Source: a virus
IMG/VR virus record: IMGVR_UViG_3300010885_064105
Location: 1-64,000 of that record
Reading direction: 5' to 3' (one strand)
Length of the DNA: 64,000 nucleotides
Shown here: positions 1 through 64,000 of the stretch, in pieces
How positions within the stretch are numbered: position 1 is the first letter of the stretch
Layout: every line of letters starts with the position of its first letter
Made by a program: the position numbers and the translations under genes
Notes under the pieces: model-generated
What the model saw: the letters and a program-made list of their open reading frames with translations, nothing else
Told to the model about the DNA's origin: nothing
Databases searched by the model: none

Positions 1-8
1 TGACCAAA

Positions 9-80
9 ATGCCTAATTATAAATTGGTGTATATTACTCTAGTAGTTACAACTATCTTTAATTGGAGCTTAAAATGGTAA
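9..80 (+). CDS. possible 23-residue membrane peptide
   Basis: A very short reading frame, ATG to TAA, encodes 23 residues with a hydrophobic core (residues about 6 to 18, rich in V, I, L and T) flanked by K/Y and W/K. Its stop overlaps the start of the next gene (ATGGTAA), a coupling seen throughout this window. A stop codon sits at positions 1-3, so the preceding gene probably ends just outside the window. I do not recognise the peptide. It could be a single-span membrane peptide of the lysis region, or chance. Confidence 0.3.
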   Translation: MPNYKLVYITLVVTTIFNWSLKW

Positions 81-400
81 AACCCGGCTATCGCACCAGT
101 GAGTTTTGGTTCACAATGGTTAGCTTTATTTTTAGTGGTTTGTATCTAATGGGAATTATTGGAGAAAATTCTCAAAAAGAAGATTTGATTCAAGAAACTA
201 GTAAAGGACTAGAAGCTACAATACTTATTATTGGACAATTAACAATACTATTTAAATATATCAAAGGAAGAACAGATCTGAAAAAAACTTGGTGGAGCAC
301 AGCAACTCCAGAAGAAAGAAAAGAAGCAAATAGAAAGAATAGCCAGCCTTTAAGAAAAAAGAGAAAGAAAAATGCAAACCCAAAACTTGTCAGTAAATGA
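74..400 (+). CDS. two-span membrane protein, holin-like candidate
   Basis: The protein has about 108 residues. I chose the ATG at 74 because GGAG lies eight bases upstream, rather than the in-frame TTG at 62. The N-terminus (GYRTSEFW) leads into a hydrophobic segment (about residues 9-31). A second follows (about 43-62), and the C-terminus is long and strongly basic (many K and R). This layout, a short tail, two membrane spans and a charged cytoplasmic end, fits small phage holin-like proteins, and the EFW entry to the first span is common among them. The holin role is an inference from topology and from neighbouring membrane proteins; no lysin is recognisable beside it. The gene overlaps the next one by 29 bases. 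Confidence 0.6.
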   Translation: MVKPGYRTSEFWFTMVSFIFSGLYLMGIIGENSQKEDLIQETSKGLEATILIIGQLTILFKYIKGRTDLKKTWWSTATPEERKEANRKNSQPLRKKRKKNANPKLVSK

Positions 401-797
401 TCTTGAAAATTTAGTAGTTAAAGCTAAAGAAATAATTAGAAATGCAAAAGCAGTAGCAATGCCCCAAGCATGGAATGTGCTACAGTTAGCTACAGCAGAA
501 GTTATTCAAAACATAGAAGATAATAATCCCTCCCTTAAAGGGGTTGATAAAAAAACACTTGCTATGACTATGATCTCTAAGTTTTACGATCAAGTATTTA
601 CGATAATAAATTTTCCATTTGTGCCACAAATTTTACAGCCTATTATACAAAGGTATGTTAAACAAATACTCATGCTATTGGTTAGTGCGACAATTGATGC
701 TTTAGTTACCACTTTCAGAAATAGTGGAGTTTTTGTTGATCCAAGTGTTAAGGTTGATCCTGTTGTTGATAATACTCCTCCCGTCTCAGACAAATAA
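372..797 (+). CDS. hypothetical protein with amphipathic helices
   Basis: I do not recognise this 141-residue protein. The first 60 residues look helical and charged. The segment from about 75 to 115 is rich in I, L, V and F with prolines (FPFVPQILQP) and could associate with or insert into a membrane. The C-terminal 25 residues are V/P/D-rich and probably disordered. It overlaps the preceding membrane gene and is followed by another membrane protein, so a role in a membrane-associated phage function is plausible but unproven. Confidence 0.6.
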   Translation: MQTQNLSVNDLENLVVKAKEIIRNAKAVAMPQAWNVLQLATAEVIQNIEDNNPSLKGVDKKTLAMTMISKFYDQVFTIINFPFVPQILQPIIQRYVKQILMLLVSATIDALVTTFRNSGVFVDPSVKVDPVVDNTPPVSDK

Positions 798-808
798 GGA
801 ATAATAAA

Positions 809-1201
809 ATGAATTTTACAGAGAGCTTTCAAGAATTTAGTAGTAAACTGAGCACAACGGATTTGGCTCTTTATGCCGGTGTTGGTCTTGTGTTGTGGGT
901 TTTATTTAAGGATAAACTTAGCCCAATACAAAAACTATTAGCTGGTCTCGTTGAAAAATTCAAAGGTGGTTCTGCTAATACCTCTTTACCAGTAGTAAAT
1001 GTTCCATCAGTTTCTCCAGTAGTCGTTCCCAAAAAGGGTGACTCTGAAGATACATTTTTCAAGTTGGTCGTTTCGTGGAAACAAACCAGAGACTTGGCAG
1101 TACAGAGCGGCTGTTCTGAAGCGGTAAAAGTTGCCGATCAAATGTTTCCGTTTTTAAGTCCTAATGTATGTGGTAAACAAAATGAGGATAAAGTACTATG
1201 A
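809..1201 (+). CDS. single-span membrane protein, unknown function
   Basis: This is a 130-residue protein with one clear membrane span (about residues 19-34) after a short amphipathic N-terminus. A V/P/S-rich linker (about 55-80) and a soluble C-terminal domain with two cysteines follow. The family is unrecognised. Its stop overlaps the next start by four bases (ATGA), so the two are probably translated together. The layout resembles a membrane-tethered phage accessory protein. Confidence 0.6.
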   Translation: MNFTESFQEFSSKLSTTDLALYAGVGLVLWVLFKDKLSPIQKLLAGLVEKFKGGSANTSLPVVNVPSVSPVVVPKKGDSEDTFFKLVVSWKQTRDLAVQSGCSEAVKVADQMFPFLSPNVCGKQNEDKVL

Positions 1202-1689
1202 GTCAAAAAAATATATTACTAGGACTAGCTGCTCTACTAATTGTCATCGGTTTACTTAAGCCAGAGTTTTCAAATATTCTTGGCCCAAACAAACCAGCAA
1301 CAGTAGATGTTTTGGAATTATCAGAACCAACAGACCCAGCTGTTAAAAAAGAAGCAGATGATGTTGTTACAGTTCTAAAAGAATCTGGAGCAAAGAGAGA
1401 TGCTAAAAGATTACGAGATTTGTATCTAGATCTAGCAAAGCTTGTTGAGCTTGATGGAGAAAATGAAGTAGTTAAAAGTACAGAAGAAATTCGTCAAGCT
1501 AATAGTTTGGCTGGTGTGATGCTTAGACTAGATATTAAGGGTAAGTATCCTGATCTAGCTAAAGAAACAAAAGAAGTAGTAGTTGCTTCTATCGGTGATG
1601 ATCAAATTCTTTTATCTAAAGAGCTAAGAGCTAAGGCCGTAGAAGGTTTTAATGCTTTAGCTTGGGCTTGTAATACGGGGTCAAAATAA
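1198..1689 (+). CDS. membrane-anchored helical protein, unknown function
   Basis: The 163-residue product begins with a hydrophobic anchor (about residues 6-21, LLGLAALLIVIGLL) that could be a signal anchor. A soluble, charged, mostly helical domain follows (about 45-155). The anchor suggests the bulk faces the periplasm or cell exterior if inserted in the usual orientation. It is translationally coupled on both sides: ATGA with the upstream gene and a shared base with the downstream protease start. I recognise no family. Its position right before a papain-type protease hints that the two act in the same compartment; that is inference only. Confidence 0.6.
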   Translation: MSQKNILLGLAALLIVIGLLKPEFSNILGPNKPATVDVLELSEPTDPAVKKEADDVVTVLKESGAKRDAKRLRDLYLDLAKLVELDGENEVVKSTEEIRQANSLAGVMLRLDIKGKYPDLAKETKEVVVASIGDDQILLSKELRAKAVEGFNALAWACNTGSK

Positions 1690-2615
1690 TGCCAAGACTC
1701 TCTCCTAAAGAACTATATGATATGTATCGTGGTGGTTATAGCGGCTGTCGATTTGAGCAGCACGTTTATGATCACCTAATGGAAACATCCAAGTATCCAC
1801 TATTTGGAGATGCTAGTAAAAAAATTAAAAATTCAGGCAAAGGTAAACTTTCAACACCATACAAGAGTGTGTTACGATTTGAGAAGAATCCTTATAATGA
1901 AAGACAAACTGTCGGAGATTGCGTGAGTCATGGAACAAGAAATGCTTGTGATATTACCCGAGCAGTAGAAATTGATATTGGTAATGAGAGAGAGGATTGG
2001 ATAACAAAAGGAGCAACAGAAGCTATTTATGGAGCAAGAGGTTTTTCTGGAGAAGGAATGAGTTGTGCCAGAGCTGCTGAGTTTGTTAGCAAGATTGGCG
2101 GAATTGTTCTTAGAAAGAATTATCCAGGAGTTGCCGACTTCAGCAAATATAATGGCAATCTAGGCGCTGGTTGGGGAGGTAGAGGACTTCCAGATAAAGT
2201 ATTAGATTTAGCCAACGATCATCAAATTAAAACTGCTTCATTAATAAGAACAGTAGAAGAAGCACGAGACGCTCTTGCTAATGGTTATGGTTTAGCAGTA
2301 TGCTCTAATTATGGATTTAGTAACACTAGAGATAAAAAGGGATTTGCTAGAACATCAGGTAGCTGGGGACATTGCATGGCTTGGATAGCATGTGATGACA
2401 CTGGTAGTGAGCCAGCGTTTTTAGTCCAAAATAGTTGGGGCAAATGGAATGACGGTGGACATCCAGAATGGGGTCCAATTCCAGACGGCTCATTTTTAAT
2501 TCATGCTGATGTTGCTGCTGGAATGCTAGCAATGAATGGGTCATATACATTTAGCGGTTTTGATGGTTTTCCTCTACAAAAATTACCAAGCTACGGATTT
2601 GAAGACTATCTCTAA
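1689..2615 (+). CDS. papain-type (C1) cysteine protease
   Basis: This 308-residue protein carries the catalytic layout of papain-family proteases: a glutamine five residues before Cys78 (QTVGDC), His228 in SWGHCMAW, and Asn248 in QNSWGKWNDGG, followed by the usual G-x-IPDGSF ending. Family members cleave peptide bonds through the Cys-His pair, with Asn orienting the His. There is no obvious signal peptide. The first 65 residues form an N-terminal part also found, diverged, in the gene at 3922. Possible roles are virion-protein maturation, attack on host proteins or help in lysis. The sequence does not decide, although the preceding membrane genes favour an envelope-related role. Peptidoglycan hydrolysis is less likely because the fold is C1 rather than CHAP or NlpC/P60. 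Confidence 0.85.
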   Translation: MPRLSPKELYDMYRGGYSGCRFEQHVYDHLMETSKYPLFGDASKKIKNSGKGKLSTPYKSVLRFEKNPYNERQTVGDCVSHGTRNACDITRAVEIDIGNEREDWITKGATEAIYGARGFSGEGMSCARAAEFVSKIGGIVLRKNYPGVADFSKYNGNLGAGWGGRGLPDKVLDLANDHQIKTASLIRTVEEARDALANGYGLAVCSNYGFSNTRDKKGFARTSGSWGHCMAWIACDDTGSEPAFLVQNSWGKWNDGGHPEWGPIPDGSFLIHADVAAGMLAMNGSYTFSGFDGFPLQKLPSYGFEDYL

Positions 2616-2698
2616 AATTCGCAATTAGCTATTTTAAAAGCTGCTCTCTATTAGGTGTATATATTTATATATCTAAATTCCTTCTATGGAATAATTTT

Positions 2699-2926
2699 AT
2701 GAATCTAAGAGAACGACTAGAATTAAGAGCAGTTATCAATATGATAATTGGTGTTATTGAAACCTTAGCTAGACTATTTACTAAGGCTAAAGAAAAATTT
2801 GGACCAAAACCTAAAGTAGATACTCCAGATTCTCCAGTTAAACCCAATAGACCACGACCGCTAAAAAGAATTGTGGACACTATTGATAATGTTATACCTT
2901 TTCCATGGAGAGATAAAAATGAATAA
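2699..2926 (+). CDS. small basic protein with amphipathic helix
   Basis: The product has 75 residues. The N-terminal half is a helix with alternating charge and hydrophobicity (about residues 1-35). The C-terminal half is proline- and lysine-rich (PKPKVDTPDSP, RPRPLKR). I do not recognise it. The 83-base gap before it (2616-2698) holds only AT-rich sequence with no convincing terminator. Its end overlaps the following secreted-protein gene by eight bases. Confidence 0.5.
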   Translation: MNLRERLELRAVINMIIGVIETLARLFTKAKEKFGPKPKVDTPDSPVKPNRPRPLKRIVDTIDNVIPFPWRDKNE

Positions 2927-3269
2927 ATTATTTGTTGGTTTATTTTGTGTTGGCCTGCTGTTTACTCAGTCTCACTACTATGGCTCAACAACGGCTCCTG
3001 TAACTCTTGCTGGTGGCATTATTAAAGCAAAGCATGTACAGCAAGCTACCCAAAAGTATAAAAGAAAAGACTGTCCCGTTTGCAAGGGTAAAGGCTGGTA
3101 TATGAGTGGTGATGGTATATTAAAAATTGATTGCACATATTGTGAAGCAGACAAAGGGTCTGTGTCGGTAGGGCCGATTAAATCAATCACTCCAGTAATC
3201 CCCAAAATCCAAACTGCTCCAATAAATTGTCCAGATGGCCAATGTCCAATCAAAACATCAAGGAGATAA
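2919..3269 (+). CDS. secreted protein with DnaJ-like zinc motif
   Basis: I chose the ATG at 2919 because it begins with a signal-peptide-like stretch: MNK, then a hydrophobic core at about residues 5-16. A further 16 codons are open upstream but would spoil that signal. The mature part contains CPVCKGKGW (about residues 47-55) and, 14 residues on, CTYC, which together resemble half of a DnaJ-type zinc-binding repeat. A second cysteine pair occurs near the end (CPDGQC). A secreted small zinc-binding protein is unusual in a phage. Function unknown; the surrounding genes are small membrane proteins. Confidence 0.65.
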   Translation: MNKLFVGLFCVGLLFTQSHYYGSTTAPVTLAGGIIKAKHVQQATQKYKRKDCPVCKGKGWYMSGDGILKIDCTYCEADKGSVSVGPIKSITPVIPKIQTAPINCPDGQCPIKTSRR

Positions 3270-3274
3270 ATACT

Positions 3275-3673
3275 ATGGCCGATAATGAAAAACTCAAAGC
3301 TATAGCTATTAAAATTTTAGAAAAATCTACTATATCTAAAGATAATATGTATGGATTTGCTATCGTGACTATTTTAATGATAATTAGTATTATATTAACT
3401 TGTGTGAGAATATTACAAGAATGCAATAAAAATAAATTAACATCTCAGTCTACAGCAGAAGATAAATATTCAATGTATGGCGAACAACTTCATACTTTTA
3501 GTGAGCGCAAAGGTTGGTTTACTAAGATGAGAATTAAAAAAATTCTTCGTAGAGAAATGAAAAAAGAAGATTATAATAAGTATTCATTAAGTATTTTGAA
3601 TGCTTTATTAGAAACAGGAGAAACTCTCACGGATGATGACGTTAAAACTTTAGTGGAGGCGGCAAATGTTTAA
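3275..3673 (+). CDS. single-span membrane protein, unknown function
   Basis: The start at 3275 is supported by AGGAG at 3261-3265. The protein has 132 residues: a short charged N-terminus, one membrane span (about residues 25-47, rich in I, L, T and V) and a basic cytoplasmic-type domain with a run of K and R (about 80-105). I recognise no family. The gene overlaps the next membrane gene by eight bases, continuing the chain of small membrane proteins in this part. Confidence 0.6.
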   Translation: MADNEKLKAIAIKILEKSTISKDNMYGFAIVTILMIISIILTCVRILQECNKNKLTSQSTAEDKYSMYGEQLHTFSERKGWFTKMRIKKILRREMKKEDYNKYSLSILNALLETGETLTDDDVKTLVEAANV

Positions 3674-3914
3674 TTTATTAGTGTGGTGTGTTTATGGTTT
3701 GTTAGTTGGCTCAATAGCTAAAAGTTTGATTCCGGGTGAAGAAAATTTTGGATTTTGGAAAACGATAATTTTAGGAGTAGCTGGCTCATACTGTGGAGGA
3801 GCATTATCTTATATGCTTGGTTTTAATACTGTATTAGAGCCTAGTGGAATTTTCTTAGGAATTACTGGATCTTCATTAACTATTATTTTATACAATAAAC
3901 TTACCGAAAAATAA
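3666..3914 (+). CDS. small membrane protein, GlsB/YeaQ-like
   Basis: This is an 82-residue, highly hydrophobic protein with three likely membrane segments and glycines spaced as in GlsB/YeaQ/YmgE-type proteins: GLLVGSIAKSLIPG near the N-terminus, then GVAGSYCGGALSYMLG, then a final GITGSS segment. Those proteins are found in bacterial inner membranes and their biochemical role is poorly defined. A GGAGG-like ribosome site lies just upstream. In a phage it may act in membrane modification or lysis; that is inference. The resemblance is by pattern, not by search. Confidence 0.55.
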   Translation: MFNLLVWCVYGLLVGSIAKSLIPGEENFGFWKTIILGVAGSYCGGALSYMLGFNTVLEPSGIFLGITGSSLTIILYNKLTEK

Positions 3915-3921
3915 ATAAAAT

Positions 3922-5697
3922 ATGTTGTCTCCACAGGAATTATACTATTCATATAGTAATAATATATGTTTTGATAGTTATATAATAAATGGAACTTCGG
4001 GAATACCAACTAAAACAGCATATGGTACTCCCTATGATTTGCCCAGACTTATCCGTTTTTTGAGACATTTAAAATATCCATGTCTAGAAGGCGCCCCTTT
4101 TGTAGATATTGAACCTTCTGTTAATGCTAGTGGAATCAAAAATACAGGGTCAGGGAAATTAGGATTACCATTCAAATTTTTAAACAGAATGGATGCTGAA
4201 GCTTTTACAGAAATCCAAACTACGGTTGATGGAGGAACAGCTCATGCCATAAGGAACGCTTGCGATATATCGAGAGCTTGCCAAATAGAAAGCACTAAAA
4301 GCTATGGTAGCTGGGAGAGTCGTATGGCTACAGAGTATTTACAACACTTTTGTGGTTCTTCGTTACCAGATTGTTTACTCATGCTTGGTCCAGATTTGGT
4401 TTCGGAAAGTACTGCTCAAAACTTACAGATTCCGGGTTGTTCATATACTGCAACCGACGGGAATACTATCAGTTTTAATTGTATAGATAATCCTCAGTAT
4501 GGAGCTGCTGGAGCATTTTTTTCATGCATAAAAAAACCAGATGAAACCTCAGCAAAATGCAGAAGTTGTGTAGAATGCGATCCATTACTACCTACTTCTC
4601 CTTGTTGTTCAGCTACTACTTGTGTAGATAAATTAGAAATATGTTGTGGTGCCCCTAGAACAAGTAGATTTGATTTTAAATATTTAGTACCAACTGATGA
4701 TTTATATTTTGCCGGAAACATTACTAGTGGATTTAGAGACGAAATATTGAAACATATTGGAATTATTAAAAGAAAAAATTATGGAGCATATGGTAGTTTT
4801 GTTGATTATTCAGGATCAACCTTCTATGGCTGTAGAGATGAGATATTTTTAAATTACTTTAAAGGCATAAATAATTATGATTATGATCAGGATATTCCTA
4901 AATCTCCGTCTGGAGGAATAGATAGATGTCAAACGATTTCTTTAATTGGAGGAGATGGAGATAATAGAGTTAGTAGAGTCAAAGATTTATTATATAATGG
5001 ATATGGTGTTTTACTTATGACAAATGTTGGTTTTCCTAATACTAGGGATTCTACTGGTTTGTCATATCCTGATAGAATATGGTATCATTCATTAGCGATT
5101 ATTGGATATGATGATACAAAAATTGAATTTCCAGAATGTGTTTATTTAGTCGCTAATAGCTGGGGAAATTGGAATAGCGGAGGATCACCAAATTGGGGCC
5201 CTATTCCTCAAGGATCTTTTTTAATTACTGAGAATCATCTAAAAAGCATAACAGTATTTAATCATAGTCCAAGTTTTATTAAGTGTAAAACTAAAAAATG
5301 TATTGATGCAATATATAAGGGTTTGGGCTTGCTTCCTTATAGCGGCTTAAGCTTAGATTCAGGAAAAATATTAGCAGGAGCAGATATTGCTAGTTTAATG
5401 GCTGCAGCTGGTGCAATATCATCAAATTTTCCTAATGTTTTATTAAGTAGTACCTTTGTGGATAATAGCTCCCCTTGCAATGATCCTGCTATTAGTGAAC
5501 AATATAAAGGATGTACAGATGAGGGTAGTTGTGTTCCATTTGAGTGTGGCAAATACCAGAGAGCATTCGGTCTATTATTTGGACTATCTACAGTTAGTGG
5601 TTTTCCCAGACAATACTTAGACTACAAACCATTTTATCCGATTAATACATATAAAAAGTTTAATATGGGCGCTAGGTATTTTAATACAGGAACCTAA
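3922..5697 (+). CDS. inactive papain-type protease paralogue with cysteine-rich insert
   Basis: The protein has 591 residues and is a diverged, enlarged copy of the protease at 1689. Both share SPxELY at the start, the K-N-x-G-x-GKL segment, the RNACDI helix, the H-x-A-x-I-G/A-x-DD histidine site and NSWGxWNxGG. Aligned from the RNACD block, the catalytic cysteine position is glycine here (GGA codon at 4231, residue 104, in VDGGTAHA). The His (YHSLAIIGYDD) and Asn are kept. Residues about 150-265 are an insert rich in cysteine pairs, which may bind metal or form disulphides. A C-terminal extension of about 130 residues is absent from the shorter copy. It is probably a binding or structural protein rather than an enzyme, perhaps in the virion. 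The next gene starts two bases later. Confidence 0.75.
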   Translation: MLSPQELYYSYSNNICFDSYIINGTSGIPTKTAYGTPYDLPRLIRFLRHLKYPCLEGAPFVDIEPSVNASGIKNTGSGKLGLPFKFLNRMDAEAFTEIQTTVDGGTAHAIRNACDISRACQIESTKSYGSWESRMATEYLQHFCGSSLPDCLLMLGPDLVSESTAQNLQIPGCSYTATDGNTISFNCIDNPQYGAAGAFFSCIKKPDETSAKCRSCVECDPLLPTSPCCSATTCVDKLEICCGAPRTSRFDFKYLVPTDDLYFAGNITSGFRDEILKHIGIIKRKNYGAYGSFVDYSGSTFYGCRDEIFLNYFKGINNYDYDQDIPKSPSGGIDRCQTISLIGGDGDNRVSRVKDLLYNGYGVLLMTNVGFPNTRDSTGLSYPDRIWYHSLAIIGYDDTKIEFPECVYLVANSWGNWNSGGSPNWGPIPQGSFLITENHLKSITVFNHSPSFIKCKTKKCIDAIYKGLGLLPYSGLSLDSGKILAGADIASLMAAAGAISSNFPNVLLSSTFVDNSSPCNDPAISEQYKGCTDEGSCVPFECGKYQRAFGLLFGLSTVSGFPRQYLDYKPFYPINTYKKFNMGARYFNTGT

Positions 5698-5699
5698 TT

Positions 5700-8600
5700 A
5701 TGTCTAATGACTGGTGTGATCCTGCCTCTTGGTTTTATGATTCTGGAAACCTTAAGCCCGCTAATAGTATTCCGCAAAATACCAATGATATATATGTTGA
5801 CAATAATCTATCACTAGATCTTGCAACAATAAATTGCATTGATAAAATATCTTATTTAAAATGTGAAAATCTATCGTTATCTACTTCATCAGGAACTGGA
5901 AATTTTATTGTCGGATTTTTAAATGCAAAAAATGTATCCTTAAATAAATGTAACATAACAAATTATATAGATGAAAAAAATCCCTTTAGTTTGTATACTA
6001 TTGATAGTTTAAGTCTTACAGATTCTAAAGTACATAGCATAGCTTTTGATATAGCAGAAAAAATTTCAGGAGTATCTAGCCTTGTAAAAGATTGCTTATT
6101 CTTATCAGATGGTCTTAATTTATATTTTGAAGATAGTATTTTAGAAGGATTGCCTTCTCTAGACTTTCCTTATAGTGATGATTTAAGGAGCAAACTAAAA
6201 TTATCTGCTGGCACATTAATAAAATCTCAAATTCAAGATTTTATCATAGAAAGTGATAGCGAATTGGATATTTATCTATACAGTAATATTCAAAAATGTC
6301 AAATAAAAAGTGATGTTAAATTTAGAAATAGATCATATCATTTAAATCCTTCAATAATAAATGGAAATTGTGAGTTTTGGGATAGTTGTAAAAATTATGG
6401 AACAATCAACGGGAATGTTATTTTTCATGGTGGAGCAGCAATAAATTATGGAACAGTAAAAAAAGCAATTTTTGATAATGGAGGAGATAATTATGGAACT
6501 ATTGAGGAGGCTGAATTTTATGGAAATGGTACTAACTATGGAAATGTAGGCAAAGCTACATTTTATAATGATAGTATTAATTTAGGAAATGTTGGCTATG
6601 CAATATTTAAAGGCTCAGGATGTTACAATGAAGGCAAAGTTTATGAACAAGCTATATTTTTTACTTCCGGAAGCTACAATAATGGAGTAGCATATAATGC
6701 TATTTTTAATTCTGGAACATTCAATGATAAAGGTGGTATAGTATTAGGATCATCATGTTCTTTGGATGGTGCTGAAAATAAAGGAACTATTAATGTTGAG
6801 AATACAATAACCCTAAATAATTCTTATGTTTATGTTGACAGCAGTTCTATTATTTCTAATAGTGGAAATGTTGTTCTTAAAGGTTCTTCAGGAAGCTCAT
6901 ACATTTATGCTTATAAGTCTATATTATTAGATAAAAGTTATATTAGAGGAGAATTATCTTCCCCTGGTTTAGTTACAGTTAAAAATAATAGCCATATAGC
7001 AGCAGTAGTCTGGGATGTTGTTTTTTATGATTCAAGTTTTGCTGATGGTAGTACGATAATAAATATTGGTAATTTTTATAATGATTCTTATTTAATAAGT
7101 AGTAGCTGTAGATCTGGTATTTTTAATGATAATTCTGCAAATTATAGCACAGTAAGACATGGTGTCTTTAACAATAATTCAAAGAATTCCGGAGTAGGGA
7201 TGGTCTTTGATGCATTGTTTTATAATAATTCAAATAACCAAGCATCATGTACTACTGGGTTATTCTATAATAATTCACTCAATGGCCATTTTGGAAATGG
7301 CAACTATTTAACATTTTATGACAATTCAATTAATGCTGGAATCTCTTCAACAAGAATACTTTTTAGTGGAAATTCTTCAAATACAGGAGAAATAAATAAT
7401 GGTGCTATGTTTACAGAAAATAGTATTAATAATGGAAGAGTTAATATTGCACATTTATTAGATAATGCTAAAAATAATGGATATATAGGATCAGGTTATT
7501 TAAATAATAAAACTATTAATAATGGAAGAATTTTTTCAGCTTTTTTACGCAATGAATCAGTTAATGACAAAGGATTTGTGTCGAAAGGTTTTTTTGATGA
7601 TTCATCTAAAAACAACGGGTTTGTTGAAAGTGGGCGCTTTTATGGGTATTCATCGAATGATACAAAAGGCTTTGTTCAGTATGGATTATTTTATAATGAA
7701 AGCATTAATAAAGGAAAAATTATAGATGGAAATTTCTATGACTTATCTACGAACAACTCACTATTTAGTCCATATCATATAACTTTTTATGATCATAGTT
7801 CAAATATAGGTAATATAAATATTAATAACAATTTAAAATTTGATGATAAAACATTTACAGTAGCAATATATAGTGGACAATATCCTGTTTTTGTTGGATC
7901 TAATGAGCAATTCTTATCAGACTTTTTTTGTAATACAGATCATTTTTCTCCATATTGTATTTTCAATTATAAAATAGAATTCAAAGACTATTCTATAAAT
8001 AGAGGCAACTTAAGAGGCTATCGTGATTATATTTTTAATGATAATTCTAAAAACTTTGGACAGTTATTTTCATATAATATAATCCCAAATCATGCTACAA
8101 TTGCTTACTTTTCGGAAAATAGTATTAATTGTGCTAATATACCAAAAGGTAAAATTATTTTTTCAAACGGCGCAATTAATTCTGGAAATATATCATTTGG
8201 TGAATTTTTAAATAGTTCTATAAATTATGGTAATATTAATAGTTATAGTTTGCCTGATACTAATATTTATTCAAATTTTACGCCATGTTATACTATACCA
8301 AATACTAATACTTTATATTTTTACAATGCTTCTATTAATTATGGCCAAATATTATTAAGTAATGGAATGACCCTAAATGGAGAAGATCATAAAATTAAAG
8401 CAGTATTTGATTATGCTATTAATGTTGGAAATATAGCAGGAAGCGCGATATTTAATCATTGTATAAATTCTGGATTTGTGATGAAAAATAGTCAATTTAA
8501 TGATTCCATAAATTATGGAACAATTGGAGGCAACGGATATTTTGTTTCTGGAATTAACTATGGAACTATAAGAGGTTCTGGTAGTTTTCTATCAAATAGT

Positions 8601-9407
8601 ATAAACTATGGAAAAGTAATAAATAATTCATATCTATACAACTCTAAAAATATTTCTGGAATTATTAATGGAATAACATATTTATATGATAATAGTATTA
8701 ATAGTGGAAATTTAACAAATAGCGGATTATTTTATAATAATAGTTTGAACTTTGGAGATATCAAAGGAGGAGCTATGTTTTCTGATGGATCAAAAAATTT
8801 AGCTGGAGTAGTAGGCAAGCAAGCTATTTTTAAAAGCCAATCCTACAATTATGGATTAGTTATTGGATCTGGATATTTCAATAATTCATATAATCAGGGT
8901 TATATACAAGGAGATGCTACTTTTACAAATGCGTCTTATAATGGTATGGATGATGTAAGTTTGAGTAATTATTTAGACATCAACAATCAAGCCTCAATTG
9001 ATTCTATAATGAGTAATGATAATCTTCGTAATGTCGGCAATGGATATGTATCAAAAAATGTAATACTGGAATCTGGTGGTCAAAATTATGGTCTTATCGG
9101 TGGAAATGTATATAATAATATGGGTTATAATTGTGGATATGTATTAGGTACAGGATCTTTGGTTGGTATTGACTACTCAACTGAATGTACTCTAAATGAA
9201 CGGGAATGGGAAGAGACATATTATCCTACACGACCCGTAACTGTATCAAGATATTTTAATATTAATAATGATTATTATTTTTTTGATGACGGTTACTGGC
9301 GATGGGTTTCTCCCAATAAATTTGAAGCAGATCGTCGAGCCACTGTAGATATCAGTTATTTTAATTCAAAATTAGAAAGCCTTCAGTCAGGAATACCGAC
9401 TGCTTGA
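5700..9407 (+). CDS. giant 15-residue-repeat beta-helix-like protein
   Basis: This 1235-residue protein has no recognisable enzyme domain. The N-terminus (W-C-D-P-A-S-W ... IPQNTNDIYVD) resembles the cap that opens many right-handed beta-helix proteins. From about residue 225 to 1145 it consists of degenerate repeats of about 15 residues with the core N-Y/S/x-G-x-I/V and a paired aromatic (F/Y) ten residues later, for example NYGTIEEAEF. The last 75 residues are different (YYFFDDGYWRWV) and look like a separate globular end. Such a solenoid fits a fibre, adhesin or spike. It is plus-strand and follows the protease pair, away from the minus-strand tail genes, so virion incorporation is not certain. 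Confidence 0.75.
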   Translation: MSNDWCDPASWFYDSGNLKPANSIPQNTNDIYVDNNLSLDLATINCIDKISYLKCENLSLSTSSGTGNFIVGFLNAKNVSLNKCNITNYIDEKNPFSLYTIDSLSLTDSKVHSIAFDIAEKISGVSSLVKDCLFLSDGLNLYFEDSILEGLPSLDFPYSDDLRSKLKLSAGTLIKSQIQDFIIESDSELDIYLYSNIQKCQIKSDVKFRNRSYHLNPSIINGNCEFWDSCKNYGTINGNVIFHGGAAINYGTVKKAIFDNGGDNYGTIEEAEFYGNGTNYGNVGKATFYNDSINLGNVGYAIFKGSGCYNEGKVYEQAIFFTSGSYNNGVAYNAIFNSGTFNDKGGIVLGSSCSLDGAENKGTINVENTITLNNSYVYVDSSSIISNSGNVVLKGSSGSSYIYAYKSILLDKSYIRGELSSPGLVTVKNNSHIAAVVWDVVFYDSSFADGSTIINIGNFYNDSYLISSSCRSGIFNDNSANYSTVRHGVFNNNSKNSGVGMVFDALFYNNSNNQASCTTGLFYNNSLNGHFGNGNYLTFYDNSINAGISSTRILFSGNSSNTGEINNGAMFTENSINNGRVNIAHLLDNAKNNGYIGSGYLNNKTINNGRIFSAFLRNESVNDKGFVSKGFFDDSSKNNGFVESGRFYGYSSNDTKGFVQYGLFYNESINKGKIIDGNFYDLSTNNSLFSPYHITFYDHSSNIGNININNNLKFDDKTFTVAIYSGQYPVFVGSNEQFLSDFFCNTDHFSPYCIFNYKIEFKDYSINRGNLRGYRDYIFNDNSKNFGQLFSYNIIPNHATIAYFSENSINCANIPKGKIIFSNGAINSGNISFGEFLNSSINYGNINSYSLPDTNIYSNFTPCYTIPNTNTLYFYNASINYGQILLSNGMTLNGEDHKIKAVFDYAINVGNIAGSAIFNHCINSGFVMKNSQFNDSINYGTIGGNGYFVSGINYGTIRGSGSFLSNSINYGKVINNSYLYNSKNISGIINGITYLYDNSINSGNLTNSGLFYNNSLNFGDIKGGAMFSDGSKNLAGVVGKQAIFKSQSYNYGLVIGSGYFNNSYNQGYIQGDATFTNASYNGMDDVSLSNYLDINNQASIDSIMSNDNLRNVGNGYVSKNVILESGGQNYGLIGGNVYNNMGYNCGYVLGTGSLVGIDYSTECTLNEREWEETYYPTRPVTVSRYFNINNDYYFFDDGYWRWVSPNKFEADRRATVDISYFNSKLESLQSGIPTA
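6370..9140 (+). repeat. coding tandem repeats, about 45 bp period
   Basis: Within the 1235-residue protein, tens of degenerate units of 15 to 20 codons recur, each with an AAT-TAT-GGA-like core (Asn-Tyr-Gly or Asn-x-Gly). The units are far more alike at protein level than in DNA, which indicates old duplications kept by selection on the fold rather than recent slippage. Confidence 0.7.
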
Positions 9408-9435
9408 TAATTGTAGTCAGGTGTTAATACAAATC

Positions 9436-9463
9436 TTGACATTCTAACTCGATTTCCTATCAT
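9436..9463 (+). promoter_or_regulatory. sigma70-like promoter for the dCMP deaminase operon
   Basis: TTGACA at 9436-9441 and TATCAT at 9458-9463 are separated by 16 bases, close to the bacterial sigma70 consensus. The site lies in the 61-base gap between two plus-strand genes. The predicted transcription start (about 9469-9471) falls on the start codon of the next gene. Confidence 0.6.
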
Positions 9464-9468
9464 AGCTC

Positions 9469-9948
9469 ATGAGACCATCTTGGGACGAATACTTCTTGAC
9501 TCTGGCTTTTACCGTATCAATACGGTCAGAAGATCCAGATATTAAGCACGGAGCAGTGCTAGTTAATAGGTATAATCAGATTATCGGCACAGGATACAAT
9601 GGTCCAATCAAAGGATCCGTCAATGACTTTATTCCTTTGCATATCAGAGACGAAAAAAGAAAATGGATGATACATGCAGAAGAAAATTGTATACTGAATA
9701 CTACCCAAAATCCATCTGAAAGAGGTGACGGGTGTAGGATTTATATAACGGGCATTCCTTGCAATAACTGTCTTCAGCGTATTATAAATTTTGGAGTCAA
9801 TGAAATTATCATAGCAGATAGAATGGGTTCTATCACCGAAAATGAAGAAACAGGAAAAATGAGAGAAATTTTAATTTCAATGTCAAAAACTAATGTTAAA
9901 AAAATTCCAATGGATAACCTATGGCTACAAAGGTTTAGTATTATATGA
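9469..9948 (+). CDS. dCMP/CMP deaminase family enzyme
   Basis: The 159-residue protein begins MRPSWDEYF, the usual start of dCMP deaminases, which supports this ATG. The zinc site is complete: His69 and Glu71 in HAEEN, and Cys98 and Cys101 in PCNNC. The enzyme converts dCMP to dUMP, the precursor of dTMP, in the cytoplasm. With the dUTPase at 15383 and the dNMP kinase at 24002 it supplies the pyrimidine pool for phage DNA synthesis. A promoter ends five bases before the start codon, so the message may be leaderless. The following glycosyltransferase overlaps by four bases. Confidence 0.9.
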   Translation: MRPSWDEYFLTLAFTVSIRSEDPDIKHGAVLVNRYNQIIGTGYNGPIKGSVNDFIPLHIRDEKRKWMIHAEENCILNTTQNPSERGDGCRIYITGIPCNNCLQRIINFGVNEIIIADRMGSITENEETGKMREILISMSKTNVKKIPMDNLWLQRFSII

Positions 9949-10592
9949 TAGCATACTGCATTACTGTATATAACGAATTAGAAGAAATATCTAGATTACT
10001 AAGCATACTAGAATCTGTTAAGGAACCTGATGACGAAATAGTTATTATTCATACTTATAGAGACGAATTTGAAAAATTATCAAATAATTATGAACAAATA
10101 CAAGCAATCTGTAGACAGCATTCATCAGATTATTATAATTTTCATTTTCAAAATAATTTTGCCAACCTTAAAAACTACATGACAAGCAAAGTTTCTTCTG
10201 ATCAAAAATATATTTTTAATTTTGATGCTGATGAAACCATGAAACCTGAGATGCTAAAAGAACTAAGAAATTTATTAACAACAGAAGATATTGATTTATT
10301 ATATCTGCCCCGAATAAATATTGTTGATGGACTTACCGAAGAAGATATTCAAAAATGGAAATGGACCATTGATGAAAATGGCTGGATAAATTGGCCAGAT
10401 TATCAACCAAGAATCTATAAAAATAATGGATCTATTAAATGGACCAGCAAAGTACACGAGAGACTAGAGGGTTTTAAAAATTACGGCATTATAGAACCTG
10501 ATAGCAAAATAGCGATTATGCATAAAAAACATATAGACAAACAAAGAATGCAAAATGCCTTGTATGACCAAATAAATATCTCCAGAGATTAA
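9945..10592 (+). CDS. family 2 glycosyltransferase
   Basis: This 215-residue protein has a GT-A fold pattern: an opening YCITVYNELEEI strand-loop, a FNFDADE acidic motif (about residues 92-98) that would hold the metal and sugar nucleotide, and a later P-R-I/L-Y-x2-N segment and W-x-S-K-VHE stretch (about 150-170) typical of compact family 2 enzymes. It should transfer a sugar from a nucleotide sugar to an unknown acceptor in the cytoplasm. It starts inside the end of the deaminase gene and is followed, four bases on, by a second glycosyltransferase. Confidence 0.8.
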   Translation: MIAYCITVYNELEEISRLLSILESVKEPDDEIVIIHTYRDEFEKLSNNYEQIQAICRQHSSDYYNFHFQNNFANLKNYMTSKVSSDQKYIFNFDADETMKPEMLKELRNLLTTEDIDLLYLPRINIVDGLTEEDIQKWKWTIDENGWINWPDYQPRIYKNNGSIKWTSKVHERLEGFKNYGIIEPDSKIAIMHKKHIDKQRMQNALYDQINISRD

Positions 10593-10596
10593 TTTA

Positions 10597-12402
10597 ATGA
10601 TCGATAATATTTCATTACTGGTTGGTTTAAAAAATAATCTTGATTATACAAAGTTATTCTACACAACAACGAGACAACTTTATCCTGACACGGAAATATG
10701 TTTTGTTAGTTATGACTCAACAGACGGAACAAATGAGTGGCTAGAAAACATTTTGCTCACAGATCTTAATGTTAAAATATTCTATAGAAATGATAAAACA
10801 AAGTCTTTTTCTGATACATATAATAAAGCTGTTGAAATAGCTACCAAAGAATATATAGTTTTTTTACACAATGATATTATTTTGTATACTCATTTTTTAG
10901 AAAATTTATCAAAACATTTGGCGCCAAATAATGTTGTATCATATACTACTATTGAGCATCCTCTTTTTGGGTGTCATGAAAGACCAGGAAAAATTATTTG
11001 CGATTGTGGAGATAGTCTAGTAACTTTTAATAGAATAAAATTCGAACACTTTGCAAAATCTACTATAGAAAACAATAAAGATAAAACAGAGCAAGGTATT
11101 TTTTTCTTTATGGCCTTGAAAAAAAGTATCTTTTTAAGAATAAACGGATTTGATAATTTATTCTTTCCATTTTTTAGGGAAGATGATGACTTTATTAAAA
11201 GATTAAAGATGCTGGAAAATATTGATTGTTTTACTTGCCTGGATTCTCTGTGTTATCATTTTATATCTAAAACTTCTAGATTTTCTGAAGAATATAAAGA
11301 TAGCACCAAAAATATAGAAAATAATAGCATTAGAAACTATATAAGGAAGTGGGGTTCTATCACAGAAGATTGCTTATACTATGTTTCGATAGTTGCTAAA
11401 AATTGCTCGCTCGAATCCGTTTCATTCCTAGAACCATTTGCACAAAATATTTTTATTGAAGACCCATATGCTAAAGAACTAATTAATGAATATATCAATA
11501 AAGAACAACAAAATACAAAAATAATACTTAAAAATAAGTTTCATTCTGATATAAATTTTTTACAACAATATCCACTCACCAATATAGTTATAATAGACTT
11601 TCATAAAATTGATTCAACAGATATAGAAAATATAAATAATATACAAAAAATTATTCATCAAATTAATAAAATTGGATTACATAAACTAAATAATTTAATG
11701 ATTAAACTAAACAATTTTGATAGAATAGAAAAATATAAAATTGGAGACAAAAAATATACTATTGATAATTATCTCAATAGAACTAGTAAACAGAGATGGG
11801 ATATAATAAATTATTTGATTAAAAAAAATCAATATGATACATATTTAGAAATTGGAGTTAATGATGGACTATGTATTCGTCAAATTGATATTGCTAACAA
11901 AGATGGTGTAGACCCATCTCCAGGATCTGAAGTTGGAGGAATGGTTGTTCCAGAAGTAAATTATTGTATGTCTTCTGATGATTTCTTTTTGTCTATAGAT
12001 GAACATCAAAAATATGACATTATTTTTATAGATGGATTACATAATTCCATACAGGTTGATAAAGATATAATAAACTCACTTAAACATCTTAATAAGAATG
12101 GAATTATTGTTCTTCATGATTGTAATCCTCCAACATATGAATTACAAGCAATACCTCGTGTAACAGGATTATGGAATGGTGACGTTTGGAAATCAATAGC
12201 CAAACTAAGATGTACAAGATCAGACCTCAAAGTTAGTGTTATTGATACCGATTGGGGCATAGGCATAGTACATCCAGGATCTCAGAAAATATATGATAGT
12301 TTAAAGTTCGAAGACATTAAAAATAATTGGCAATATTTTGACAACAATAGAGAAGAAATATTAAATATTATCTCATTGGATCAATTTTATGAACTATACT
12401 AA
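10597..12402 (+). CDS. glycosyltransferase-methyltransferase fusion protein
   Basis: This is a two-domain protein of 601 residues. Residues about 1-230 form a family 2 glycosyltransferase: SYDSTDGTNEWL, then FLHNDI as the acidic sugar-nucleotide motif, then FFREDDDF as the likely acceptor/base region. Residues about 405-560 form a class I SAM-dependent methyltransferase: YLEIGVNDG as the SAM-binding motif I, IIFIDGLH as motif IV, and IIVLHDCNPP afterwards. A lysine/asparagine-rich helical linker separates them. The pair could build and then methylate a glycan on a phage or host molecule. The acceptor is unknown. Confidence 0.8.
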   Translation: MIDNISLLVGLKNNLDYTKLFYTTTRQLYPDTEICFVSYDSTDGTNEWLENILLTDLNVKIFYRNDKTKSFSDTYNKAVEIATKEYIVFLHNDIILYTHFLENLSKHLAPNNVVSYTTIEHPLFGCHERPGKIICDCGDSLVTFNRIKFEHFAKSTIENNKDKTEQGIFFFMALKKSIFLRINGFDNLFFPFFREDDDFIKRLKMLENIDCFTCLDSLCYHFISKTSRFSEEYKDSTKNIENNSIRNYIRKWGSITEDCLYYVSIVAKNCSLESVSFLEPFAQNIFIEDPYAKELINEYINKEQQNTKIILKNKFHSDINFLQQYPLTNIVIIDFHKIDSTDIENINNIQKIIHQINKIGLHKLNNLMIKLNNFDRIEKYKIGDKKYTIDNYLNRTSKQRWDIINYLIKKNQYDTYLEIGVNDGLCIRQIDIANKDGVDPSPGSEVGGMVVPEVNYCMSSDDFFLSIDEHQKYDIIFIDGLHNSIQVDKDIINSLKHLNKNGIIVLHDCNPPTYELQAIPRVTGLWNGDVWKSIAKLRCTRSDLKVSVIDTDWGIGIVHPGSQKIYDSLKFEDIKNNWQYFDNNREEILNIISLDQFYELY

Positions 12403-12580
12403 TCATAATGTCATTTATATTTTTTGTAATCCTAAAAGAAATTCTAAAATAATAGAGTCGAATTTCAATAATGCCACGACAGATATTTTGCTCATACGTA
12501 TATTGGAAAACTCATTGATGACGAAACTAGGACTACTGAGTAATGAGCATTACTATGACGTAGACATGCGTAATCTATAA
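12389..12580 (+). CDS. small hypothetical protein
   Basis: The product has 63 residues and starts 14 bases inside the preceding gene. The first 35 residues alternate hydrophobic and polar residues (NVIYIFCNP), as in a small alpha/beta protein; the rest is acidic. I do not recognise it. A second small frame, apparently broken, begins two bases after its stop. Confidence 0.45.
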   Translation: MNYTNHNVIYIFCNPKRNSKIIESNFNNATTDILLIRILENSLMTKLGLLSNEHYYDVDMRNL

Positions 12581-12582
12581 AT

Positions 12583-12752
12583 ATGCATAATATCCTTGTG
12601 TTTTTAGTAGAATCTGGCAATTTCGGCAAAATGATAGCGTAAAAAAATTTCTCTTTCCTGAGACTCCCGAGGCTCTAGTATACGATACAGTCGTGGTGTA
12701 TATGGAACGTATTCCAATAATCCGACTAATAAAGGTGCCATATGATTTTTGA
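12583..12752 (+). pseudogene. frameshifted small gene upstream of nrdB
   Basis: An ATG at 12583 opens a frame (MHNILVFLVESGNFGK) that stops at 12640. Immediately after, a different frame is open with protein-like sequence (FPETPEALVYDTVVVYMER) but no usual start, and it runs to a TGA at 12750 that overlaps the nrdB start. One extra base in the AAAA run at 12628-12631 would join them into a single protein of about 56 residues. The simplest explanations are a real one-base deletion or a sequencing error. The stop overlapping the nrdB start supports an originally intact operon member. Confidence 0.45.
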
Positions 12753-13713
12753 AGAACAAATTACAAGAAAACCAGATAATTATCCATGGACACAAGAATT
12801 TATAGAAGCAATGCATACTGGATTTTGGACCGATAAGGAATTTAATTTTCAAAGCGACATCCAGGACTTTAGAGTTAATCTTTCTATACAAGAACAAGAA
12901 ATTATCACAAGAGCGTTATCCACCATAGGCCAGTTAGAAATCAGTGTCAAAAAATTCTGGGCAAAACTAGGAGACAATCTCCCACACCCATCATTAAACG
13001 ATATGGGCTATGTGATGGCTAATACAGAAGTTATTCATGGTGATGCATATGAAAGATTATTGGAAGTCTTAGGCATTCAAGATAGTTTTGATGAAATTCT
13101 AAAATTGGACATTATTAAAGGTCGTGTCAATTATCTGAGAAAACATCTTCATAAGTTTCACAATGACAACAAAAGACAGTTCATTTATTCTTTGATTCTA
13201 TTTACTTTATTTGTTGAAAATATTGCTCTATTTTCTCAGTTTTATACTATCGGTTTTTTTGGCCGGTATAAAAATTTATTAAAAGATACCAATAAACAGG
13301 TTGAATATACTTCTAGAGAAGAAAATCTTCATGCTATTATTGGTGTTAAAATCATTAATACAATTAAACAAGAGCACCCTGAGCTGTTTGACAATGAATT
13401 AAAAAATAAGGTCTTACACGAAGCAAGAGATGCCGTAAAATACGAATGCCAGATCATTGAATGGATAGTTAATGGCTATGACCACGAAAAGTTAAATTCT
13501 GACCTTTTGAAAGAATTTATAAAAAACAGAATGAATGATTCACTTAAACAAATAGGGTATGATAGCATTTTTGAAACCGACCAGGAGGTTATTGCTCAAA
13601 CAACATGGTTTGATGAGCAAATTCTAGGAAATAATATGACTGACTTTTTTCATAGTAGACCAGTAGAATATGCAAAATCGGCCCAAAGTTTTGATGTTAC
13701 GGATCTTTTTTAA
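12742..13713 (+). CDS. nrdB: class I ribonucleotide reductase small subunit
   Basis: The 323-residue protein keeps the radical-cofactor residues of the R2 family: Glu66 (at the first-ligand position, where E. coli has Asp), Glu96 and His99 in TEVIH, Tyr103 four residues after that His at the tyrosyl-radical position, Glu159, and Glu194/His197 in EENLH. The short C-terminal tail (SFDVTDLF) should dock into the large subunit. It provides the radical for reduction of ribonucleotides to deoxyribonucleotides. AAAGGTG six bases upstream serves as ribosome site. nrdA follows after 19 bases and dut directly after that. Confidence 0.9.
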   Translation: MIFEEQITRKPDNYPWTQEFIEAMHTGFWTDKEFNFQSDIQDFRVNLSIQEQEIITRALSTIGQLEISVKKFWAKLGDNLPHPSLNDMGYVMANTEVIHGDAYERLLEVLGIQDSFDEILKLDIIKGRVNYLRKHLHKFHNDNKRQFIYSLILFTLFVENIALFSQFYTIGFFGRYKNLLKDTNKQVEYTSREENLHAIIGVKIINTIKQEHPELFDNELKNKVLHEARDAVKYECQIIEWIVNGYDHEKLNSDLLKEFIKNRMNDSLKQIGYDSIFETDQEVIAQTTWFDEQILGNNMTDFFHSRPVEYAKSAQSFDVTDLF

Positions 13714-13732
13714 TTAGAACGGAATTTAGATA

Positions 13733-15382
13733 ATGCATAAGAAGTACTATTGGCTCAATTCGCATAGTCGTATTTTTCTAGAGAGAGGCTATATTGAACA
13801 AGGTGGCACTCCAGAAAAAAGAATCAGAGACATAGCAGAGAATGCTGAAAGAATATTGAAGATTGAAGGATTTGCAGATAAATTTGAAGACTATATGAGT
13901 AGAGGCTTCTTCTCATTAGCAACCCCTGTGTGGACTAATTTTGGAAATGCTCGTGGTCTTCCAGTATCATGTTTTAATTCCTATATCTCTGACACAATGC
14001 AATCTATCCTACAAAAAGTTGCAGAAGTAGGAATGATGAGTAAGCTTGGAGGAGGAACAAGTGGATTTTTTGGTGATCTTAGAGCTAGAGGATCTTCTAT
14101 AAGTGTTGGTGGAGAATCTAGTGGGCCTGTTCATTTTATGGAACTATTCGATAAAGTAGCAGAAGTTGTAAGTCAGGGATCAGCTAGAAGAGGATCTTTT
14201 GCAGCATATCTGCCAGTGGAACATTCGGACATAGAAGAATTTTTACAGATTCGCTCAGAGGGACACAGTATTCAAAATATGAGTATTGGAGTCACCATTG
14301 GTGATGATTGGATGAAAAAGATGCTTGCTGGAGATAAAGAAAAAAGACAAATATGGGCCAAGATCATACAAAAAAGATTTGAAACAGGCTATCCTTATAT
14401 TATGTTTACAGACACAGTAAATAAGGAAGCTCCACAAGTATATAAAGATAAAAATCTCATTATTAAAAGCTCTAATCTATGTTCAGAAATCGAATTAGCT
14501 TCTGATGAAAATAATTCATTTGTTTGTGTGCTATCTTCTTTAAATTTATTACATTGGGATGAAATAGAAAAAACTGATGCAGTAGAGACATTAGTTTATT
14601 TTCTAGATGCAGTAAATGAAGAATTCATACAAAAGACTAAAGATATTCCATTTATGGCAACTGCACATAATTTTGCTAGGACACAAAGAGCTTTAGGTAT
14701 GGGTGCTCTTGGCTGGCATTCTCTACTTCAATATAAGATGATATCTTTTGAATCTATGAAAGCTAAAAGTTTAAATGCGTCAATATGGAAAATAATAAGA
14801 GACAAAGCAGACAAAGCTTCTTTTGAATTAGCTGAAAAATTTGGAGAGCCAGAATTATTAAAAGGATATGGTCGAAGAAACGTTACCACTCTATCTGTGG
14901 CTCCAACTACATCTAGCTCTTTTATTTTGGGACAAGTAAGTCCATCAATAGAGCCTTTAAACTCAAACTACTTTGTTAAAAAATTAGCTAAAGGTAGTTT
15001 CACTTATAAAAATCCATATTTGAAAAAACTCCTCAAAGATAAAGATCAAGATAATGATGAAATATGGAAGACAATCCTAGTAAGAGGAGGATCTGTACAA
15101 CATTTGGATTTCTTATCTCAAGAAGAAAAAGATATTTTTAAAACCTTTGGTGAGATTAGTCAAAAAGAAATAGTGATACAAAATATACAAAGACAAAAAT
15201 ATATAGATCAGTCCATATCTCTTAACTTAATGATTCCACCTAATTGTCCAGCTAAAGAAGTGAGCGAGCTATTGATTTATGGCTGGGAAAATGGTATCAA
15301 AACTTTTTACTATCAAAGATCATCCAATCCTGCTCAAGAATTAACAAGAAGCATTTTAACCTGTTCATCATGTGAGGCATAA
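13733..15382 (+). CDS. nrdA: ribonucleotide reductase large subunit, short form
   Basis: This is the catalytic R1 subunit. The active-site set is present: Cys80 in GLPVSC, Asn248-Cys250-Glu252 in NLCSE, Cys265 in SFVCVLSS, Tyr526-Tyr527 for radical transfer, and the C-terminal CSSC pair (544/547) for re-reduction. At 549 residues it is much shorter than E. coli NrdA (about 760). The N-terminal ATP-cone that carries the activity-regulating site is missing, so dATP feedback inhibition through that site should not occur. It lies in an operon with nrdB upstream and dut downstream; the dut start codon follows its stop without a gap. Confidence 0.92.
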   Translation: MHKKYYWLNSHSRIFLERGYIEQGGTPEKRIRDIAENAERILKIEGFADKFEDYMSRGFFSLATPVWTNFGNARGLPVSCFNSYISDTMQSILQKVAEVGMMSKLGGGTSGFFGDLRARGSSISVGGESSGPVHFMELFDKVAEVVSQGSARRGSFAAYLPVEHSDIEEFLQIRSEGHSIQNMSIGVTIGDDWMKKMLAGDKEKRQIWAKIIQKRFETGYPYIMFTDTVNKEAPQVYKDKNLIIKSSNLCSEIELASDENNSFVCVLSSLNLLHWDEIEKTDAVETLVYFLDAVNEEFIQKTKDIPFMATAHNFARTQRALGMGALGWHSLLQYKMISFESMKAKSLNASIWKIIRDKADKASFELAEKFGEPELLKGYGRRNVTTLSVAPTTSSSFILGQVSPSIEPLNSNYFVKKLAKGSFTYKNPYLKKLLKDKDQDNDEIWKTILVRGGSVQHLDFLSQEEKDIFKTFGEISQKEIVIQNIQRQKYIDQSISLNLMIPPNCPAKEVSELLIYGWENGIKTFYYQRSSNPAQELTRSILTCSSCEA

Positions 15383-15808
15383 GTGATTAAAATTAAAAAA
15401 CTAAATGAAGCAGCCAAGATACCCTTTAGAGCTAATGAAACTGATGCTGGTGCGGACTTATGCTCCATTGAATCTGTTGTTATAGCTCCACTATCAAGGG
15501 CTTTAATAAAAACAGGAATTAGTATCGAAATTCCAAAAAATTATTATGGTAGAATTGCGCCACGATCCGGACTAGCTTTTAAAAATGGTATTGATGTCTT
15601 AGCTGGAGTTATAGACAGCTCTTATAGAGGAGAGATTGGGGTTATTCTTTTTAATACAGACAAACACAATGATTTTGTAGTTAATCAAGGAGACAGAATA
15701 GCTCAATTAATTATTGAAGCACATTATAATATGTCTTTTTCAGAAAATGACAACTTAACAGATACGGAAAGAGGTAATGGTGGTTTTGGTTCTACCGGAG
15801 TGAGTTAA
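15383..15808 (+). CDS. dut: dUTP diphosphatase
   Basis: The protein is a 141-residue trimeric-type dUTPase with all five motifs: ETDAGADLCS (motif 1), GRIAPRSGLA (2), GVIDSSYRGE (3), GDRIAQLI (4) and the C-terminal RGNGGFGSTG (5). It hydrolyses dUTP to dUMP and pyrophosphate, keeping uracil out of phage DNA and feeding dTMP synthesis. It starts with GTG directly at the end of nrdA. The 74-base gap after it contains a TATTAT sequence but no matching -35 that I would call. Confidence 0.95.
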   Translation: MIKIKKLNEAAKIPFRANETDAGADLCSIESVVIAPLSRALIKTGISIEIPKNYYGRIAPRSGLAFKNGIDVLAGVIDSSYRGEIGVILFNTDKHNDFVVNQGDRIAQLIIEAHYNMSFSENDNLTDTERGNGGFGSTGVS

Positions 15809-15882
15809 GATTATCATTTATTTTTATATGGTGTATTATAAGGAACAAGAGTTATTTTACATCTATTAATAAGGGCTCACTC

Positions 15883-16617
15883 TTGAAAAAAAATAATAAA
15901 AGGTCATCTAAAAGACCTAGGGTTGTTGATGCTACTAATGAGATTGTGCAACAAGGAGCGGCTTATAGGAATAGATTAAAGCCAAGAAGTGAAAATCAAA
16001 AAGAATACATTAGAAGCATAGCTGAAAATCATATAACATTTTGTCAAGGAGCAGCTGGTAGCGGCAAAACGCACTGTGCTATTGGTTTAGCTTTAGAATA
16101 TTTACTAGATGACAAAGTTAAAAAAATTATTATCACAAGACCAATAGTTGAGAGTGGAGAAAAGATAGGATATTTACCAGGAACAGCAGAAGAAAAAATA
16201 CATCCATATTTACTGCCCATACTAGATGAAGTAAATCATTTTATCTCAACAGCTCAATATACTTCTCTTAAACTAAATAACAAAATAGAAATTGTTCCAC
16301 TTGGATTAATGAGAGGTAGAAATTTTAACAACTGTTTTATTGTTGCTGATGAATGTCAAAATGCTTCTTATGAACAACTTAAAATGTTAATAACAAGACT
16401 AGGCAAAGATAGCAAAATGGTTCTAACAGGCGATATTGGTCAGTCTGATCTACAAAGACATCTCCAAGGAGGATTTTTAGAGATGATAGAACAGTTAGAG
16501 ACTATAGAAGGCATAGCAGTTGCCAGACTTCAATTTTCAGATATTGTAAGAAATCCAATCATAGCAAAAATTCTTGTTCGTTTAGACGCCTACGAAAATG
16601 AAACAACAAAACAGTAA
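15883..16617 (+). CDS. phoH: PhoH-like ATPase
   Basis: This 244-residue protein starts with TTG, supported by AAGGG at 15871-15875. The PhoH domain is complete: Walker A at residues 56-63 (GAAGSGKT), the TRPIVESGEKIGYLPG block, Walker B around VADECQNA, and the TGDIGQSDL sensor. The family binds and hydrolyses ATP and is widespread in phages; its role (RNA metabolism or phosphate-stress response) is unsettled. The first 45 residues are basic. It heads the long replication operon, and its 3' end overlaps the HNH gene by 20 bases. Confidence 0.9.
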   Translation: MKKNNKRSSKRPRVVDATNEIVQQGAAYRNRLKPRSENQKEYIRSIAENHITFCQGAAGSGKTHCAIGLALEYLLDDKVKKIIITRPIVESGEKIGYLPGTAEEKIHPYLLPILDEVNHFISTAQYTSLKLNNKIEIVPLGLMRGRNFNNCFIVADECQNASYEQLKMLITRLGKDSKMVLTGDIGQSDLQRHLQGGFLEMIEQLETIEGIAVARLQFSDIVRNPIIAKILVRLDAYENETTKQ

Positions 16618-17179
16618 ATGTCTTGTACTTAATGCTGATTATAGTCCATTAGGTATAATTAGTTGGAAAAGAGCTTTGGTATGGTCTTTCAGGTATGCTG
16701 AAAATCCAAAGACTGGCATGGAAATTATAGACTTTTATAAAGATGATTATATTTGTGGTACCAATAATAAAAAAATTCCAATACCAGCAGTTGCTAAAAC
16801 CGCTAGATATTTTAGGAATAACAATCAAAAAGTAAATTTTTGTAGGAAAAATCTTTTTATAAGAGATAATTATAGCTGTCAATATTGTGGCATAAAAAAA
16901 CATATCAATGAATTAACATACGATCATGTTATTCACAAATCTGTTTGGACACAACAGATGGGATCTCCTACTTGTTGGACAAATATAGTAACAGCATGTG
17001 TAGTATGTAACAGGAGAAAAGGTAATAGAACTCCAAAACAGGCTAACATGCCTTTAAAAAATATGCCTACGGCGCCCAATAAGTGTCCAAAATACTTGCC
17101 GATCACCAACCAGCTCCTTAATATAAGAAGCGACATCCCTACAGAGTGGGCTGTTTATTTACCAGAATCCTATATATAA
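16598..17179 (+). CDS. HNH endonuclease
   Basis: This 193-residue protein has the phage/bacterial HNH layout: an N-terminal CLVLNADYSPLG strand, then the nuclease core with CQYCG (about residue 90), LTYDHVIHKS (about 105-115, the catalytic His) and CVVCNRRKGN (about 130-140). The two CxxC pairs bind a structural zinc. It should nick or cut DNA. It sits in the operon rather than in an intron, so it may be a free-standing homing-type nuclease or a DNA-processing enzyme. It overlaps phoH by 20 bases. Confidence 0.85.
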   Translation: MKQQNSKCLVLNADYSPLGIISWKRALVWSFRYAENPKTGMEIIDFYKDDYICGTNNKKIPIPAVAKTARYFRNNNQKVNFCRKNLFIRDNYSCQYCGIKKHINELTYDHVIHKSVWTQQMGSPTCWTNIVTACVVCNRRKGNRTPKQANMPLKNMPTAPNKCPKYLPITNQLLNIRSDIPTEWAVYLPESYI

Positions 17180-17182
17180 AAC

Positions 17183-17536
17183 ATGCCTACTTATTCATAT
17201 TTTTGTAATAAATGTCAAACTAAATTTGAAATTTTTTGTAGTATCAAAGACTATGTAGAAAATGCCTCATGTGAGTATTGCAAGAAGAATAAAAATACTT
17301 ATAGGCTATATATTGAAGACGTATCAACCCTTAGCACATCTATCAAAAAAAATGATAGTGAACTTAAAACAATAGGTGATTTAGCAAATAGAAATAGAGA
17401 CAGATTGAGTGAAGATCATAAAACAGAATTAGAAAAAAAACATAATAGCTATAAAGAAGAAGTCTCTAATAAACAATTACCAAAAGGTATGTCTAGAATA
17501 AAAAAACCAAAAATTAAATACAAATGGAATGGATAA
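17183..17536 (+). CDS. FmdB-like zinc ribbon protein
   Basis: The first 45 residues match the FmdB-type putative regulatory zinc ribbon: MPTYSYFCNKC, then a loop and CEYCKK. The remaining 70 residues are charged and probably helical, ending in a basic tail. Total length is 117 residues. FmdB-like proteins are thought to act in regulation, but no target is known here. It begins three bases after the HNH gene. Confidence 0.7.
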   Translation: MPTYSYFCNKCQTKFEIFCSIKDYVENASCEYCKKNKNTYRLYIEDVSTLSTSIKKNDSELKTIGDLANRNRDRLSEDHKTELEKKHNSYKEEVSNKQLPKGMSRIKKPKIKYKWNG

Positions 17537-17553
17537 ACATAAGGAATTATACA

Positions 17554-17946
17554 ATGGATAATTTTATTTTTAAGCCTAGTAGTTTATTTACTAAAAAAGA
17601 CAATATTGAAGAAATAACAGAATTATATACATTGATAGGCACAGAATCTTTTATTGATGAAGCAAATAAAGCGAGATCCAAAGAAGAAAATAATACTGTC
17701 CTAGCAAAAAAAATAATAAGAAAAAATGGTTCAATTAAATATACCATAAGACTTGGAAATAATGGGAAATTTTATAATCCAATATCAATTTATGGTCAGG
17801 AAAAGACACATACTTTTTTAAATAGAATATGCAGATCTAATGATAAATTTAAAGAGGTAGGACAAAAGGTTTTTAATATGTATGTAGAATTTCTTAATAC
17901 AAAAAATATTTCACTGCTAATTAATGCAGAAAGGGAACATGAATAA
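17554..17946 (+). CDS. hypothetical protein
   Basis: I start this protein at the ATG at 17554, which has AAGGAATT eight to thirteen bases upstream, rather than at the in-frame ATG at 17524 inside the previous gene. It has about 130 residues and no recognised family. The region around residues 55-85 (KNGSIKYTIRLGNNGKFYNP) looks like beta strands. Its end overlaps the following start by one base. Its place in the replication operon suggests a DNA- or transcription-related role. Confidence 0.6.
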   Translation: MDNFIFKPSSLFTKKDNIEEITELYTLIGTESFIDEANKARSKEENNTVLAKKIIRKNGSIKYTIRLGNNGKFYNPISIYGQEKTHTFLNRICRSNDKFKEVGQKVFNMYVEFLNTKNISLLINAEREHE

Positions 17947-18287
17947 TGGCAAGAATTAATAAAATGCAGAAATACGCTATCCTATGGTTAAATAGCGAAG
18001 GACATGATATTGATTATATAGTATCAGAAACAAAACTAAGTAAAACACAAATCACAAATACTATAACAGAACAAAATAATAAAATTGCTGAAAAGGGCTT
18101 GAAAACAAAAACCTCTCCGGTAAATGGTTCTCGGTCTAAAAATTTAATGATCACCGAAACTTCTAATAAAACTCGTAATGTGGCAGTAATGACCAAGGAA
18201 GCATCTCAACTAAATGACGATCTTAAAAAAAATATAACATCAACAACTAAAACGCAAACAGGAATCTATAGACCATATAGCAAATAA
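17946..18287 (+). CDS. small helix-turn-helix-like protein
   Basis: This is a 113-residue protein. Residues about 5-40 have the size and hydrophobic spacing of a helix-turn-helix (KYAILWLNSEG, IDYIVSETKLSKTQITNTI). The rest is T/S/K-rich and probably unstructured, with a short KEASQLNDDLKK helix. DNA binding is plausible and regulation of phage genes possible, but no known regulator family is recognised. It is coupled to the upstream gene by one shared base. Confidence 0.55.
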   Translation: MARINKMQKYAILWLNSEGHDIDYIVSETKLSKTQITNTITEQNNKIAEKGLKTKTSPVNGSRSKNLMITETSNKTRNVAVMTKEASQLNDDLKKNITSTTKTQTGIYRPYSK

Positions 18288-18289
18288 TT

Positions 18290-18712
18290 ATGACAGATTT
18301 TTTTCAAAGTGTTGTAAATGAATTATCTGAAGAAGAAAAAGAAATTCTAGATAAAATACAAACAAAGATATTAGCTAGTTTGGAAAATGAAAAAGATGAA
18401 AAAAACAAAAAATTAGAGGAAATTACTGATCCATATGTTGATTTATCTGAAGACCATCCCGATATTATTCAGAAAAAGAATTTAACTGGTTTCCCAAATG
18501 AGCTAATTTTTACAGTTAAAGCCGAAGTATCTCAAATCGGCGAACAAAGACAATTATTATCTATAGTTGATATAATAGAAAAATTTTATCATATACCTTT
18601 AGATATAAATAGTGATTATAAATCTCATGTAGATAATTTTTTAAATAAATTTCATAGCACTTTGGAAGAATCTTGCAGGATTATTCACTCAAATAAACAA
18701 AATGAAAAATGA
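18290..18712 (+). CDS. hypothetical acidic protein
   Basis: The product has 140 residues and an acidic, coiled-coil-like N-terminal third (EEEKEILDKIQTKILASL and a run of E, D and K). A more globular part with a predicted amphipathic C-terminal helix follows. The family is unrecognised. It starts two bases after the HTH-like gene and overlaps the next by 11 bases, so it is a firm operon member. Confidence 0.6.
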   Translation: MTDFFQSVVNELSEEEKEILDKIQTKILASLENEKDEKNKKLEEITDPYVDLSEDHPDIIQKKNLTGFPNELIFTVKAEVSQIGEQRQLLSIVDIIEKFYHIPLDINSDYKSHVDNFLNKFHSTLEESCRIIHSNKQNEK

Positions 18713-19118
18713 TACTTATCTATCTCGATACTCTAATGATAAACCAGTATCGGCAGCTCAGTTTATAACAGAGATTATTTGTGAAAGAAAAGCCTTATCG
18801 CAAAAAGAAGATTTGCATTATAGATTTTGGATAGAAAAAAAATGGGCATCATTTTATAGTAATCAAATAGGTTCAGCACATAAGCTTCTTAAAAAGTATA
18901 GCTCTAAAGCAATAGTAAAGGCTCTAGGCACAGACGCGGGAAGAAGAATATATTCTTTGCGAGCACCCCACCTACCAGCTATCATAGAACAGCAGGAGGC
19001 TCTTATAGCTTCAGAGAATAAAAAAATTACTCTACAAATTGAACGAAATACTCAAGTTAAATTTGGCGCCTCTCAAAATAATAATAACATTATTTCCAAA
19101 CTAAAGGATCTAGAATAA
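18702..19118 (+). CDS. hypothetical protein upstream of the RecA homologue
   Basis: The 138-residue protein is basic and mostly helical, with aromatic residues clustered near residues 39-55 (HYRFWIEKKWASFY) and an R-R-I-Y-S-L-R-A-P-H segment around 87-96. I recognise no family. It shares a base with the start of the RecA-like gene downstream, so a DNA-related function is possible. Confidence 0.6.
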   Translation: MKNDTYLSRYSNDKPVSAAQFITEIICERKALSQKEDLHYRFWIEKKWASFYSNQIGSAHKLLKKYSSKAIVKALGTDAGRRIYSLRAPHLPAIIEQQEALIASENKKITLQIERNTQVKFGASQNNNNIISKLKDLE

Positions 19119-20140
19119 TGAGCTTAAAGGATGACGTAGAAAAAAAATTCGGAGATGATATTATACTGAATGGTAATTCTATTGTAGATAAAAAATTAAT
19201 TACCATACCAATAAGTCCTTCTCTAGATATTGTTTTGAATGGAGGTATTCCTGAAGGCAGTTTTGTAATTTTAACCGGTCAACCAAAATGTGGGAAAACT
19301 ACTACTTCTCTAGATTTTTGTGCTACTGGACAAAAAAAAGAATACGCTCATAGTTCTTTTTCGGAAGGGCGTCAGGTATATTACTTAAACATCGAAGGGC
19401 GTCTGAAAAAACGAGATCTGGAGGGTATTCCTGGCCTTGATTTGACACGATTTAATGTCATAGGGTCAAAACAGGGTAAAATATTACACGCTGAAGAATA
19501 CCTTCAAATTGGAGAAAGAATTATTAATGAAATTCCAGGATCAATACTAATAATAGACTCCTATTCTGCATTATGTACAGAAGCTGAAATAACAAGCGAT
19601 ATGGATAAAATGCAACGAGCAGATGGTGCTAAATTATTAGCTAAGTTTTGCAGAAAAGTGGCTAATGTTATACCTGTCAATAGAAATATCGTAATTGGAA
19701 TTACTCATCTTATGGGTAACCCAGGGCTGGGTCATAGTGAGTGGAAAGAAAAGAGTGGACAAGCTATTGCTTATCAGACGGATATTAAGCTAAAAGCACA
19801 ATTTCATAAAGCATGGAAAGTTGGATCAGCAGAAGATGGTCAACAAATAGGTCAAGAAATTCAATGGCAAGTACAATGCTCGGCTCTCGGACCACCGGGT
19901 GGTACTATCACAAGCTATATAAGATATGGTCAGGGTATTGACAAACAAACAGAACTGGTTACACTAGCTTCAGACTTGGGACTAATACATAAAGCAGGGG
20001 CTTGGTACACCATAACCACGGTTGAGTCAAAACCAAAATTTCAAGGAACAGAAAAGGTTCGTCAATATCTTGTTGACAATCCTGAGATATACGAAAACCT
20101 GTGGATTAAAGTTAAGGAAATGATGGGGATCAAAGGATGA
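19118..20140 (+). CDS. uvsX: RecA/UvsX-like recombinase
   Basis: The protein has 340 residues. Walker A is at 54-61 (GQPKCGKT), followed by a YYLNIEGRL segment and Walker B (SILIIDSYSALC). The L1/L2 DNA-binding loop region contains THLMGNPGLGHSEW and a GQAIAYQTD segment. It should form ATP-dependent filaments on single-stranded DNA and catalyse strand exchange for recombination-dependent replication and repair. The lack of a long N-terminal RecA domain and the phage context favour UvsX-type naming. Two candidate partner genes follow: a small nuclease and a UvsY-like helical protein. Confidence 0.88.
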   Translation: MSLKDDVEKKFGDDIILNGNSIVDKKLITIPISPSLDIVLNGGIPEGSFVILTGQPKCGKTTTSLDFCATGQKKEYAHSSFSEGRQVYYLNIEGRLKKRDLEGIPGLDLTRFNVIGSKQGKILHAEEYLQIGERIINEIPGSILIIDSYSALCTEAEITSDMDKMQRADGAKLLAKFCRKVANVIPVNRNIVIGITHLMGNPGLGHSEWKEKSGQAIAYQTDIKLKAQFHKAWKVGSAEDGQQIGQEIQWQVQCSALGPPGGTITSYIRYGQGIDKQTELVTLASDLGLIHKAGAWYTITTVESKPKFQGTEKVRQYLVDNPEIYENLWIKVKEMMGIKG

Positions 20141-20553
20141 TAGTGAGAGATCTAGATGGAAACATATCTCAATGGCAGCTTACTGGGAATATGGCTAAAG
20201 GCAAGATTGCTAACAAGTCTAATTTGCATCTAAAAGCTCGCTCAGCACTGATATCGTGTTTTCCAACTTTGCAATTATTAGAGGAAATACCAATTTTAAT
20301 TAGGAAAAATGAAACATTATTTTTAGATTTTTACTTGCCATTAATTCAAACGTGCATAGAAGTTCACGGAGAACAGCACTATAAGTTTGTTCCTTTTTAT
20401 CATCATAATACTTTAGGTTTTATAAGATCACAAAAAAGAGATCGCGAAAAAATAGAGTGGTGTGAAATTAATCAGATTAAATTTATAGCATTACCGTTTG
20501 ATGAAAATGAAAATCAATGGATTGGGAGATTAATAAATGAACAAAACGGCTAA
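20137..20553 (+). CDS. small PD-(D/E)XK nuclease-like protein
   Basis: In this 138-residue protein the core LFLDFYLP followed by CIEVHGEQHY (about residues 67-88) matches the restriction-like arrangement (acidic residue, then E-x-H/D-G-x-Q-H) seen in Vsr/DUF559-type nucleases. It overlaps the recombinase gene by four bases. It probably cuts or trims DNA during recombination or repair. Substrate unknown. Confidence 0.65.
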   Translation: MIVRDLDGNISQWQLTGNMAKGKIANKSNLHLKARSALISCFPTLQLLEEIPILIRKNETLFLDFYLPLIQTCIEVHGEQHYKFVPFYHHNTLGFIRSQKRDREKIEWCEINQIKFIALPFDENENQWIGRLINEQNG

Positions 20554-21028
20554 AGAAGAATTACAAGATTGGGATAATATTCTAGATGAATATGAAAAGG
20601 GTCTTGGTATACCTAAATATAATAACGCTGGTATGCCAGAGCAAGAGCTAAATAATTATCTTACTATGGATAGAACAGAGCTAGAGAGAATAACACCAGA
20701 AGATTGTTCTCAAATATCTTATAGATTAGCTCAGTTTTCTTTTTATATACAACGCACCATAAACAGAGAAATAGCTAGAAATAATTGGGCTGATGAAACA
20801 ATTAAAATGGTTATAGCAGATGAAATAAATAATTATAAAGGATACGGATATGTGGAGAAATCTCTCCAAGCTATTAAGAATAATGAAAAGGCTCAAGCTA
20901 TAAATAAAATAAAAATTTATTCCAAACAGCGAACAGACAGATTATCATATTTAGCGAATTCTATCAAAAATCTATCAGATATACTTATTTCTATTCAAAA
21001 AATTAAACTGGCAACAAAAAATGGATAA
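20537..21028 (+). CDS. helical protein, possible UvsY-like mediator
   Basis: The product is a 163-residue, almost entirely helical protein. The order of features resembles the phage T4-type recombination mediator UvsY: a first helix with R-x-I-N-R-E, a GYGY turn, then long amphipathic helices (QAIKNNEKAQAINKIKIYSKQR, then LSYLANSIKNLSDILISIQ). UvsY loads UvsX on SSB-coated DNA. Location one gene downstream of the recombinase supports the idea. There is no diagnostic motif, so this is an inference from context and helix pattern. Confidence 0.6.
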   Translation: MNKTAKEELQDWDNILDEYEKGLGIPKYNNAGMPEQELNNYLTMDRTELERITPEDCSQISYRLAQFSFYIQRTINREIARNNWADETIKMVIADEINNYKGYGYVEKSLQAIKNNEKAQAINKIKIYSKQRTDRLSYLANSIKNLSDILISIQKIKLATKNG

Positions 21029-21410
21029 TATTAATTTAGACCCACAACAAATTCAACAAATGATTATTATGCTTCAGTCCATGCTCCCCCAAACTGAAGA
21101 GGACAAACAGAATAAAGAGACTAAGTCAACCAAAAAACCTAAGGCCAAAAAGAATACTCAGACACAAACTAAAAGTAAGCCGACAAGAGAAAATAAATTC
21201 GATAGCATGACAGAAGCCAGAATGCACAAAGAAGATATAGCTATAGATAAGAAACTATCTGTTCTTCCCCCTGTTCCAAGAGCTAGGCCTTTTGAATTGG
21301 TAAATACTATATGTAGAGTTTGTGGCAAAAAAGAAAAAGTAAATCCTGTTTTAATAACAGAAGGCGTTGATAGGTATAAATGTAATAAATGTTCAGCAGG
21401 AGCGGGCTGA
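21021..21410 (+). CDS. small zinc-finger protein
   Basis: This 129-residue protein has a disordered lysine/threonine/glutamine-rich N-terminal half (about residues 20-65) and a C-terminal zinc finger: CRVCGKK (about 96-102) and CNKCSAG (about 121-127). It ends with TGA overlapping the helicase ATG. The nucleic-acid-binding zinc finger suggests a replication or recombination accessory factor. Family unrecognised. Confidence 0.65.
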   Translation: MDNINLDPQQIQQMIIMLQSMLPQTEEDKQNKETKSTKKPKAKKNTQTQTKSKPTRENKFDSMTEARMHKEDIAIDKKLSVLPPVPRARPFELVNTICRVCGKKEKVNPVLITEGVDRYKCNKCSAGAG

Positions 21411-22876
21411 TGACAATGGTATTGTGCGACCCATCTGCTGAAAGAGCAGTATTGGCTGGTATCTGTACTTATGGTGAAGATGCGTATCTTGATGTGGCTG
21501 ATATTATTCAAGATACTACTTTTACTATAGATAGTAATACGGTTATATTTAAATGCTTAAAAACTATTTGTGAAAGAGAACAAAAACCCTCTATAGATAT
21601 TGCTACAATTTTTTCTACTGCTGAAGAGTTAGGACTAGCCCATATTCTTACAAAAAAAGAAGAATTGCAGCATTTAAAAGCTGTTATGGACTTTCCTGTT
21701 ATTCTTGAAAATGTTAGAAAATTTGCAGCAAAAATAAGAAAATTAGAGATAGCCAGACTTTTAAGAAAACAACTAGAACTAGCTCAAGATAAGATTTTGG
21801 ATGTAAATGGCAGTGAGCCTATAGGTTCTATTCTCAGCATAGCAGAAGATACCATATTTAATTTTACTTCATTACTTAATGATGGTGATAATAATCCATC
21901 TTCCTTCGGCCATAATTTGGATGAATATGTTAAAAATCTAGAAGAAAACAAAATAGATCAGGTTGGAATACCAACAGGCTTTCCAGTATACGATCAGTCT
22001 ATCGGTGGAGGTTTAAGAAAAGGAACCGTCAATATTATAGCAGCACGACCAAAGACTGGTAAAACTTTAATGTCTGACAATATAGGATATAATGTTGCTA
22101 ATTTAGGTATTCCTACTCTTAATATGGATACCGAAATGAATAAAGAAGACCATATTAATAGAACTTTGGCCATGATGAGCGAAATTGAAATCAATACTAT
22201 AGAAACTGGAAAGTTTTCAGAGTCTCCTGACAAAAAGAATAAAATATTACAATCTGTTCATAAACTTAAAGAACTTAAAATGTTTCATAAGAGTATTGCT
22301 GGAAAACCCTTTGAGGATCAGTTAGCAATTATGAGAAGATGGATAGTTAAAGAAGTTGGTCTACATGATGATGGCACAGCTAAGGACTGTGTTATATTTT
22401 ATGACTACTTAAAGATTATGGATAGTGCAGGAATGACCCAGGACCTTAAAGAGTATCAGGTCTTAGGCTTTATGATGACAAGCTTACATAATTTTGCCGT
22501 TAGATATAAGGTTCCTATTGTTGCTTTTATACAGCTAAATAGAGATGGAATTACTAAAGAGAGCACTGATGCTGCTAGTGGTTCTGATAGAATTATTTGG
22601 CTATGTAGTAATTTCAGTATATTTAAAAGAAAAACTCCAGAAGAGATAGCTGAAGATGGTCCAGAAAATGGTAATAGAAAACTAGTCCCTTTAATTAGTA
22701 GACATGGAGGCGGTTTAGATGATAATGACTACATTAATTGTCATATGAAGGGCTGGTGTGCAAAAATTACTGAAGGTCGTACTAGGTTAGAAATTATTAA
22801 TAATAAGGGTGGAAAGAAAGATGGATTCATTGTTGATGAGCAAAGCGAAAATGAACAAGAAATCAAGTTCGACTAA
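21410..22876 (+). CDS. dnaB: DnaB-like replicative helicase
   Basis: I chose the ATG at 21410: it overlaps the upstream stop and has AGGAG at 21398. Upstream codons in frame belong to the zinc-finger gene. The N-terminal domain (about residues 1-105) matches DnaB helical domains (CDPSAERAVLAGI). The C-terminal RecA-like ATPase has Walker A with Gly217-Lys218-Thr219 and Walker B near Asp332 (IFYDYLKIM), then an IQLNRDG sensor. It unwinds DNA at the fork. The next gene, the primase, starts inside its 3' end. Confidence 0.9.
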   Translation: MTMVLCDPSAERAVLAGICTYGEDAYLDVADIIQDTTFTIDSNTVIFKCLKTICEREQKPSIDIATIFSTAEELGLAHILTKKEELQHLKAVMDFPVILENVRKFAAKIRKLEIARLLRKQLELAQDKILDVNGSEPIGSILSIAEDTIFNFTSLLNDGDNNPSSFGHNLDEYVKNLEENKIDQVGIPTGFPVYDQSIGGGLRKGTVNIIAARPKTGKTLMSDNIGYNVANLGIPTLNMDTEMNKEDHINRTLAMMSEIEINTIETGKFSESPDKKNKILQSVHKLKELKMFHKSIAGKPFEDQLAIMRRWIVKEVGLHDDGTAKDCVIFYDYLKIMDSAGMTQDLKEYQVLGFMMTSLHNFAVRYKVPIVAFIQLNRDGITKESTDAASGSDRIIWLCSNFSIFKRKTPEEIAEDGPENGNRKLVPLISRHGGGLDDNDYINCHMKGWCAKITEGRTRLEIINNKGGKKDGFIVDEQSENEQEIKFD

Positions 22877-24005
22877 AGACCAGGCTAAATTAAAAGTTGT
22901 TTGTGATAATCTTTGCGATAATGTCTGTGATCTACTTGATGTTTTTCAAATAGAATATAGAAATAATTCTAAGATGATTACTATGTCATGTCCAATACAT
23001 GGTGGAGATAATAAATCTGCTATTAATCTTTATCCAGAGGGAGATACATACAGAGGCAATTGGAAATGCAGAACACACAATTGCGAACAAATTTTCAAGT
23101 CTTCTATTATAGGATTTATTAGAGGAATATTATCTCATAATAAATATGGTTGGTCTAAAGATGGAGATAAGTCTTGTTCATTTGATGAAGCTTTAAATTT
23201 TGCTCTAAATTTTCTTAAAAAAGATCTTGATAGTATAAAGATATCTAAATCATCAAAAGATAAACAGTTTTTCTCTAGCGCCGTCAATTATTTAACAAAT
23301 AAACCGATATCGCAAAATGATGGACCAAAACCACTCAGAGAACAAATAAGAAGGTCTTTATCTATACCAGCCAACTATTATACTAACCGCAATTACTCTG
23401 CAGAAATATTAGATAAATATGATATAGGACTATGCTCTAAACCAAATAAGGAAATGTATAACAGGGTTGTTGTGCCAATTTATGATAACGACTATCATCA
23501 TATGATAGGCTGTTCAGGTAGAAGCATATTTGAAAAATGTAACTCATGCTCATCTTATCATGACAATATACAGGAATGTCCACCAGAACATAATAGGTGG
23601 TTATTTTCTAAGTGGAAACATAGTTCAAATTTTAAGAGTCAAAATTGCTTATATAATTTTTGGTTTGCAAAATCATTTATACAAAAATCAGCTACAGCTA
23701 TTATAGTTGAAAGCCCAGGCAATGTATGGAGATTGGAGGAAAATGGTATTCATAACAGCGTAGCTATGTTTGGATCATCATTAAGCGATAGGCAAAAAAT
23801 TATTTTGGATTCTTCGGGAGCTATGACTCTTATAATACTAACTGATCAAGATGAAGCTGGTCGCAAAGCTTCTGAACAGATTAGTTCAAAATGTAAAAAT
23901 ACATATCGTATTTTTATACCTAAAATCAGTAAACCCGATGTTGGCGAAATGACATCTATAGAGATTAAAGAACAAATTCATGATTATATAGAAAGTATTG
24001 AATGA
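22821..24005 (+). CDS. DnaG-type DNA primase
   Basis: The protein has about 394 residues. Near the N-terminus a CHC2-like zinc site (CPIHGG about residue 54, CRTHNC about 82-87) is followed by the catalytic core. The Toprim part has the glutamate motif (VESPGNVWRL) and TDQDEAGR (DxD). It synthesises RNA primers with the helicase. The start is uncertain: a GTG at 22809, ATGs at 22821, 22836 and 22851 are in frame. I prefer 22821 because a GGAAAG-type ribosome site lies just upstream. The gene overlaps the helicase by about 56 bases, unusually long here. Confidence 0.82.
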   Translation: MDSLLMSKAKMNKKSSSTKDQAKLKVVCDNLCDNVCDLLDVFQIEYRNNSKMITMSCPIHGGDNKSAINLYPEGDTYRGNWKCRTHNCEQIFKSSIIGFIRGILSHNKYGWSKDGDKSCSFDEALNFALNFLKKDLDSIKISKSSKDKQFFSSAVNYLTNKPISQNDGPKPLREQIRRSLSIPANYYTNRNYSAEILDKYDIGLCSKPNKEMYNRVVVPIYDNDYHHMIGCSGRSIFEKCNSCSSYHDNIQECPPEHNRWLFSKWKHSSNFKSQNCLYNFWFAKSFIQKSATAIIVESPGNVWRLEENGIHNSVAMFGSSLSDRQKIILDSSGAMTLIILTDQDEAGRKASEQISSKCKNTYRIFIPKISKPDVGEMTSIEIKEQIHDYIESIE

Positions 24006-24613
24006 CCAAAATTATAGCATTCTCTGGAAGAAAACAATCTGGCAAAAGTACTGGAGCAGAACATATACAAGCTTTATTAAACCATAGAAACATCAGCAAT
24101 AAAATCTATAGTTTTGCTGACCCATTAAAACAAGACATATGTATAAATATGCTAGGGTTAACATATGACCAGTGCTATGGAACTGATACTGATAAGAATA
24201 GTTTAACAGATATACTATGGGAAAATATTCCTGGATATGATGGAGATTTTATTGGACCAATGTCTGCTAGGGAAGTAATGGAGATAATTGGTACCAATAT
24301 TTTTCGTAAAATAAAGAATGATGTTTGGGTCCAAGCAACACTCAACAGTATCAAAAAACAAAATCCTGACATAGCTATAATTCCAGACTGTAGATTTCCT
24401 AATGAAGTTGATCAAATACTAAATTTAGGCGGCTATGTTATAAGGGTAACAAAAGATCCTTTCGCCTCGCAAGCTGATGCTGAAATTGCTTTGGATCCTA
24501 CTAATTATAATTGGGAAAAATTTAGTATTGTTATAGATAATGATAATATGGATATGTCTGAAAAAAATAAACTTATAGAACAATTCCTAAATAAGACTGA
24601 AATTTTAAATTAA
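24002..24613 (+). CDS. deoxynucleoside monophosphate kinase
   Basis: The 203-residue protein has a P-loop at the N-terminus (GRKQSGKST, residues 9-17). The middle region (MSAREVMEIIG, then NDVWVQATL) and IIPDCRFPNEVD match phage T4 gene 1-type dNMP kinases. It phosphorylates dNMPs to dNDPs, linking dCMP deaminase and dUTPase output to the nucleotide pool. It is coupled to primase (four-base overlap) and to the following nuclease (TAATG). Confidence 0.85.
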   Translation: MTKIIAFSGRKQSGKSTGAEHIQALLNHRNISNKIYSFADPLKQDICINMLGLTYDQCYGTDTDKNSLTDILWENIPGYDGDFIGPMSAREVMEIIGTNIFRKIKNDVWVQATLNSIKKQNPDIAIIPDCRFPNEVDQILNLGGYVIRVTKDPFASQADAEIALDPTNYNWEKFSIVIDNDNMDMSEKNKLIEQFLNKTEILN

Positions 24614-25653
24614 TGATTATCACATACATACGCAGTTCCAGTTATGGTACACATAGCTTATGTCCTATGCAATATATGCTTGAATATGTTTTAGGAATAA
24701 GAAGTCCAAGCGGGCTAAAAGCTGCTAAAGGCACAGTTTTACATAAGGTAATGGAGATTCTTGCTATTATTAAAAAAGGTATCCAAGATGGATTACCCAC
24801 GATAGAAGACGATATTATTGGAAAAATCAATACAAAGGACTATAATTTAAATACAATAATTGAAAAAGTATACAACCATTATTCATCTGCCGAAAAGCAC
24901 CACTCTTGGACCCCAAAGGACTATAAAGATTGTCATAATTGGGTATATAAAGCATTAGAGTATAATAATGGTATGTTTGACCCTAGAAATCAAGATATAG
25001 TTCAGCCTGAACAACGTTTTGATATTGAAATTAATAAGCCATGGGCTAAATATAAATATGAAACGAAAGATGGAATATTAGAAGGCAATCTAGCCATAAA
25101 AGGAACAATAGACTTAATTACTAGGGTTAATGATAAAACATTAGAAATAGTTGACTATAAAACAGGGAGACGATTAGATTGGGCAACAGGTGAGGAAAAA
25201 ACACAGGCGAAGTTACAAAATGATGCTCAGTTAAGAATATATCATTATGCTATACAGCATTTATATCCAGAGATAGAACATGTCATGGTTTCTATATATT
25301 TTATAAATGATGGTGGAGCATTCAGTATATGTTTTGATAAAAAAGATATATTCCAAACGGAAATGATGCTTAAGGCAAAATTTGAAACAATAAAAAATAC
25401 ATATAAGCCACAATTAAATAAAAGTTGGAAATGTACTAAATTCTGTCATTTTGGCAAAAGTACATTTGCAAATACTCATGTGTTACCAATAATTGAATAC
25501 AGAGATAATCAAGTAACACCAAAAGATCAATGTATGACCAAATGTGAACAGGTCAAACATGATATGGATATAAAAGGCGTAGACGAGGTAGTTGACCAAT
25601 ACCAAGTTCCGGGTTATAGTATAGGACACTACAAGGCACCCGGCAGCGTTTAA
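24613..25653 (+). CDS. RecB/Cas4-type PD-(D/E)XK nuclease, probable Fe-S protein
   Basis: The 346-residue protein has the RecB-family nuclease signature: GTVLHKVME (motif with the metal-binding His), a TID segment, IVDYKTGR (the D-x-K catalytic pair), and QLRIYHYA (Q-x3-Y). One cysteine at residue 17 and four near the end (274, 278, 307, 311) are placed as in AddB/Cas4 enzymes, where one N-terminal and three C-terminal cysteines hold a 4Fe-4S cluster. It is probably a 5'-3' exonuclease for recombination ends. No CRISPR genes are nearby, so it is not part of an adaptation module here. Confidence 0.85.
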   Translation: MIITYIRSSSYGTHSLCPMQYMLEYVLGIRSPSGLKAAKGTVLHKVMEILAIIKKGIQDGLPTIEDDIIGKINTKDYNLNTIIEKVYNHYSSAEKHHSWTPKDYKDCHNWVYKALEYNNGMFDPRNQDIVQPEQRFDIEINKPWAKYKYETKDGILEGNLAIKGTIDLITRVNDKTLEIVDYKTGRRLDWATGEEKTQAKLQNDAQLRIYHYAIQHLYPEIEHVMVSIYFINDGGAFSICFDKKDIFQTEMMLKAKFETIKNTYKPQLNKSWKCTKFCHFGKSTFANTHVLPIIEYRDNQVTPKDQCMTKCEQVKHDMDIKGVDEVVDQYQVPGYSIGHYKAPGSV

Positions 25654-25658
25654 TATAT

Positions 25659-27536
25659 ATGGCAGTCAATTATATACCTCTTCATGTTCATTCTACATAT
25701 TCTTTATTGGATGGATTATCTCAACCGTCTACTATTGCTGAGAGATGTTTAGAGATCGGAGCAACGTCATGTGCTATCACGGATCATGGTAATATAGCAG
25801 GATGTGTTAAGTTTTATACCGAAATGAAAAAACATGGAATAAAGCCTATATTGGGGTGTGAGCTATATATTTGTGATTTAGATCCATCAATACAAAAGCC
25901 GGAAAATAAAAAATTAAGTCATTTGGTAATTTTAGCAAAAAACTATAAAGGTTGGGAAAGTTTAATAAGAATAGTATCAGAATCAAATCGTCCAAATTTT
26001 TATTATCACAAGCCAAGACTAGCATTAAACAATCTAGCTCAATTTTGCAATAATAATATTATAGCCTTTTGTGGACATCTTGGATCAACATTAGCAGATA
26101 AAATAACTGATAACTATAACCTCAAACCAAATTGGATAGATATAGGAACACAAGAAATATCTCTTTACAAAGATATTTTTGGATCAGATAATTTCTTCTT
26201 GGAAGCGCAACTTATGGATAAAGAGAATACTCCTATGCAAGAGGTTTTAACTGAAGCAATCAGAAAATTATCCAAAATTACCAATACTAAGATTATATGC
26301 ACACCGGATGCTCATTACTCCCGTAAAGAAGATGCAATAGATCAAAGAATATTATTATGTAATAATTTAAAAATGACATTTCCTGATATTAGCAGAAAAA
26401 TAGCTAATGACGATGATGTGGCGTTAGGATGCTTTTTTACATCTGAAAATTTTCATATATTATCACAAGAAGAAATAGCACAATTACACACAGAAGAAGA
26501 AATAGTTAATACTAACTTAGTAGCAGATATGTGCGAAGAATATAATATCCTACATAAGCCAAGACTACCTCCTTTTCCATGTCCCAAAGGAATGGATGAT
26601 GTTGAATATCTGAGAGAATTATGTCGCAAAGGTTGGAAAGCTAAAATTGCTAATATTATTCCGAAGGAAGAGCAACAAATTTATGTAGACAGAGTGAAAT
26701 ATGAACTAGATATATTACAGGGAGCAGGATTATCTAGTTATTTTTTAATAGTACAAGACATTGTAAACTATGTAAGGAAAAATGGCTGGCTGCCTGGACC
26801 CGGAAGAGGATCTGCTTCTGGTTGTTTAGTGTCATACTTGATAGGTATTACCAGTATTGATCCAATAAAATATGGTTTGTTATTTGAAAGATTCTATAAT
26901 AGCGGAAGAAATTCTAAAGACCATATATCCATGCCAGATATTGATGTTGACGTTCCTATAGACAAAAGAGAAAACATTATAGAATATATTAAACAAACCT
27001 ATGGTCATGACAAAGTATCTCAAATGATTACATTTAATACTATGAAAGGCAGAGGTGCTCTAAAAGATGTACTTAGAGTTTATGGAAATATTAGTTTTGA
27101 TGAAATGAACAAAATAACCAAAAATATACCAGATGAATCTAAAATTGCTGACGATCTTCAGGAAATGAAGGACGAAACAGGAGAGGCCTCAATAATACGG
27201 TGGGCATTAGAAAATCAGCCAGAAAAACTCAAAGAGTGGTGCTATATAGATGAAAACAATGAACTACAAGGCCCACTTGCAAAAAGGTTTGAGCAGGCTA
27301 TAAGATTAGAAGGCACTAAATCCAATCAATCCAAACACGCGGCAGGAATTGCAATAAGTTCAGAACCTTTGAACACTATTTGTCCGATGGTTTATGACAG
27401 CAAAAATGATCAAATGATAGCAGGTATGGAAATGCAAGATTTGGAAGCTCTTGGCGTTATCAAGTTTGATATTCTAGGTATTGCTATGTTGGATAAAATT
27501 ATGACTATTCAAGACATTTTAAAAAATGGAGAATAA
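25659..27536 (+). CDS. dnaE: DNA polymerase III alpha, N-terminal part (PHP, palm, thumb)
   Basis: The protein has 625 residues. It opens with a PHP domain (HVHS at residues 9-12, TDHGN, DAHYS). The PHP metal residues look intact, unlike in E. coli. The polymerase part follows: GPGRGSASG, then MPDIDVDV with Asp429 and Asp431, and the third catalytic Asp604 in IKFDILG. These match E. coli Asp401, Asp403 and Asp555. The protein ends about 20 residues after that third aspartate, near where the fingers domain would begin. The missing part is encoded separately at 28438. It should be non-functional as a polymerase alone and work as one subunit of a two-piece enzyme. Confidence 0.9.
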   Translation: MAVNYIPLHVHSTYSLLDGLSQPSTIAERCLEIGATSCAITDHGNIAGCVKFYTEMKKHGIKPILGCELYICDLDPSIQKPENKKLSHLVILAKNYKGWESLIRIVSESNRPNFYYHKPRLALNNLAQFCNNNIIAFCGHLGSTLADKITDNYNLKPNWIDIGTQEISLYKDIFGSDNFFLEAQLMDKENTPMQEVLTEAIRKLSKITNTKIICTPDAHYSRKEDAIDQRILLCNNLKMTFPDISRKIANDDDVALGCFFTSENFHILSQEEIAQLHTEEEIVNTNLVADMCEEYNILHKPRLPPFPCPKGMDDVEYLRELCRKGWKAKIANIIPKEEQQIYVDRVKYELDILQGAGLSSYFLIVQDIVNYVRKNGWLPGPGRGSASGCLVSYLIGITSIDPIKYGLLFERFYNSGRNSKDHISMPDIDVDVPIDKRENIIEYIKQTYGHDKVSQMITFNTMKGRGALKDVLRVYGNISFDEMNKITKNIPDESKIADDLQEMKDETGEASIIRWALENQPEKLKEWCYIDENNELQGPLAKRFEQAIRLEGTKSNQSKHAAGIAISSEPLNTICPMVYDSKNDQMIAGMEMQDLEALGVIKFDILGIAMLDKIMTIQDILKNGE

Positions 27537-27540
27537 TATT

Positions 27541-27729
27541 ATGGTAAAATTTATGGATCTTACAGTTGGTCAAAAGTTTAAGGTTTCGATTAATGGTGGT
27601 CCCGTCAGTGAATATATAAAAATACCCGAAGAAAGAAAGAGCTGTTGTCATGTATTGACCGCAGCGTTACTCTCTGATCCTGCCCAAAAGGTTCAGGTCA
27701 CGCCTCTAGTAGAAGTAGAATTAATTTAA
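27541..27729 (+). CDS. small hypothetical protein between polymerase halves
   Basis: The product has 62 residues, starting at the ATG at 27541 that follows GGAG (27529-27532, at the end of the polymerase N-terminal gene). The sequence suggests a small beta-rich domain (VGQKFKVSINGG) with a CC pair in the middle. I do not recognise it. Lying between the polymerase pieces, it is a candidate small factor of the replication complex, with no direct evidence. Confidence 0.6.
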   Translation: MVKFMDLTVGQKFKVSINGGPVSEYIKIPEERKSCCHVLTAALLSDPAQKVQVTPLVEVELI

Positions 27730-27752
27730 GATACCCTATAATATAAAAACTA

Positions 27753-28445
27753 ATGATTAACTATAATAAAATTTGTGTTTTTGATTTTGAAACAGATGGT
27801 TCCGATCCTAGGATCTGTAGTCCTGTACAAATAGCAGCTCTAATAATAGATCCTATAAAATTAGAGATTGTTCCCAAATCAGAGTTTAATGTTTTCTTTA
27901 AGCCCGAAACCTTAGCTAAAGATGAAAATTATGTATATACTACAGACATATTAGATTTTCATGCTAAGGTCAGGAGTTGTTCAAAAGAAGATATTTTATC
28001 TCAATGGAAAGAATATCCTCCGCAGGAACAGTCTTGGAAAATGTTTACAAATTATTTAGAAATGCATCATAGTAGGTCATCTAAAAAAAGTCAATTTAGT
28101 GCTCCAATAGCAGCTGGATACAACATTAATAGATTTGATCTGAATATTATAGACAGACTCAGTATAAAATATGGATTTACAAATAAAGAAGGTAGATCTG
28201 ATATATTTTATCCACGAGATGTTATAGATCTGATGAATCTGGTATTTTATTGGTTTGAAAGTAATAGCGATCTTAAGAGCTATACTTTAGATTCCTTAAG
28301 AGACTATTTTGGAATATCTAAGGTTGGGGCACATGATGCTTTTAAGGACGTGCAAGACTGTGCTGAAATTCTGATCAGATTTTTGAGACTGCATCGTAAT
28401 TTGAGTAACAAAATTAAGTTCAAAGATTCTTTTACAAATGTCTAA
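27753..28445 (+). CDS. DnaQ-like 3'-5' proofreading exonuclease
   Basis: This 230-residue protein belongs to the DEDDh family: Asp11 and Glu13 in FDFETDG, Asp129 in NINRFD, His194 and Asp199 in HDAFKD. It matches the epsilon proofreading subunit of bacterial replicases, which removes mispaired 3' ends in complex with Pol III alpha. Its position between the two halves of alpha and its eight-base overlap with the second half strongly suggest it works with that polymerase. Confidence 0.9.
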   Translation: MINYNKICVFDFETDGSDPRICSPVQIAALIIDPIKLEIVPKSEFNVFFKPETLAKDENYVYTTDILDFHAKVRSCSKEDILSQWKEYPPQEQSWKMFTNYLEMHHSRSSKKSQFSAPIAAGYNINRFDLNIIDRLSIKYGFTNKEGRSDIFYPRDVIDLMNLVFYWFESNSDLKSYTLDSLRDYFGISKVGAHDAFKDVQDCAEILIRFLRLHRNLSNKIKFKDSFTNV

Positions 28446-30069
28446 AAAATTCCAATATTCTTGTGGATGTGCTTTCGATATTGTCGGCGGAGACAATACA
28501 ATAGATAATACTTTGATAAATTTTGATCCAAAAATTGAACATCTCCCCTTAGACTGTACAAAAACCTGGGAATTAATATCTTCTGGTAACACTAAGGGTT
28601 GTTTCCAGTTAGAGTCCAGGCTTGGTAAATCTATGGCTAAAAAACTTAAACCAGAAAATATCGAACAACTATCTGGGTTAATTAGCATCCTAAGACCGGG
28701 ATGTTTGGAGGCCTATAGGGAAGGAAAAAATGTAAGTAACCACTACATTGACAAAAAGAATGCTCAAGAAAGTATTGATTATTATCATCCATCATTAGAG
28801 CCGATACTTCATACTACTTATGGAGAAATGATCTATCAAGAACAAGCTATGGAAATAGCAAAAGTTATTGCTGGTTTCGATCTTCAAGAAGCAGATATGT
28901 TAAGAAAAGCTATTGGAAAGAAAAAACCAGAAGAGATGGCTAAAATCAAACTTAAATTTCTAAATGGCTGTAAGGAAATTAATACGGTATCAATTGAACA
29001 AGCAGAAGAAATTTTTGGTTGGGTCGAAAAAAGCCAAAGATACTCCTTTAATAAAAGTCATGCTGTTTCATACGCCGTCAACGCTTATCTCTCAGCGTAT
29101 GCCAAGGCACATTTCCCCAAAGTATTTTTTGCATCATATCTAAGATTTGCTAAAGATAAAATAGATCCTAAAGCTGAAATTAAAGAGTTAGTGCAAAATG
29201 CTAATGAAATGGATATTAATGTATGTATACCAGACATTAGACATCTAAATAGACACTTTGTGTTAAGGAATCAAAAGATTTATTTTGGATTAACAGACAT
29301 CAAAGGATTTGGACAATCAATTTTTGATAAACTGAATAAACTCTTGAAGGATCGTAATCTTTACATAGATAATATGAGCTGGTTAGAGTTTTTGTTTAAT
29401 ATTCTTATAAATATTAATTCTAATGCTAGCAAAGCTCTGATACAATCTGGATCGCTATCTTTTTTGGGCAAAAGCAGAACTGCTATGCTGTTTGATTTTG
29501 GCATAGTATTAGAATTGACAAAAAGAGAATGTGATCATATAATAGCCAATTTTAGTAAATACAAAACACTGTCTGATAGTATGCACGACCTTTATCATAA
29601 TGCCAAAATAAATAAAAATAGAAAAACTATTATACTAAGTCTTATAAACTCTATTAATAAGCCACCATATTCATTAGAAGACAATCCAGAATGGATAGCA
29701 GATACTGAGGACGAGATATTGGGATGTAATATTACATGTTCTAAAGTTGATATGTATGATATCACTATGACCAACACGACATGTAAAGATTTTAAAAATA
29801 GTATTCTAAAAGACAATATTATTTTATGTTCAGAAATAGAGAATATTGGAATAACAAAAACTAAAAAAGGTAAAAATCCAGGATTAGAAATGGCTTTTGT
29901 TACAGTTAGTGACGGAACCGGACTGCTAGACTCAGTTATATTTTTTCCTGAAGCATATAAAACTTACAGAAATTTATTATTCAGTGGTAATGTTATTATT
30001 ATAAAAGGGTCTAGGGCAAAGGGCGGAGATTCACTAATTGTAGAAAAAGTTTATCTGCCTAGTACTTGA
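28438..30069 (+). CDS. dnaE: DNA polymerase III alpha, C-terminal part (fingers, clamp-binding, OB fold)
   Basis: This 543-residue protein continues the alpha subunit where the gene at 25659 stops. After a 30-residue lead with a CGC motif come GCFQLES, LISILRPG, TYGEMIYQEQ, ADMLRKAIGKKKPEEMAK and SFNKSHAVSYAV, all fingers-domain landmarks. The end (about residues 455-543) is an OB-like domain (VTVSDGTGLLDSVIFF). The two halves total 1168 residues, close to the 1160 of E. coli alpha. The start is a normal ATG coupled to the exonuclease stop. The end of the gene overlaps the ssb promoter. Confidence 0.9.
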   Translation: MSKKFQYSCGCAFDIVGGDNTIDNTLINFDPKIEHLPLDCTKTWELISSGNTKGCFQLESRLGKSMAKKLKPENIEQLSGLISILRPGCLEAYREGKNVSNHYIDKKNAQESIDYYHPSLEPILHTTYGEMIYQEQAMEIAKVIAGFDLQEADMLRKAIGKKKPEEMAKIKLKFLNGCKEINTVSIEQAEEIFGWVEKSQRYSFNKSHAVSYAVNAYLSAYAKAHFPKVFFASYLRFAKDKIDPKAEIKELVQNANEMDINVCIPDIRHLNRHFVLRNQKIYFGLTDIKGFGQSIFDKLNKLLKDRNLYIDNMSWLEFLFNILININSNASKALIQSGSLSFLGKSRTAMLFDFGIVLELTKRECDHIIANFSKYKTLSDSMHDLYHNAKINKNRKTIILSLINSINKPPYSLEDNPEWIADTEDEILGCNITCSKVDMYDITMTNTTCKDFKNSILKDNIILCSEIENIGITKTKKGKNPGLEMAFVTVSDGTGLLDSVIFFPEAYKTYRNLLFSGNVIIIKGSRAKGGDSLIVEKVYLPST

Positions 30070-30093
30070 CGCTGTCCCGTCAGTTCGTATTAT
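30066..30093 (+). promoter_or_regulatory. sigma70-like promoter for ssb
   Basis: TTGACG at 30066-30071 and TATTAT at 30088-30093 are 16 bases apart, matching the spacing of the promoter at 9436. The -35 overlaps the stop codon of the polymerase gene. The predicted start of transcription is about 30100, leaving a leader of about 43 bases before ssb. Confidence 0.6.
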
Positions 30094-30142
30094 AAAATGA
30101 GTTCGTTGGATTTGGTTATTTTCTTTAAAAGGAGATTTGATT

Positions 30143-30529
30143 ATGAATTTGAATATCTTACGTGGTAATCTGGCCAGAGATCCTGAGCTAAGAGTAGTTA
30201 GTACCAATGGCAAGCAAACTTCTGTAGTTAATTTTACAGTTGCTGTTTCTCGTGAGTATACTAAGGCTAATGGAGAAAAGGATAAGATTACCACATTTGT
30301 TCCGTGTGAAGCTTGGGATACTGGAGCTGAAATTATTAGCCAGTCCTTTAAAAAGGGTGATTTGGTTTTGGTTGAGGGGTCTCTTAGGAATGATTCTTGG
30401 GAAAAGGATGGAGTTAAACATAATACTCTTAAGATAAGAGTTAATAATTTTTCTAAGATTACTAAGCTTTCTAATAACAACAAGAAGAGCACTAAGGAAA
30501 TTTCAGAAGAGGAAGTTGTTAGTTTCTGA
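30143..30529 (+). CDS. ssb: single-stranded DNA-binding protein
   Basis: The protein has about 128 residues. The ATG at 30143 has an excellent ribosome site (AAAAGGAG, 30127-30134); the in-frame TTG six bases upstream is not needed. The OB fold of bacterial SSB is clear: LNILRGNLARDPELR, VNFTVAVSREY, FVPCEAWDTGAE, KGDLVLVEGSLR. The C-terminus ends in an acidic tip (EEEVVSF) like the protein-interaction tail of bacterial SSB. It coats single-stranded DNA at the fork and recruits partners. The gene has its own promoter and a terminator, so it is expressed as a separate, probably abundant, message. Confidence 0.93.
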   Translation: MNLNILRGNLARDPELRVVSTNGKQTSVVNFTVAVSREYTKANGEKDKITTFVPCEAWDTGAEIISQSFKKGDLVLVEGSLRNDSWEKDGVKHNTLKIRVNNFSKITKLSNNNKKSTKEISEEEVVSF

Positions 30530-30570
30530 ATTACTAATTACTAAATAACTTTTTATAAACCAATACGAGA

Positions 30571-30600
30571 AGGGGGGTTAATAGCCCCCTATCTATTTCT
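30571..30600 (+). terminator. hairpin terminator after ssb
   Basis: AGGGGG at 30571-30576 pairs with CCCCCT at 30585-30590 around an eight-base loop, followed by a T-rich but interrupted tail (ATCTATTTCT). In this AT-rich sequence a run of six G:C-type pairs stands out. It lies 41 bases after the ssb stop and 11 before the next start, and could also dampen translation of the next gene, which has no clear ribosome site. Confidence 0.6.
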
Positions 30601-30601
30601 T

Positions 30602-32272
30602 ATGTCTAATAAAAAACTCAAGATTCTCATGTGTTCCGAAGCTAGTTTTCTTAGTTCTGGTTTCGGTACATATGCTAAAGAAATTCTTAAAAGACTACAC
30701 GATACTGGCAAATATGAAATAGCAGAATTTGCTTCATATGGCAAAGTAAATGATCCAAAAGATATTAATATAAGATGGAGATATTATGCTAATGCCGTAG
30801 ACGATAAAGACCCAAGACATAAAGAATACAATAGTTCTGCGGAAAATCAATTTGGGCGGTGGAGATTTGAAAGAGTATTATTAGACTTTCGTCCTGATGT
30901 TGTGTTTGATGTTCGAGACTATTGGATGAATTCCTACCAACAGTTTTCGCCATTAAGACCATTTTATCATTGGATTCTAATGCCAACAGTAGACTCTGCT
31001 CCTCAGCAAGAAGAATGGATTGATACATTTCTTCATGCGGACGCAATATTTACATACTCTGATTTCGGCAGAGACACACTGTTGCAACAGAGTAATAATA
31101 AGATTAATTATATAGATACTACTTCTCCTGGAGTTGATCTTAAAACATTTAATATAATTAACAATAGAAACTTATTGAGAAATTCATTAGGTATAGATTC
31201 CTCTGCATTCATTGTTGGTTCGGTAATGAGGAATCAAAAACGTAAATTAATGCCGGAATTATTCTCTGCTTTTAAACAGCTACTAAATAAATTAGAAGCA
31301 GAAAATAACCCCATAGGAGAAAAAACATATTTGTATCTTCATACCAGCTATCCTGATGCTGGGTGGGATTTACCACAACTCTTAAAAGAATATAAGGTCG
31401 GTAACAGAGTATTATTCACCTATAATTGCAAGAACTGTTCTCATTTTTGTTCATCGTTATATCAACACCCAGTAGCATTTTGTCCAAGATGTGGTCAAAA
31501 GTCTATGAGTATGCCTAACGTCAGTTCTGGAGTTACGTCCCAAGTATTAGCTGCTATAATGAATACATTTGACATGTATGTACAATATGCCATATGTGAA
31601 GGTTTTGGTATGCCTCAAGTTGAGGCAGCTGCTTGTGGTGTTCCTATAGCTTCTGTAAACTATAGCGCAATGAACGACGTTGTACATAAGCTTAATGGCT
31701 ATCCAATTCAAATTAAACAAGCTTTTAAGGAATTAGAAACTAAAGCTATTAGAGTTTATCCTGATAATGATCATCTGGTGAAAATACTTTATGACTATCT
31801 AAATATGCCAGAAGTACTAAAGAATCAAAAAAGATTTGAAACCAGAAAATTAACTGAAAATTATTATAATTGGGATTTGATTGCTAGCAAATGGGAAAAG
31901 TATTTTGATAATATACAACTAAAAGGACTGCAAGGAAAATGGGATGAAAATTTACCAACAATGACAACTATAGATAGTATTCCAGAAAATATTAATAACT
32001 ATTATGATCTATTAACTCATATAGTATCAAAGCATATGCCCAACCATCAGATAGCTTCATCTATGGTCATGTTAAATATGATGAGGGATCTTGATTATGG
32101 ATTTTCTATCAATGGAATGAGTACAGACTCATATAATATCAAAAAGACTTTAGATGTTCTAAATAATATGATCACCAATAACAATATAGTTCAAAAAGCT
32201 AAAGAAAATGATAGTAATCTAAAAAATGAAGATTTTATTGAATACGCAAACATGAAAGCTAGACTGCAATGA
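30602..32272 (+). CDS. GT-B glycosyltransferase with inserted zinc ribbon
   Basis: This is a 556-residue family 4-like glycosyltransferase. The N-terminal Rossmann domain begins LKILMCSEASFLSSGFGTYAKEI; the C-terminal nucleotide-sugar domain has EGFGMPQVEAAACGVP (the E-x7-E motif). Between them, about residues 276-300, lies a CxxC ... CPRCG pair that looks like a zinc ribbon inserted in the enzyme. The last 90 residues are a helical extension. Sugar and acceptor are unknown. It heads a run of seven overlapping or closely spaced genes. Confidence 0.85.
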   Translation: MSNKKLKILMCSEASFLSSGFGTYAKEILKRLHDTGKYEIAEFASYGKVNDPKDINIRWRYYANAVDDKDPRHKEYNSSAENQFGRWRFERVLLDFRPDVVFDVRDYWMNSYQQFSPLRPFYHWILMPTVDSAPQQEEWIDTFLHADAIFTYSDFGRDTLLQQSNNKINYIDTTSPGVDLKTFNIINNRNLLRNSLGIDSSAFIVGSVMRNQKRKLMPELFSAFKQLLNKLEAENNPIGEKTYLYLHTSYPDAGWDLPQLLKEYKVGNRVLFTYNCKNCSHFCSSLYQHPVAFCPRCGQKSMSMPNVSSGVTSQVLAAIMNTFDMYVQYAICEGFGMPQVEAAACGVPIASVNYSAMNDVVHKLNGYPIQIKQAFKELETKAIRVYPDNDHLVKILYDYLNMPEVLKNQKRFETRKLTENYYNWDLIASKWEKYFDNIQLKGLQGKWDENLPTMTTIDSIPENINNYYDLLTHIVSKHMPNHQIASSMVMLNMMRDLDYGFSINGMSTDSYNIKKTLDVLNNMITNNNIVQKAKENDSNLKNEDFIEYANMKARLQ

Positions 32273-33393
32273 ATATACTATTTATAGGACCATATAGACA
32301 AAACGATGGCTGGGGTTCGGCAACCAAAAATTATATCAAGTCACTTGCTACACAGTATAAAAATTTAACTATAAGGCCAGTCTTTTTAGCCCAAAGTTCT
32401 AATGATGAACTAGATAATGATCTACTAAAATATGAAAATACAATTTATGATAATTATGATGTTGTAATAGAAAAAACATTACCTCATTGTTTTTTTTATG
32501 ATGGCAGATACAAAAAAAATATTGGATTAACAGAACTAGAAACTAATAATTTATCTAATTCCGAATGCATATCCAATATGAATAGAATGGATGAAATTTG
32601 GGTACCCAGTAGCCAAGAAAAGAAATGTTTGATGAAGTCAGGCGTTAATAAGCCTATCAAAGTTATATCTCAACCATTAGACACAGAATTTATAAAAAAA
32701 TATTCTGATCATAAACTAGCCTTTAGTAATATTATTGATAAAACTTTTAAGTTTTACTTTATTGGTGAGTACACAGAGCGTAAAAATATTGAAGATTTAA
32801 TTATTGCATTTAATTTGGCTTTTGATATAGATCAGCCAGTATCTATGATTTTAAAAACATCTATACCAGGAATATCTCCCTATGATAGTAATAAAATTAT
32901 AGAAGATGAAATAGAAACAATAAAAAAGAAATTAAATATTAGAACAAAATATAAAAAAGAAATTATTATTACAGATAGGCTGTCATATAAAGATGTTATC
33001 GGATTACATAATTCTTGCGATTGTTTGATTGCTCCTTCTTATGGTGAAGCCTTTTGTCGCCCAGCTGCTGAAGCTTTGTGTTTAGGTAAAACCCCAATAG
33101 TTACAGATAATACCGGTATGAATGACTTTATTAATTATGATAACGGTTTCTTGATCAAGAGTCATAGAACACCAGTATATGTGAACAACAGACCATTGTC
33201 CAAAGATTTTGATATTTATACAGCTAATGAATATTGGTATAGGCCTGATATGTATGACTTAATAAATAAAATGCAAACAGTTTATAAAATGCATAAAGAA
33301 GACCGAAAGACTCTAGAACAAAAACGAGAAATCGGAAGAAATAATACGGATCAATTTAGCTATGAAAACATAGGAAAAAAAATATGTATCTAA
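32269..33393 (+). CDS. GT-B glycosyltransferase
   Basis: The 374-residue protein has a GT-B layout: MNILFIGPYRQNDGWGSATK at the N-terminus and PSYGEAFCRPAAEALCLGKTP with the E-x7-E motif in the C-terminal domain. A TERKNIEDLI segment marks the typical donor-binding region. It overlaps the previous gene by four bases (ATGA) and the next by ten. It should act in the same pathway as its neighbours. Substrates unknown. Confidence 0.85.
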   Translation: MNILFIGPYRQNDGWGSATKNYIKSLATQYKNLTIRPVFLAQSSNDELDNDLLKYENTIYDNYDVVIEKTLPHCFFYDGRYKKNIGLTELETNNLSNSECISNMNRMDEIWVPSSQEKKCLMKSGVNKPIKVISQPLDTEFIKKYSDHKLAFSNIIDKTFKFYFIGEYTERKNIEDLIIAFNLAFDIDQPVSMILKTSIPGISPYDSNKIIEDEIETIKKKLNIRTKYKKEIIITDRLSYKDVIGLHNSCDCLIAPSYGEAFCRPAAEALCLGKTPIVTDNTGMNDFINYDNGFLIKSHRTPVYVNNRPLSKDFDIYTANEYWYRPDMYDLINKMQTVYKMHKEDRKTLEQKREIGRNNTDQFSYENIGKKICI

Positions 33394-34298
33394 GTTTCAC
33401 AGTAGGAAATATACTTCAAAAATTTTCAAAAGATAAAAAAAATATTGTATATTACCAACAAAATAATCTTTTTGATCATAGTTTATTTGAATTAGAAAAT
33501 AATTATTACTTATTTAATAGCAATCAAAATAATTACGAAATGCCAAATGTTATAGATCTTCCAGAGAAGATGACGAGTTTATATAATTATAATTTATCAT
33601 TGACAAATAATATTATTGGACATTCAACATCTAGCATTCAAAATTTTCATATTAATAGTATTATATTTACACATTCATATAGGCCTAATTTTATTAAAAA
33701 AGAAGATGCCTCAATATTAAATAAGAATCTAGAAAGAGAACTAAAAGTTTTTTTTAGTGAAAACTCTAAAATCTCTTGGGGACTTAATCAAAGATCCGAG
33801 GTTATAAAATATGGTATCCCTAAATCTTTTAAAGTAATAAATAGAGATAGAGATAAAGATATATTGATATTAAACTTTAACAAGACCATTCACAACCAGC
33901 AATTACTGGCAGCTTTAAGGTCAAAAGGATACTCCTGTGATTCTTTAGATACTTGCTTCATGACTACGAGCGATATAAATGAGAAACTAAATGAATATAA
34001 TATATGCATAGATTTAGCAGATCATAACGTAATAAATATGCTTTGCGCCATCTCTGCTGGATGTAAGGTGGCAACAATTAAAACAGAAATGCTAAATAAT
34101 GACTACAATGACATTCCTGGACTCTATCTTTTAGAGTCTCCATCTGATATATTGGAGAATATTTCAACAATCATAAAAAATGATGAGAGCATAGAAAAGA
34201 AATCAGAAATAGTATCTAATATATATAGTTTTGACATTTTCTCAAATAATATAATAAGGCTTATTAATCAAATTAATCAGGAGGCATTTGTAAAATGA
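33384..34298 (+). CDS. GT-B-like protein, degenerate
   Basis: This 304-residue protein is built like the C-terminal half of GT-B enzymes. After an NHWGLNQRSEVIKYG-like region it has a strand (ILILNFNKT) and NICIDLADHNVINMLCAISAGCKV, where the usual E-x7-E glutamates are replaced. It may be an inactive or specialised transferase, or a sugar-binding partner of the neighbouring enzymes. Tight overlap on both sides keeps it in the cluster. Confidence 0.6.
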   Translation: MYLSFTVGNILQKFSKDKKNIVYYQQNNLFDHSLFELENNYYLFNSNQNNYEMPNVIDLPEKMTSLYNYNLSLTNNIIGHSTSSIQNFHINSIIFTHSYRPNFIKKEDASILNKNLERELKVFFSENSKISWGLNQRSEVIKYGIPKSFKVINRDRDKDILILNFNKTIHNQQLLAALRSKGYSCDSLDTCFMTTSDINEKLNEYNICIDLADHNVINMLCAISAGCKVATIKTEMLNNDYNDIPGLYLLESPSDILENISTIIKNDESIEKKSEIVSNIYSFDIFSNNIIRLINQINQEAFVK

Positions 34299-34711
34299 TA
34301 GCACAAATAAATATAGTAGTTGATGGTAAAGAAGATATTGTACAAGGATATAACAATGTTCCGGTAGGAGATGTGTCCTCAATTACAAATGGATATGTTC
34401 AAAATATAACTTTGACAACTTTAGACAAGATAGAAGCAAATAATAGGACCCCGGTATTCATTGAGTGCTTAAAGAAATTAACAATCGGTGGTCAGATAAC
34501 TGTAAAATTTTTGAATTTAATGTTGTTAGCATCTAGAATTAAGTCTAATTATATAGATGGTAATAAATTTTCAGAAATTATCTATGGATCTAAATCTTTT
34601 TGGACAGAATCAGATTTCATGGAGATCATGGCCGGTATTAGAGACTATAAGATTATTAAGATAATTAGTGAAGATCTAAATACAATAGCAGTTATTGAAA
34701 AAAATAAATGA
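34295..34711 (+). CDS. half of a SAM methyltransferase fold
   Basis: The product has 138 residues. The middle (TTLDKIEANNRTPVFIECLKKLTIGGQITVKF) resembles the part of class I methyltransferases after motif IV, where a helix leads to the L-K-x-G-G turn and next strand. The glycine-rich SAM-binding motif I at the front is missing. A strong AGGAGG site precedes the start, so it is a genuine gene rather than a remnant in the wrong frame. It may be inactive or work with another subunit. Confidence 0.55.
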   Translation: MIAQINIVVDGKEDIVQGYNNVPVGDVSSITNGYVQNITLTTLDKIEANNRTPVFIECLKKLTIGGQITVKFLNLMLLASRIKSNYIDGNKFSEIIYGSKSFWTESDFMEIMAGIRDYKIIKIISEDLNTIAVIEKNK

Positions 34712-35409
34712 TTAATATTGAATGTTTTATACTCTCATATGAAATTACCAAAGGGATGAAGTCTTATGGGCCAATTGGATTATTAAAAGCAACAAACTCA
34801 TCAAAAGAATTGATTTTGTGTCAAATAGAATGTCTGAATAAAATATTTCATAAACCATCAATAAATATTATATCTGGATTTGGAAACGAAAAACTGTATA
34901 AAAAATTATCAAAAAATATTGGGAAAATATATAACGATAAATTTGAAACGGCTAATCACGGATATGCTATGCAATTAATATTATCAAATTTTGACGAAAC
35001 AAAATATGATGGATTGTTCATAATGGATCACGGCGTACTACTCAAAGATGTAGAAATCGCGCCAGCCTCGTCTTTTAAAAGCTCTTGGGTTCTGAATCGA
35101 AAAATTAAAAAAAATGACGTTAAGAATAAATATATCGGTTCTGTGATAGATTCGGACGGTGCGGTAGATTATATTTTCTATGATGTTGGACCATTTGCGT
35201 GGTGTAATGTCGTCTATTTATCCAAAAATGATATTGTTCAATTTAAAAAAAACATTAATTTATTTTATGAAAATATGTTCTTGTTTGAAATCATTAACAA
35301 ATCCGTCAGTTCAAAGATTGTAAAATATAAAAATATTGTTATTCCAAATGATTCGTTTATAACTATAACTGGACTAAAGGACAAAAACAAAATAAAAGAA
35401 TTAATATGA
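34708..35409 (+). CDS. hypothetical protein, possibly GT-A/nucleotidyltransferase-like
   Basis: This 233-residue protein has an order of segments that loosely follows sugar nucleotidyltransferases: MKSYGPIGLLKA near the start, a QIECLNKIF helix, then IISGFGNEKLY, then YDGLFIMDHG where an acidic motif is expected. Key catalytic residues are not obvious. It overlaps both neighbours by four bases. It would fit a role in supplying or handling sugars for the glycosyltransferase cluster; this is tentative. Confidence 0.5.
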   Translation: MINIECFILSYEITKGMKSYGPIGLLKATNSSKELILCQIECLNKIFHKPSINIISGFGNEKLYKKLSKNIGKIYNDKFETANHGYAMQLILSNFDETKYDGLFIMDHGVLLKDVEIAPASSFKSSWVLNRKIKKNDVKNKYIGSVIDSDGAVDYIFYDVGPFAWCNVVYLSKNDIVQFKKNINLFYENMFLFEIINKSVSSKIVKYKNIVIPNDSFITITGLKDKNKIKELI

Positions 35410-36173
35410 AAAAAATATTATTGCATTTATCTGACGAAAACTCTTACAAATCTTTTATTAGGTCATTAGTTAAAAATAATGATAATGAAAAATTTCAACT
35501 AATAGGAAACTCACTTCATGGCGTGTTATTTGACACCAGCCATAAAGCTGAACCTGACATTCTTATATTTCCTTCTAGTGAATATACACAAGAATTTCAC
35601 GACTATATAACAGAATATCACAATAAAATCAGAATATTTATTTTTGCTAATAATCTTATAGTTAATACAAAGATTATTGACTTTTGGAATTCTACGAACA
35701 TTACCGTTGTTTCAAAAATAGAATGGTTTCCAGAGAAAACTCCTGAAAAATGGATTAGTTATGAATCATTATATGATGATGATATATACAAAAACTTAAA
35801 TCAGTCAAGAAATAATAAAATTGCTATTTATTTATCGTTAGATGATGAAAAAAATCATGCTTTATTATCTGAAGTTTTATATCCAAAAACTAATCTGCCG
35901 CTAGTGCTTTTTAATTCTCCAACATTTAAAAATGAGCAGAATGTTGGGATGCTAACTCCAGAAGATTCTTGTAAAGTATTAAATGTCTTTAGTAAATTGA
36001 TAGATATAGATAATAGTTTTTCTCTAGAAGCTAGCGTATGTGGAATAGATATACTAGAAAATGGAGAAAATATACAAGAAATTATTAGCAATAATTTATT
36101 AAGATCAAAAAGTGTTTATGAAAATAAATCGTACTCCTCATTTGTAAAAGAAATATTTTTACCAACTTTATAG
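35406..36173 (+). CDS. hypothetical protein of the glycan cluster
   Basis: The 255-residue product has alternating strand-helix composition. The part from about residue 138 (KIAIYLSLDDEKNHALLSEVL) recalls the C-terminal GT-B domain of the gene at 33384, including a position where an acceptor or donor pocket would be, but without the glutamate pair. I cannot assign a family. It overlaps the previous gene by four bases and is followed 12 bases later by another cluster gene. Confidence 0.5.
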   Translation: MKKILLHLSDENSYKSFIRSLVKNNDNEKFQLIGNSLHGVLFDTSHKAEPDILIFPSSEYTQEFHDYITEYHNKIRIFIFANNLIVNTKIIDFWNSTNITVVSKIEWFPEKTPEKWISYESLYDDDIYKNLNQSRNNKIAIYLSLDDEKNHALLSEVLYPKTNLPLVLFNSPTFKNEQNVGMLTPEDSCKVLNVFSKLIDIDNSFSLEASVCGIDILENGENIQEIISNNLLRSKSVYENKSYSSFVKEIFLPTL

Positions 36174-36185
36174 GAATTTAAATCT

Positions 36186-36650
36186 ATGGATATCGGCTTT
36201 TACCTTTTGGACATAGCGTCAGATAACGAAAAACAAGATACTATCTTAAAAAGCATAAATGAATTTTGTTCATTAAATCCCTACTATAATGTAGTTCTTT
36301 TTAATAATCAATTTGCTAAAATTGATACAAAAAAATATTATACTTTGCATATACAACAGGCTAAATATTTTACTGGTTTATTATTTATATTTGATGTTCG
36401 TAGCGCAATGTTGACTCAAACATTTCCAGCTCCCAAAAAGCAAATTTTATATACTCCAGAAGCAGAATGGTCCAAGAAGCTAGCTTTGCCGTATTCTTTT
36501 TGGAAAAATATTTATATGAAAGACAATATTGAAATTATAACAGACAATAAAGATGCATATAACTTATGTGAGATTTGTTGGAAACAGCCACTATATCTAT
36601 TAGATCAAATCAACGGTAAGGAAATTAATAATGTCGTCAATAAATTATGA
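36186..36650 (+). CDS. hypothetical protein
   Basis: This is a 154-residue protein with an AGGAA ribosome site upstream. Short strand-helix alternation (YNVVLFNNQF, GLLFIFDVRSA, KKQILYTPEAEW) suggests a small alpha/beta domain, perhaps half of a glycosyltransferase-type Rossmann fold. No catalytic motif was recognised. It overlaps the endonuclease gene by 20 bases and is the last member of the glycan cluster. Confidence 0.5.
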   Translation: MDIGFYLLDIASDNEKQDTILKSINEFCSLNPYYNVVLFNNQFAKIDTKKYYTLHIQQAKYFTGLLFIFDVRSAMLTQTFPAPKKQILYTPEAEWSKKLALPYSFWKNIYMKDNIEIITDNKDAYNLCEICWKQPLYLLDQINGKEINNVVNKL

Positions 36651-37422
36651 GAATTTAAATGATTCCCAAAAAAAACATATATTAGATACTTTATATTTAG
36701 AAAAAAAATTAAGTTTCCAAGATATTGCAGAAAAATATGGAACTTATGCAAATAAGCTCAGAAGAGATGCAAAAAAATTTAATATAAAAATCAGAGATAA
36801 AAGCCAAGCTCAAAAAAATGCATTGAATACAGGAAAGCATAAGCATCCAACAAAGGGAACAAGTAGACCAACAGAAGTTAAAGAAAAGATAGGTCGAGGA
36901 GTTATGCAATCATGGGACGAGCTATCTGAAGAAGAACTTAAAATAAGAAAAGATAAGAGCAGGGATAATTGGCAAACAATGAATGAAGAGATAAAATCAG
37001 GAATACTCAAATCAGCTAATGAAGCAGCTAGACTTAGTAGTAAAACTGGTTCTAAGTTAGAAAAATTTTTACTCAATAAGCTCTTGCAAGATGGTTACAG
37101 AATTGATTTTCACAAAGAGCAAATGTTATCAAATACCAAGTTGCAAATAGACCTGTTCCTGCCTACAATGAATCTAGCGATAGAGGTTGATGGTCCTTCT
37201 CATTTTTCTCCAATATGGGGCCAAGAAGCTTTAGACAGAAATAAGAAGTATGATGAAAAGAAAAATGGGCTACTAACAGGCAAGGGATTAAGTTTAATTA
37301 GGATCAAGCAAACAAAAGATTTTTCAACAGCCAGAGCATTATCTATATATGAGAAACTATTAATCATTATAACAGATCAAACTTTTAAAAAACATACACT
37401 AATAGAAATTGAGGACAACTGA
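36631..37422 (+). CDS. HTH plus PD-(D/E)XK endonuclease, homing-type
   Basis: The protein has 263 residues in three parts: a helix-turn-helix (about 5-45, LSFQDIAEKYG); a basic NUMOD-like DNA-binding linker with repeated K/R and a P-T-K-G-T-S-R-P-TEVKEKIGRG segment (about 65-95); and a Vsr/DUF559-like nuclease domain (about 140-260) with QIDLFLP and AIEVDGPSHF as the metal-binding core. This combination is typical of free-standing homing endonucleases of the Vsr type. It lies between two functional blocks, where such mobile genes often settle. No intron or inverted repeats were found around it. Confidence 0.7.
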   Translation: MSSINYENLNDSQKKHILDTLYLEKKLSFQDIAEKYGTYANKLRRDAKKFNIKIRDKSQAQKNALNTGKHKHPTKGTSRPTEVKEKIGRGVMQSWDELSEEELKIRKDKSRDNWQTMNEEIKSGILKSANEAARLSSKTGSKLEKFLLNKLLQDGYRIDFHKEQMLSNTKLQIDLFLPTMNLAIEVDGPSHFSPIWGQEALDRNKKYDEKKNGLLTGKGLSLIRIKQTKDFSTARALSIYEKLLIIITDQTFKKHTLIEIEDN

Positions 37423-37423
37423 A

Positions 37424-38113
37424 ATGGTCAAGGAAAAGAAAACTCCCGAAACTGAAGAACAGAAGCCTGTATCACCTAACGATACCGGGTGGACAGATCA
37501 TGTTTTGAGTATGCTTTGTGATGATGAAAAAATAGCAGGAAATCCAACAACAGACGGATTACGTAGGATATTTGAAAAAGCTTTAAATTGCAGAATGATT
37601 CAATCCACTAGTGATGTTGTTCAGTCTCCGTCTCCAGATAATGAGAAAAGAGCAACAGTAGTTCATACTCTGGTTTATCTTATAGATCAAACCGATATTG
37701 GTATTACAGTGAGTGGTGCTGCTGATGTTTTTTGGGGCAATTGTGATAAGATATATCGTAATTATCCCGTTGCTGTTGCAGAGACTAGGGCTGAGGGTAG
37801 GGCCTTAAGAAGAGCATTAAAACTTCGTAAAGTGGTAGCAGCAGAAGAGTTAGCAGCAAATGTAGACGACCACCCAGACTCCGATTCTGTATCAAAGATC
37901 AGTATCAATCAAGTAAATTTTATTGATGTAATTGCTCAAAGACTAAATATTAATGTGATTTCTTTAATAAAATCGCTTGACGTATCAGAAGCTAACGTAT
38001 ATAATATAAGTCATGAGGATGCTGTGAAAGTAATTCAGCAATTGACATCTTATCAACAAGATATGTCAAGCATTCCTCAAGATTTAATGGGCTATGATAA
38101 TAAGTGGAAATAA
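37424..38113 (+). CDS. Rad52-like single-strand annealing candidate
   Basis: This product has about 229 residues. The start at 37424 has GAGGAC eight bases upstream; an in-frame TTG 15 bases earlier is inside the endonuclease gene. The core (ATVVHTLVYLID, GAADVF, YPVAVAETRAEGRALRRALKL, about residues 85-140) follows a pattern common in phage Rad52-like recombination proteins: beta strands, then a helix with alternating R residues that would bind single-stranded DNA. Confidence in the family is moderate to low. The zinc-ribbon gene that follows is a common companion. Confidence 0.6.
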   Translation: MVKEKKTPETEEQKPVSPNDTGWTDHVLSMLCDDEKIAGNPTTDGLRRIFEKALNCRMIQSTSDVVQSPSPDNEKRATVVHTLVYLIDQTDIGITVSGAADVFWGNCDKIYRNYPVAVAETRAEGRALRRALKLRKVVAAEELAANVDDHPDSDSVSKISINQVNFIDVIAQRLNINVISLIKSLDVSEANVYNISHEDAVKVIQQLTSYQQDMSSIPQDLMGYDNKWK

Positions 38114-38116
38114 TTT

Positions 38117-38449
38117 ATGAAAATAACATACAAGGCTAGTGATAAGCTTCAATTTGAATTAGAGGGCTCTGGACAAAAAGAAGTATTTAAAGAATTAGCT
38201 ATAATACAGGAAATTTTTTCTGAGGATAAATGCGGGTCATGTAAAAAGGATAATTTAAGATTTATTGTGAGAAATGTTGATAGTAATGACTACTATGAAT
38301 TGAGATGCAATGATTGTGGTGCGGTGCTGGCATTTGGTCAGCATAAAAAGGGTGGCACACTTTTCCCAAAAAGAAAAGACGATGAAAATAATTGGTTACC
38401 AAATAACGGTTGGCACAAATGGCAAAAAAACAATGCGGAAAAAACATAA
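38117..38449 (+). CDS. zinc-ribbon protein of the recombination pair
   Basis: The 110-residue protein has one zinc ribbon: CGSCKKDN (about residues 39-46) and CNDCGAV (about 64-70). A conserved-looking tail follows (GQHKKGGTLFPKRKD, NGWHKW). Proteins with this layout often sit next to phage single-strand annealing genes, and here it starts three bases after one. Its role is unproven; DNA binding is likely from the zinc ribbon and basic tail. Its end overlaps the next gene by about 30 bases. Confidence 0.65.
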   Translation: MKITYKASDKLQFELEGSGQKEVFKELAIIQEIFSEDKCGSCKKDNLRFIVRNVDSNDYYELRCNDCGAVLAFGQHKKGGTLFPKRKDDENNWLPNNGWHKWQKNNAEKT

Positions 38450-39366
38450 CGGGTTGGAATCGAAGCATAATATATGGCTATGAGTGTGGTCTGTGGCAAA
38501 GTACACTGTATCATACTATTTTACTATTAATTCTATCATTAATAACTAGTACAGATAACATAACCAAGCCTATTAAGATAGTACTATCTTTCACCTCGAA
38601 TAATGATAATGAAATTGTTTCTTTAGACAAAATTAGAGATCCTATAGAGATAGTTAAAGAAAAAGTAAGTTTAGTTGAAGAATATGAGAAAATAGACGTC
38701 AATAAAATAACATCTACTAATTTAGTTGACTTGTCTGTTAATCTGGAAGAAACTAGTGAGAATAATAGTGCAGAGCCAGAGATACATGAAAAAGATCTTT
38801 TAAGTTTTGTGGGGCCTGGATCTGATAAAAATGATGATGATTTTGTAGAGACAAATTCTTCTGGTAATATAAATAATCTTATTGATAATATTAGAACTTC
38901 AATAAATACTTCATTAGCAGAAAATAATGCTGGTATTGGAGATGAATTTAGCAGAAGACTGGCTGGCGCTGGTGCTAAGACTGGAGATGTTCAAATATCT
39001 ATAATGTGGAATACCACAGATGATATAGATTTACATGTTGTATATACTCCAGGAAATGGATCTACAGACAATATAAATTGGACTAATAGAATTGGCAGAA
39101 TATCTAATGGTATGTTAGATGTGGATAGAAATGCTAATGGTGGCATGTTAGTAAATAACCCTGTAGAAAATATATTCTGGCCCAAAGGATATGCTCCAAA
39201 TGGTTTTTTTACTGTATATGTGCATTTTTATAGATCTTGGACAGGCAATAATAGAGTTCCTGTTCTGGTCAGGCTAAAAATAGGAAATAAATTTGAAGAA
39301 ATAAAATGCTTAGCAATATTATATCAAAGCCCGCAGGAAATATCTAGATTTAAGTTTGAAAACTAA
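38419..39366 (+). CDS. membrane-anchored YfaP/DUF2135-like protein
   Basis: The protein has about 315 residues from the ATG at 38419. A membrane span (about 28-47) is followed by an acidic, low-complexity linker (about 50-185) and a C-terminal beta domain (about 185-315). In that domain VQISIMWNTTDDIDLHVVY, then MLDVDRNANGG, then NPVENIFWPKGYAPNGFFTVYVHFY match the YfaP/DUF2135-like secreted domain found in bacterial surface proteins. The first 27 residues are basic, so the domain should face outward. It is the last plus-strand gene. It may come from a host; a role at the infected-cell surface is inference. Confidence 0.7.
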   Translation: MAKKQCGKNITGWNRSIIYGYECGLWQSTLYHTILLLILSLITSTDNITKPIKIVLSFTSNNDNEIVSLDKIRDPIEIVKEKVSLVEEYEKIDVNKITSTNLVDLSVNLEETSENNSAEPEIHEKDLLSFVGPGSDKNDDDFVETNSSGNINNLIDNIRTSINTSLAENNAGIGDEFSRRLAGAGAKTGDVQISIMWNTTDDIDLHVVYTPGNGSTDNINWTNRIGRISNGMLDVDRNANGGMLVNNPVENIFWPKGYAPNGFFTVYVHFYRSWTGNNRVPVLVRLKIGNKFEEIKCLAILYQSPQEISRFKFEN

Positions 39367-39824
39367 TCTACGATAACGCCCCACTTATCTGCCGGACATT
39401 TTTGATCCTTATGGGCTAATTTGTTTTGATAGTTTGAGTCTCTAACAACGACACAGCCACATAATAAACAAGAGTCATCCCTATAATATTCACACCCTTT
39501 ACAAATGCTCAGTCGCTGCTCAATTTGTTCCTGTGAACAAATATTCTTGTCATTTTCCTTTACCAGAGAGGTTTTTTCAATTTTTTCTAAAATACTATCC
39601 TTTAAAGATCCTTTATCATCAATATGAAAAATATCATTTTTATTTTGATTATTATGAACATTATGTATTAAGGTAGATATATCCTCCATTTTTTTGAAAC
39701 ATAAGATTTGTGTTTCTGGATTCTCTAACCCAACAGTTAGTCCACAATAGTCACACTTATATAATGGTTTATTATTATAATAACTATTTAATGGTTTTAG
39801 TTCGCAGTATGTGGAGTTTATCAT
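39363..39824 (-). CDS. zinc-binding protein with two cysteine clusters
   Basis: This is a 153-residue protein on the minus strand. The N-terminal CDYCG pairs with a later cysteine (about residues 24-42), and the C-terminal part has CKGCEYYRDDSCLLCGC followed by KCPADKW (about 105-150). The C-terminal cluster resembles short zinc modules found beside phage tail genes. It overlaps the upstream 370-residue gene by four bases (ATGA), and its stop overlaps that of the convergent plus-strand gene. Function unknown. Confidence 0.65.
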   Translation of the reverse strand: MINSTYCELKPLNSYYNNKPLYKCDYCGLTVGLENPETQILCFKKMEDISTLIHNVHNNQNKNDIFHIDDKGSLKDSILEKIEKTSLVKENDKNICSQEQIEQRLSICKGCEYYRDDSCLLCGCVVVRDSNYQNKLAHKDQKCPADKWGVIVD

Positions 39825-40933
39825 AAAAATTCTATTTTATTAGCTCTACAGCAATATTGATCATCAGGACATTTAGTAGTACTAGTATCATAACATGATG
39901 GCGTATTATTGCAAGATATATTCTTATAATTAGAGGTTATTCTCAATGACGTATCGCATTGAGAAGATTTCTCATTACATTTTTTTGTTATCTCTTCTGT
40001 TTTTAAAATATCTTGAATATTTTTAGGACGTCTATAGTCATAGGTATAGTATGCCACTTCAACATAAACTTTAGTAGCTGCTGAAATAGCACCAGTATCA
40101 GTTGCTCTATACATAGTTGCATCGTATTCTAGTGTTGCAGAACCTAACTTGCATGTTCCTGGTACTATTCCTTCTACTATATCATTTACAGAATATACTC
40201 TAGGATCATTAAGCAAAAGTTCCTCATTGGGAATATTTCCAGGAATTGTATTCTTACATGCTGCTATATTATCAAATAGCTGCTTCATATTACTTCTCCA
40301 TTGCGACCCAAGAAGAGCATTGACTTCCGCATTTGATGTTTCTACTGGAAAAGCTACTTCTGTTCTACCAATATAAACATGCCATGGTCTAGACCCATCC
40401 CCCGATGCTCCACAATTACCATAACCACACTCTCTGTCGCAAAGCGGAGCACACTGATCACCTGATTGAGACGAACCAGGACAACGAATACATCCTCCTA
40501 TATTAGGCATTGGGCCATTTGAATTTGGATTACCTCCTATCAAAAAATATCCAAGTACACATGTTCTAGTTTCTGTAATTATTTCCCAATTAGGATGAAA
40601 ATCACTAGTTGTAGCAGAATCTGATACTATACTATCATTAGAACATTCGCTATCAATAGAATCAACAACAGAGAAAGTATCATTAGGAATTTTAACAATA
40701 ATAGACGGACAAGAATTTGTAATAGTAATTGGTATACAGACCTTTTTACCTCCTCCCATAATAACGGTTATTTTATTATTATCATATGTTATATCGCATA
40801 ATTTTTGAGAACATGACGGAGTATAATTTGGATTATTTGTTGTTGTTATTGCTTTATGTATATAATAAGTTTTGGCTGGAGATGATTGATTGAAACTCCA
40901 TATGCATTTTTCTGTAAAAGATACGCTACTCAT
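39821..40933 (-). CDS. cysteine-rich virion-associated candidate
   Basis: This 370-residue protein is unusually rich in cysteine: a cluster around CIRCPGSSQSGDQCAPLCD (about residues 146-170) and many more near the end (SCNNTPSC, KCPDDQYCC). Between them lies a globular part with WHVYIGRTEVAF. No signal peptide and no recognised family. It lies in the same minus-strand operon as tail genes, three bases after the giant protein, so a virion role is likely. The cysteines may bind metal or form disulphides after release. Confidence 0.6.
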   Translation of the reverse strand: MSSVSFTEKCIWSFNQSSPAKTYYIHKAITTTNNPNYTPSCSQKLCDITYDNNKITVIMGGGKKVCIPITITNSCPSIIVKIPNDTFSVVDSIDSECSNDSIVSDSATTSDFHPNWEIITETRTCVLGYFLIGGNPNSNGPMPNIGGCIRCPGSSQSGDQCAPLCDRECGYGNCGASGDGSRPWHVYIGRTEVAFPVETSNAEVNALLGSQWRSNMKQLFDNIAACKNTIPGNIPNEELLLNDPRVYSVNDIVEGIVPGTCKLGSATLEYDATMYRATDTGAISAATKVYVEVAYYTYDYRRPKNIQDILKTEEITKKCNEKSSQCDTSLRITSNYKNISCNNTPSCYDTSTTKCPDDQYCCRANKIEFL

Positions 40934-40936
40934 AAT

Positions 40937-43900
40937 TTATCTTTTTTTATATCCCATTAAAGTTATAGAATGTCTACAATATTCAAAAGAGTAAGGAAAC
41001 GTTGAAATTCCTGCGCAACTACCACGTCTACAATATCCATATGTATAATCTTGACACTCACAAGCATCTGCAGTAGATCCTGGGTTTGGAGGATAAAAAA
41101 CTCCAAAAGGACTAAATCGAGCGTCGTCAATTGAATGACAGGATGTGTCGCTGTCACCCGATGAAGAATCAAAACTTGGTGTATAATCCTTAACAGCGGT
41201 AGTTTTAGGAATATCTTCTATACCTCCAAGATTTGTATTTACTCCGCAATTAAGTAGAGACGTGGATCCATTAAAGCACCTATTAAAAACTCCTCTGCTC
41301 TTGTCGCCGTCACCAACCATAATAGTAGTTTCTGTACTAGTAAATTCTGTTCCAACAGCAACAGACGGACCAACTCCTCTATTGACCGGATAATCATAAG
41401 AAAAATCATTTCTGTCAGAACAAGCTTGATGACTTGAATAATATATTGGTAAACCCCTTTCGCAGATGCAACCTCTAGTTGGATCTCCAGGGTAATTAGT
41501 ACCAGAACACGCATAATCACTTAATTCTATTGGAAACTCAGCTGTTGCGGTTAGTTGCGGTGGCTTACTACAATCAAGAGTATTAGTAACAGTAGCCGAA
41601 GTTATTGCTTTTGAAAGAGTCAAGCCAAACTGGCCTCTTTCTGTACAGGTTGCTACTTGGGTAATTCCAGGTCCACTTACAACACTATCTGCCACTATAA
41701 GACTAGTTCCAGTAGTTCTTTCTTCATAAATTTTTGAATCTATATATCCAGCAGATAATGACGAACAATATAGTCTAATATTAACTATTCCATTATCATC
41801 TTTTTCTATTCTAAATTGCATATCTACATTACCAATAGTAACATCAACCTGTTTATTTAATGCTAAAATACCATCTATAGATATAGATCCATTTATTTTA
41901 CGATCAGAACAATCGGCTGTATTATCTAAATCATATGGTATATTTTTGTATATATCTTTAGCTTCAATTTCTGGCTCTATATACTTGTATAAATCTTTAT
42001 TTTTAATATAATCACTTAAATTATCTATTCTTTCTAAATTAATTTTTTGTTGTTCTCCATATATTAGACGAAACAACATCTCATTAGCTAAAGTATCTGT
42101 ATTATTTACAAGAGCTGTATGATCAGTAACTATACTAGAAGAAAGCATGCTTTGATATTCTTCATTTAAAACAGAAACTTTAGCATCATTTGGTCTTGGA
42201 ATATTTGTAGAGTTACATAATGACTCTTGAAATAAGGTACTATCTGGATTAAGTTCAAATCTTTGAATATAATTAACTCCACTATTCCCTATTGGATTAT
42301 AAAATCCTCCATCATATGATAAAATATATGGAATATCATTTTTTTTTGCAATATCTGATATTGATAATTGTTTAGGGGTATATGCTGTGTATGTTGATGA
42401 GAAACTATCCCAACCAACAGTACTAATGCCGCATGTTTTACTATCACAACCAGTAAGAGTATCAGAATCACAATAAACAGGATACCTTGCAAAAGTACCT
42501 CCTCCAGTAGACGAACTTGTAAAATGACTAAAATCGAATACAGAATTGTTAGGAATAGTAATATCACCCAAAGTAATACCTCCTGCCCTAAACATTTGTC
42601 TACATCCATCAGTGGGAGTACTTGGAAGATTACTTCCGCTATAAGTAATAGACGTCAATTGAAGAGGAGTATCATTAATTCTTAATGTATTAGAATAAAA
42701 ACCTCCAACCGAACTTTGTAATGTTAAGGATGATTTTAGTTTATTTTGTGAATCTAAGTTAATCCAAAAATATTCTTTTTGATTTGCTCTTGGAGATAAA
42801 TAACCCGCCCAATCATGATTACTTTCTAAATTTGTATATATTCCACTAATATTAATTATCCCAGACCATAATTTATTATTGGTAAAATTAAAAGAAGAAT
42901 TTATAGTACTTCTAATAGTATTACTACTTTCACCAGGATTAGGCAAAATATTAATATCTATAAAGGGCAGATAATTATTTATAGGTAAATAGTCATATCT
43001 AGCTAAATCTTTATAGTAGTCTACATTATATTTTTGATGAATAGTATAGTAAACTAGCCCCGTCGTAGATAAATTAATATTACTATTTGAGGTTTTTAAT
43101 AAAAAATTATGATTAGAATAATTAGCATTATTAATGATTGTTTTATAAAAATGATTAAGATATGGCGAAGAAGGATAGAATTGATTTAAATAATTATTAT
43201 TATATATATAGCTAGTAATTTCATTAATCTGTTTTCGGTCATCAAAACCTATCAAGTCTCCCCACTTAGTTTCTATAATAGGATTATATAAAACATGATC
43301 TGTCTCTTTTTTAAGACCCAATGAAGACTTTAAATCCTTAAAAACAAGGAAAGAATCCATACCATCAGCGCTTTGGTCATTTTGGTATAGCCTATTAAAA
43401 TCTAAATATGCAGTATCATATCGTAAATTATTCTCTAATACTAGTTCAGTATATATTTTGATATATTGATCTTTAGATGAACTACTTGATTTTATTCTAT
43501 TGCCATATCGATCAACAACATGTGCATAAATATTTTTTTCTATTATTTTACCCACATATTGTTTACTAGGCTTTGAAGCATCAACTATTACTATCTCTTG
43601 GTTGCATAATTTTTTAGTATTATATACATATCCTAATTGATTAGCTGAAGTATAGTCAATATGTAGATCGCTAAAATTAGTATATAAATAATTATAATCA
43701 GAAAAAATATAAGAACTTGCTTGGTTTTTAGGACCATCAATATATCTATATCTTAATCCATCACCTAATTTAATTTCAGGATTGCTATACGTTATAGACT
43801 CTTGCTCATCAGAAGTCATATTTTCAATGGTAGAACTAGCAATAGTAGTAGCAGAATCTTTTTCGGCAATATAAAAATATGGTCTTACTCCCTCTAATAT

Positions 43901-46900
43901 TATTTGTTTAGCATTATTTGTATTTTTGCTAATTTTTAGTAAGTACTTATTATTAATAAAAATTAAATTTGGATCATCAATATTTTTTATAGGATAATTG
44001 TAAATAAAATTAAAATCAATATTTTTTTTAGGAACTGCTGGCAACCAAGGACCTATTGCTGTTGTATCTTTTTCATTATTTAAATATTCAAATACAAATG
44101 GTGGACCTATACTTAAATTATTATTGTTATAAAATCCTCCTATATTTGGAATGCTGTATTCATACCATCCATTATTAATAAATAAATATAGTCTTAATTT
44201 TCTATGATTATCAAAATCATTAATCTGACTTATGGTTCTTCGTATAGTATCATTCATTTCTCCATATAATACAATTCCACTCGTGCTATATTGAGCACTT
44301 GGAGAAAAATTATCTTTATCATAGTCTATAATATAATTATATGTATCATATTGAATAATAGGGGTTTTATCTGTATAGCTAGAGTCAGAAGTTAGGCCTT
44401 TATTAGGATGAAAAAATCCCTTTTTCAAAACTCCAAGAGATTTTGGCTTTTTGATATAAAAATTTAAAATTTGTTTTCGTGGTATTTTATAAAACTTTAT
44501 AGAAACAGAAGATGTCTCATCCCCTCTTGATGCAAAAATATTTTTTTGACAAAAACTACCAAAAGGAGGATATAGTTCGTATCTAGACGCTAATGCTTCA
44601 AGATATGGATTAGTTATAGATATAGATACAGTATTAGAAAAAGTATTTCCTTTTGAAGCTATATTTTTTTTCTGTTTAGAATATAATGTTGTATTATCAA
44701 TTATAACTTCATTTGCAAATCTTTGGTAGCCCAGATTAGGAGAAGCTCCTCCTTCGATAATCGGAATTCCTTCTTCATTTCCAATTGGAATCATTCCTGT
44801 AATTTCAAAATACTCATTAAGTATAGTAGGTTTGAATAAATCTATATCTTCTATAATTTCAGCCCAAATATCTGAATGAACAGTATTATAAGATGGTAAA
44901 GTTATATTATAATATGTTGTAACATAATTATTTAATGTAGCTGTTACGGATCTACTTTTCCCATATGGGTAAATAGGATCAATATATTTACTTGCTGAAG
45001 ATAAAATATTTTCTGGTTCAGGGTGGCCGGGAATTCTAAATTCAGCTAAGGCTTGAGTTAGGCCATTTAATGTACTTCTTTTTGATGTTCTATCATTTTT
45101 ATATGACTCAAGAGTTGTTCCATCTTTATCTATTGATAATCCAGCTAATTCCATAAATTTTATAGTTTCGCTTAAATTATTAATTTCTTTTTTCAGAGCA
45201 GCAATTTGACTTGAAATTTCTCCTCCTCCTAACAATTTATTAATATCATTTAATGAATATCCGCCATAGGCTTTAACTGGTGGACTAAATTGTGTAGAAA
45301 GATTAGGGGTATATATACTACCAGCTCCATATGTTATTTGTGAAGAACCGCATCTATAAGGAAAATCAGTCACCTTTAACATATTAAAACATTTACATTT
45401 ATTAGATATGGGGAATGCTCTACAACCAGCGCTATCTGATGAGCTACCTCTTAATTTTTCTATTTTTAAAGAATATATCTTAATACCAACATTACTAGTT
45501 GTAAATTCTAGCTTACAAATACCTCCATTGGTATCATTAAATAATGAGTTACTACCGAATGCTGTTGTTCCGCTAATGTTGTCACCAAATAAGTTATTTT
45601 TAAAAAATACTCCTCCTTGATGATGAAAAGCAACATAGTCAAGATGCGGATTAAATGCAGCAGCAGGATAAGACCGTTTATAATATAAGGTATTGTTTTG
45701 AATATTCCTAGCGGGCCTATCTCCAAAAGCAGATCTTTGATCGCACCAGCTGTCATTACCAGTATATTCTGTGCATATCTTATTTGCCTTGACATTTGGT
45801 AAATAATACGTACTATCTGGATCACAAAAATTACATGGATAGTTATCCGAATCATTATAGTTATTACAACAGCTATTTGCAGGAGTTTGTCCATTTACGA
45901 GTATTCTTGGATAATTATCTGAAAAAGTATAACAACCACTATTATAGGGAACCTCTTTTATTGTACTACTATTTAATAGTAACCCTGCTGTTTGAATACT
46001 ATTTGTTTTTACCATAGCATTATTTTTACAAACAGCTTTATATTGGGTACCTGTATTTAAACGAGATTCAAATGTGACATTTCCTACAACAAACTTTTGA
46101 GAATAGCTAAAATTCTTTTGCAATGTATTAGCGGTACAGTCTGTTGTTGGCGTACAAGTATTTGAGCTCATTTTCACATCAGATATTGAAGCAACAACGT
46201 CGAAATCTAAATCTATTAAACATTGATGATTAATATTATTAGATAATTGTATAGTAGATGTGGTATTATGAGGACACCATAGATAGGCCCCATATTTATT
46301 TGCTAATGTATTAATTAAATCTCCAGAGTTTTTAATATAGTTAAGTTTACCGACTGATCCATACTCAGTACCAGATAACATATCTATATTTAATCCGGAA
46401 ATTTGAAAATAATTATTAATTATATATGAATATGATGCATTCCTTTTTGTTAAATCAACTGTTATTTCATCATATTCTGGAGCTGTTGCCAACAAAGCCG
46501 CCAAATCAAATTTTTGTTGTACTGTTTTACTAGAGCCATCAGCGCTCACAGCTTTATTTATTCTATTATAAATAGACCTAAATTTAGAATATATATTAGC
46601 AGATATGTAGGTAAATGCTGATCCTGATGGAATAATTTCAGCTACTCCTGATGCTTTTATAATTTTTAATCCGGAGGGACATGGTTTAATTGCATTTGAA
46701 GCACTATCAAATTCTGTTATAGTATTATTTGGTTCTGGTCCGTCATTCGTTGCATAAAAAACATCTCCAGGAGAAATATATAAATCAACACCTTTTATTG
46801 GTCTAGTATCCGAAGTTTTATTTGTATCAAAATATCTATACCAGCATAAAACACCAGAATTATAATTCCATTTCCAATAAGATGCTACTTTTTTTGTTTT

Positions 46901-47737
46901 AATAAAAATATTATGGTAAGTATCTTTATCAAAACCATATGGAGTTATAAAGTTATCAACATCTGGTAGTAATTTATTAATATTTGATTCTGATTCATTT
47001 AAAGAACTTCTATGTATAAAATTACCACATGTTTGAGATAAATATTTGGCTTTATTATAAGCTTTGTCATGATCATACTGTGAATTATATTGAGAGGTTG
47101 ATAAATCGTATGGTATTTCATCAATAGTTTCTTTTATTCTCCAATCTATTATTAGTTGTGGAGATTGGGAAAATATGCTAGTTAAAGAATTTTGAGGAAA
47201 TGTTATAAATGAACCAAAACCTAATCCAGGATTTGATGCTGCTGGGAATTGTTTAAGATACTTGAAATCAAAAAATTTATTCAAATAATTTTGGTTCAGT
47301 ATTGGTATTTTTTGTAAATAATCATCTTTCCTCATTCTTGTATCACAGGCCCCACTTGAACAATCAGATGTAAAAGGACCCTTGGAGGCACCATCGGCAT
47401 CTGTCAGATTCCAAGTTGCCTTATAATCTGGTGTCAAAAAATTATTACAATATGAACAATTAAAAGAAGCATCTAATTGTAATGTGTCATAATCATAGCT
47501 ACTAGCATCTGTACAGTTTGTGGGATCGAATGATACTTGTGAAGGATTACTTTTTGGTTGTATTAAAAAATCAACATCTGATAATGTTGAAGAAGATATA
47601 ATGATAGGTAACCAAAGTCCACTAGTACTGCTATCAAAAGCAGGTATTAGTGCAGATAACGCTGTGGTATTAATAGTAGCTTGACTATAATTAACACTTT
47701 CTAATAATGATTTATTGAATATGTAACAACTACTCAT
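40937..47737 (-). CDS. giant cysteine-rich structural protein
   Basis: The protein has about 2266 residues. I start it at the ATG at 47737 (MSSCYIF), preceded on the minus strand by an AGGTT-type ribosome site; the longer frame begins inside the upstream gene. There is no recognised enzyme domain. The sequence is rich in S, N, Y, D, with many cysteine pairs (CDPDSTYYLPN, NKCKC, KTCGIST) and many short strands, suggesting a long beta-structured virion protein. A helical stretch (about 880-930, SSQIAALKKEINNLSETI) could be a trimerisation coiled coil. Placement between hub-like and small tail genes suggests a baseplate, fibre or adsorption component. The C-terminal 400 residues are the most cysteine-dense. 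Confidence 0.7.
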   Translation of the reverse strand: MSSCYIFNKSLLESVNYSQATINTTALSALIPAFDSSTSGLWLPIIISSSTLSDVDFLIQPKSNPSQVSFDPTNCTDASSYDYDTLQLDASFNCSYCNNFLTPDYKATWNLTDADGASKGPFTSDCSSGACDTRMRKDDYLQKIPILNQNYLNKFFDFKYLKQFPAASNPGLGFGSFITFPQNSLTSIFSQSPQLIIDWRIKETIDEIPYDLSTSQYNSQYDHDKAYNKAKYLSQTCGNFIHRSSLNESESNINKLLPDVDNFITPYGFDKDTYHNIFIKTKKVASYWKWNYNSGVLCWYRYFDTNKTSDTRPIKGVDLYISPGDVFYATNDGPEPNNTITEFDSASNAIKPCPSGLKIIKASGVAEIIPSGSAFTYISANIYSKFRSIYNRINKAVSADGSSKTVQQKFDLAALLATAPEYDEITVDLTKRNASYSYIINNYFQISGLNIDMLSGTEYGSVGKLNYIKNSGDLINTLANKYGAYLWCPHNTTSTIQLSNNINHQCLIDLDFDVVASISDVKMSSNTCTPTTDCTANTLQKNFSYSQKFVVGNVTFESRLNTGTQYKAVCKNNAMVKTNSIQTAGLLLNSSTIKEVPYNSGCYTFSDNYPRILVNGQTPANSCCNNYNDSDNYPCNFCDPDSTYYLPNVKANKICTEYTGNDSWCDQRSAFGDRPARNIQNNTLYYKRSYPAAAFNPHLDYVAFHHQGGVFFKNNLFGDNISGTTAFGSNSLFNDTNGGICKLEFTTSNVGIKIYSLKIEKLRGSSSDSAGCRAFPISNKCKCFNMLKVTDFPYRCGSSQITYGAGSIYTPNLSTQFSPPVKAYGGYSLNDINKLLGGGEISSQIAALKKEINNLSETIKFMELAGLSIDKDGTTLESYKNDRTSKRSTLNGLTQALAEFRIPGHPEPENILSSASKYIDPIYPYGKSRSVTATLNNYVTTYYNITLPSYNTVHSDIWAEIIEDIDLFKPTILNEYFEITGMIPIGNEEGIPIIEGGASPNLGYQRFANEVIIDNTTLYSKQKKNIASKGNTFSNTVSISITNPYLEALASRYELYPPFGSFCQKNIFASRGDETSSVSIKFYKIPRKQILNFYIKKPKSLGVLKKGFFHPNKGLTSDSSYTDKTPIIQYDTYNYIIDYDKDNFSPSAQYSTSGIVLYGEMNDTIRRTISQINDFDNHRKLRLYLFINNGWYEYSIPNIGGFYNNNNLSIGPPFVFEYLNNEKDTTAIGPWLPAVPKKNIDFNFIYNYPIKNIDDPNLIFINNKYLLKISKNTNNAKQIILEGVRPYFYIAEKDSATTIASSTIENMTSDEQESITYSNPEIKLGDGLRYRYIDGPKNQASSYIFSDYNYLYTNFSDLHIDYTSANQLGYVYNTKKLCNQEIVIVDASKPSKQYVGKIIEKNIYAHVVDRYGNRIKSSSSSKDQYIKIYTELVLENNLRYDTAYLDFNRLYQNDQSADGMDSFLVFKDLKSSLGLKKETDHVLYNPIIETKWGDLIGFDDRKQINEITSYIYNNNYLNQFYPSSPYLNHFYKTIINNANYSNHNFLLKTSNSNINLSTTGLVYYTIHQKYNVDYYKDLARYDYLPINNYLPFIDINILPNPGESSNTIRSTINSSFNFTNNKLWSGIINISGIYTNLESNHDWAGYLSPRANQKEYFWINLDSQNKLKSSLTLQSSVGGFYSNTLRINDTPLQLTSITYSGSNLPSTPTDGCRQMFRAGGITLGDITIPNNSVFDFSHFTSSSTGGGTFARYPVYCDSDTLTGCDSKTCGISTVGWDSFSSTYTAYTPKQLSISDIAKKNDIPYILSYDGGFYNPIGNSGVNYIQRFELNPDSTLFQESLCNSTNIPRPNDAKVSVLNEEYQSMLSSSIVTDHTALVNNTDTLANEMLFRLIYGEQQKINLERIDNLSDYIKNKDLYKYIEPEIEAKDIYKNIPYDLDNTADCSDRKINGSISIDGILALNKQVDVTIGNVDMQFRIEKDDNGIVNIRLYCSSLSAGYIDSKIYEERTTGTSLIVADSVVSGPGITQVATCTERGQFGLTLSKAITSATVTNTLDCSKPPQLTATAEFPIELSDYACSGTNYPGDPTRGCICERGLPIYYSSHQACSDRNDFSYDYPVNRGVGPSVAVGTEFTSTETTIMVGDGDKSRGVFNRCFNGSTSLLNCGVNTNLGGIEDIPKTTAVKDYTPSFDSSSGDSDTSCHSIDDARFSPFGVFYPPNPGSTADACECQDYTYGYCRRGSCAGISTFPYSFEYCRHSITLMGYKKR

Positions 47738-47744
47738 TGATAAC

Positions 47745-50700
47745 CTAACTATGTGACTGTAAAACCCACGCACTATCTATATAAACAAAAACTCCTTTAT
47801 TTCCCTGAGATACACTAAAGCCTATAGGGTTATCAAATGCTGTAGTGTAAGTGATCTGGCCACTACTAAATACTTGATATAATTGTACAGTAGTTCCTCC
47901 CTGTATAATTCCTGATGTTATAAATGGTCTATTATAAATAGGTTGATAAAAACCACTATCACTATCATATTTACAATAAATTTGAGCTCCTCTTGGGGCG
48001 GGATTAATTTGCAATTCATCTTTTACAAAAACTAATTTTCTAAGACCACTAGGCAAAGGGTTATTATTTAGATCACTTATTATTTCTCCTCTAGACGGTT
48101 GTTTATTTACTAAATCATTTTCTATTTTAATCCATACATTTTTATAATTAGCTCCAACAGTCCATACTTTGGCCTTAGCATCCCATCTAAGATCTATTGG
48201 ACCAACAGGCCAAGTTCCTGGCATTTGACCCCAACCTTTAAAAAATTTATGTTCTCTATAAGGTTTCGTCCAAGAGCCATCAACATTTTGTGTTTGGTTT
48301 TTATACAGGGGCTTGTTGTCTGAGTCTTTTTTAATAGCTCCATTACTATCTAGTAAAAATTCTCCAGAAGCATTCGGTACAGGATATCCTTCGGTATCAT
48401 AACCCCAACCATGAACCATTACTGGCCCCCGTAAGCCAAAAAATCTCATATTATTAGCCGGTAAATTCTCGGTATTAGAATAACCAGCTACTGCAGTATA
48501 GCTTGGTTTTGTTATACCTCGTTGAGAGCAGTAATTATTATAATTATAGTCTATAGGATTATAAAAATGATTAATATTAGCACTATAGGATAGTTTTAAA
48601 CTGTCATCACCAAATGGAGGAGCTATTCCATTTGATACCATATCTATACAATGAGGAACAGTATCCCCGCTTTGTCTATTTTGTTCACAACCAAATTCTC
48701 CACTCATTAATAAAACTGGATTTAGTGTTGAATAATTGATAATAGGATTACCACTAATTCCGCTCAAAGCAGACATACTATTTCTAGAAATAATTTCCAG
48801 ATCATTACCACTCGCTATAACAAATGGAGGAGTAGTTTCTTTTGGAGAGGCCCCAATATATTTATTTTTAGTTTTTTCATCGTCTAGTTCACAAAATCCA
48901 CAAGCTACGCTTGATACAACTTCAATGCTATTAGTTACTGTGCTAAATGAGCTTGAGTTATTAATTGTTGGGTTATTTAATTTTTTATAAGAATACGTTC
49001 CTGCTCCTAAACATATAGGACATCTACTTCTAGGATATTTAGTAATATTATATGTTGATCCATAAGGACTAGGATAAAAAGAAATAGGAGATAATATACC
49101 ATCTAAGCTCATAATAGATTTTCTATCATAGTCTGTTAAAAGTTCTCTTGGAGCTTCATCAGTTTCATATAGCCCAATATCTCCTACATATCTTGGCAAA
49201 TCAACTGGATTAGTATTTGCTTGCCCATAAGGAGCCATATGCCAATCTGGACTATAGCCGGCTATTACAGCTGAAGAATCCGGATGAATATGAGTCCTGT
49301 TTGCCCCAAATAGAATTTTACCAGGACTCCATTTTAATTGTTTAGGAATATCACTACTACTAATAGTCTCCATAGTTTTTGCAAAATTAGCCTTTAATAC
49401 ATTTTGTGCTGTATTAATAGAATCATTCAAAGCTTTTTTTTGTTTAAAATTATCTAGTGCAAGCTGCTTGAACCTATCGGTGTTGTCTTTATTAAAAAAT
49501 CCTAATTTTCTAGTATATGTTCTTAGCGTATAATTAGATGTTATACCATCTTCAGCAATATTAACAACAATATTAGATATTAAAGGACCACCAGCGACCA
49601 ACACATCTCCTACCAATCCTAAACTAGTATCTATTCCTACTATCCCTAATTCTCCATTTTCATGAACTTGTTGATAAGCAGCATCATTATCTATTGTTTT
49701 ACAAACATACGAATCCAAATTCTCCATACCTCCAAAATTCCATGGAACCAATTCAGGATCTTCCTTAACATTAACAGGTCCGGCTAAGTTATTAATAGTA
49801 CCTGCTCCGTATAAACCAGCTTTTCCAGGATTGTCTATCCATGGTCCATAAGTAGCCAAATTAAATTGAATAGGAATAGCAGCAAATGCTGGACATGTTG
49901 CTTTAGGTTCTATTGGAATGTTAGGCCCACTATCATTAACACTAACTGTAGTATTTATATCATTAGAAATCCTAGCATTTCCGCACAAAAACCAAGATAA
50001 TAATGCTCCATCACGAATTTTAGTAGAGTCAAAACCAGATTTAAATGTTCTATTATATTTGCTTGCTAAAATAGCATCATGTAACATAGTAAAAACTAAG
50101 GATCTTTCACATTCATTTTTACCACCTCCTAATTTAATTGGTTGATCTATAGACATTACTACCCTAGGAGTACCATCTATATAAACTAATTGCTCCTGAG
50201 CTGATGCTGCTACATACATTTTGTAAGAATAGCCCTGTGGAATACTGTCTCCTTTTGGAGTTGTAAAACTTCCATCGTTAACAGAAGGAAAACTATATCC
50301 TTGATTTTGTACTGATGGACTAGCATATTGTATATAGGTATAATCACTTGGACTCAAGTTATGTTCTAATGGAAAATAAAAGAATTTATTTTGTTCTGCT
50401 CTTGATGTAAATTTTCTATATTCTTTTTGAATTACAGCATGCATAGCTCCCATGCCCCCAGCTGCAGATGCTTGAAGTTGAGTATCTAGCCAATCATCCT
50501 TTGTTGATTTATCTGCATTAGCATTAAAGCCTAAAATAGGTTTTATCTTTCCTACCTCATCCCTAAAAGTATCAGCTACTGTAGAACCAATAACCATAGT
50601 GTCATCAATAAATGTACCATTTTCTTCCCAAGCTCCATCTGTTGATATTTGCCAATTATAAAAATATTGACCAGACTCTGGGTCTTGATAATATAGAACT

Positions 50701-52763
50701 GATGGAGTCCTAACCATATATGATTTACCATAATATGTATCATGAACTTTTTTCATAATTTCCCAAACTTTATTTAGATCTTGATAGAAAGCTCTAACGT
50801 ATGCATTAGCATTATCAATATTTATATTTCCAGGATGATTATTAAAACTCATGGATCCGCTCTGTTTTCCTATGCTATTCCATTTAATAATCGATATTGC
50901 TTTAAAGTAAGAATTTCCACCATATGTACTACTAAAATATCCTTTCATTAGAGATTCTATATTTGTTGAGAAGAAATTATCAAAACAATAAGTAAACCAT
51001 GATTCAAAACCTGCTCCTGCTGCTCGTAATTCATTTTCAATAACTATAAATGAACTAGCATCATAATATGGATTAGATAAAACTCTAGTTATGTCATTTT
51101 TAATAAATACTATCATTAATTGATTTGTTTCTTTATCCCAGTATACTTTTCTGGCATCAGAATAAGAATAATTATTTTCTGTGCCGCTAAAATTACCAGC
51201 TCCACTATCACTATAAGTATCTCCATTCATACCAAAATAAGGACTTATAATATCATTGTATATAGCATAATTAGAATTGGAAGTTGAAGAATTTGAACTA
51301 CTATCCACTCCTTCATAATTATTCTTCCATCTTGAATAGACGCTGCCCAAATTTACAGTCGAATAAAAGTCTGTGGCTGTTGCCTGTTGTCCAACATATC
51401 CTACTCCTTCAGTCCAAGAATTAAAACGTCTTGTAAATTTACGATCTGGAACCATATATTGATTTACTGTAGCAGCTGGCAAACCCATAAAAACACCTTT
51501 ATATGGATCATATACCATTGTTGTTTGAGTTTGAGATAAATTAGTAGACAAAGCTTGATAAAGTCTTTTTTGCTTTCCTCCTATATACATTAATCTTAAT
51601 GGATTATCTGAAATTTCTTGACCGTAAGAATAGCTAGATATCTTAGAACTATTTTGATTTATTAAATTATTGATCTGAATTTTTAATGCATTCGGTGATG
51701 GTATGCTTCTTCTCGAAACAGTTTTTATTTTAATTGTTCCTGTGAAATTTCCAGATGTGCTATTAATAAAAATCACAGAATAATCACACCCGGCGCCTTC
51801 GCATAATATTCTTATAAATTCTCCAATACTTATAACGGAATTAGGGATATATAAAGTATCAGGAGGTATTGGAATATCTGATATATCAATAGAAAATAAA
51901 CTTCTTTGTATAGAATCAGCGCATGATATATCTCGACATAGTCCTTGATCCTGAAGTGAAGATGTACCAATTATTGATCCACCAAAATTAGCGACTGTTT
52001 TAGTAACTAGTCCACCATAAGGATTATATTGATTTTGAGAAGAGAATGAATTTCTTAAAAAATTATATATTTGTTTAGCTGACATTCCTCTGTCATTTTT
52101 TAATGAACTACCAAAAACAGCAGATTCATAGGAACCATAAACATTAAAGACATTTGGTATATTTCCTTGATACAAAGTTGGGGTTCCACCACCAACGGTA
52201 TCAACTATCATAGGAGACGCCCAATCACTATCAACAAAATCTGAAATAGATCCTATATAATTATTAATTATTAAATAGCTATTATTTAGTAATGTAGAGT
52301 ATCCTTGTAAAGTAACTTCATACATATCTTTTCCAGATACTGATCCTACTGTTTTCCAACTTTTGATCAATCCACCAAATTCTAAATTAGTATCATATTT
52401 AAATCTAGCTGGACATCCTATTATATCATAGTTTAGTCCTATGAAATTAGGATCAGCCTCTTCGCTTGTTGTAGAAACTGTACTATTAGTAGGCCACCTT
52501 CTTTTTTTAGCCGATACAGACATATCTGATGGTATGCTTTGAGATATAATATAACTATTTTGAGTAGGAATATCTCCATTAGATGACATTCTATTTATTA
52601 AACTAGTTTTAACGCTATCAGCTTGGTTAGCTACACTAGAACTACTTTTAGAATCATCATAAACTACTGTTATATTAGCTTGGCTATTGTCCTCCCCCCA
52701 TGCTAAATTAAAGTTAAATTTTGTTATACTACATCCTAAAAACTGTGTCTGTACTAAACTCAT
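47745..52763 (-). CDS. tail hub/baseplate-like protein, 1672 residues
   Basis: The start is supported by AAAGGA eight bases upstream on the minus strand. The N-terminal part (about residues 100-330) has FKYDTNLEFGGLIKSWKTVG, a YEVTLQGYSTLLNNSYLIINNYIG segment, and VISIGEFIRILCEGAG. This is a pattern I associate with phage tail hub or baseplate proteins. A zinc-knuckle-like CPICLGAGTYSYKK ... CGFC occurs near residues 1245-1285. The last 150 residues look like a separate beta domain. It lies between the two paralogous proteins and the giant protein and is probably part of the tail tip. Confidence 0.65.
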   Translation of the reverse strand: MSLVQTQFLGCSITKFNFNLAWGEDNSQANITVVYDDSKSSSSVANQADSVKTSLINRMSSNGDIPTQNSYIISQSIPSDMSVSAKKRRWPTNSTVSTTSEEADPNFIGLNYDIIGCPARFKYDTNLEFGGLIKSWKTVGSVSGKDMYEVTLQGYSTLLNNSYLIINNYIGSISDFVDSDWASPMIVDTVGGGTPTLYQGNIPNVFNVYGSYESAVFGSSLKNDRGMSAKQIYNFLRNSFSSQNQYNPYGGLVTKTVANFGGSIIGTSSLQDQGLCRDISCADSIQRSLFSIDISDIPIPPDTLYIPNSVISIGEFIRILCEGAGCDYSVIFINSTSGNFTGTIKIKTVSRRSIPSPNALKIQINNLINQNSSKISSYSYGQEISDNPLRLMYIGGKQKRLYQALSTNLSQTQTTMVYDPYKGVFMGLPAATVNQYMVPDRKFTRRFNSWTEGVGYVGQQATATDFYSTVNLGSVYSRWKNNYEGVDSSSNSSTSNSNYAIYNDIISPYFGMNGDTYSDSGAGNFSGTENNYSYSDARKVYWDKETNQLMIVFIKNDITRVLSNPYYDASSFIVIENELRAAGAGFESWFTYCFDNFFSTNIESLMKGYFSSTYGGNSYFKAISIIKWNSIGKQSGSMSFNNHPGNINIDNANAYVRAFYQDLNKVWEIMKKVHDTYYGKSYMVRTPSVLYYQDPESGQYFYNWQISTDGAWEENGTFIDDTMVIGSTVADTFRDEVGKIKPILGFNANADKSTKDDWLDTQLQASAAGGMGAMHAVIQKEYRKFTSRAEQNKFFYFPLEHNLSPSDYTYIQYASPSVQNQGYSFPSVNDGSFTTPKGDSIPQGYSYKMYVAASAQEQLVYIDGTPRVVMSIDQPIKLGGGKNECERSLVFTMLHDAILASKYNRTFKSGFDSTKIRDGALLSWFLCGNARISNDINTTVSVNDSGPNIPIEPKATCPAFAAIPIQFNLATYGPWIDNPGKAGLYGAGTINNLAGPVNVKEDPELVPWNFGGMENLDSYVCKTIDNDAAYQQVHENGELGIVGIDTSLGLVGDVLVAGGPLISNIVVNIAEDGITSNYTLRTYTRKLGFFNKDNTDRFKQLALDNFKQKKALNDSINTAQNVLKANFAKTMETISSSDIPKQLKWSPGKILFGANRTHIHPDSSAVIAGYSPDWHMAPYGQANTNPVDLPRYVGDIGLYETDEAPRELLTDYDRKSIMSLDGILSPISFYPSPYGSTYNITKYPRSRCPICLGAGTYSYKKLNNPTINNSSSFSTVTNSIEVVSSVACGFCELDDEKTKNKYIGASPKETTPPFVIASGNDLEIISRNSMSALSGISGNPIINYSTLNPVLLMSGEFGCEQNRQSGDTVPHCIDMVSNGIAPPFGDDSLKLSYSANINHFYNPIDYNYNNYCSQRGITKPSYTAVAGYSNTENLPANNMRFFGLRGPVMVHGWGYDTEGYPVPNASGEFLLDSNGAIKKDSDNKPLYKNQTQNVDGSWTKPYREHKFFKGWGQMPGTWPVGPIDLRWDAKAKVWTVGANYKNVWIKIENDLVNKQPSRGEIISDLNNNPLPSGLRKLVFVKDELQINPAPRGAQIYCKYDSDSGFYQPIYNRPFITSGIIQGGTTVQLYQVFSSGQITYTTAFDNPIGFSVSQGNKGVFVYIDSAWVLQSHS

Positions 52764-52765
52764 TA

Positions 52766-54286
52766 TTATTTTCCTTTAAAGACCCATTCATAAGTAGCAT
52801 TACATGATACAGAATTATTAGCCACATCTATCTTGGCACTACTATCCTTTAAAAAGCTTTTTATTTCTAAGTTAGGAGATGATATATTTTTTAATACATT
52901 TCCAGGATCAAGACTGGTTACTAAACTCCTAACGCTATCTTTTTTAGTTTTTAATGTATTATAATAAGTTATAGTACTTTGTACAGTAGGGTCGTTTGCA
53001 AATTTAGCATCTATAGAAATTGTTCTAGTATTAGATGCTTTTGTTCCCAAGTCTTGCAAAACCGGAGGACCATACATTACTAGTTGAGTTATGATTTTTG
53101 ACATACCAATAGAATCTTGAACATTAATATTTTCTGATATTCCATTAAAATAATTTATTGGCCTATTATTAAACGTAATATTAAATTTTACAGATCCTTC
53201 TGTTTTATTATGAGTAGTTCCACTAGACAATGGAATAGGATTTATTACGTTGGACTCATTTCTATTAAATTCAGTTTTAAATCTAAAATTATTATCATAT
53301 ACCATATTACTAGTATTTCTAGAGGTCTCAACTAACATGCTAGTAGCCATACCAGTAAAAGTATTTGATATTGCATCATATCTAGCAAGAGCATTATTAT
53401 ATTTGACAGCCGCGTCGGCAACTGCTGGAATAATAAGTCCACTAGCACCAGGGTCTGTCCAGGTTTTATTGGCGTTGGATAATCCTTTAATTTCTCCATC
53501 AATAGTAACTGTTCTAAGGGCGTCTCTGTCTAATGAGCTCTGTATATTTAATGTTTGTATATAGTTTTCACCACCACGACTAGCTACCCAAGTATCAGTA
53601 ATGATATACGAGCCCTCTGTAACGCTTTTAGATATATTTCTAACATGATTATATATGTTACTAAAATTTGTTAAAAATGAGCTAGGAGTAGAATCACTTT
53701 GAGTTATATAATTATCAACCCAATTTTTTGCATTATTTAATACATTAGGATTATTTGTTTCATATCTTCCAACTGCTCCTATGGTTCTGGTAATTTTAAA
53801 AAAGGGATAGTCTGGTAAAGAATAAAGATCGCTGGCTAGATGTTGAGTATATAATTTTGTATCAAAATTTGGCTCTGTAATATATTTAAAATTTTCATCT
53901 AATGGATCAATTGACCAATCATCCTGTATCTTACTTACCAGCCAATTTGTTGAAGTATTAAAAGCTGGATTTTCATCTGTTCTTACTCCTTCAAAACTCA
54001 TGGAATAACGAATTGTGGTACTCCAATTATCATTAGTTGGTTCTAAACTAGAACTAAGGGTTTTAACAGCATAGCTACTACTATTAATATTTAAAATGCC
54101 GGTAGCATTAGGTGTCTCTATGCCAGATATTAAACCAGTTATTCCACTACAAAATAATAAACCATTTAGATTAATTGTATGTATTTTAGAAATACCACTA
54201 CCAACAGTTAAATATTCTGTATTAATACTAACTGCTGGAGTAGGGACTAAAGATAAATTATTAAAAGATATTGTTATATTACTCAT
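52766..54286 (-). CDS. structural protein, paralogue of the next gene
   Basis: The protein has about 506 residues, starting at the ATG at 54286; another in-frame ATG lies nine bases upstream. It shares its plan with the gene at 54279: an N-terminal strand set with P-x-P-x-V-S-I-x-x-E and G, then an F-K/R-I-T-x-x-x-GAVGRYE block with N-A-K-x-W-V, then a D-T-W segment, and near the end RPINYFNGISENINV. No enzyme motif. Probably two copies of a tail component, such as tail-tip or baseplate subunits. The identity level cannot be measured by eye. Confidence 0.65.
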   Translation of the reverse strand: MSNITISFNNLSLVPTPAVSINTEYLTVGSGISKIHTINLNGLLFCSGITGLISGIETPNATGILNINSSSYAVKTLSSSLEPTNDNWSTTIRYSMSFEGVRTDENPAFNTSTNWLVSKIQDDWSIDPLDENFKYITEPNFDTKLYTQHLASDLYSLPDYPFFKITRTIGAVGRYETNNPNVLNNAKNWVDNYITQSDSTPSSFLTNFSNIYNHVRNISKSVTEGSYIITDTWVASRGGENYIQTLNIQSSLDRDALRTVTIDGEIKGLSNANKTWTDPGASGLIIPAVADAAVKYNNALARYDAISNTFTGMATSMLVETSRNTSNMVYDNNFRFKTEFNRNESNVINPIPLSSGTTHNKTEGSVKFNITFNNRPINYFNGISENINVQDSIGMSKIITQLVMYGPPVLQDLGTKASNTRTISIDAKFANDPTVQSTITYYNTLKTKKDSVRSLVTSLDPGNVLKNISSPNLEIKSFLKDSSAKIDVANNSVSCNATYEWVFKGK

Positions 54287-55718
54287 TGTGAACATACTCT
54301 ATTGTCATAGATAATCTATTTTCGTTCATATTCCAAGAAAATCCGCTATTTTGTACATATAAATAATTGTCAGGAGCAAAATCTTTAATAGGTATACTAT
54401 TATAAATTGTTATTGGAAATTTAAGATTTGCTATTCCTGAAGATGGTAAAACGCATTCATAATTGACAGTAGTAGAACTATATGTTCCATTTGAGTTAAT
54501 TTCTTGTAATATTGGACCTAATTTTCGTCCTAGAACAAAAATAGAAGCATATAATTTTTTTTGTCCATAGTTAGTATCTACGGTTATATTTTCGCTGATT
54601 GCTTCTGGCACTATAGTTTTTGGTCTACTATCATAAGAAAAGCTATATGTTATCAATCCAGCAGCCGAATCAAATCCTTCTACTATAGACAGTGGTTTAG
54701 GATTTAATGTTGCTCCAGCTAAAGCGCTAGCTCTACTATTTATTTGATTTCTAACATCAATATATGTTTTTAAAGCATTAGCAAATCTCCCAGTAGTAGG
54801 AATAAAATTTGTTGAATCAGTAGCAGGTTTATCATAACCTGGAATTCCAGTATTATTTTTACTAAACAATTCTATTCCCTGAACCGACCCCTTAACATTT
54901 GCTACAATATTTTTAGATTCATCAATACTAATTTCTACTTCAAAATTTTCTATAGAATGTTTTGAAATATCTTCTAAATTATCAACAGCTAACCAAGTGT
55001 CATCAAAACCATAAGAACCCTCAAATTTATTAATATTTACTTTTCTAATATGATTAAATAACACTAAATTATTATTTATATTTATATTACCATCAAAATT
55101 TAAGTTTCCACTATTAACCCACTGCTTAGCATTTTGCAACGGAGTTGTTCCTGGATAATACTTTCCGACAGCTCCTACAGAATGAGTAATTCTATACAGA
55201 GGACCCTTAGTTCCAGCTCCTTCGGCATTTGTTTTCCAATATTCTTCTAGTGATTCTATAGTCCAAGAGTCTTTGGTACTATTAACTAAATATAAATTTC
55301 CAGAGGGCTCATTTCTTTCGCAGATTAGTTCTATGCTATATGGGATAGTATTAACCCATCTATTTTCATTTTCGTCTACAGAATATTTTTTAATATAACA
55401 ATTAGTGAATAAGCCATATGAATTAGGCAGTGTTAGATCTATAGGCGTGGAATCTCTAAATAAATTATTTAATTTTTGTCTTATGCCAGTTGCTGCTTGT
55501 AGAGCGGTGTTTAATAATGCATCTGTATACTGCTGTGTTGGATTATTATTATCATTTCCTCCAAATTGTATTCCGGAGGGATATATTTCTCCCTTCAATG
55601 TAATATTGGTTGTGCCCCCTATGGGTTTTCCTGCTCCGTCCCTTTGTATTTCATTGCTTATTGTGACCAATGGAATTGGTGTTAATTTTAAGCTAGGTCC
55701 TATTGATAATGATCCCAT
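54279..55718 (-). CDS. structural protein, paralogue of the preceding entry
   Basis: The 479-residue protein begins SLSIGPSLKLTPIPLVTISNE, followed by LGGTTNITLKGEIYPSG, a start common in phage tail-associated proteins. The YRITHSVGAVGKYYPG block, NAKQWVN, then DDTWLAV, and SRPKTIVPEAISENITV repeat in the same order as in the 506-residue neighbour. The ribosome site AAGGAC precedes the ATG on the minus strand. Its end overlaps the paralogue start by eight bases. They probably diverged after tandem duplication. Confidence 0.68.
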   Translation of the reverse strand: MGSLSIGPSLKLTPIPLVTISNEIQRDGAGKPIGGTTNITLKGEIYPSGIQFGGNDNNNPTQQYTDALLNTALQAATGIRQKLNNLFRDSTPIDLTLPNSYGLFTNCYIKKYSVDENENRWVNTIPYSIELICERNEPSGNLYLVNSTKDSWTIESLEEYWKTNAEGAGTKGPLYRITHSVGAVGKYYPGTTPLQNAKQWVNSGNLNFDGNININNNLVLFNHIRKVNINKFEGSYGFDDTWLAVDNLEDISKHSIENFEVEISIDESKNIVANVKGSVQGIELFSKNNTGIPGYDKPATDSTNFIPTTGRFANALKTYIDVRNQINSRASALAGATLNPKPLSIVEGFDSAAGLITYSFSYDSRPKTIVPEAISENITVDTNYGQKKLYASIFVLGRKLGPILQEINSNGTYSSTTVNYECVLPSSGIANLKFPITIYNSIPIKDFAPDNYLYVQNSGFSWNMNENRLSMTIEYVHNE

Positions 55719-55744
55719 TATTTGTCCTTACTAACTAATACTTA

Positions 55745-58700
55745 TTATACACTACCATATAAATTATATCCGAATGGAGATCCGTCAACTGACCCTGCCG
55801 GATGATTTAATTGGTGAATTTGTGCAGTTGCTGTCCATAGGGCTGTTTTTCCATCAACTCCTGTTGCTCGTATGCTTAATCTAGGAACATTAGTTTGACC
55901 ATCATTATCTAAATATGTTCCAACTCCCATTCCCGCAGGCATTCCAACCACACCAACTCCTGTAGCAAATATATTTATTTTTTCTTGACCAAGTTTTGTA
56001 AATATCGTTCCATCAGCTGATCTATAAATACATCCTTGAATACTCATACCAGCAGCTTGTCTATCACCCACAGCAGGATTACTGCTATTAGTTCCATTTT
56101 GCCATAATACGGACACAAAAATATTATATGTCCAAACATTATCATAATTATATCCATTCACATTAGAAAGACTTATAGTATTGTACTGATTTTCAGTAGT
56201 CACGCTGTCTTTTGCAAAATTAGTTGTTAATGCAACAATGTTTCCTCCAGAAGCAGGAGTTCGACATCTTAGATAGTGTTGAGTAAATTGTGATGATCCA
56301 TCATATAAATTAGATCCATGTAAAAAAGAACCAGCAGCAAATGCATGAGTATGGTACGTATAATTTACCTTGGACTTATAACCAAACTGCAAACCCTTTA
56401 ATGTTTTGTCATCATTAGATAACCATGAGCTTTGTGGAGCTATAATGCCTTTATTTAAGTTCCATTTGGCTCCATCCCATATTAAAGACTGACCATCGTT
56501 ATTAACTCCCAAAGAATTACCTGCTCTATCAACATTTTGTAAACCTATATCAACTCTAAAAGCATTATTTTGACCAAGTGATGTATAAGTGGTAGTAATA
56601 GGATAATTACCACTAAATTGTGTTGTTAGATCTAAAGTGCTAGGGATCACATTACCAGCATTATCTACTCTTAGATATAAGCCAGATGTTGTAATACCTG
56701 GACCTATTCTTAAACTATTAGTCCATGTTTTACCTTCAACATATAAATGAGCCTGATTAATAACACTATTAAAAGTATCTGGAATAACATTAATAGCTAC
56801 TTGGCCACTAGCGGGGCTAATATGTAACCCTCTTCTGGTATTTAGTGCTCCAGAATTAATAACTGAAAATTTATTACCTAATCCTCGATTATTAAATATT
56901 GTATCAATTTGATTATTAGAACTTAATAATATGTTATAATTTGTATCATTAGTATTAGTTGCTAATAGATCATAACTAACAATGCCAGTAGCTCCTAGGG
57001 CTAAGGTTGATTGATTATTAAACCATCTGAAAGAAGTATCTCCAGTAGCCCAAGAATTACTACTGGCATATAGTACAGAGCATGCTCTAGAAGGATAGGA
57101 CAATAGTTTACCACTAGAATTCACATAAAGGAATGTACCAGTAAGACTTATTGGCAAACTCAAACCACTAGCTAAGCTTAAATTATTAAAGACTCCAGAA
57201 TTTCCACTTACATTAAAGAAATCTATTCTATTATTACCAAGATTAGTATTAAATAATACTTTAGCAAAATCATCACCACCGCTCCCTCTGATTCTCATTG
57301 TATAAAGATTGCCACCATCATTAACAAAAATCCCTGTTGGATTTATTATTAATCCATTATTATTATCTAGATTAAAATTTAATGATTCACCATTAGGATC
57401 AAAATAAATATTAGAAATACCACTACCGACTTTATTATTAATTTTAACCATTAGGCCAGTATCTAATCCTGATAACCTTACTGGTAATTGCCATGTTCCA
57501 TAGCCATTTACATTAGAAGTTAAAACATACTGATCAGGTGAAGAAAAACCTACTCTAATTGTACTAGTGCTAGTTAATCCACTTACAGATAAATCAGCTG
57601 TTGGTCTATCGGTATTAATTCCAAATCTATTATTATTCAGATCAATATTAACGATTGAAGTATTATTATCTGTTGATTTAACAATAAAATTACTTTGAAC
57701 TTTACCAGAATTAAATACTATTAAATCATTATCTAAAATAACTTTATTTAAATTATTTGTACCAATATATAATGTATTATCTGTTATTCCGCTAATACCA
57801 TAACCAACAACAACATTTTTAACACCAGATACATTATTGTTAAAGCCAATCACTGTACCACTACTATATATATATTTATTATTTGATCCTATTATAATAT
57901 TATTACAACCATATGATGGATTAAGTTCTGGACCTCCAGCACCTCCACCAACCATGTATGGCATAATCAAGCCACTAACAACAGTATTATTTGGACTATT
58001 ATTATCATCAAAATTAGAATTAATAGAATAATAACCATTAGAAGCATCAACACCAATAGAAGTGCTAAACTGAACGACAGTAGTATTATCTATAGTGTTC
58101 TCTGTAATATTTAATATTTCTCTTATAAATGTATTGCCAGTAGAAGCTGGACTTTGGATAGAAATTAGAGCTAAATCGCCCACAGTATATTTATTAGAAA
58201 CATTTAATGACGGAATAGATATGCTGAATGAAGATAAACCATTCATCAGAAAAGGATGAGCAATAGATCCAAGAGTATTATTTCTTCCATAAATAGTATT
58301 ATTTAGTCCATATATTTTATTATTGGTACCTACTACCAACCCGCTAGTTGCTAATTGATTATAACCCAAAACTATATTACCACTACCAAAAACATCCATA
58401 CGTTTATCTGAGTTATTAAAAACAAGAGAGTCTTTACCAACGATTAATGAATTGCTCCCTGCTGCACCAATATTATCTCCAATAATGTAGTTAGAATTAC
58501 CTATACTATAGGATTTTGAAGAATGACGCAGATCATTGAATGAGCCTATTACAGTGTCGTTCGAGCCGGATACTGAGTTTTTATTTCCAACTATATTATT
58601 AGATAATCCACCATATTGAGCATTATTAATACCAGCAATAACACTGTTATTAAGAGGAATATTCATAACCTTAGCAATACCACTAATATTACCAGCAGTA

Positions 58701-60133
58701 TTTATATATGCGCCAGTTTGATTGTTGAGAATACCTATAATAATATTATTATTACTATTAGATCCTGCTGAATTAGTATTGCCAAGGAATACTGTATTAT
58801 TTATTGAACCACTAGCATTGTTCTGGTTTCCAACCAATAAAGAATTAGTTATGTCTTTTATAATATTATTTTGACCAACTAATAAAAGCTTGTCTGGTAC
58901 CCCTCCACTATTTATGGTATTATTAATACCAAGTAATATGCTATCAGACAGTCCTTGTTGATTAGGATTATTATTGTTGCCGATACCTATAATCATGGAT
59001 CTAACAGCATCGTTGGAACCTATTCTATTGCCTATAAAAATTCCGCTATTAATATTAGATGCTGTTTGATAAGACCCAATACATATTAGATTATTTCCGC
59101 TAACTATATTTTGATTACCATAAGAAAGATTATTATTACCAGTTAAATATACTAATGAACCTATGAGATTATTATTACTGCCAGATACTGAAGTGTCGTT
59201 CCCTATATAAATATTAAAATCGCCAATATTAGAAGCATTAGAGCCCAAAACTATTCCTGAGATTCCAGAAGCGGTTAGCCCTTGAGCCAAGCCAACGGTT
59301 GATGAAATACTAGCATTATTATTACTACCCAATAAAATATTATGCAGTCCTGTGATATTAACAAAATTACCTAATAATGTATTATTAGATCCACTGGTAA
59401 CAATTGAGTTTCCTACGTTTATACCAGAAACTCCAGAAAATACTGAATTATTAGCAAATAGAAATACTCCGTCTCCGTTTACAATATTACTATTGCCAAT
59501 AATTATTCCACTATTAATTTTACCAGTATTGAGAGACCCAATATTATTATATAAAGTTCCACTTAATTCATTATAGTTACCAACAATATTATAAGAAAAA
59601 CCAGAAACAGAATTATTACCCCCTAAAGTAACATTAGCTAAATTAGCTACAAAAACAGGTTTATTTATACCAGTTTGATCAACTGTAAAAATAATTTCCC
59701 CACTTGTTGATCCTGTATTTGGGTCTAAGATTTTAGATAATATTTGACCATAATATATTTCATTATAATTAGTATCTCTACCAGCAAGATTTATAATAGA
59801 TGGATAACTGCCACTTACTGGCTGTGTTTGTGGATTGTGTACCAGTAACAAAGTGACTCCGGTAGGACAGTTAGTAATGCTCTCTATAATTAGGCCATCT
59901 TTTGAGCATGGAGTAACTATGTGTAAGACAGCGTCTGGCAAACCAGTATTAATTCCCAGTCTTCCGGTAGAAGCATCATAAGTGAGACTAGAATTACCAG
60001 TAGAAGATATTTGAAAATCAATATTTTGCTTATTAGCATTAAAAACTGTGCTAATTCCCGATGTTTGTGATAATGTTATATCAGGATTAATGCCGCTACC
60101 AATAACCAAATTATCTGTAATATTATAGCTCAT
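55745..60133 (-). CDS. tail fibre with NNN-type beta-roll repeats
   Basis: The protein has 1462 residues. After an N-terminal region with a GRLGINTGLPDAVLHI motif (the G-x-G/N-T-x-x-P-x-x-x-LHV element seen in fibre repeats), residues about 165-805 hold dozens of short degenerate repeats of the form G-N/S-x-N-x-x-x-G-x-x-N-x-x-x-G, as in the stacked heads of trimeric adhesins. The C-terminal part (about 1230-1462) has HAFAAGSFLHG, YNIFVSVLW, AAGMSIQGCIYRSADG, and resembles the C-terminal end of many phage fibres. It should be a trimeric fibre that contacts the host. It overlaps the tape-measure-like gene by four bases (ATGA). Confidence 0.8.
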   Translation of the reverse strand: MSYNITDNLVIGSGINPDITLSQTSGISTVFNANKQNIDFQISSTGNSSLTYDASTGRLGINTGLPDAVLHIVTPCSKDGLIIESITNCPTGVTLLLVHNPQTQPVSGSYPSIINLAGRDTNYNEIYYGQILSKILDPNTGSTSGEIIFTVDQTGINKPVFVANLANVTLGGNNSVSGFSYNIVGNYNELSGTLYNNIGSLNTGKINSGIIIGNSNIVNGDGVFLFANNSVFSGVSGINVGNSIVTSGSNNTLLGNFVNITGLHNILLGSNNNASISSTVGLAQGLTASGISGIVLGSNASNIGDFNIYIGNDTSVSGSNNNLIGSLVYLTGNNNLSYGNQNIVSGNNLICIGSYQTASNINSGIFIGNRIGSNDAVRSMIIGIGNNNNPNQQGLSDSILLGINNTINSGGVPDKLLLVGQNNIIKDITNSLLVGNQNNASGSINNTVFLGNTNSAGSNSNNNIIIGILNNQTGAYINTAGNISGIAKVMNIPLNNSVIAGINNAQYGGLSNNIVGNKNSVSGSNDTVIGSFNDLRHSSKSYSIGNSNYIIGDNIGAAGSNSLIVGKDSLVFNNSDKRMDVFGSGNIVLGYNQLATSGLVVGTNNKIYGLNNTIYGRNNTLGSIAHPFLMNGLSSFSISIPSLNVSNKYTVGDLALISIQSPASTGNTFIREILNITENTIDNTTVVQFSTSIGVDASNGYYSINSNFDDNNSPNNTVVSGLIMPYMVGGGAGGPELNPSYGCNNIIIGSNNKYIYSSGTVIGFNNNVSGVKNVVVGYGISGITDNTLYIGTNNLNKVILDNDLIVFNSGKVQSNFIVKSTDNNTSIVNIDLNNNRFGINTDRPTADLSVSGLTSTSTIRVGFSSPDQYVLTSNVNGYGTWQLPVRLSGLDTGLMVKINNKVGSGISNIYFDPNGESLNFNLDNNNGLIINPTGIFVNDGGNLYTMRIRGSGGDDFAKVLFNTNLGNNRIDFFNVSGNSGVFNNLSLASGLSLPISLTGTFLYVNSSGKLLSYPSRACSVLYASSNSWATGDTSFRWFNNQSTLALGATGIVSYDLLATNTNDTNYNILLSSNNQIDTIFNNRGLGNKFSVINSGALNTRRGLHISPASGQVAINVIPDTFNSVINQAHLYVEGKTWTNSLRIGPGITTSGLYLRVDNAGNVIPSTLDLTTQFSGNYPITTTYTSLGQNNAFRVDIGLQNVDRAGNSLGVNNDGQSLIWDGAKWNLNKGIIAPQSSWLSNDDKTLKGLQFGYKSKVNYTYHTHAFAAGSFLHGSNLYDGSSQFTQHYLRCRTPASGGNIVALTTNFAKDSVTTENQYNTISLSNVNGYNYDNVWTYNIFVSVLWQNGTNSSNPAVGDRQAAGMSIQGCIYRSADGTIFTKLGQEKINIFATGVGVVGMPAGMGVGTYLDNDGQTNVPRLSIRATGVDGKTALWTATAQIHQLNHPAGSVDGSPFGYNLYGSV
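57730..59640 (-). repeat. coding short repeats (Asn/Gly beta-roll)
   Basis: This stretch encodes the Asn/Gly/Ser-rich repeat part of the fibre. The plus strand reads as dense ATTATTA/TACC-type sequence. Units are about 14 residues long and vary enough that the DNA is not a simple satellite. Confidence 0.65.
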
Positions 60134-63100
60134 GCTATTGCTCCATCTGTTTGTTTGCTTATGCTACTCATGGCTTTATTAACTTCTCCCACAATCATGT
60201 TTCTAATACCTTCTTGCATACCTTGTAATGCTCCGGCTCCGTTAATGACAACATCAACTTTATGATTTCCTTGAATATTAATAACTTCTGGTAATTTTAG
60301 GCTATTTAGTTGTTGAATAAACTTGCCAAATGTTGCTGTAAACTGACTTAATCCATCAAAATTTAGGCCCATATCTTTATTATTAGATACACCACCGCCT
60401 CCTCCAGAAGTTTCATCGGTCATGCCCCCATTAGCTCTATATATTGGTTTTTTAAGTTGTATTGGCCCTCCAGCTTCTTTATAGACTACATGGCCTCCTT
60501 GATTATATTTCTTACTATTAATTTGTTGTAATAAATCTAAATTATTTTGAGCTGCCTGTTTATTGACTACAAACTCTCCGGGCGTTAACATGGCGGGGAC
60601 AGTATCACTACCCCTTGGTTGATAAGGAATTAGCATTCCATTATTAGCATAAATTATTCCTCCAGAGGCATGGCCAGCAGCATTTTGACGATTGCTATTT
60701 TGGGCTAAAAATTCTGGATGTTTTTGACCTAAAATTTTCCAAGCATTATCTAATACTAAGCCCTGAGCATGTGCTGCTTCAACTTGCTTGGAAAGTATTG
60801 CTAAGGCAGTTTTACCACTTGTGCCAACTATTCTACCTCCTATTGCAGGATATCTACTAAATTGAAATAATGCTTGTTTAGATCTATTATAAATACCTTC
60901 TAAATATTTAAATTGTCTTTGATCTTTTAAGTACATCTCCTTAGCGGCCTTATATACATCTTCTGGAGACAAAGACATAAAATGCTGTTCATAGAATTCT
61001 GATTTTGCTTTCGCATCTTTATCCTCATCAAGAGCTGATCTAACAGAGCCAGGCATAACTAGTTCAAATTTATCTGGATTAGCATTTACTTGTTTTTCTA
61101 GTTCCTCGAAGATTTTTACTAATGGAGATCTATTATTATCTGCCCTAGCGTCTACGTTGGCTCTGTAAGCCTCTTCCCTAGCGTTTAACATTTGATCATA
61201 TGAAGTAGTTTTATTTTTTCTAGCTGTTGCTCTATCTTCACGAGCAGTTTTTTCAGCTGCTCTACGATCTTGGTATGCTTGTTGTCTTTGTTCTAATGTT
61301 TGTTTTGGTGGTCTTGGTGGGGTATATCCACCCCTTGGCCTATAGATAGGATCAATCACTCCTCCATTAGAATATCCCTGGACTCCATTATTTATAGATT
61401 GTAGTAATGATAAATTTTTAGACGTAGCCTTAGCATTAACAACAAATTCTCCTGGTGTTAGCATAGCAGGAACAGTATCGGTGCCGCGAGGCTGATAGTT
61501 TACTAGTGTTCCTTGTGAAGCATAAATTATACCACCTTTATTTTTATTAATAGGCAGCTTTGATGCATCAAATCCATCTTGAGCATAAACAACGCCACCT
61601 CTATTAAATCTCATTGGGATAGGTGTTGTCTCATCATATAATACTTCTGGCGGTCTAGGCATTTGAGCTAAATTAGCTCTTTGTTCTGGAGTTGAGAGAG
61701 TCATAATCTCCTCACGAACAGCTTTTATATAATCTAATTCTTTTTTTGCCCAATCATTTTGAGATTGTAAGACTTGTGTCCCTTGCTTATTTGTCGTATT
61801 AGATATTCCAATGGCTGCTGGGTCAAACTGTGATGTTCCGTCTACAGTTGTTCCATCAAAAATATTTCTTTTTTCGTTATTAGCTTGATTATGGCCTAAG
61901 ACATCTATCGCATTTTGTGTATTATTTACAATTTGTTTTAAATAACTTGTTCTTTCCCAAATTCTATCACTAACTCTCTGAGTTTGTAAGAGTTGTGTGT
62001 TGGTTAGCTGCAAATTAGCATTTGGAACAGCTCCGGGAGGCACTGCTCCTCCAGTTCCATTGATTTCCTCCATTATCTTTTTTGCTTTCGCAAGAACGGT
62101 ATCATCGGCATCTGAACTATAGCTATTTTTATCAAATCTTTTAGGTTCAAAAGCTATTTGATATATTAGCTCGTCTAAGACAATATCACTATCACTTTTG
62201 CGATTATTATTTTCATCTAAGTTTAATTTTTGTTTTCGCCATAAGACTGAGGCTTTTTGTACTGTATCTTTTACCTTATCAAAGTTAGTATTTGCTTGGA
62301 TATCTTCCAAAGCTTTTTCCCTAGACTGAGCATTAACCAACATAATATCAGAAGGATAAATATCCATTAAATTATCTATAGGCATGCCAAATTTATCCAT
62401 AGGCTTCCCATCACCATTAACACCTATCCAAGAATTGCTTTCATTAGTACTTTGTGCTTTGTTTTCCATCCTATTAACATTTTTTCGTCTTAGTAATCCT
62501 ACTAAACCTCCATTAGCAGAATAAATTACCCCTCCTTTGCTTTTATTGATGCTTTGTAATAGTGGTAGATTTTGTCTTGTTGCTTGAGCATTAACAACAA
62601 ATTCTCCCGGAGTCAGCATCGCTGGCACTGTATCGGTACCACGAGGTTGATAGTTGACTAGTGTTCCTTGTGAAGCATATATCATGCCTCCTTTTTGTTT
62701 CGCCTGTATTGGTCTAACATCTCCATCAATAACCTGTAATGATCCCATAGGTGTTGGTATACCAAACCGCGGATCTGTAGCGTATCCAACATTACCCTGA
62801 TGAGCGTCTTTCCATTCGTACCCCTTTTCTCGTAAATATTTTTGCATTTCAGCACCGACATTGCCGGTTTGAAATTGTTTTTGAGCTTCTGGATCAAGCG
62901 TTTGAGTTCTTTGTTGAAAGCCTACAGTATATGGTCCTATATTTTGTCTTCCTGTATATCCTGCTACGCCTGGAACATCGGAAGGTAAAGACAAAGCTTC
63001 TAAATCAGGAGACTTTAAAATATTTTGAACATCACGATTTTGTGTATATCCAAGTTTAAATACTTTTCCATTACCAGCATCAAAAACCATCGATTCTCTA

Positions 63101-64000
63101 CCAGATCCAACAAATTTCATAGAAGATGGATCTATACCAGCATCTCGCAGATATTTGTCTACTTCTTTTAACATTCCGGGTTTTGCATTTCTACCTGCTA
63201 ATAACGAACTGCCAGTATATCCTACCTGCCTATCTGAAAGTAATTTCTGTATATTTCCTTCAGTTACAGAATCTGGTTTCTTTGTCATAAATACTGGCAT
63301 CCGTGGATCTTCATCAGTTTGTTGCTTTACAAAAGGTTTTTTGATATACTCTAAAATTTTACCAAGAATACCTTTGGATGAGGAACTAGATGGTACAGCA
63401 GGCTGTGACACATTGGAGTTTGATGTGGTTCCTCCCAAACTAGATGATAAAGGAGCTAATTGTAGCTTTGGGTTTGATCCAGCATTAGTGGATTCGTTAC
63501 CAAAACTATCCTGATTTGATATTGGCTTAGGTCTAGACATACTGTTTGTAGACGCATTCTGAAGAGCATCTTTTGGCGACGAGACTCTGCGTCTTAAACC
63601 AGCATCAGTAGTAGCATTATCTAAAGTATCTCCAGTCCTAACCATTGGTCTAGTAACATTTGATGTTGTTAAATCATTAAGAGTATTAGGGTTAGAAGCT
63701 CCATAACCAGGAACAGGAATGTTCGGTCTTTGTCCAGTTAGTGGTGTTCGTGATCCTTTTACTCGTTGCATTAATCTAGGCTGCTGATGACCTGCTCCTC
63801 CGGTACCCGCCCAACCTTGCGCAATATTTTCGACCATTTGCCAAGCCATTCCAGCATTTTTATACCATTCAGGTAGATTTTCGTTCAAGCCGTACTCAAT
63901 TACTCTTTGTTGTCTTTCAGTTTCTGATTCTTTTCTTGTTCCAAACCAATAGGGAATGTCTTGAGGTGTCTGTTCCCAAACCTTACTATCGATAGCTCTC
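60130..64000 (-). CDS. tape-measure-like protein, 5' end outside window
   Basis: The frame is open through the right edge, with coding-like sequence (DIPYWFGTRKESETE) upstream of the TTG at 63888, so the gene is partial. At least 1289 residues are visible. It contains three copies of a GG-x-IYA-x-x-G ... PRG-T/S-DTVPAMLTPGEFVVN module, a motif typical of tape-measure and tail-chaperone proteins; a compact kinase-like domain; a long charged coiled-coil region; and a C-terminal helical segment ending in an IQGNHKVDVVINGAG strand pair. Tape-measure proteins set tail length and are ejected into the cell. The kinase-like part is unusual. Confidence 0.72.
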   Translation of the reverse strand, partial: RAIDSKVWEQTPQDIPYWFGTRKESETERQQRVIEYGLNENLPEWYKNAGMAWQMVENIAQGWAGTGGAGHQQPRLMQRVKGSRTPLTGQRPNIPVPGYGASNPNTLNDLTTSNVTRPMVRTGDTLDNATTDAGLRRRVSSPKDALQNASTNSMSRPKPISNQDSFGNESTNAGSNPKLQLAPLSSSLGGTTSNSNVSQPAVPSSSSSKGILGKILEYIKKPFVKQQTDEDPRMPVFMTKKPDSVTEGNIQKLLSDRQVGYTGSSLLAGRNAKPGMLKEVDKYLRDAGIDPSSMKFVGSGRESMVFDAGNGKVFKLGYTQNRDVQNILKSPDLEALSLPSDVPGVAGYTGRQNIGPYTVGFQQRTQTLDPEAQKQFQTGNVGAEMQKYLREKGYEWKDAHQGNVGYATDPRFGIPTPMGSLQVIDGDVRPIQAKQKGGMIYASQGTLVNYQPRGTDTVPAMLTPGEFVVNAQATRQNLPLLQSINKSKGGVIYSANGGLVGLLRRKNVNRMENKAQSTNESNSWIGVNGDGKPMDKFGMPIDNLMDIYPSDIMLVNAQSREKALEDIQANTNFDKVKDTVQKASVLWRKQKLNLDENNNRKSDSDIVLDELIYQIAFEPKRFDKNSYSSDADDTVLAKAKKIMEEINGTGGAVPPGAVPNANLQLTNTQLLQTQRVSDRIWERTSYLKQIVNNTQNAIDVLGHNQANNEKRNIFDGTTVDGTSQFDPAAIGISNTTNKQGTQVLQSQNDWAKKELDYIKAVREEIMTLSTPEQRANLAQMPRPPEVLYDETTPIPMRFNRGGVVYAQDGFDASKLPINKNKGGIIYASQGTLVNYQPRGTDTVPAMLTPGEFVVNAKATSKNLSLLQSINNGVQGYSNGGVIDPIYRPRGGYTPPRPPKQTLEQRQQAYQDRRAAEKTAREDRATARKNKTTSYDQMLNAREEAYRANVDARADNNRSPLVKIFEELEKQVNANPDKFELVMPGSVRSALDEDKDAKAKSEFYEQHFMSLSPEDVYKAAKEMYLKDQRQFKYLEGIYNRSKQALFQFSRYPAIGGRIVGTSGKTALAILSKQVEAAHAQGLVLDNAWKILGQKHPEFLAQNSNRQNAAGHASGGIIYANNGMLIPYQPRGSDTVPAMLTPGEFVVNKQAAQNNLDLLQQINSKKYNQGGHVVYKEAGGPIQLKKPIYRANGGMTDETSGGGGGVSNNKDMGLNFDGLSQFTATFGKFIQQLNSLKLPEVINIQGNHKVDVVINGAGALQGMQEGIRNMIVGEVNKAMSSISKQTDGAIA
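60514..60663 (-). repeat. tape-measure module copy 3
   Basis: The third copy is more diverged (IYANNG, PRGSDTVPAMLTPGEFVVN, LDLLQQIN). It is followed by a glycine-rich linker and the C-terminal domain. Confidence 0.8.
61390..61539 (-). repeat. tape-measure module copy 2
   Basis: The second copy differs from copy 1 at only a handful of residues (for example AKATSKNLSLLQ for AQATRQNLPLLQ). It lies about 340 residues after copy 1. Confidence 0.8.
62548..62691 (-). repeat. tape-measure module copy 1
   Basis: This is the first of three near-identical modules of about 48 residues: GGMIYASQG, then PRGTDTVPAMLTPGEFVVN, then LPLLQSIN. It directly follows the kinase-like domain. Confidence 0.8.
62704..63126 (-). 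other. kinase-like domain inside the tape-measure-like protein
   Basis: Residues are counted from the TTG codon at 63888. Residues about 255-395 show the ordered landmarks of a compact protein/small-molecule kinase fold: a glycine loop (GSGRESMVF, 261-269), a VFKLG strand with Lys278 at the ATP-lysine position, a GPYTVGFQQR hinge-like strand, DAHQGNVGY (361-369) matching the D-x-H-x-x-N catalytic loop of aminoglycoside-kinase-type enzymes, and VIDGD (386-390) at the metal-binding DFG position. It is small (about 140 residues). Confidence 0.6.

Follow-up and report, generated by a model that had tools for sequence, protein, structure and literature searches.

A phage DNA polymerase III alpha encoded as two genes, with a probable proofreading exonuclease in the gap

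Split polymerases in phages and cyanobacteria

The main replicative DNA polymerase usually has a single catalytic chain. In cyanobacteria with a split-intein DnaE, the gene is broken before the motif CFNKSHS, and the products are rejoined by protein splicing. In phages, split polymerases are already known: PolB encoded as 43A/43B, the minimal split Pol III of some jumbo phages, and DnaE splits annotated in isolates, one of them at the same boundary as the break described here. In T4-like Aeromonas phages, the 43A and 43B chains co-purify and are active, and the split NrdA of Aeh1 is functional; in both cases, an essential phage enzyme has undergone fission and the chains cooperate without splicing, although the enzymes belong to other families and their breaks are linked to homing endonucleases or an untranslated insert (PMC2988022). 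In group 2.2 jumbo phages, the catalytic module of Pol III alpha consists of two standalone proteins that are predicted to reconstitute the enzyme (PMC7824862).

The window, the whole stretch of 64,000 nucleotides analyzed here, comes from an IMG/VR virus record of 122 kb. In it, a full DnaE-type Pol III alpha is encoded by two genes, H1 and H2, and the gap between them holds the genes for a small protein, SM, and for EXO, an exonuclease of the DEDDh type. The jumbo phage system comprises the core only, lacking PHP and the other Pol III domains, in distant genes, plus a PolB (PMC7824862), whereas here the full architecture, with PHP, HhH and OB-like parts, is encoded by adjacent genes of one operon, with PolB in 0/14 records. 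Among annotated isolates, Rossellomorea phage phiT1 (gp20/gp19/gp18, PV767480) has DnaE broken in the same loop, with a 49-aa gene in the gap, and each half carries the annotation DNA polymerase III alpha; however, H1 is about 34% identical, the phiT1 gap encodes a different small protein and no exonuclease, and the CGC extension of H2 described below is missing. Trees neither group phiT1 with our clade nor reject such grouping (AU p = 0.204), the base being unresolved, and a search of viral contigs for relatives of its N-terminal half, with patterns that are poorly conserved, found none. In actinobacteriophages ChewyVIII, Rie18, FreddieHg, Papyrus and Wollypog, DnaE is likewise encoded in two genes, between which some of these phages have small genes or endonuclease genes, but the first gene is only about 310-345 aa long, the break lies near the end of PHP rather than between palm and fingers, and, by annotation, the gap lacks a DEDDh exonuclease. 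What sets the present locus apart is the full architecture, the fixed SM-EXO cassette and the conservation across a clade; in the open-access literature searched, no paper on the H1-SM-EXO-H2 arrangement was found.

Two genes for one C-family polymerase

All four genes lie on the plus strand, with coordinates and reading frames as originally predicted. H1 (25659..27536, 625 aa) is the N-terminal half, with PHP, palm and thumb, and matches the Pfam families PHP and DNA_pol3_alpha (9e-74) above the cut-off; H2 (28438..30069, 543 aa) is the C-terminal half, with fingers, HhH and OB, where DNA_pol3_finger (2e-46) and HHH_6 are above the cut-off and the OB match is below it. The two proteins cover successive parts of a single PHROGs profile, phrog_405 (length 1190), namely, 42-615 and 622-1059. 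The AF2 model of H1 aligns with residues 2-576 of E. coli alpha (Z 38.1) and residues 22-542 of the H2 model, for which pTM is a modest 0.69, align with 577-1074, so that the predicted structures tile E. coli alpha (about 2-576 and 577-1074) end to end, without a gap.

The original prediction placed all three catalytic aspartates in the first gene, shortly before its end, and the fingers in the second, and this is what we find. D429 and D431 of PDIDVD (codons within 26943..26951), which correspond to the two catalytic aspartates paired in E. coli alpha, and D604 of KFDILG (27468..27470) are all in H1, which stops 21 residues after D604, and the match to DNA_pol3_finger is in H2. In relatives, the tail after the third aspartate comprises 20-30 residues, exactly 21 in 101/155 loci, and includes a terminal helix (residues 609-622, 27483..27524, delineated by AF2 secondary structure and conservation) with clade-specific conserved A609, L611, D612, K613 and M615. 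The alignment puts the break in a variable loop between the last palm helix and the fingers. The proposed equality in length with intact alpha holds approximately: the halves add up to 1168 aa, close to the 1160 aa of E. coli alpha, but the match is inexact. H2 starts with some 20-28 additional residues compared to E. coli alpha, an extension (residues 1-28, 28438..28521) that carries CGCxF and is missing from 16 other polymerases aligned; the CGC is present in 148/149 loci, and one locus, L077, naturally lacks the extension. At the other end, H2 does not reach beyond the OB domain (near residue 1074 of E. coli alpha) and thus lacks the tau-binding region at the C-terminus of alpha.

Distributed over two chains, the features of C-family DNA polymerases (DnaE/Pol III alpha) are present, that is, PHP, the Pol3 core with its three aspartates, fingers and HhH, and the best reading of these motifs is that H1 and H2 together form a DNA-synthesizing polymerase of this family. 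It is very improbable that one or both halves have left replication, for example, as a DNA-binding or PHP protein, with the host replicase copying the phage. This scenario would fit the failure to find a phage beta clamp in 14/14 large records, and, accordingly, the phage relies on host factors in any case; nevertheless, large alignments show no variation in the three catalytic aspartates (69 sequences) or in the fingers motifs, and helicase, primase-like and SSB genes adjoin H1 and H2. Furthermore, dN/dS in unsaturated pairs is 0.024-0.071 for H1 and 0.012-0.062 for H2, values that point to strong purifying selection on both, and each of the 14 records, of 122-244 kb, carries one H1 and one H2. 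Neither PolA nor PolB was detected in any of these records, none of which is rated complete, so that a second polymerase may have been missed.

The genes in the gap and the conservation of the break

Between the halves, as predicted, lie a 62-aa protein and a DEDDh exonuclease. SM (27541..27729) is an open reading frame in all 155 loci checked and carries (S/T/N)CC, with its invariant Cys-Cys, in every one of them. It matches nothing of known function in Pfam or PDB and nothing in isolated phages; 7/31 of its members show a weak match to phrog_2183. EXO (27753..28445, 230 aa), which matches Pfam RNase_T above the cut-off, has the D, E, D, D and H residues of the DnaQ-like DEDDh superfamily, with D11, E13, D129, H194 and D199 kept in 12/12 aligned copies. 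Its PHROGs match, phrog_192 ('DNA polymerase exonuclease subunit'), is only a lead towards a role as the Pol III epsilon subunit, and by profile, its nearest solved relatives are exonuclease I and PolC-type exonucleases, without closeness to E. coli epsilon. EXO is a probable proofreader.

The claim that each piece has its own start and translational coupling stands in part. The end of EXO overlaps the beginning of H2 by 8 nt (28438..28445), whereas 23 nt lie between SM and EXO, and H1 overlaps SM only if the latter starts at an alternative in-frame ATG at 27526, yielding 67 aa. Across the relatives, the 8-nt overlap recurs in 68/155 loci, any overlap is found in 107/155, and H2 starts on or beside the EXO stop in 150/155. 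The remaining 5/155 have 1.0-3.6 kb of other genes between EXO and H2, and two loci, L021 and L022, have an additional reading frame ahead of SM; strict adjacency is, therefore, not required.

The conservation of the split, for which the original prediction proposed a comparison with relatives, is complete among those compared: the same break, with EXO, is present in 142/142 distinct H1/H2 junctions, which argues that the split is not due to chance and rules out an assembly error or frameshift. The split is neither an artefact nor decay. Three scans recovered 245, 453 and 476 relatives, and the best 80 of each, which were examined, all belong to the split clade; a scan of genome contigs yielded 3 loci, two of them in this clade. 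Homologues with a fused gene only, the outcome named as refuting the idea, did not emerge: close fused homologues account for 0/142 distinct junctions and fused forms appear only at about 36% identity or below, although a fused sister group may exist among relatives at 40-58% identity outside the best 80 per scan. The clade consists of widespread, uncultured, aquatic phages, many with genomes of about 200 kb.

Whether SM and EXO belong to the polymerase functionally is a separate matter. A two-chain polymerase in which both genes reached the gap by accident of gene breakage, and their products do not bind the polymerase there, would find parallels in the unrelated small gap genes of other split-DnaE phages (phiT1, ChewyVIII, Papyrus), in the additional gap genes of some relatives and in the lack of a match of known function for SM. 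We consider this fairly unlikely: SM is kept in 155/155 loci and EXO at 142/142 distinct junctions, whereas other inserts come and go, and EXO is by family a plausible proofreader. The conserved gene order and the gene overlap make it likely that EXO assembles physically with the polymerase halves, and SM may do so as well.

Splicing and the proposed replicase

The contrast with cyanobacteria drawn in the original prediction is borne out: alpha also comes from two genes there, but in the window, the corresponding site is an uninterrupted SFNKSHA in H2, and there are no intein halves at the free ends. An intein hidden at the break was likewise rejected, with no intein-like sequence at the end of H1 or the start of H2 and no Hint or intein match in either protein. 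Nor is this a gene in pieces of the Aeh1 mobE type, given that SM and EXO of the window are not homing endonucleases; an endonuclease-like reading frame in the gap was seen only in L021/L022, by eye and without Pfam support. Rfam gave no match in the window at the gathering threshold; with the limit relaxed to an E of 5, the gap yielded no introns and nothing beyond miRNA matches at chance level. As a test for introns, this is weak because a control insertion in locus L074 went unmatched as well. Splicing elements do visit these genes, since at other positions of H1 and H2, relatives sporadically have inteins, both split and contiguous, as well as endonuclease inserts. However, the inteins sit in conserved motifs, and the position of the break in a variable loop speaks against an intein origin of the split. 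Taken together with SM and EXO being separate conserved genes with low dN/dS (0.017-0.032 for EXO) and the tight EXO/H2 junction, these observations make it extremely improbable that the halves end up as one alpha chain after all, through a group I or II intron, trans-splicing or protein splicing.

We, therefore, favor, with a probability of roughly 0.8, an operon for a DnaE-type replicase in which alpha is made as two non-covalently assembled chains and accompanied by a probable proofreader. The two-chain replicative polymerase of the original prediction is thus upheld as far as the clade-wide split, the purifying selection, the lack of another detected polymerase and a break free of inteins and known introns can carry it. 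The PHP domain, the thumb and the complete active site in the palm would come from H1, whereas H2 would contribute the fingers along with HhH and OB, the domains that bind the template. The gap, which SM and the exonuclease now always fill, would go back to an ancient fission of the gene, at a length-tolerant loop, in the clade's ancestor, and alpha-N, SM, exonuclease and alpha-C, translated in succession, could assemble as one proofreading replicase. That the halves could function together has precedent in 43A/43B and the Aeh1 NrdA (PMC2988022); the heterodimer, EXO as its proofreading partner, a role for SM, if any, and the single origin of the fission are what we infer.

A stronger version, which we regard as distinctly unlikely, would have the two alpha chains, exonuclease and SM form an obligate heteromer, a distinct class of replicase in which the break has acquired docking parts (the H1 terminal helix, the CGC-bearing extension at the start of H2 and perhaps a metal site to which the Cys-Cys of SM also contributes), so that two-chain assembly is an evolved feature. 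If so, assembly could make completing the active site dependent on exonuclease supply, going beyond a tolerated accident.

For the favored two-chain replicase, the implication is that a C-family polymerase should be rebuildable in vitro from two inactive halves, offering a handle on communication between palm and fingers and perhaps a starting point for switchable polymerases. An evolutionarily fixed fission can be told apart here from the sporadic insertions of inteins and nucleases in the same genes: with no re-splicing element found, a widespread group of phages appears to have fixed a break between the palm that holds the active site and the fingers that grip the template.

The two genes of Pol III alpha in the window

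The window covers positions 1-64000 of a viral IMG/VR record 122 kb in length. Four genes on the same strand occupy positions 25659-30069. The first encodes the N-terminal half of Pol III alpha (H1; 625 aa), with PHP and Pol III alpha NTPase core domains; the second, a small protein of 62 aa (SM); the third, an RNase_T/DEDDh exonuclease of 230 aa (EXO); and the fourth, the C-terminal half (H2; 543 aa), with fingers, HhH and, below the cut-off, OB domains (all Pfam). A single PHROGs DNA polymerase profile is matched over consecutive stretches by H1 and then by H2. The original prediction, a split alpha with a small protein and an exonuclease between its parts, is borne out, small points aside, by ORFs, Pfam and PHROGs. 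Neighboring genes encode a DnaB-like helicase, a Toprim primase-like protein, a dNMP kinase, a PD-(D/E)XK nuclease and an SSB (Pfam). Elsewhere in the window, two ORFs (1689-2615 and 3922-5697) resemble, by eye, papain-like cysteine peptidases with repeated NSWG motifs, and adjoin a repetitive ORF of 1235 aa (5700-9407).

Judging from profile searches and structural models, H1 and H2 together make up one alpha. Profile searches align H1 with Taq alpha as far as residue 626 and H2 with E. coli alpha from residue 585 onward. The AlphaFold2 model of H1 (pLDDT 85.7, pTM 0.85, 69 sequences) superimposes over residues 1-625 on 2hnh 2-576 (Z 38.1, rmsd 3.5, 564 aligned), and that of H2 (pLDDT 84.1, pTM 0.69, 85 sequences) superimposes over residues 22-542 on 5fku chain A 577-1074 (Z 15.2, rmsd 9.6, 459 aligned), the large rmsd leaving the domain arrangement of H2 uncertain. 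Mapped onto E. coli alpha, the two models leave no gap. H1 ends with the helix that follows the strand bearing the third catalytic aspartate, D604, and in H2 some 20-28 additional residues form an element ahead of the fingers. When the halves are aligned with polymerases of 16 other phages and bacteria, the break sits in a loop of variable length.

Conservation and use of the split

The window's relatives among uncultured phages (hereafter, the clade) were sampled as the best 80 loci from each of three viral-contig scans, together with two MAG contigs (L091 and L092) from a genome scan. Among the resulting 242 loci, 226 contain both halves and 16 are cut by contig ends; the 226 represent 142 distinct junctions, all of which have EXO and an H1 stop that precedes the H2 start. 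The split is fixed in the clade. The earlier scans supplied 155 loci containing H1, EXO and H2; all 155 also encode SM with an (S/T/N)CC motif, and their H1 tail beyond D604 spans 20-30 residues, exactly 21 in 101. With start codons assigned by a nearest-ATG rule, the end of EXO and the start of H2 overlap by 1-16 nt in 107 of these loci, and H2 starts 1-11 nt past the EXO stop in 43; other genes, 1.0-3.6 kb in extent, separate EXO from H2 in five. Clade members are 57-100% identical to the H2 of the window, and the next relatives among the matches listed, fused or split elsewhere, show about 36% identity or less.

Hints of the host conflict: two contigs of the clade fall in MAG bins of Flavobacteriales and Chitinophagia, whereas one gene of the cargo between EXO and H2 in L041 (2355-5847) is DUF1559 prepilin-like and has an N-methylation motif, and DUF1559 pilins are typical of Planctomycetota. 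The same cargo also contains ThyX, a tRNA and a methyltransferase-like ORF.

To judge from sequence comparison, the split polymerase is in use. Nei-Gojobori dN/dS for pairs with unsaturated dS is 0.024-0.071 for H1, 0.012-0.062 for H2, 0.017-0.032 for EXO and 0.020-0.22 for SM, with dS saturated in 5 of the 21 computed pairs and near saturation in several more. Each of 14 records of 122-244 kb has a single H1 domain and a single H2 domain, and neither a family A or B polymerase nor a beta clamp was detected in any of them, which is not proof of absence because none of the 14 is rated complete. The split polymerase appears to retain an intact PHP metal site alongside the separate EXO, given that residues are kept at the nine metal-binding positions of Taq alpha: in H1, these align with H9, H11, D18, H43, E68, H88, H140 (Cys in Taq alpha), D217 and H219, and among 69 sequences, H9 and H11 are almost invariant and the other seven fully so.

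Breaks and insertions in other polymerase genes

We examined 22 polymerase regions of phages, chosen from top matches or for having two listed features, and hence not a random sample. One, from the isolate Rossellomorea phage phiT1 (PV767480), is broken in the same loop as in the clade; 14 read through the junction; and six are, by annotation, broken elsewhere. The annotated DnaE break lies near the end of PHP in ChewyVIII, Rie18, FreddieHg, Papyrus and Wollypog, and past about 482 residues in PhiSepi-HH3. In Bacillus phage Jayan (L085:3992-7399), about 270 nt interrupt DnaE near PDID, with two polymerase genes annotated; Bacillus phage PS1 (L181:2992-6078) has a fused DnaE nearly identical to that of Jayan by tree branch lengths, and the interruption could be an intron of recent origin. 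Of the 1368 phage records with DnaE-like matches, 60 were sampled evenly; six of these carry two polymerase-named features. Trees built from the joined sequences place phiT1 apart from the clade without rejecting a grouping of the two (AU p = 0.204); this loop may therefore have been hit on two separate occasions. Three records deposited as 'Bacteriophage sp.' (MT836213, MT836517 and MT837297) are probably bacterial contigs; by eye, their DnaE lies among bacterial-looking housekeeping genes, including phosphofructokinase-like and tryptophanyl-tRNA synthetase-like ORFs.

Published work describes related arrangements: a minimal split Pol III alpha, different from that of the clade, in a jumbo phage survey (PMC7824862); a split PolB with an intein (PMC6892783); and, in OM43 phages, a split polymerase with a small ORF between its parts (PMC10580990). 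Assembly of H1 with H2 is made credible by a T4 review (PMC2988022), in which the chains of a split PolB are reported to purify together along with polymerase activity, and a split NrdA to be functional.

Inserts in H1 and H2 of the relatives are sporadic and occupy differing sites. In L026 (2050-5126) and L045 (2077-5137), a split intein (TIGR01445, 35.5 and 30.2 bits, respectively; cut-off 24.5) breaks H1 again at GPGRG|S, with an endonuclease-like ORF (weak matches) between the parts, so that dnaE is in three pieces; L047, itself outside the intein scan, has coordinates identical to those of L045. By eye, H2 of L133 (8678-11691) is interrupted at FNK|SH, near the site of the cyanobacterial DnaE intein, by intein-like N and C parts with a LAGLIDADG-like ORF between them; also by eye, L233 (7726-10092) and L265 (7708-10107) carry, at RPG|C of H2, a contiguous intein-like sequence that is in frame and has an HNH-like core. 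L261 has an insert at this same position. An insert with a LAGLIDADG ORF lies near the catalytic PDIDV of H1 in L074 (3353-4282), and the upstream PD-(D/E)XK nuclease gene is interrupted by about 0.9 kb in L074 and L079; no Rfam intron was found for the inserts of these two loci. Such inserts illustrate the form that a spliced insertion takes in H1 and H2, and the gap between the two genes is unlike them.

Ends at the break and origin of the arrangement

Loose ends are what one would expect of a break that was simply tolerated. Residues A609, L611, D612, K613 and M615 of the last H1 helix are present in 69 of 69 sequences, and the N-terminal extension of H2, missing from the 16 other polymerases aligned, carries CGC in 148 of 149 loci (103 of 104 distinct N-termini). 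These conserved ends hint at candidate docking parts, although the extension is variable outside CGCxF and one locus does without it. That locus, L077 (5986-7545), offers a natural test of the need for the extension.

The arrangement most likely arose when the alpha gene was split once, long ago, at a permissive loop. Precisely this gene order would result from a tandem duplication of polymerase-SM-EXO with subsequent complementary loss, or from SM-EXO having inserted into the polymerase gene. EXO and SM may be built-in subunits or passengers; the constancy of both while other inserts change favors EXO as a putative built-in subunit. At present, one gene cluster, with overlapping EXO and alpha-C genes, gives four products in the order alpha-N, SM, EXO, alpha-C, and the polymerase would be formed by the association of palm and fingers.

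Follow-up and report, generated by a model that had tools for sequence, protein, structure and literature searches.

Does the giant tape-measure protein (TMP) of an uncultured phage carry a kinase, and could such an enzyme reach the host cell together with the phage genome? The question arises from a window of 64,000 nucleotides (positions 1 to 64,000 of IMG/VR record IMGVR_UViG_3300010885_064105), which covers only part of the 122,362-bp parent virus record and holds, on the minus strand at 60130-63999, an open reading frame (ORF) that is open at the window edge. An earlier note on this DNA had let the encoded protein begin inside the window, a start that had to be corrected: in the full record the protein starts at position 83514 and runs to 60130 on the minus strand, giving 7,794 amino acids from the first ATG. 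The window thus shows its last sixth (residues ~6,506-7,794, the C-terminal ~1,289 residues; 60130..64000), while the remainder lies beyond the window. The tape-measure assignment itself is borne out, as the N-terminal core is matched by PF10145 (E=4.4e-22) and TIGR01760 (E=5.5e-12) and tail genes flank the gene, such that the family domain and the tail-gene context are both present. The best cultured match of the core is SPbeta YomI at 27%, indicating that the phage collection searched contains no close isolate of the phage group.

After a Ser/Thr/Asn/Pro-rich spacer (residues 6610-6740; 63295..63687, minus strand), the TMP contains four motifs that succeed one another in the order of a protein-kinase-like fold, all on the minus strand and all as previously claimed: the glycine loop GSGRESMVF (residues 6803-6811; 63082..63108), the strand-3 lysine Lys6820 in VFKLG (63055..63057), the catalytic loop DAHQGN with the catalytic Asp6903 and Asn6908 at its ends (62791..62808) and the metal-binding Asp6930 in VIDGD (62725..62727). 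Together they span residues 6803-6932, where the earlier note had located them, but the domain (hereafter mini-kinase) proved slightly bigger than proposed there, comprising ~150 residues (residues ~6776-6938, about 62701..63189 on the minus strand) and ending ~10 residues past the metal-binding Asp with no C-lobe. When written as a regular expression, the whole motif string matches exactly once in the TMP and in 0/2,000 shuffles, and among 7,229 ORF tiles (1.39 million residues) it retrieves only the mini-kinase and known phage kinases.

No significant direct match to the domain was obtained in Pfam, PHROGs and NCBIfam (hmmscan) or in the PDB (phmmer), and the case for a kinase was therefore built via bridging sequences. 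One bridge is the kinase-like protein of Bacillus phage vB_BpsS-36 (27% over 127 aa), which gives E=0.1 in the database search and E=1e-8 in a single comparison with the mini-kinase; a profile of eight Bacillus-phage-type kinase-like proteins aligns with the domain by hhalign at P=1.9e-4 over 121 columns, from the glycine loop to the metal-binding Asp. The other bridge (L150), which forms the terminal part of a phage ORF of 2,122 aa, was found with a glycine-loop DNA pattern in viral contigs and is a clear member of the Kinase-PolyVal family PF18762 (53.4 bits, cut-off 27); in bacterial genomes the matches to a pattern of this kind were mostly due to chance. A PolyVal profile built from Bacteroidota PF18762 members and L150 (eight PF18762-type members) scores the mini-kinase at 14.2 bits, compared to 8.5 bits for the best among 5,000 shuffles (0/5,000 reach it), and a scan of the 7,229 tiles with this profile places the domain directly after known kinases and above unrelated sequence. 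The PolyVal and Bacillus phage kinases are in turn mutually related (hhalign P=4.6e-8), and the catalytic Lys, Asp and Asn and the metal-binding Asp of the mini-kinase align with those of both, with Lys6820 invariant in alignment A8 and Asp6903, Asn6908 and Asp6930 invariant in alignments A1 and A8. The four residues on whose conservation the kinase proposal had been staked are thus all conserved in relatives, which are distant ones only: in single-sequence scans the sole close copy of the mini-kinase, in contig G001, is protein-identical and therefore uninformative on selection at the active site, and a scan of bacterial genomes with the single sequence gave no match. A five-sequence PolyVal-only alignment was dropped because it misplaced the catalytic loop, and a PDB search with the A8 profile was discarded, as it listed kinases alongside non-kinases, all at E>0.05.

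An AlphaFold2 model computed from nine sequences, of moderate confidence (pLDDT 60.2, pTM 0.53), arranges the secondary structure in kinase order, with a helix, three strands, a helix, a strand, two helices, the catalytic loop and further strands. Foldseek comparison of the model with the PDB returned APH(2'')-Ia as the top 46 among the matches listed (best E=3.1e-4, prob 1.00) and also lists CK2, while comparison with BFVD returned small phage proteins including putative Ser/Thr kinases (best E=1.5e-5, TM 0.55/0.52). The domain thus matches solved kinase structures by fold, on a pLDDT 60 model whose alignment was picked from kinases, which leaves this match short of full independence. An initial model from a different and poorer alignment (pLDDT 45.7) found kinase folds only at E>=0.1 and was not counted as proof. 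With the profile alignments, the AlphaFold2 model and the Foldseek matches in agreement, the kinase fold inside the TMP that had been claimed is well supported, and the structure that would have spoken against it, a confident one lacking this fold, did not emerge. That the four motifs resemble a kinase by accident and the domain has another fold might be argued from the missing direct family hit and the moderate confidence of the model, yet it would have to account for the two sets of shuffles, the full-length alignment with PolyVal kinases and the Foldseek probability of 1.00, and we regard it as very improbable.

Which kind of kinase is this? The definition of Kinase-PolyVal proteins rests on four features: the C-terminal subdomain has been lost, a Glu precedes strand 2, the last strand of the N-lobe carries a Gln and an insert separates the conserved His from the catalytic Asp (PMC5512222). 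Two of the three PolyVal-specific signatures are present in addition to the missing C-lobe: Glu6807 lies N-terminal to strand 2 (codon 63094-63096, minus strand; an invariant column in alignment A6), and a Gln is found in the last N-lobe strand (62911..62916, minus strand) within the FQQR region (FQQR versus EQPF/LQQP/LKQR), where the Gln is invariant in A6 and the register is alignment-dependent. The loss of the C-terminal subdomain is evident from the repeat linker that begins ~10 residues beyond Asp6930. The His-Asp insert is absent (~16 residues are missing in the alignment) and the PF18762 Pfam model does not match the domain at E<=10 (cut-off 27 bits). Since three signatures are present, the insert is missing and the Pfam model is not reached, we designate the domain as PolyVal-like on the basis of its sequence, placing it between the PolyVal group and insert-free phage mini-kinases as a formal member of neither. 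With the former it shares the Gly-x-Glu before strand 2, the Val-x-Lys strand, the Gln in the last N-lobe strand, the D-x-H-x-x-N and I-D motifs without a C-terminal lobe and its residence in a multidomain phage protein, and it differs in the unmatched Pfam model, the lack of the insert and the TMP as carrier.

The insert-free relatives are small phage Ser/Thr kinase-like proteins (Bacillus phages vB_BpsS-36, Curly and Glittering; phrog_18305, phrog_11167), which resemble the mini-kinase in size, in the N-terminal helix, in the glycine loop and the DLHxxN and VDxG motifs and in having no His-Asp insert, but are encoded by stand-alone genes, are ~20% identical and owe their annotation to similarity only. 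As these closest sequence relatives and PF18762 proteins lack the C-lobe, the domain does not amount to a complete kinase with two lobes. Six contigs of the phage group, including the twin G001, also encode mini-kinases that stand alone; those in L096 and L109, for example, have the catalytic loop DAHxGNxGY in common with the TMP domain, yet are free proteins of 180-200 aa with a shorter glycine loop (GSKN/GSRS) that lacks the Glu, and they lack the Gln. The suggestion in the earlier note that the domain is of the aminoglycoside-phosphotransferase type holds in part: APH(2'')-Ia comes first in the fold search, and aminoglycoside and macrolide phosphotransferases offer the closest solved fold along with the D-x-H-x-x-N and I-D motifs, but the family comparison proposed there, when run with the APH (PF01636), RIO and HipA HMMs, gave no match even at E<=10, and the domain lacks the C-lobe, in which these enzymes have their drug site. 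A protein is preferred to a small molecule as the target, since by sequence the domain is closest to protein-kinase-like proteins.

The four intact catalytic residues suggest that this compact domain (N-lobe, catalytic loop and metal loop, with the C-terminal lobe absent) would bind ATP and transfer phosphate. A pseudokinase or kinase-derived binding domain that retains the fold for binding to a nucleotide, a host protein or a tail partner but transfers no phosphate would fit the strong divergence and the lack of a direct family match, the loss of the C-lobe that normally holds the substrate and the long hairpin from catalytic to metal-binding Asp (27 residues compared to 17 in Bacillus phage kinases). 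However, Lys6820, Asp6903, Asn6908 and Asp6930 are all intact and invariant in A8, and PolyVal kinases, which are likewise devoid of the C-lobe, are thought to retain the active site (PMC5512222); we therefore consider the loss of catalysis unlikely and an active mini-kinase the better reading.

The carrier bears on what such a kinase could do. Along with its core, the TMP holds two ADP-ribosyltransferase (ART) exoenzyme domains (PF03496, ADPrib_exo_Tox; E=1.5e-6 and 1.1e-8, above cut-off), in both of which R, STS and ExE motifs can be made out by eye, as well as EF hands. The protein thus resembles polyvalent proteins, in which a single mobile-element polypeptide combines multiple different enzyme domains of the effector type; it unites the TMP core, two ADPrib_exo_Tox domains, EF hands and the mini-kinase. 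From established TMP biology, the TMP is expected to occupy the tail lumen and to be ejected ahead of or with the DNA, and the mini-kinase would then travel in the tail, enter the host with the TMP at DNA ejection and phosphorylate a host target as soon as infection begins. Delivery with the genome before phage gene expression, followed by host modification, as the earlier note had envisaged, is in line with TMP biology as well as with polyvalent proteins (PMC5512222), and early modification of the host has precedents in T7 kinase and T4 Alt (both cited in PMC5512222).

Taken singly, polyvalent proteins, mini-kinases and enzymatic TMPs have all been known before. Polyvalent effectors have been described as head-packaged or fused to head or portal proteins (PMC5512222, PMC9503650), and the former study deals with packaging in the capsid head and with MuF/portal fusions, while the words 'tape measure' occur nowhere in it. 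TMPs with an enzyme domain include mycobacteriophage TM4, with its peptidoglycan hydrolase motif (PMC1796659), and SPbeta YomI, the enzymes of which target the cell wall, whereas the present cargo is predicted to be of a host-modifying kind. The TMP-derived effectors of contractile systems (PMC13277306) illustrate that a tape measure can serve as the carrier in the delivery of an exchangeable domain: Sle1 and Tme (PMC13277306, PMC11126660) likewise join a TMP-derived coiled-coil carrier to an exchangeable functional domain and are ejected, but they belong to cellular injection systems and bear a single C-terminal domain, whereas the phage protein bears many domains separated by repeats. In searches of the open-access literature for TMPs with kinase or ART cargo, only a jumbo-phage overview came up, and its sole tape-measure passage concerns DNA delivery.

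The cargo is set between repeated linkers. One, GGMIYASQGTLVNYQPRGTDTVPAMLTPGEFVVNAQATRQNLPLLQSIN (62521..62700, minus strand), adjoins the mini-kinase, copies of the linker core DTVPAMLTPGEFVV lie at 61438..61479 and 60565..60606 (both minus strand), and the repeat core DTVPAMLTPGEFVVN occurs in 10 copies in the TMP, 8 of them near-perfect. Related TMPs in other contigs (3,074 to 6,199 residues, some truncated where the contig stops; core 56-65% identical where covered) are modular, with these same linkers and different cargo (ART-, HAD- and nucleotidyltransferase-like). Among this cargo are a stretch that resembles ART-PolyVal (PF18760, E=1.2e-4, below cut-off) and a domain of cytidylyltransferase-like type; none of these TMPs has a mini-kinase. 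A swap is visible at the slot itself: residues 6440-6609 (63688..64000, minus strand, continuing beyond the window) are common to sister phage G006 at 68% identity, past which G006 has a different stretch of ~590 residues and then the same linker. The variable cargo might also be expected of neutral filler, and the domain is located in a TMP whose ejection is itself an expectation, such that one could envisage a folded bead whose task is to adjust tail length or packing, with no action in the host at any time. Filler would not be expected to retain the catalytic residue set, though, nor does such a role sit well with the ART motifs in the same TMP or with the related mini-kinases that sister phages retain as separate genes, making a purely structural or assembly role decidedly unlikely, more so than a pseudokinase. 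We instead think it probable, if by no means certain, that the mini-kinase is one swappable cargo of a polyvalent TMP, strung with other enzymes between repeated linkers and predicted to enter the host and transfer phosphate there.

More tentatively, and with somewhat less than even confidence, the TMP of this uncultured phage group may be a multi-warhead carrier, in which interchangeable host-modifying enzymes (the mini-kinase, ADP-ribosyltransferases, HAD- and nucleotidyltransferase-like domains) sit between conserved repeats that could serve as points of exchange, perhaps also as signals for processing or threading, and are carried in the tail to be released first into the host. If the TMP carries swappable enzymes, the protein that crosses the membrane first would double as the first weapon, delivered before any phage gene is read out; phage biology would thereby be linked to the TMP-derived effectors lately described for contractile injection systems, and early host targets that can be tested directly would be at hand.

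An apparent match of the sister TMP L138 to the kinase region proved to be the linker alone, and a GNAT-like stretch in L139 was set aside as it had no family support. The slot in L138 appears ART-like by eye, with no Pfam hit, and stretches of the present TMP resemble HAD and PD-(D/E)XK by eye only.

The tape-measure protein of the record carries two ADP-ribosyltransferase-exoenzyme-like domains (residues ~930-1060, record G000 80383-80634, and residues ~1540-1670, record G000 78532-78807, both in the L009/L008 stretches; PF03496, above cut-off), in each of which the R, STS and ExE motifs (EKE, EAE) appear intact. Between them, residues 1272-1394 (record 79333-79701) display the HAD-phosphatase-like motifs LYADFDKT, VLTARP and VFVDDN without a Pfam match, and the region is conserved in the sister tape-measure proteins L135 and L136. 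An EF-hand pair at residues 5648-5730 (record 66325-66573; PF00036, E=1e-9), predicted from sequence to form a calcium-binding module within the protein, is joined by an EF hand found also in the sister L138. In two sister phages, the tape-measure protein includes a P-loop-like motif followed by a nucleotidyltransferase-like domain: GVAGAGKTT in L135 (G005, residues 780-1170; nucleotidyltransferase-like domain PF01467, E=0.0055) and GVAGSGKST in L134 (G002, residues 590-970).

Located between such cargo domains is the repeat DTVPAMLTPGEFVVN, present in 10 copies in the tape-measure protein (window copies at 62593-62634, 61438-61479 and 60565-60606) and kept across phages together with its flanks, GG-IYA and NLPLL..IN; it may serve as a swap point, hinge or processing site. 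Free-standing DAHxGNxGY mini-kinases of 180-200 aa, for which no Pfam family was found, also occur among phages of the same group (G001:C1:159124-159510; L096, L109, L123 and others).

Elsewhere in the tail module, a 2,278-aa ORF (window 40937-47773) has no PHROG family at E<0.1. Frameshifted tail-assembly chaperones are usually located just upstream of the tape-measure gene, and directly upstream of it here lie overlapping 65-aa and 296-aa ORFs in different frames (L009:4526-5492, record ~83525-84491). Finally, three adjacent paralogues of 375-378 aa (L010:13085-16484, record ~111085-114484), built of VSTYSLVYT..GGVLAPNGDIHFVP repeats and adjoined by a collagen-like GTQG protein, are probably tail fibres.
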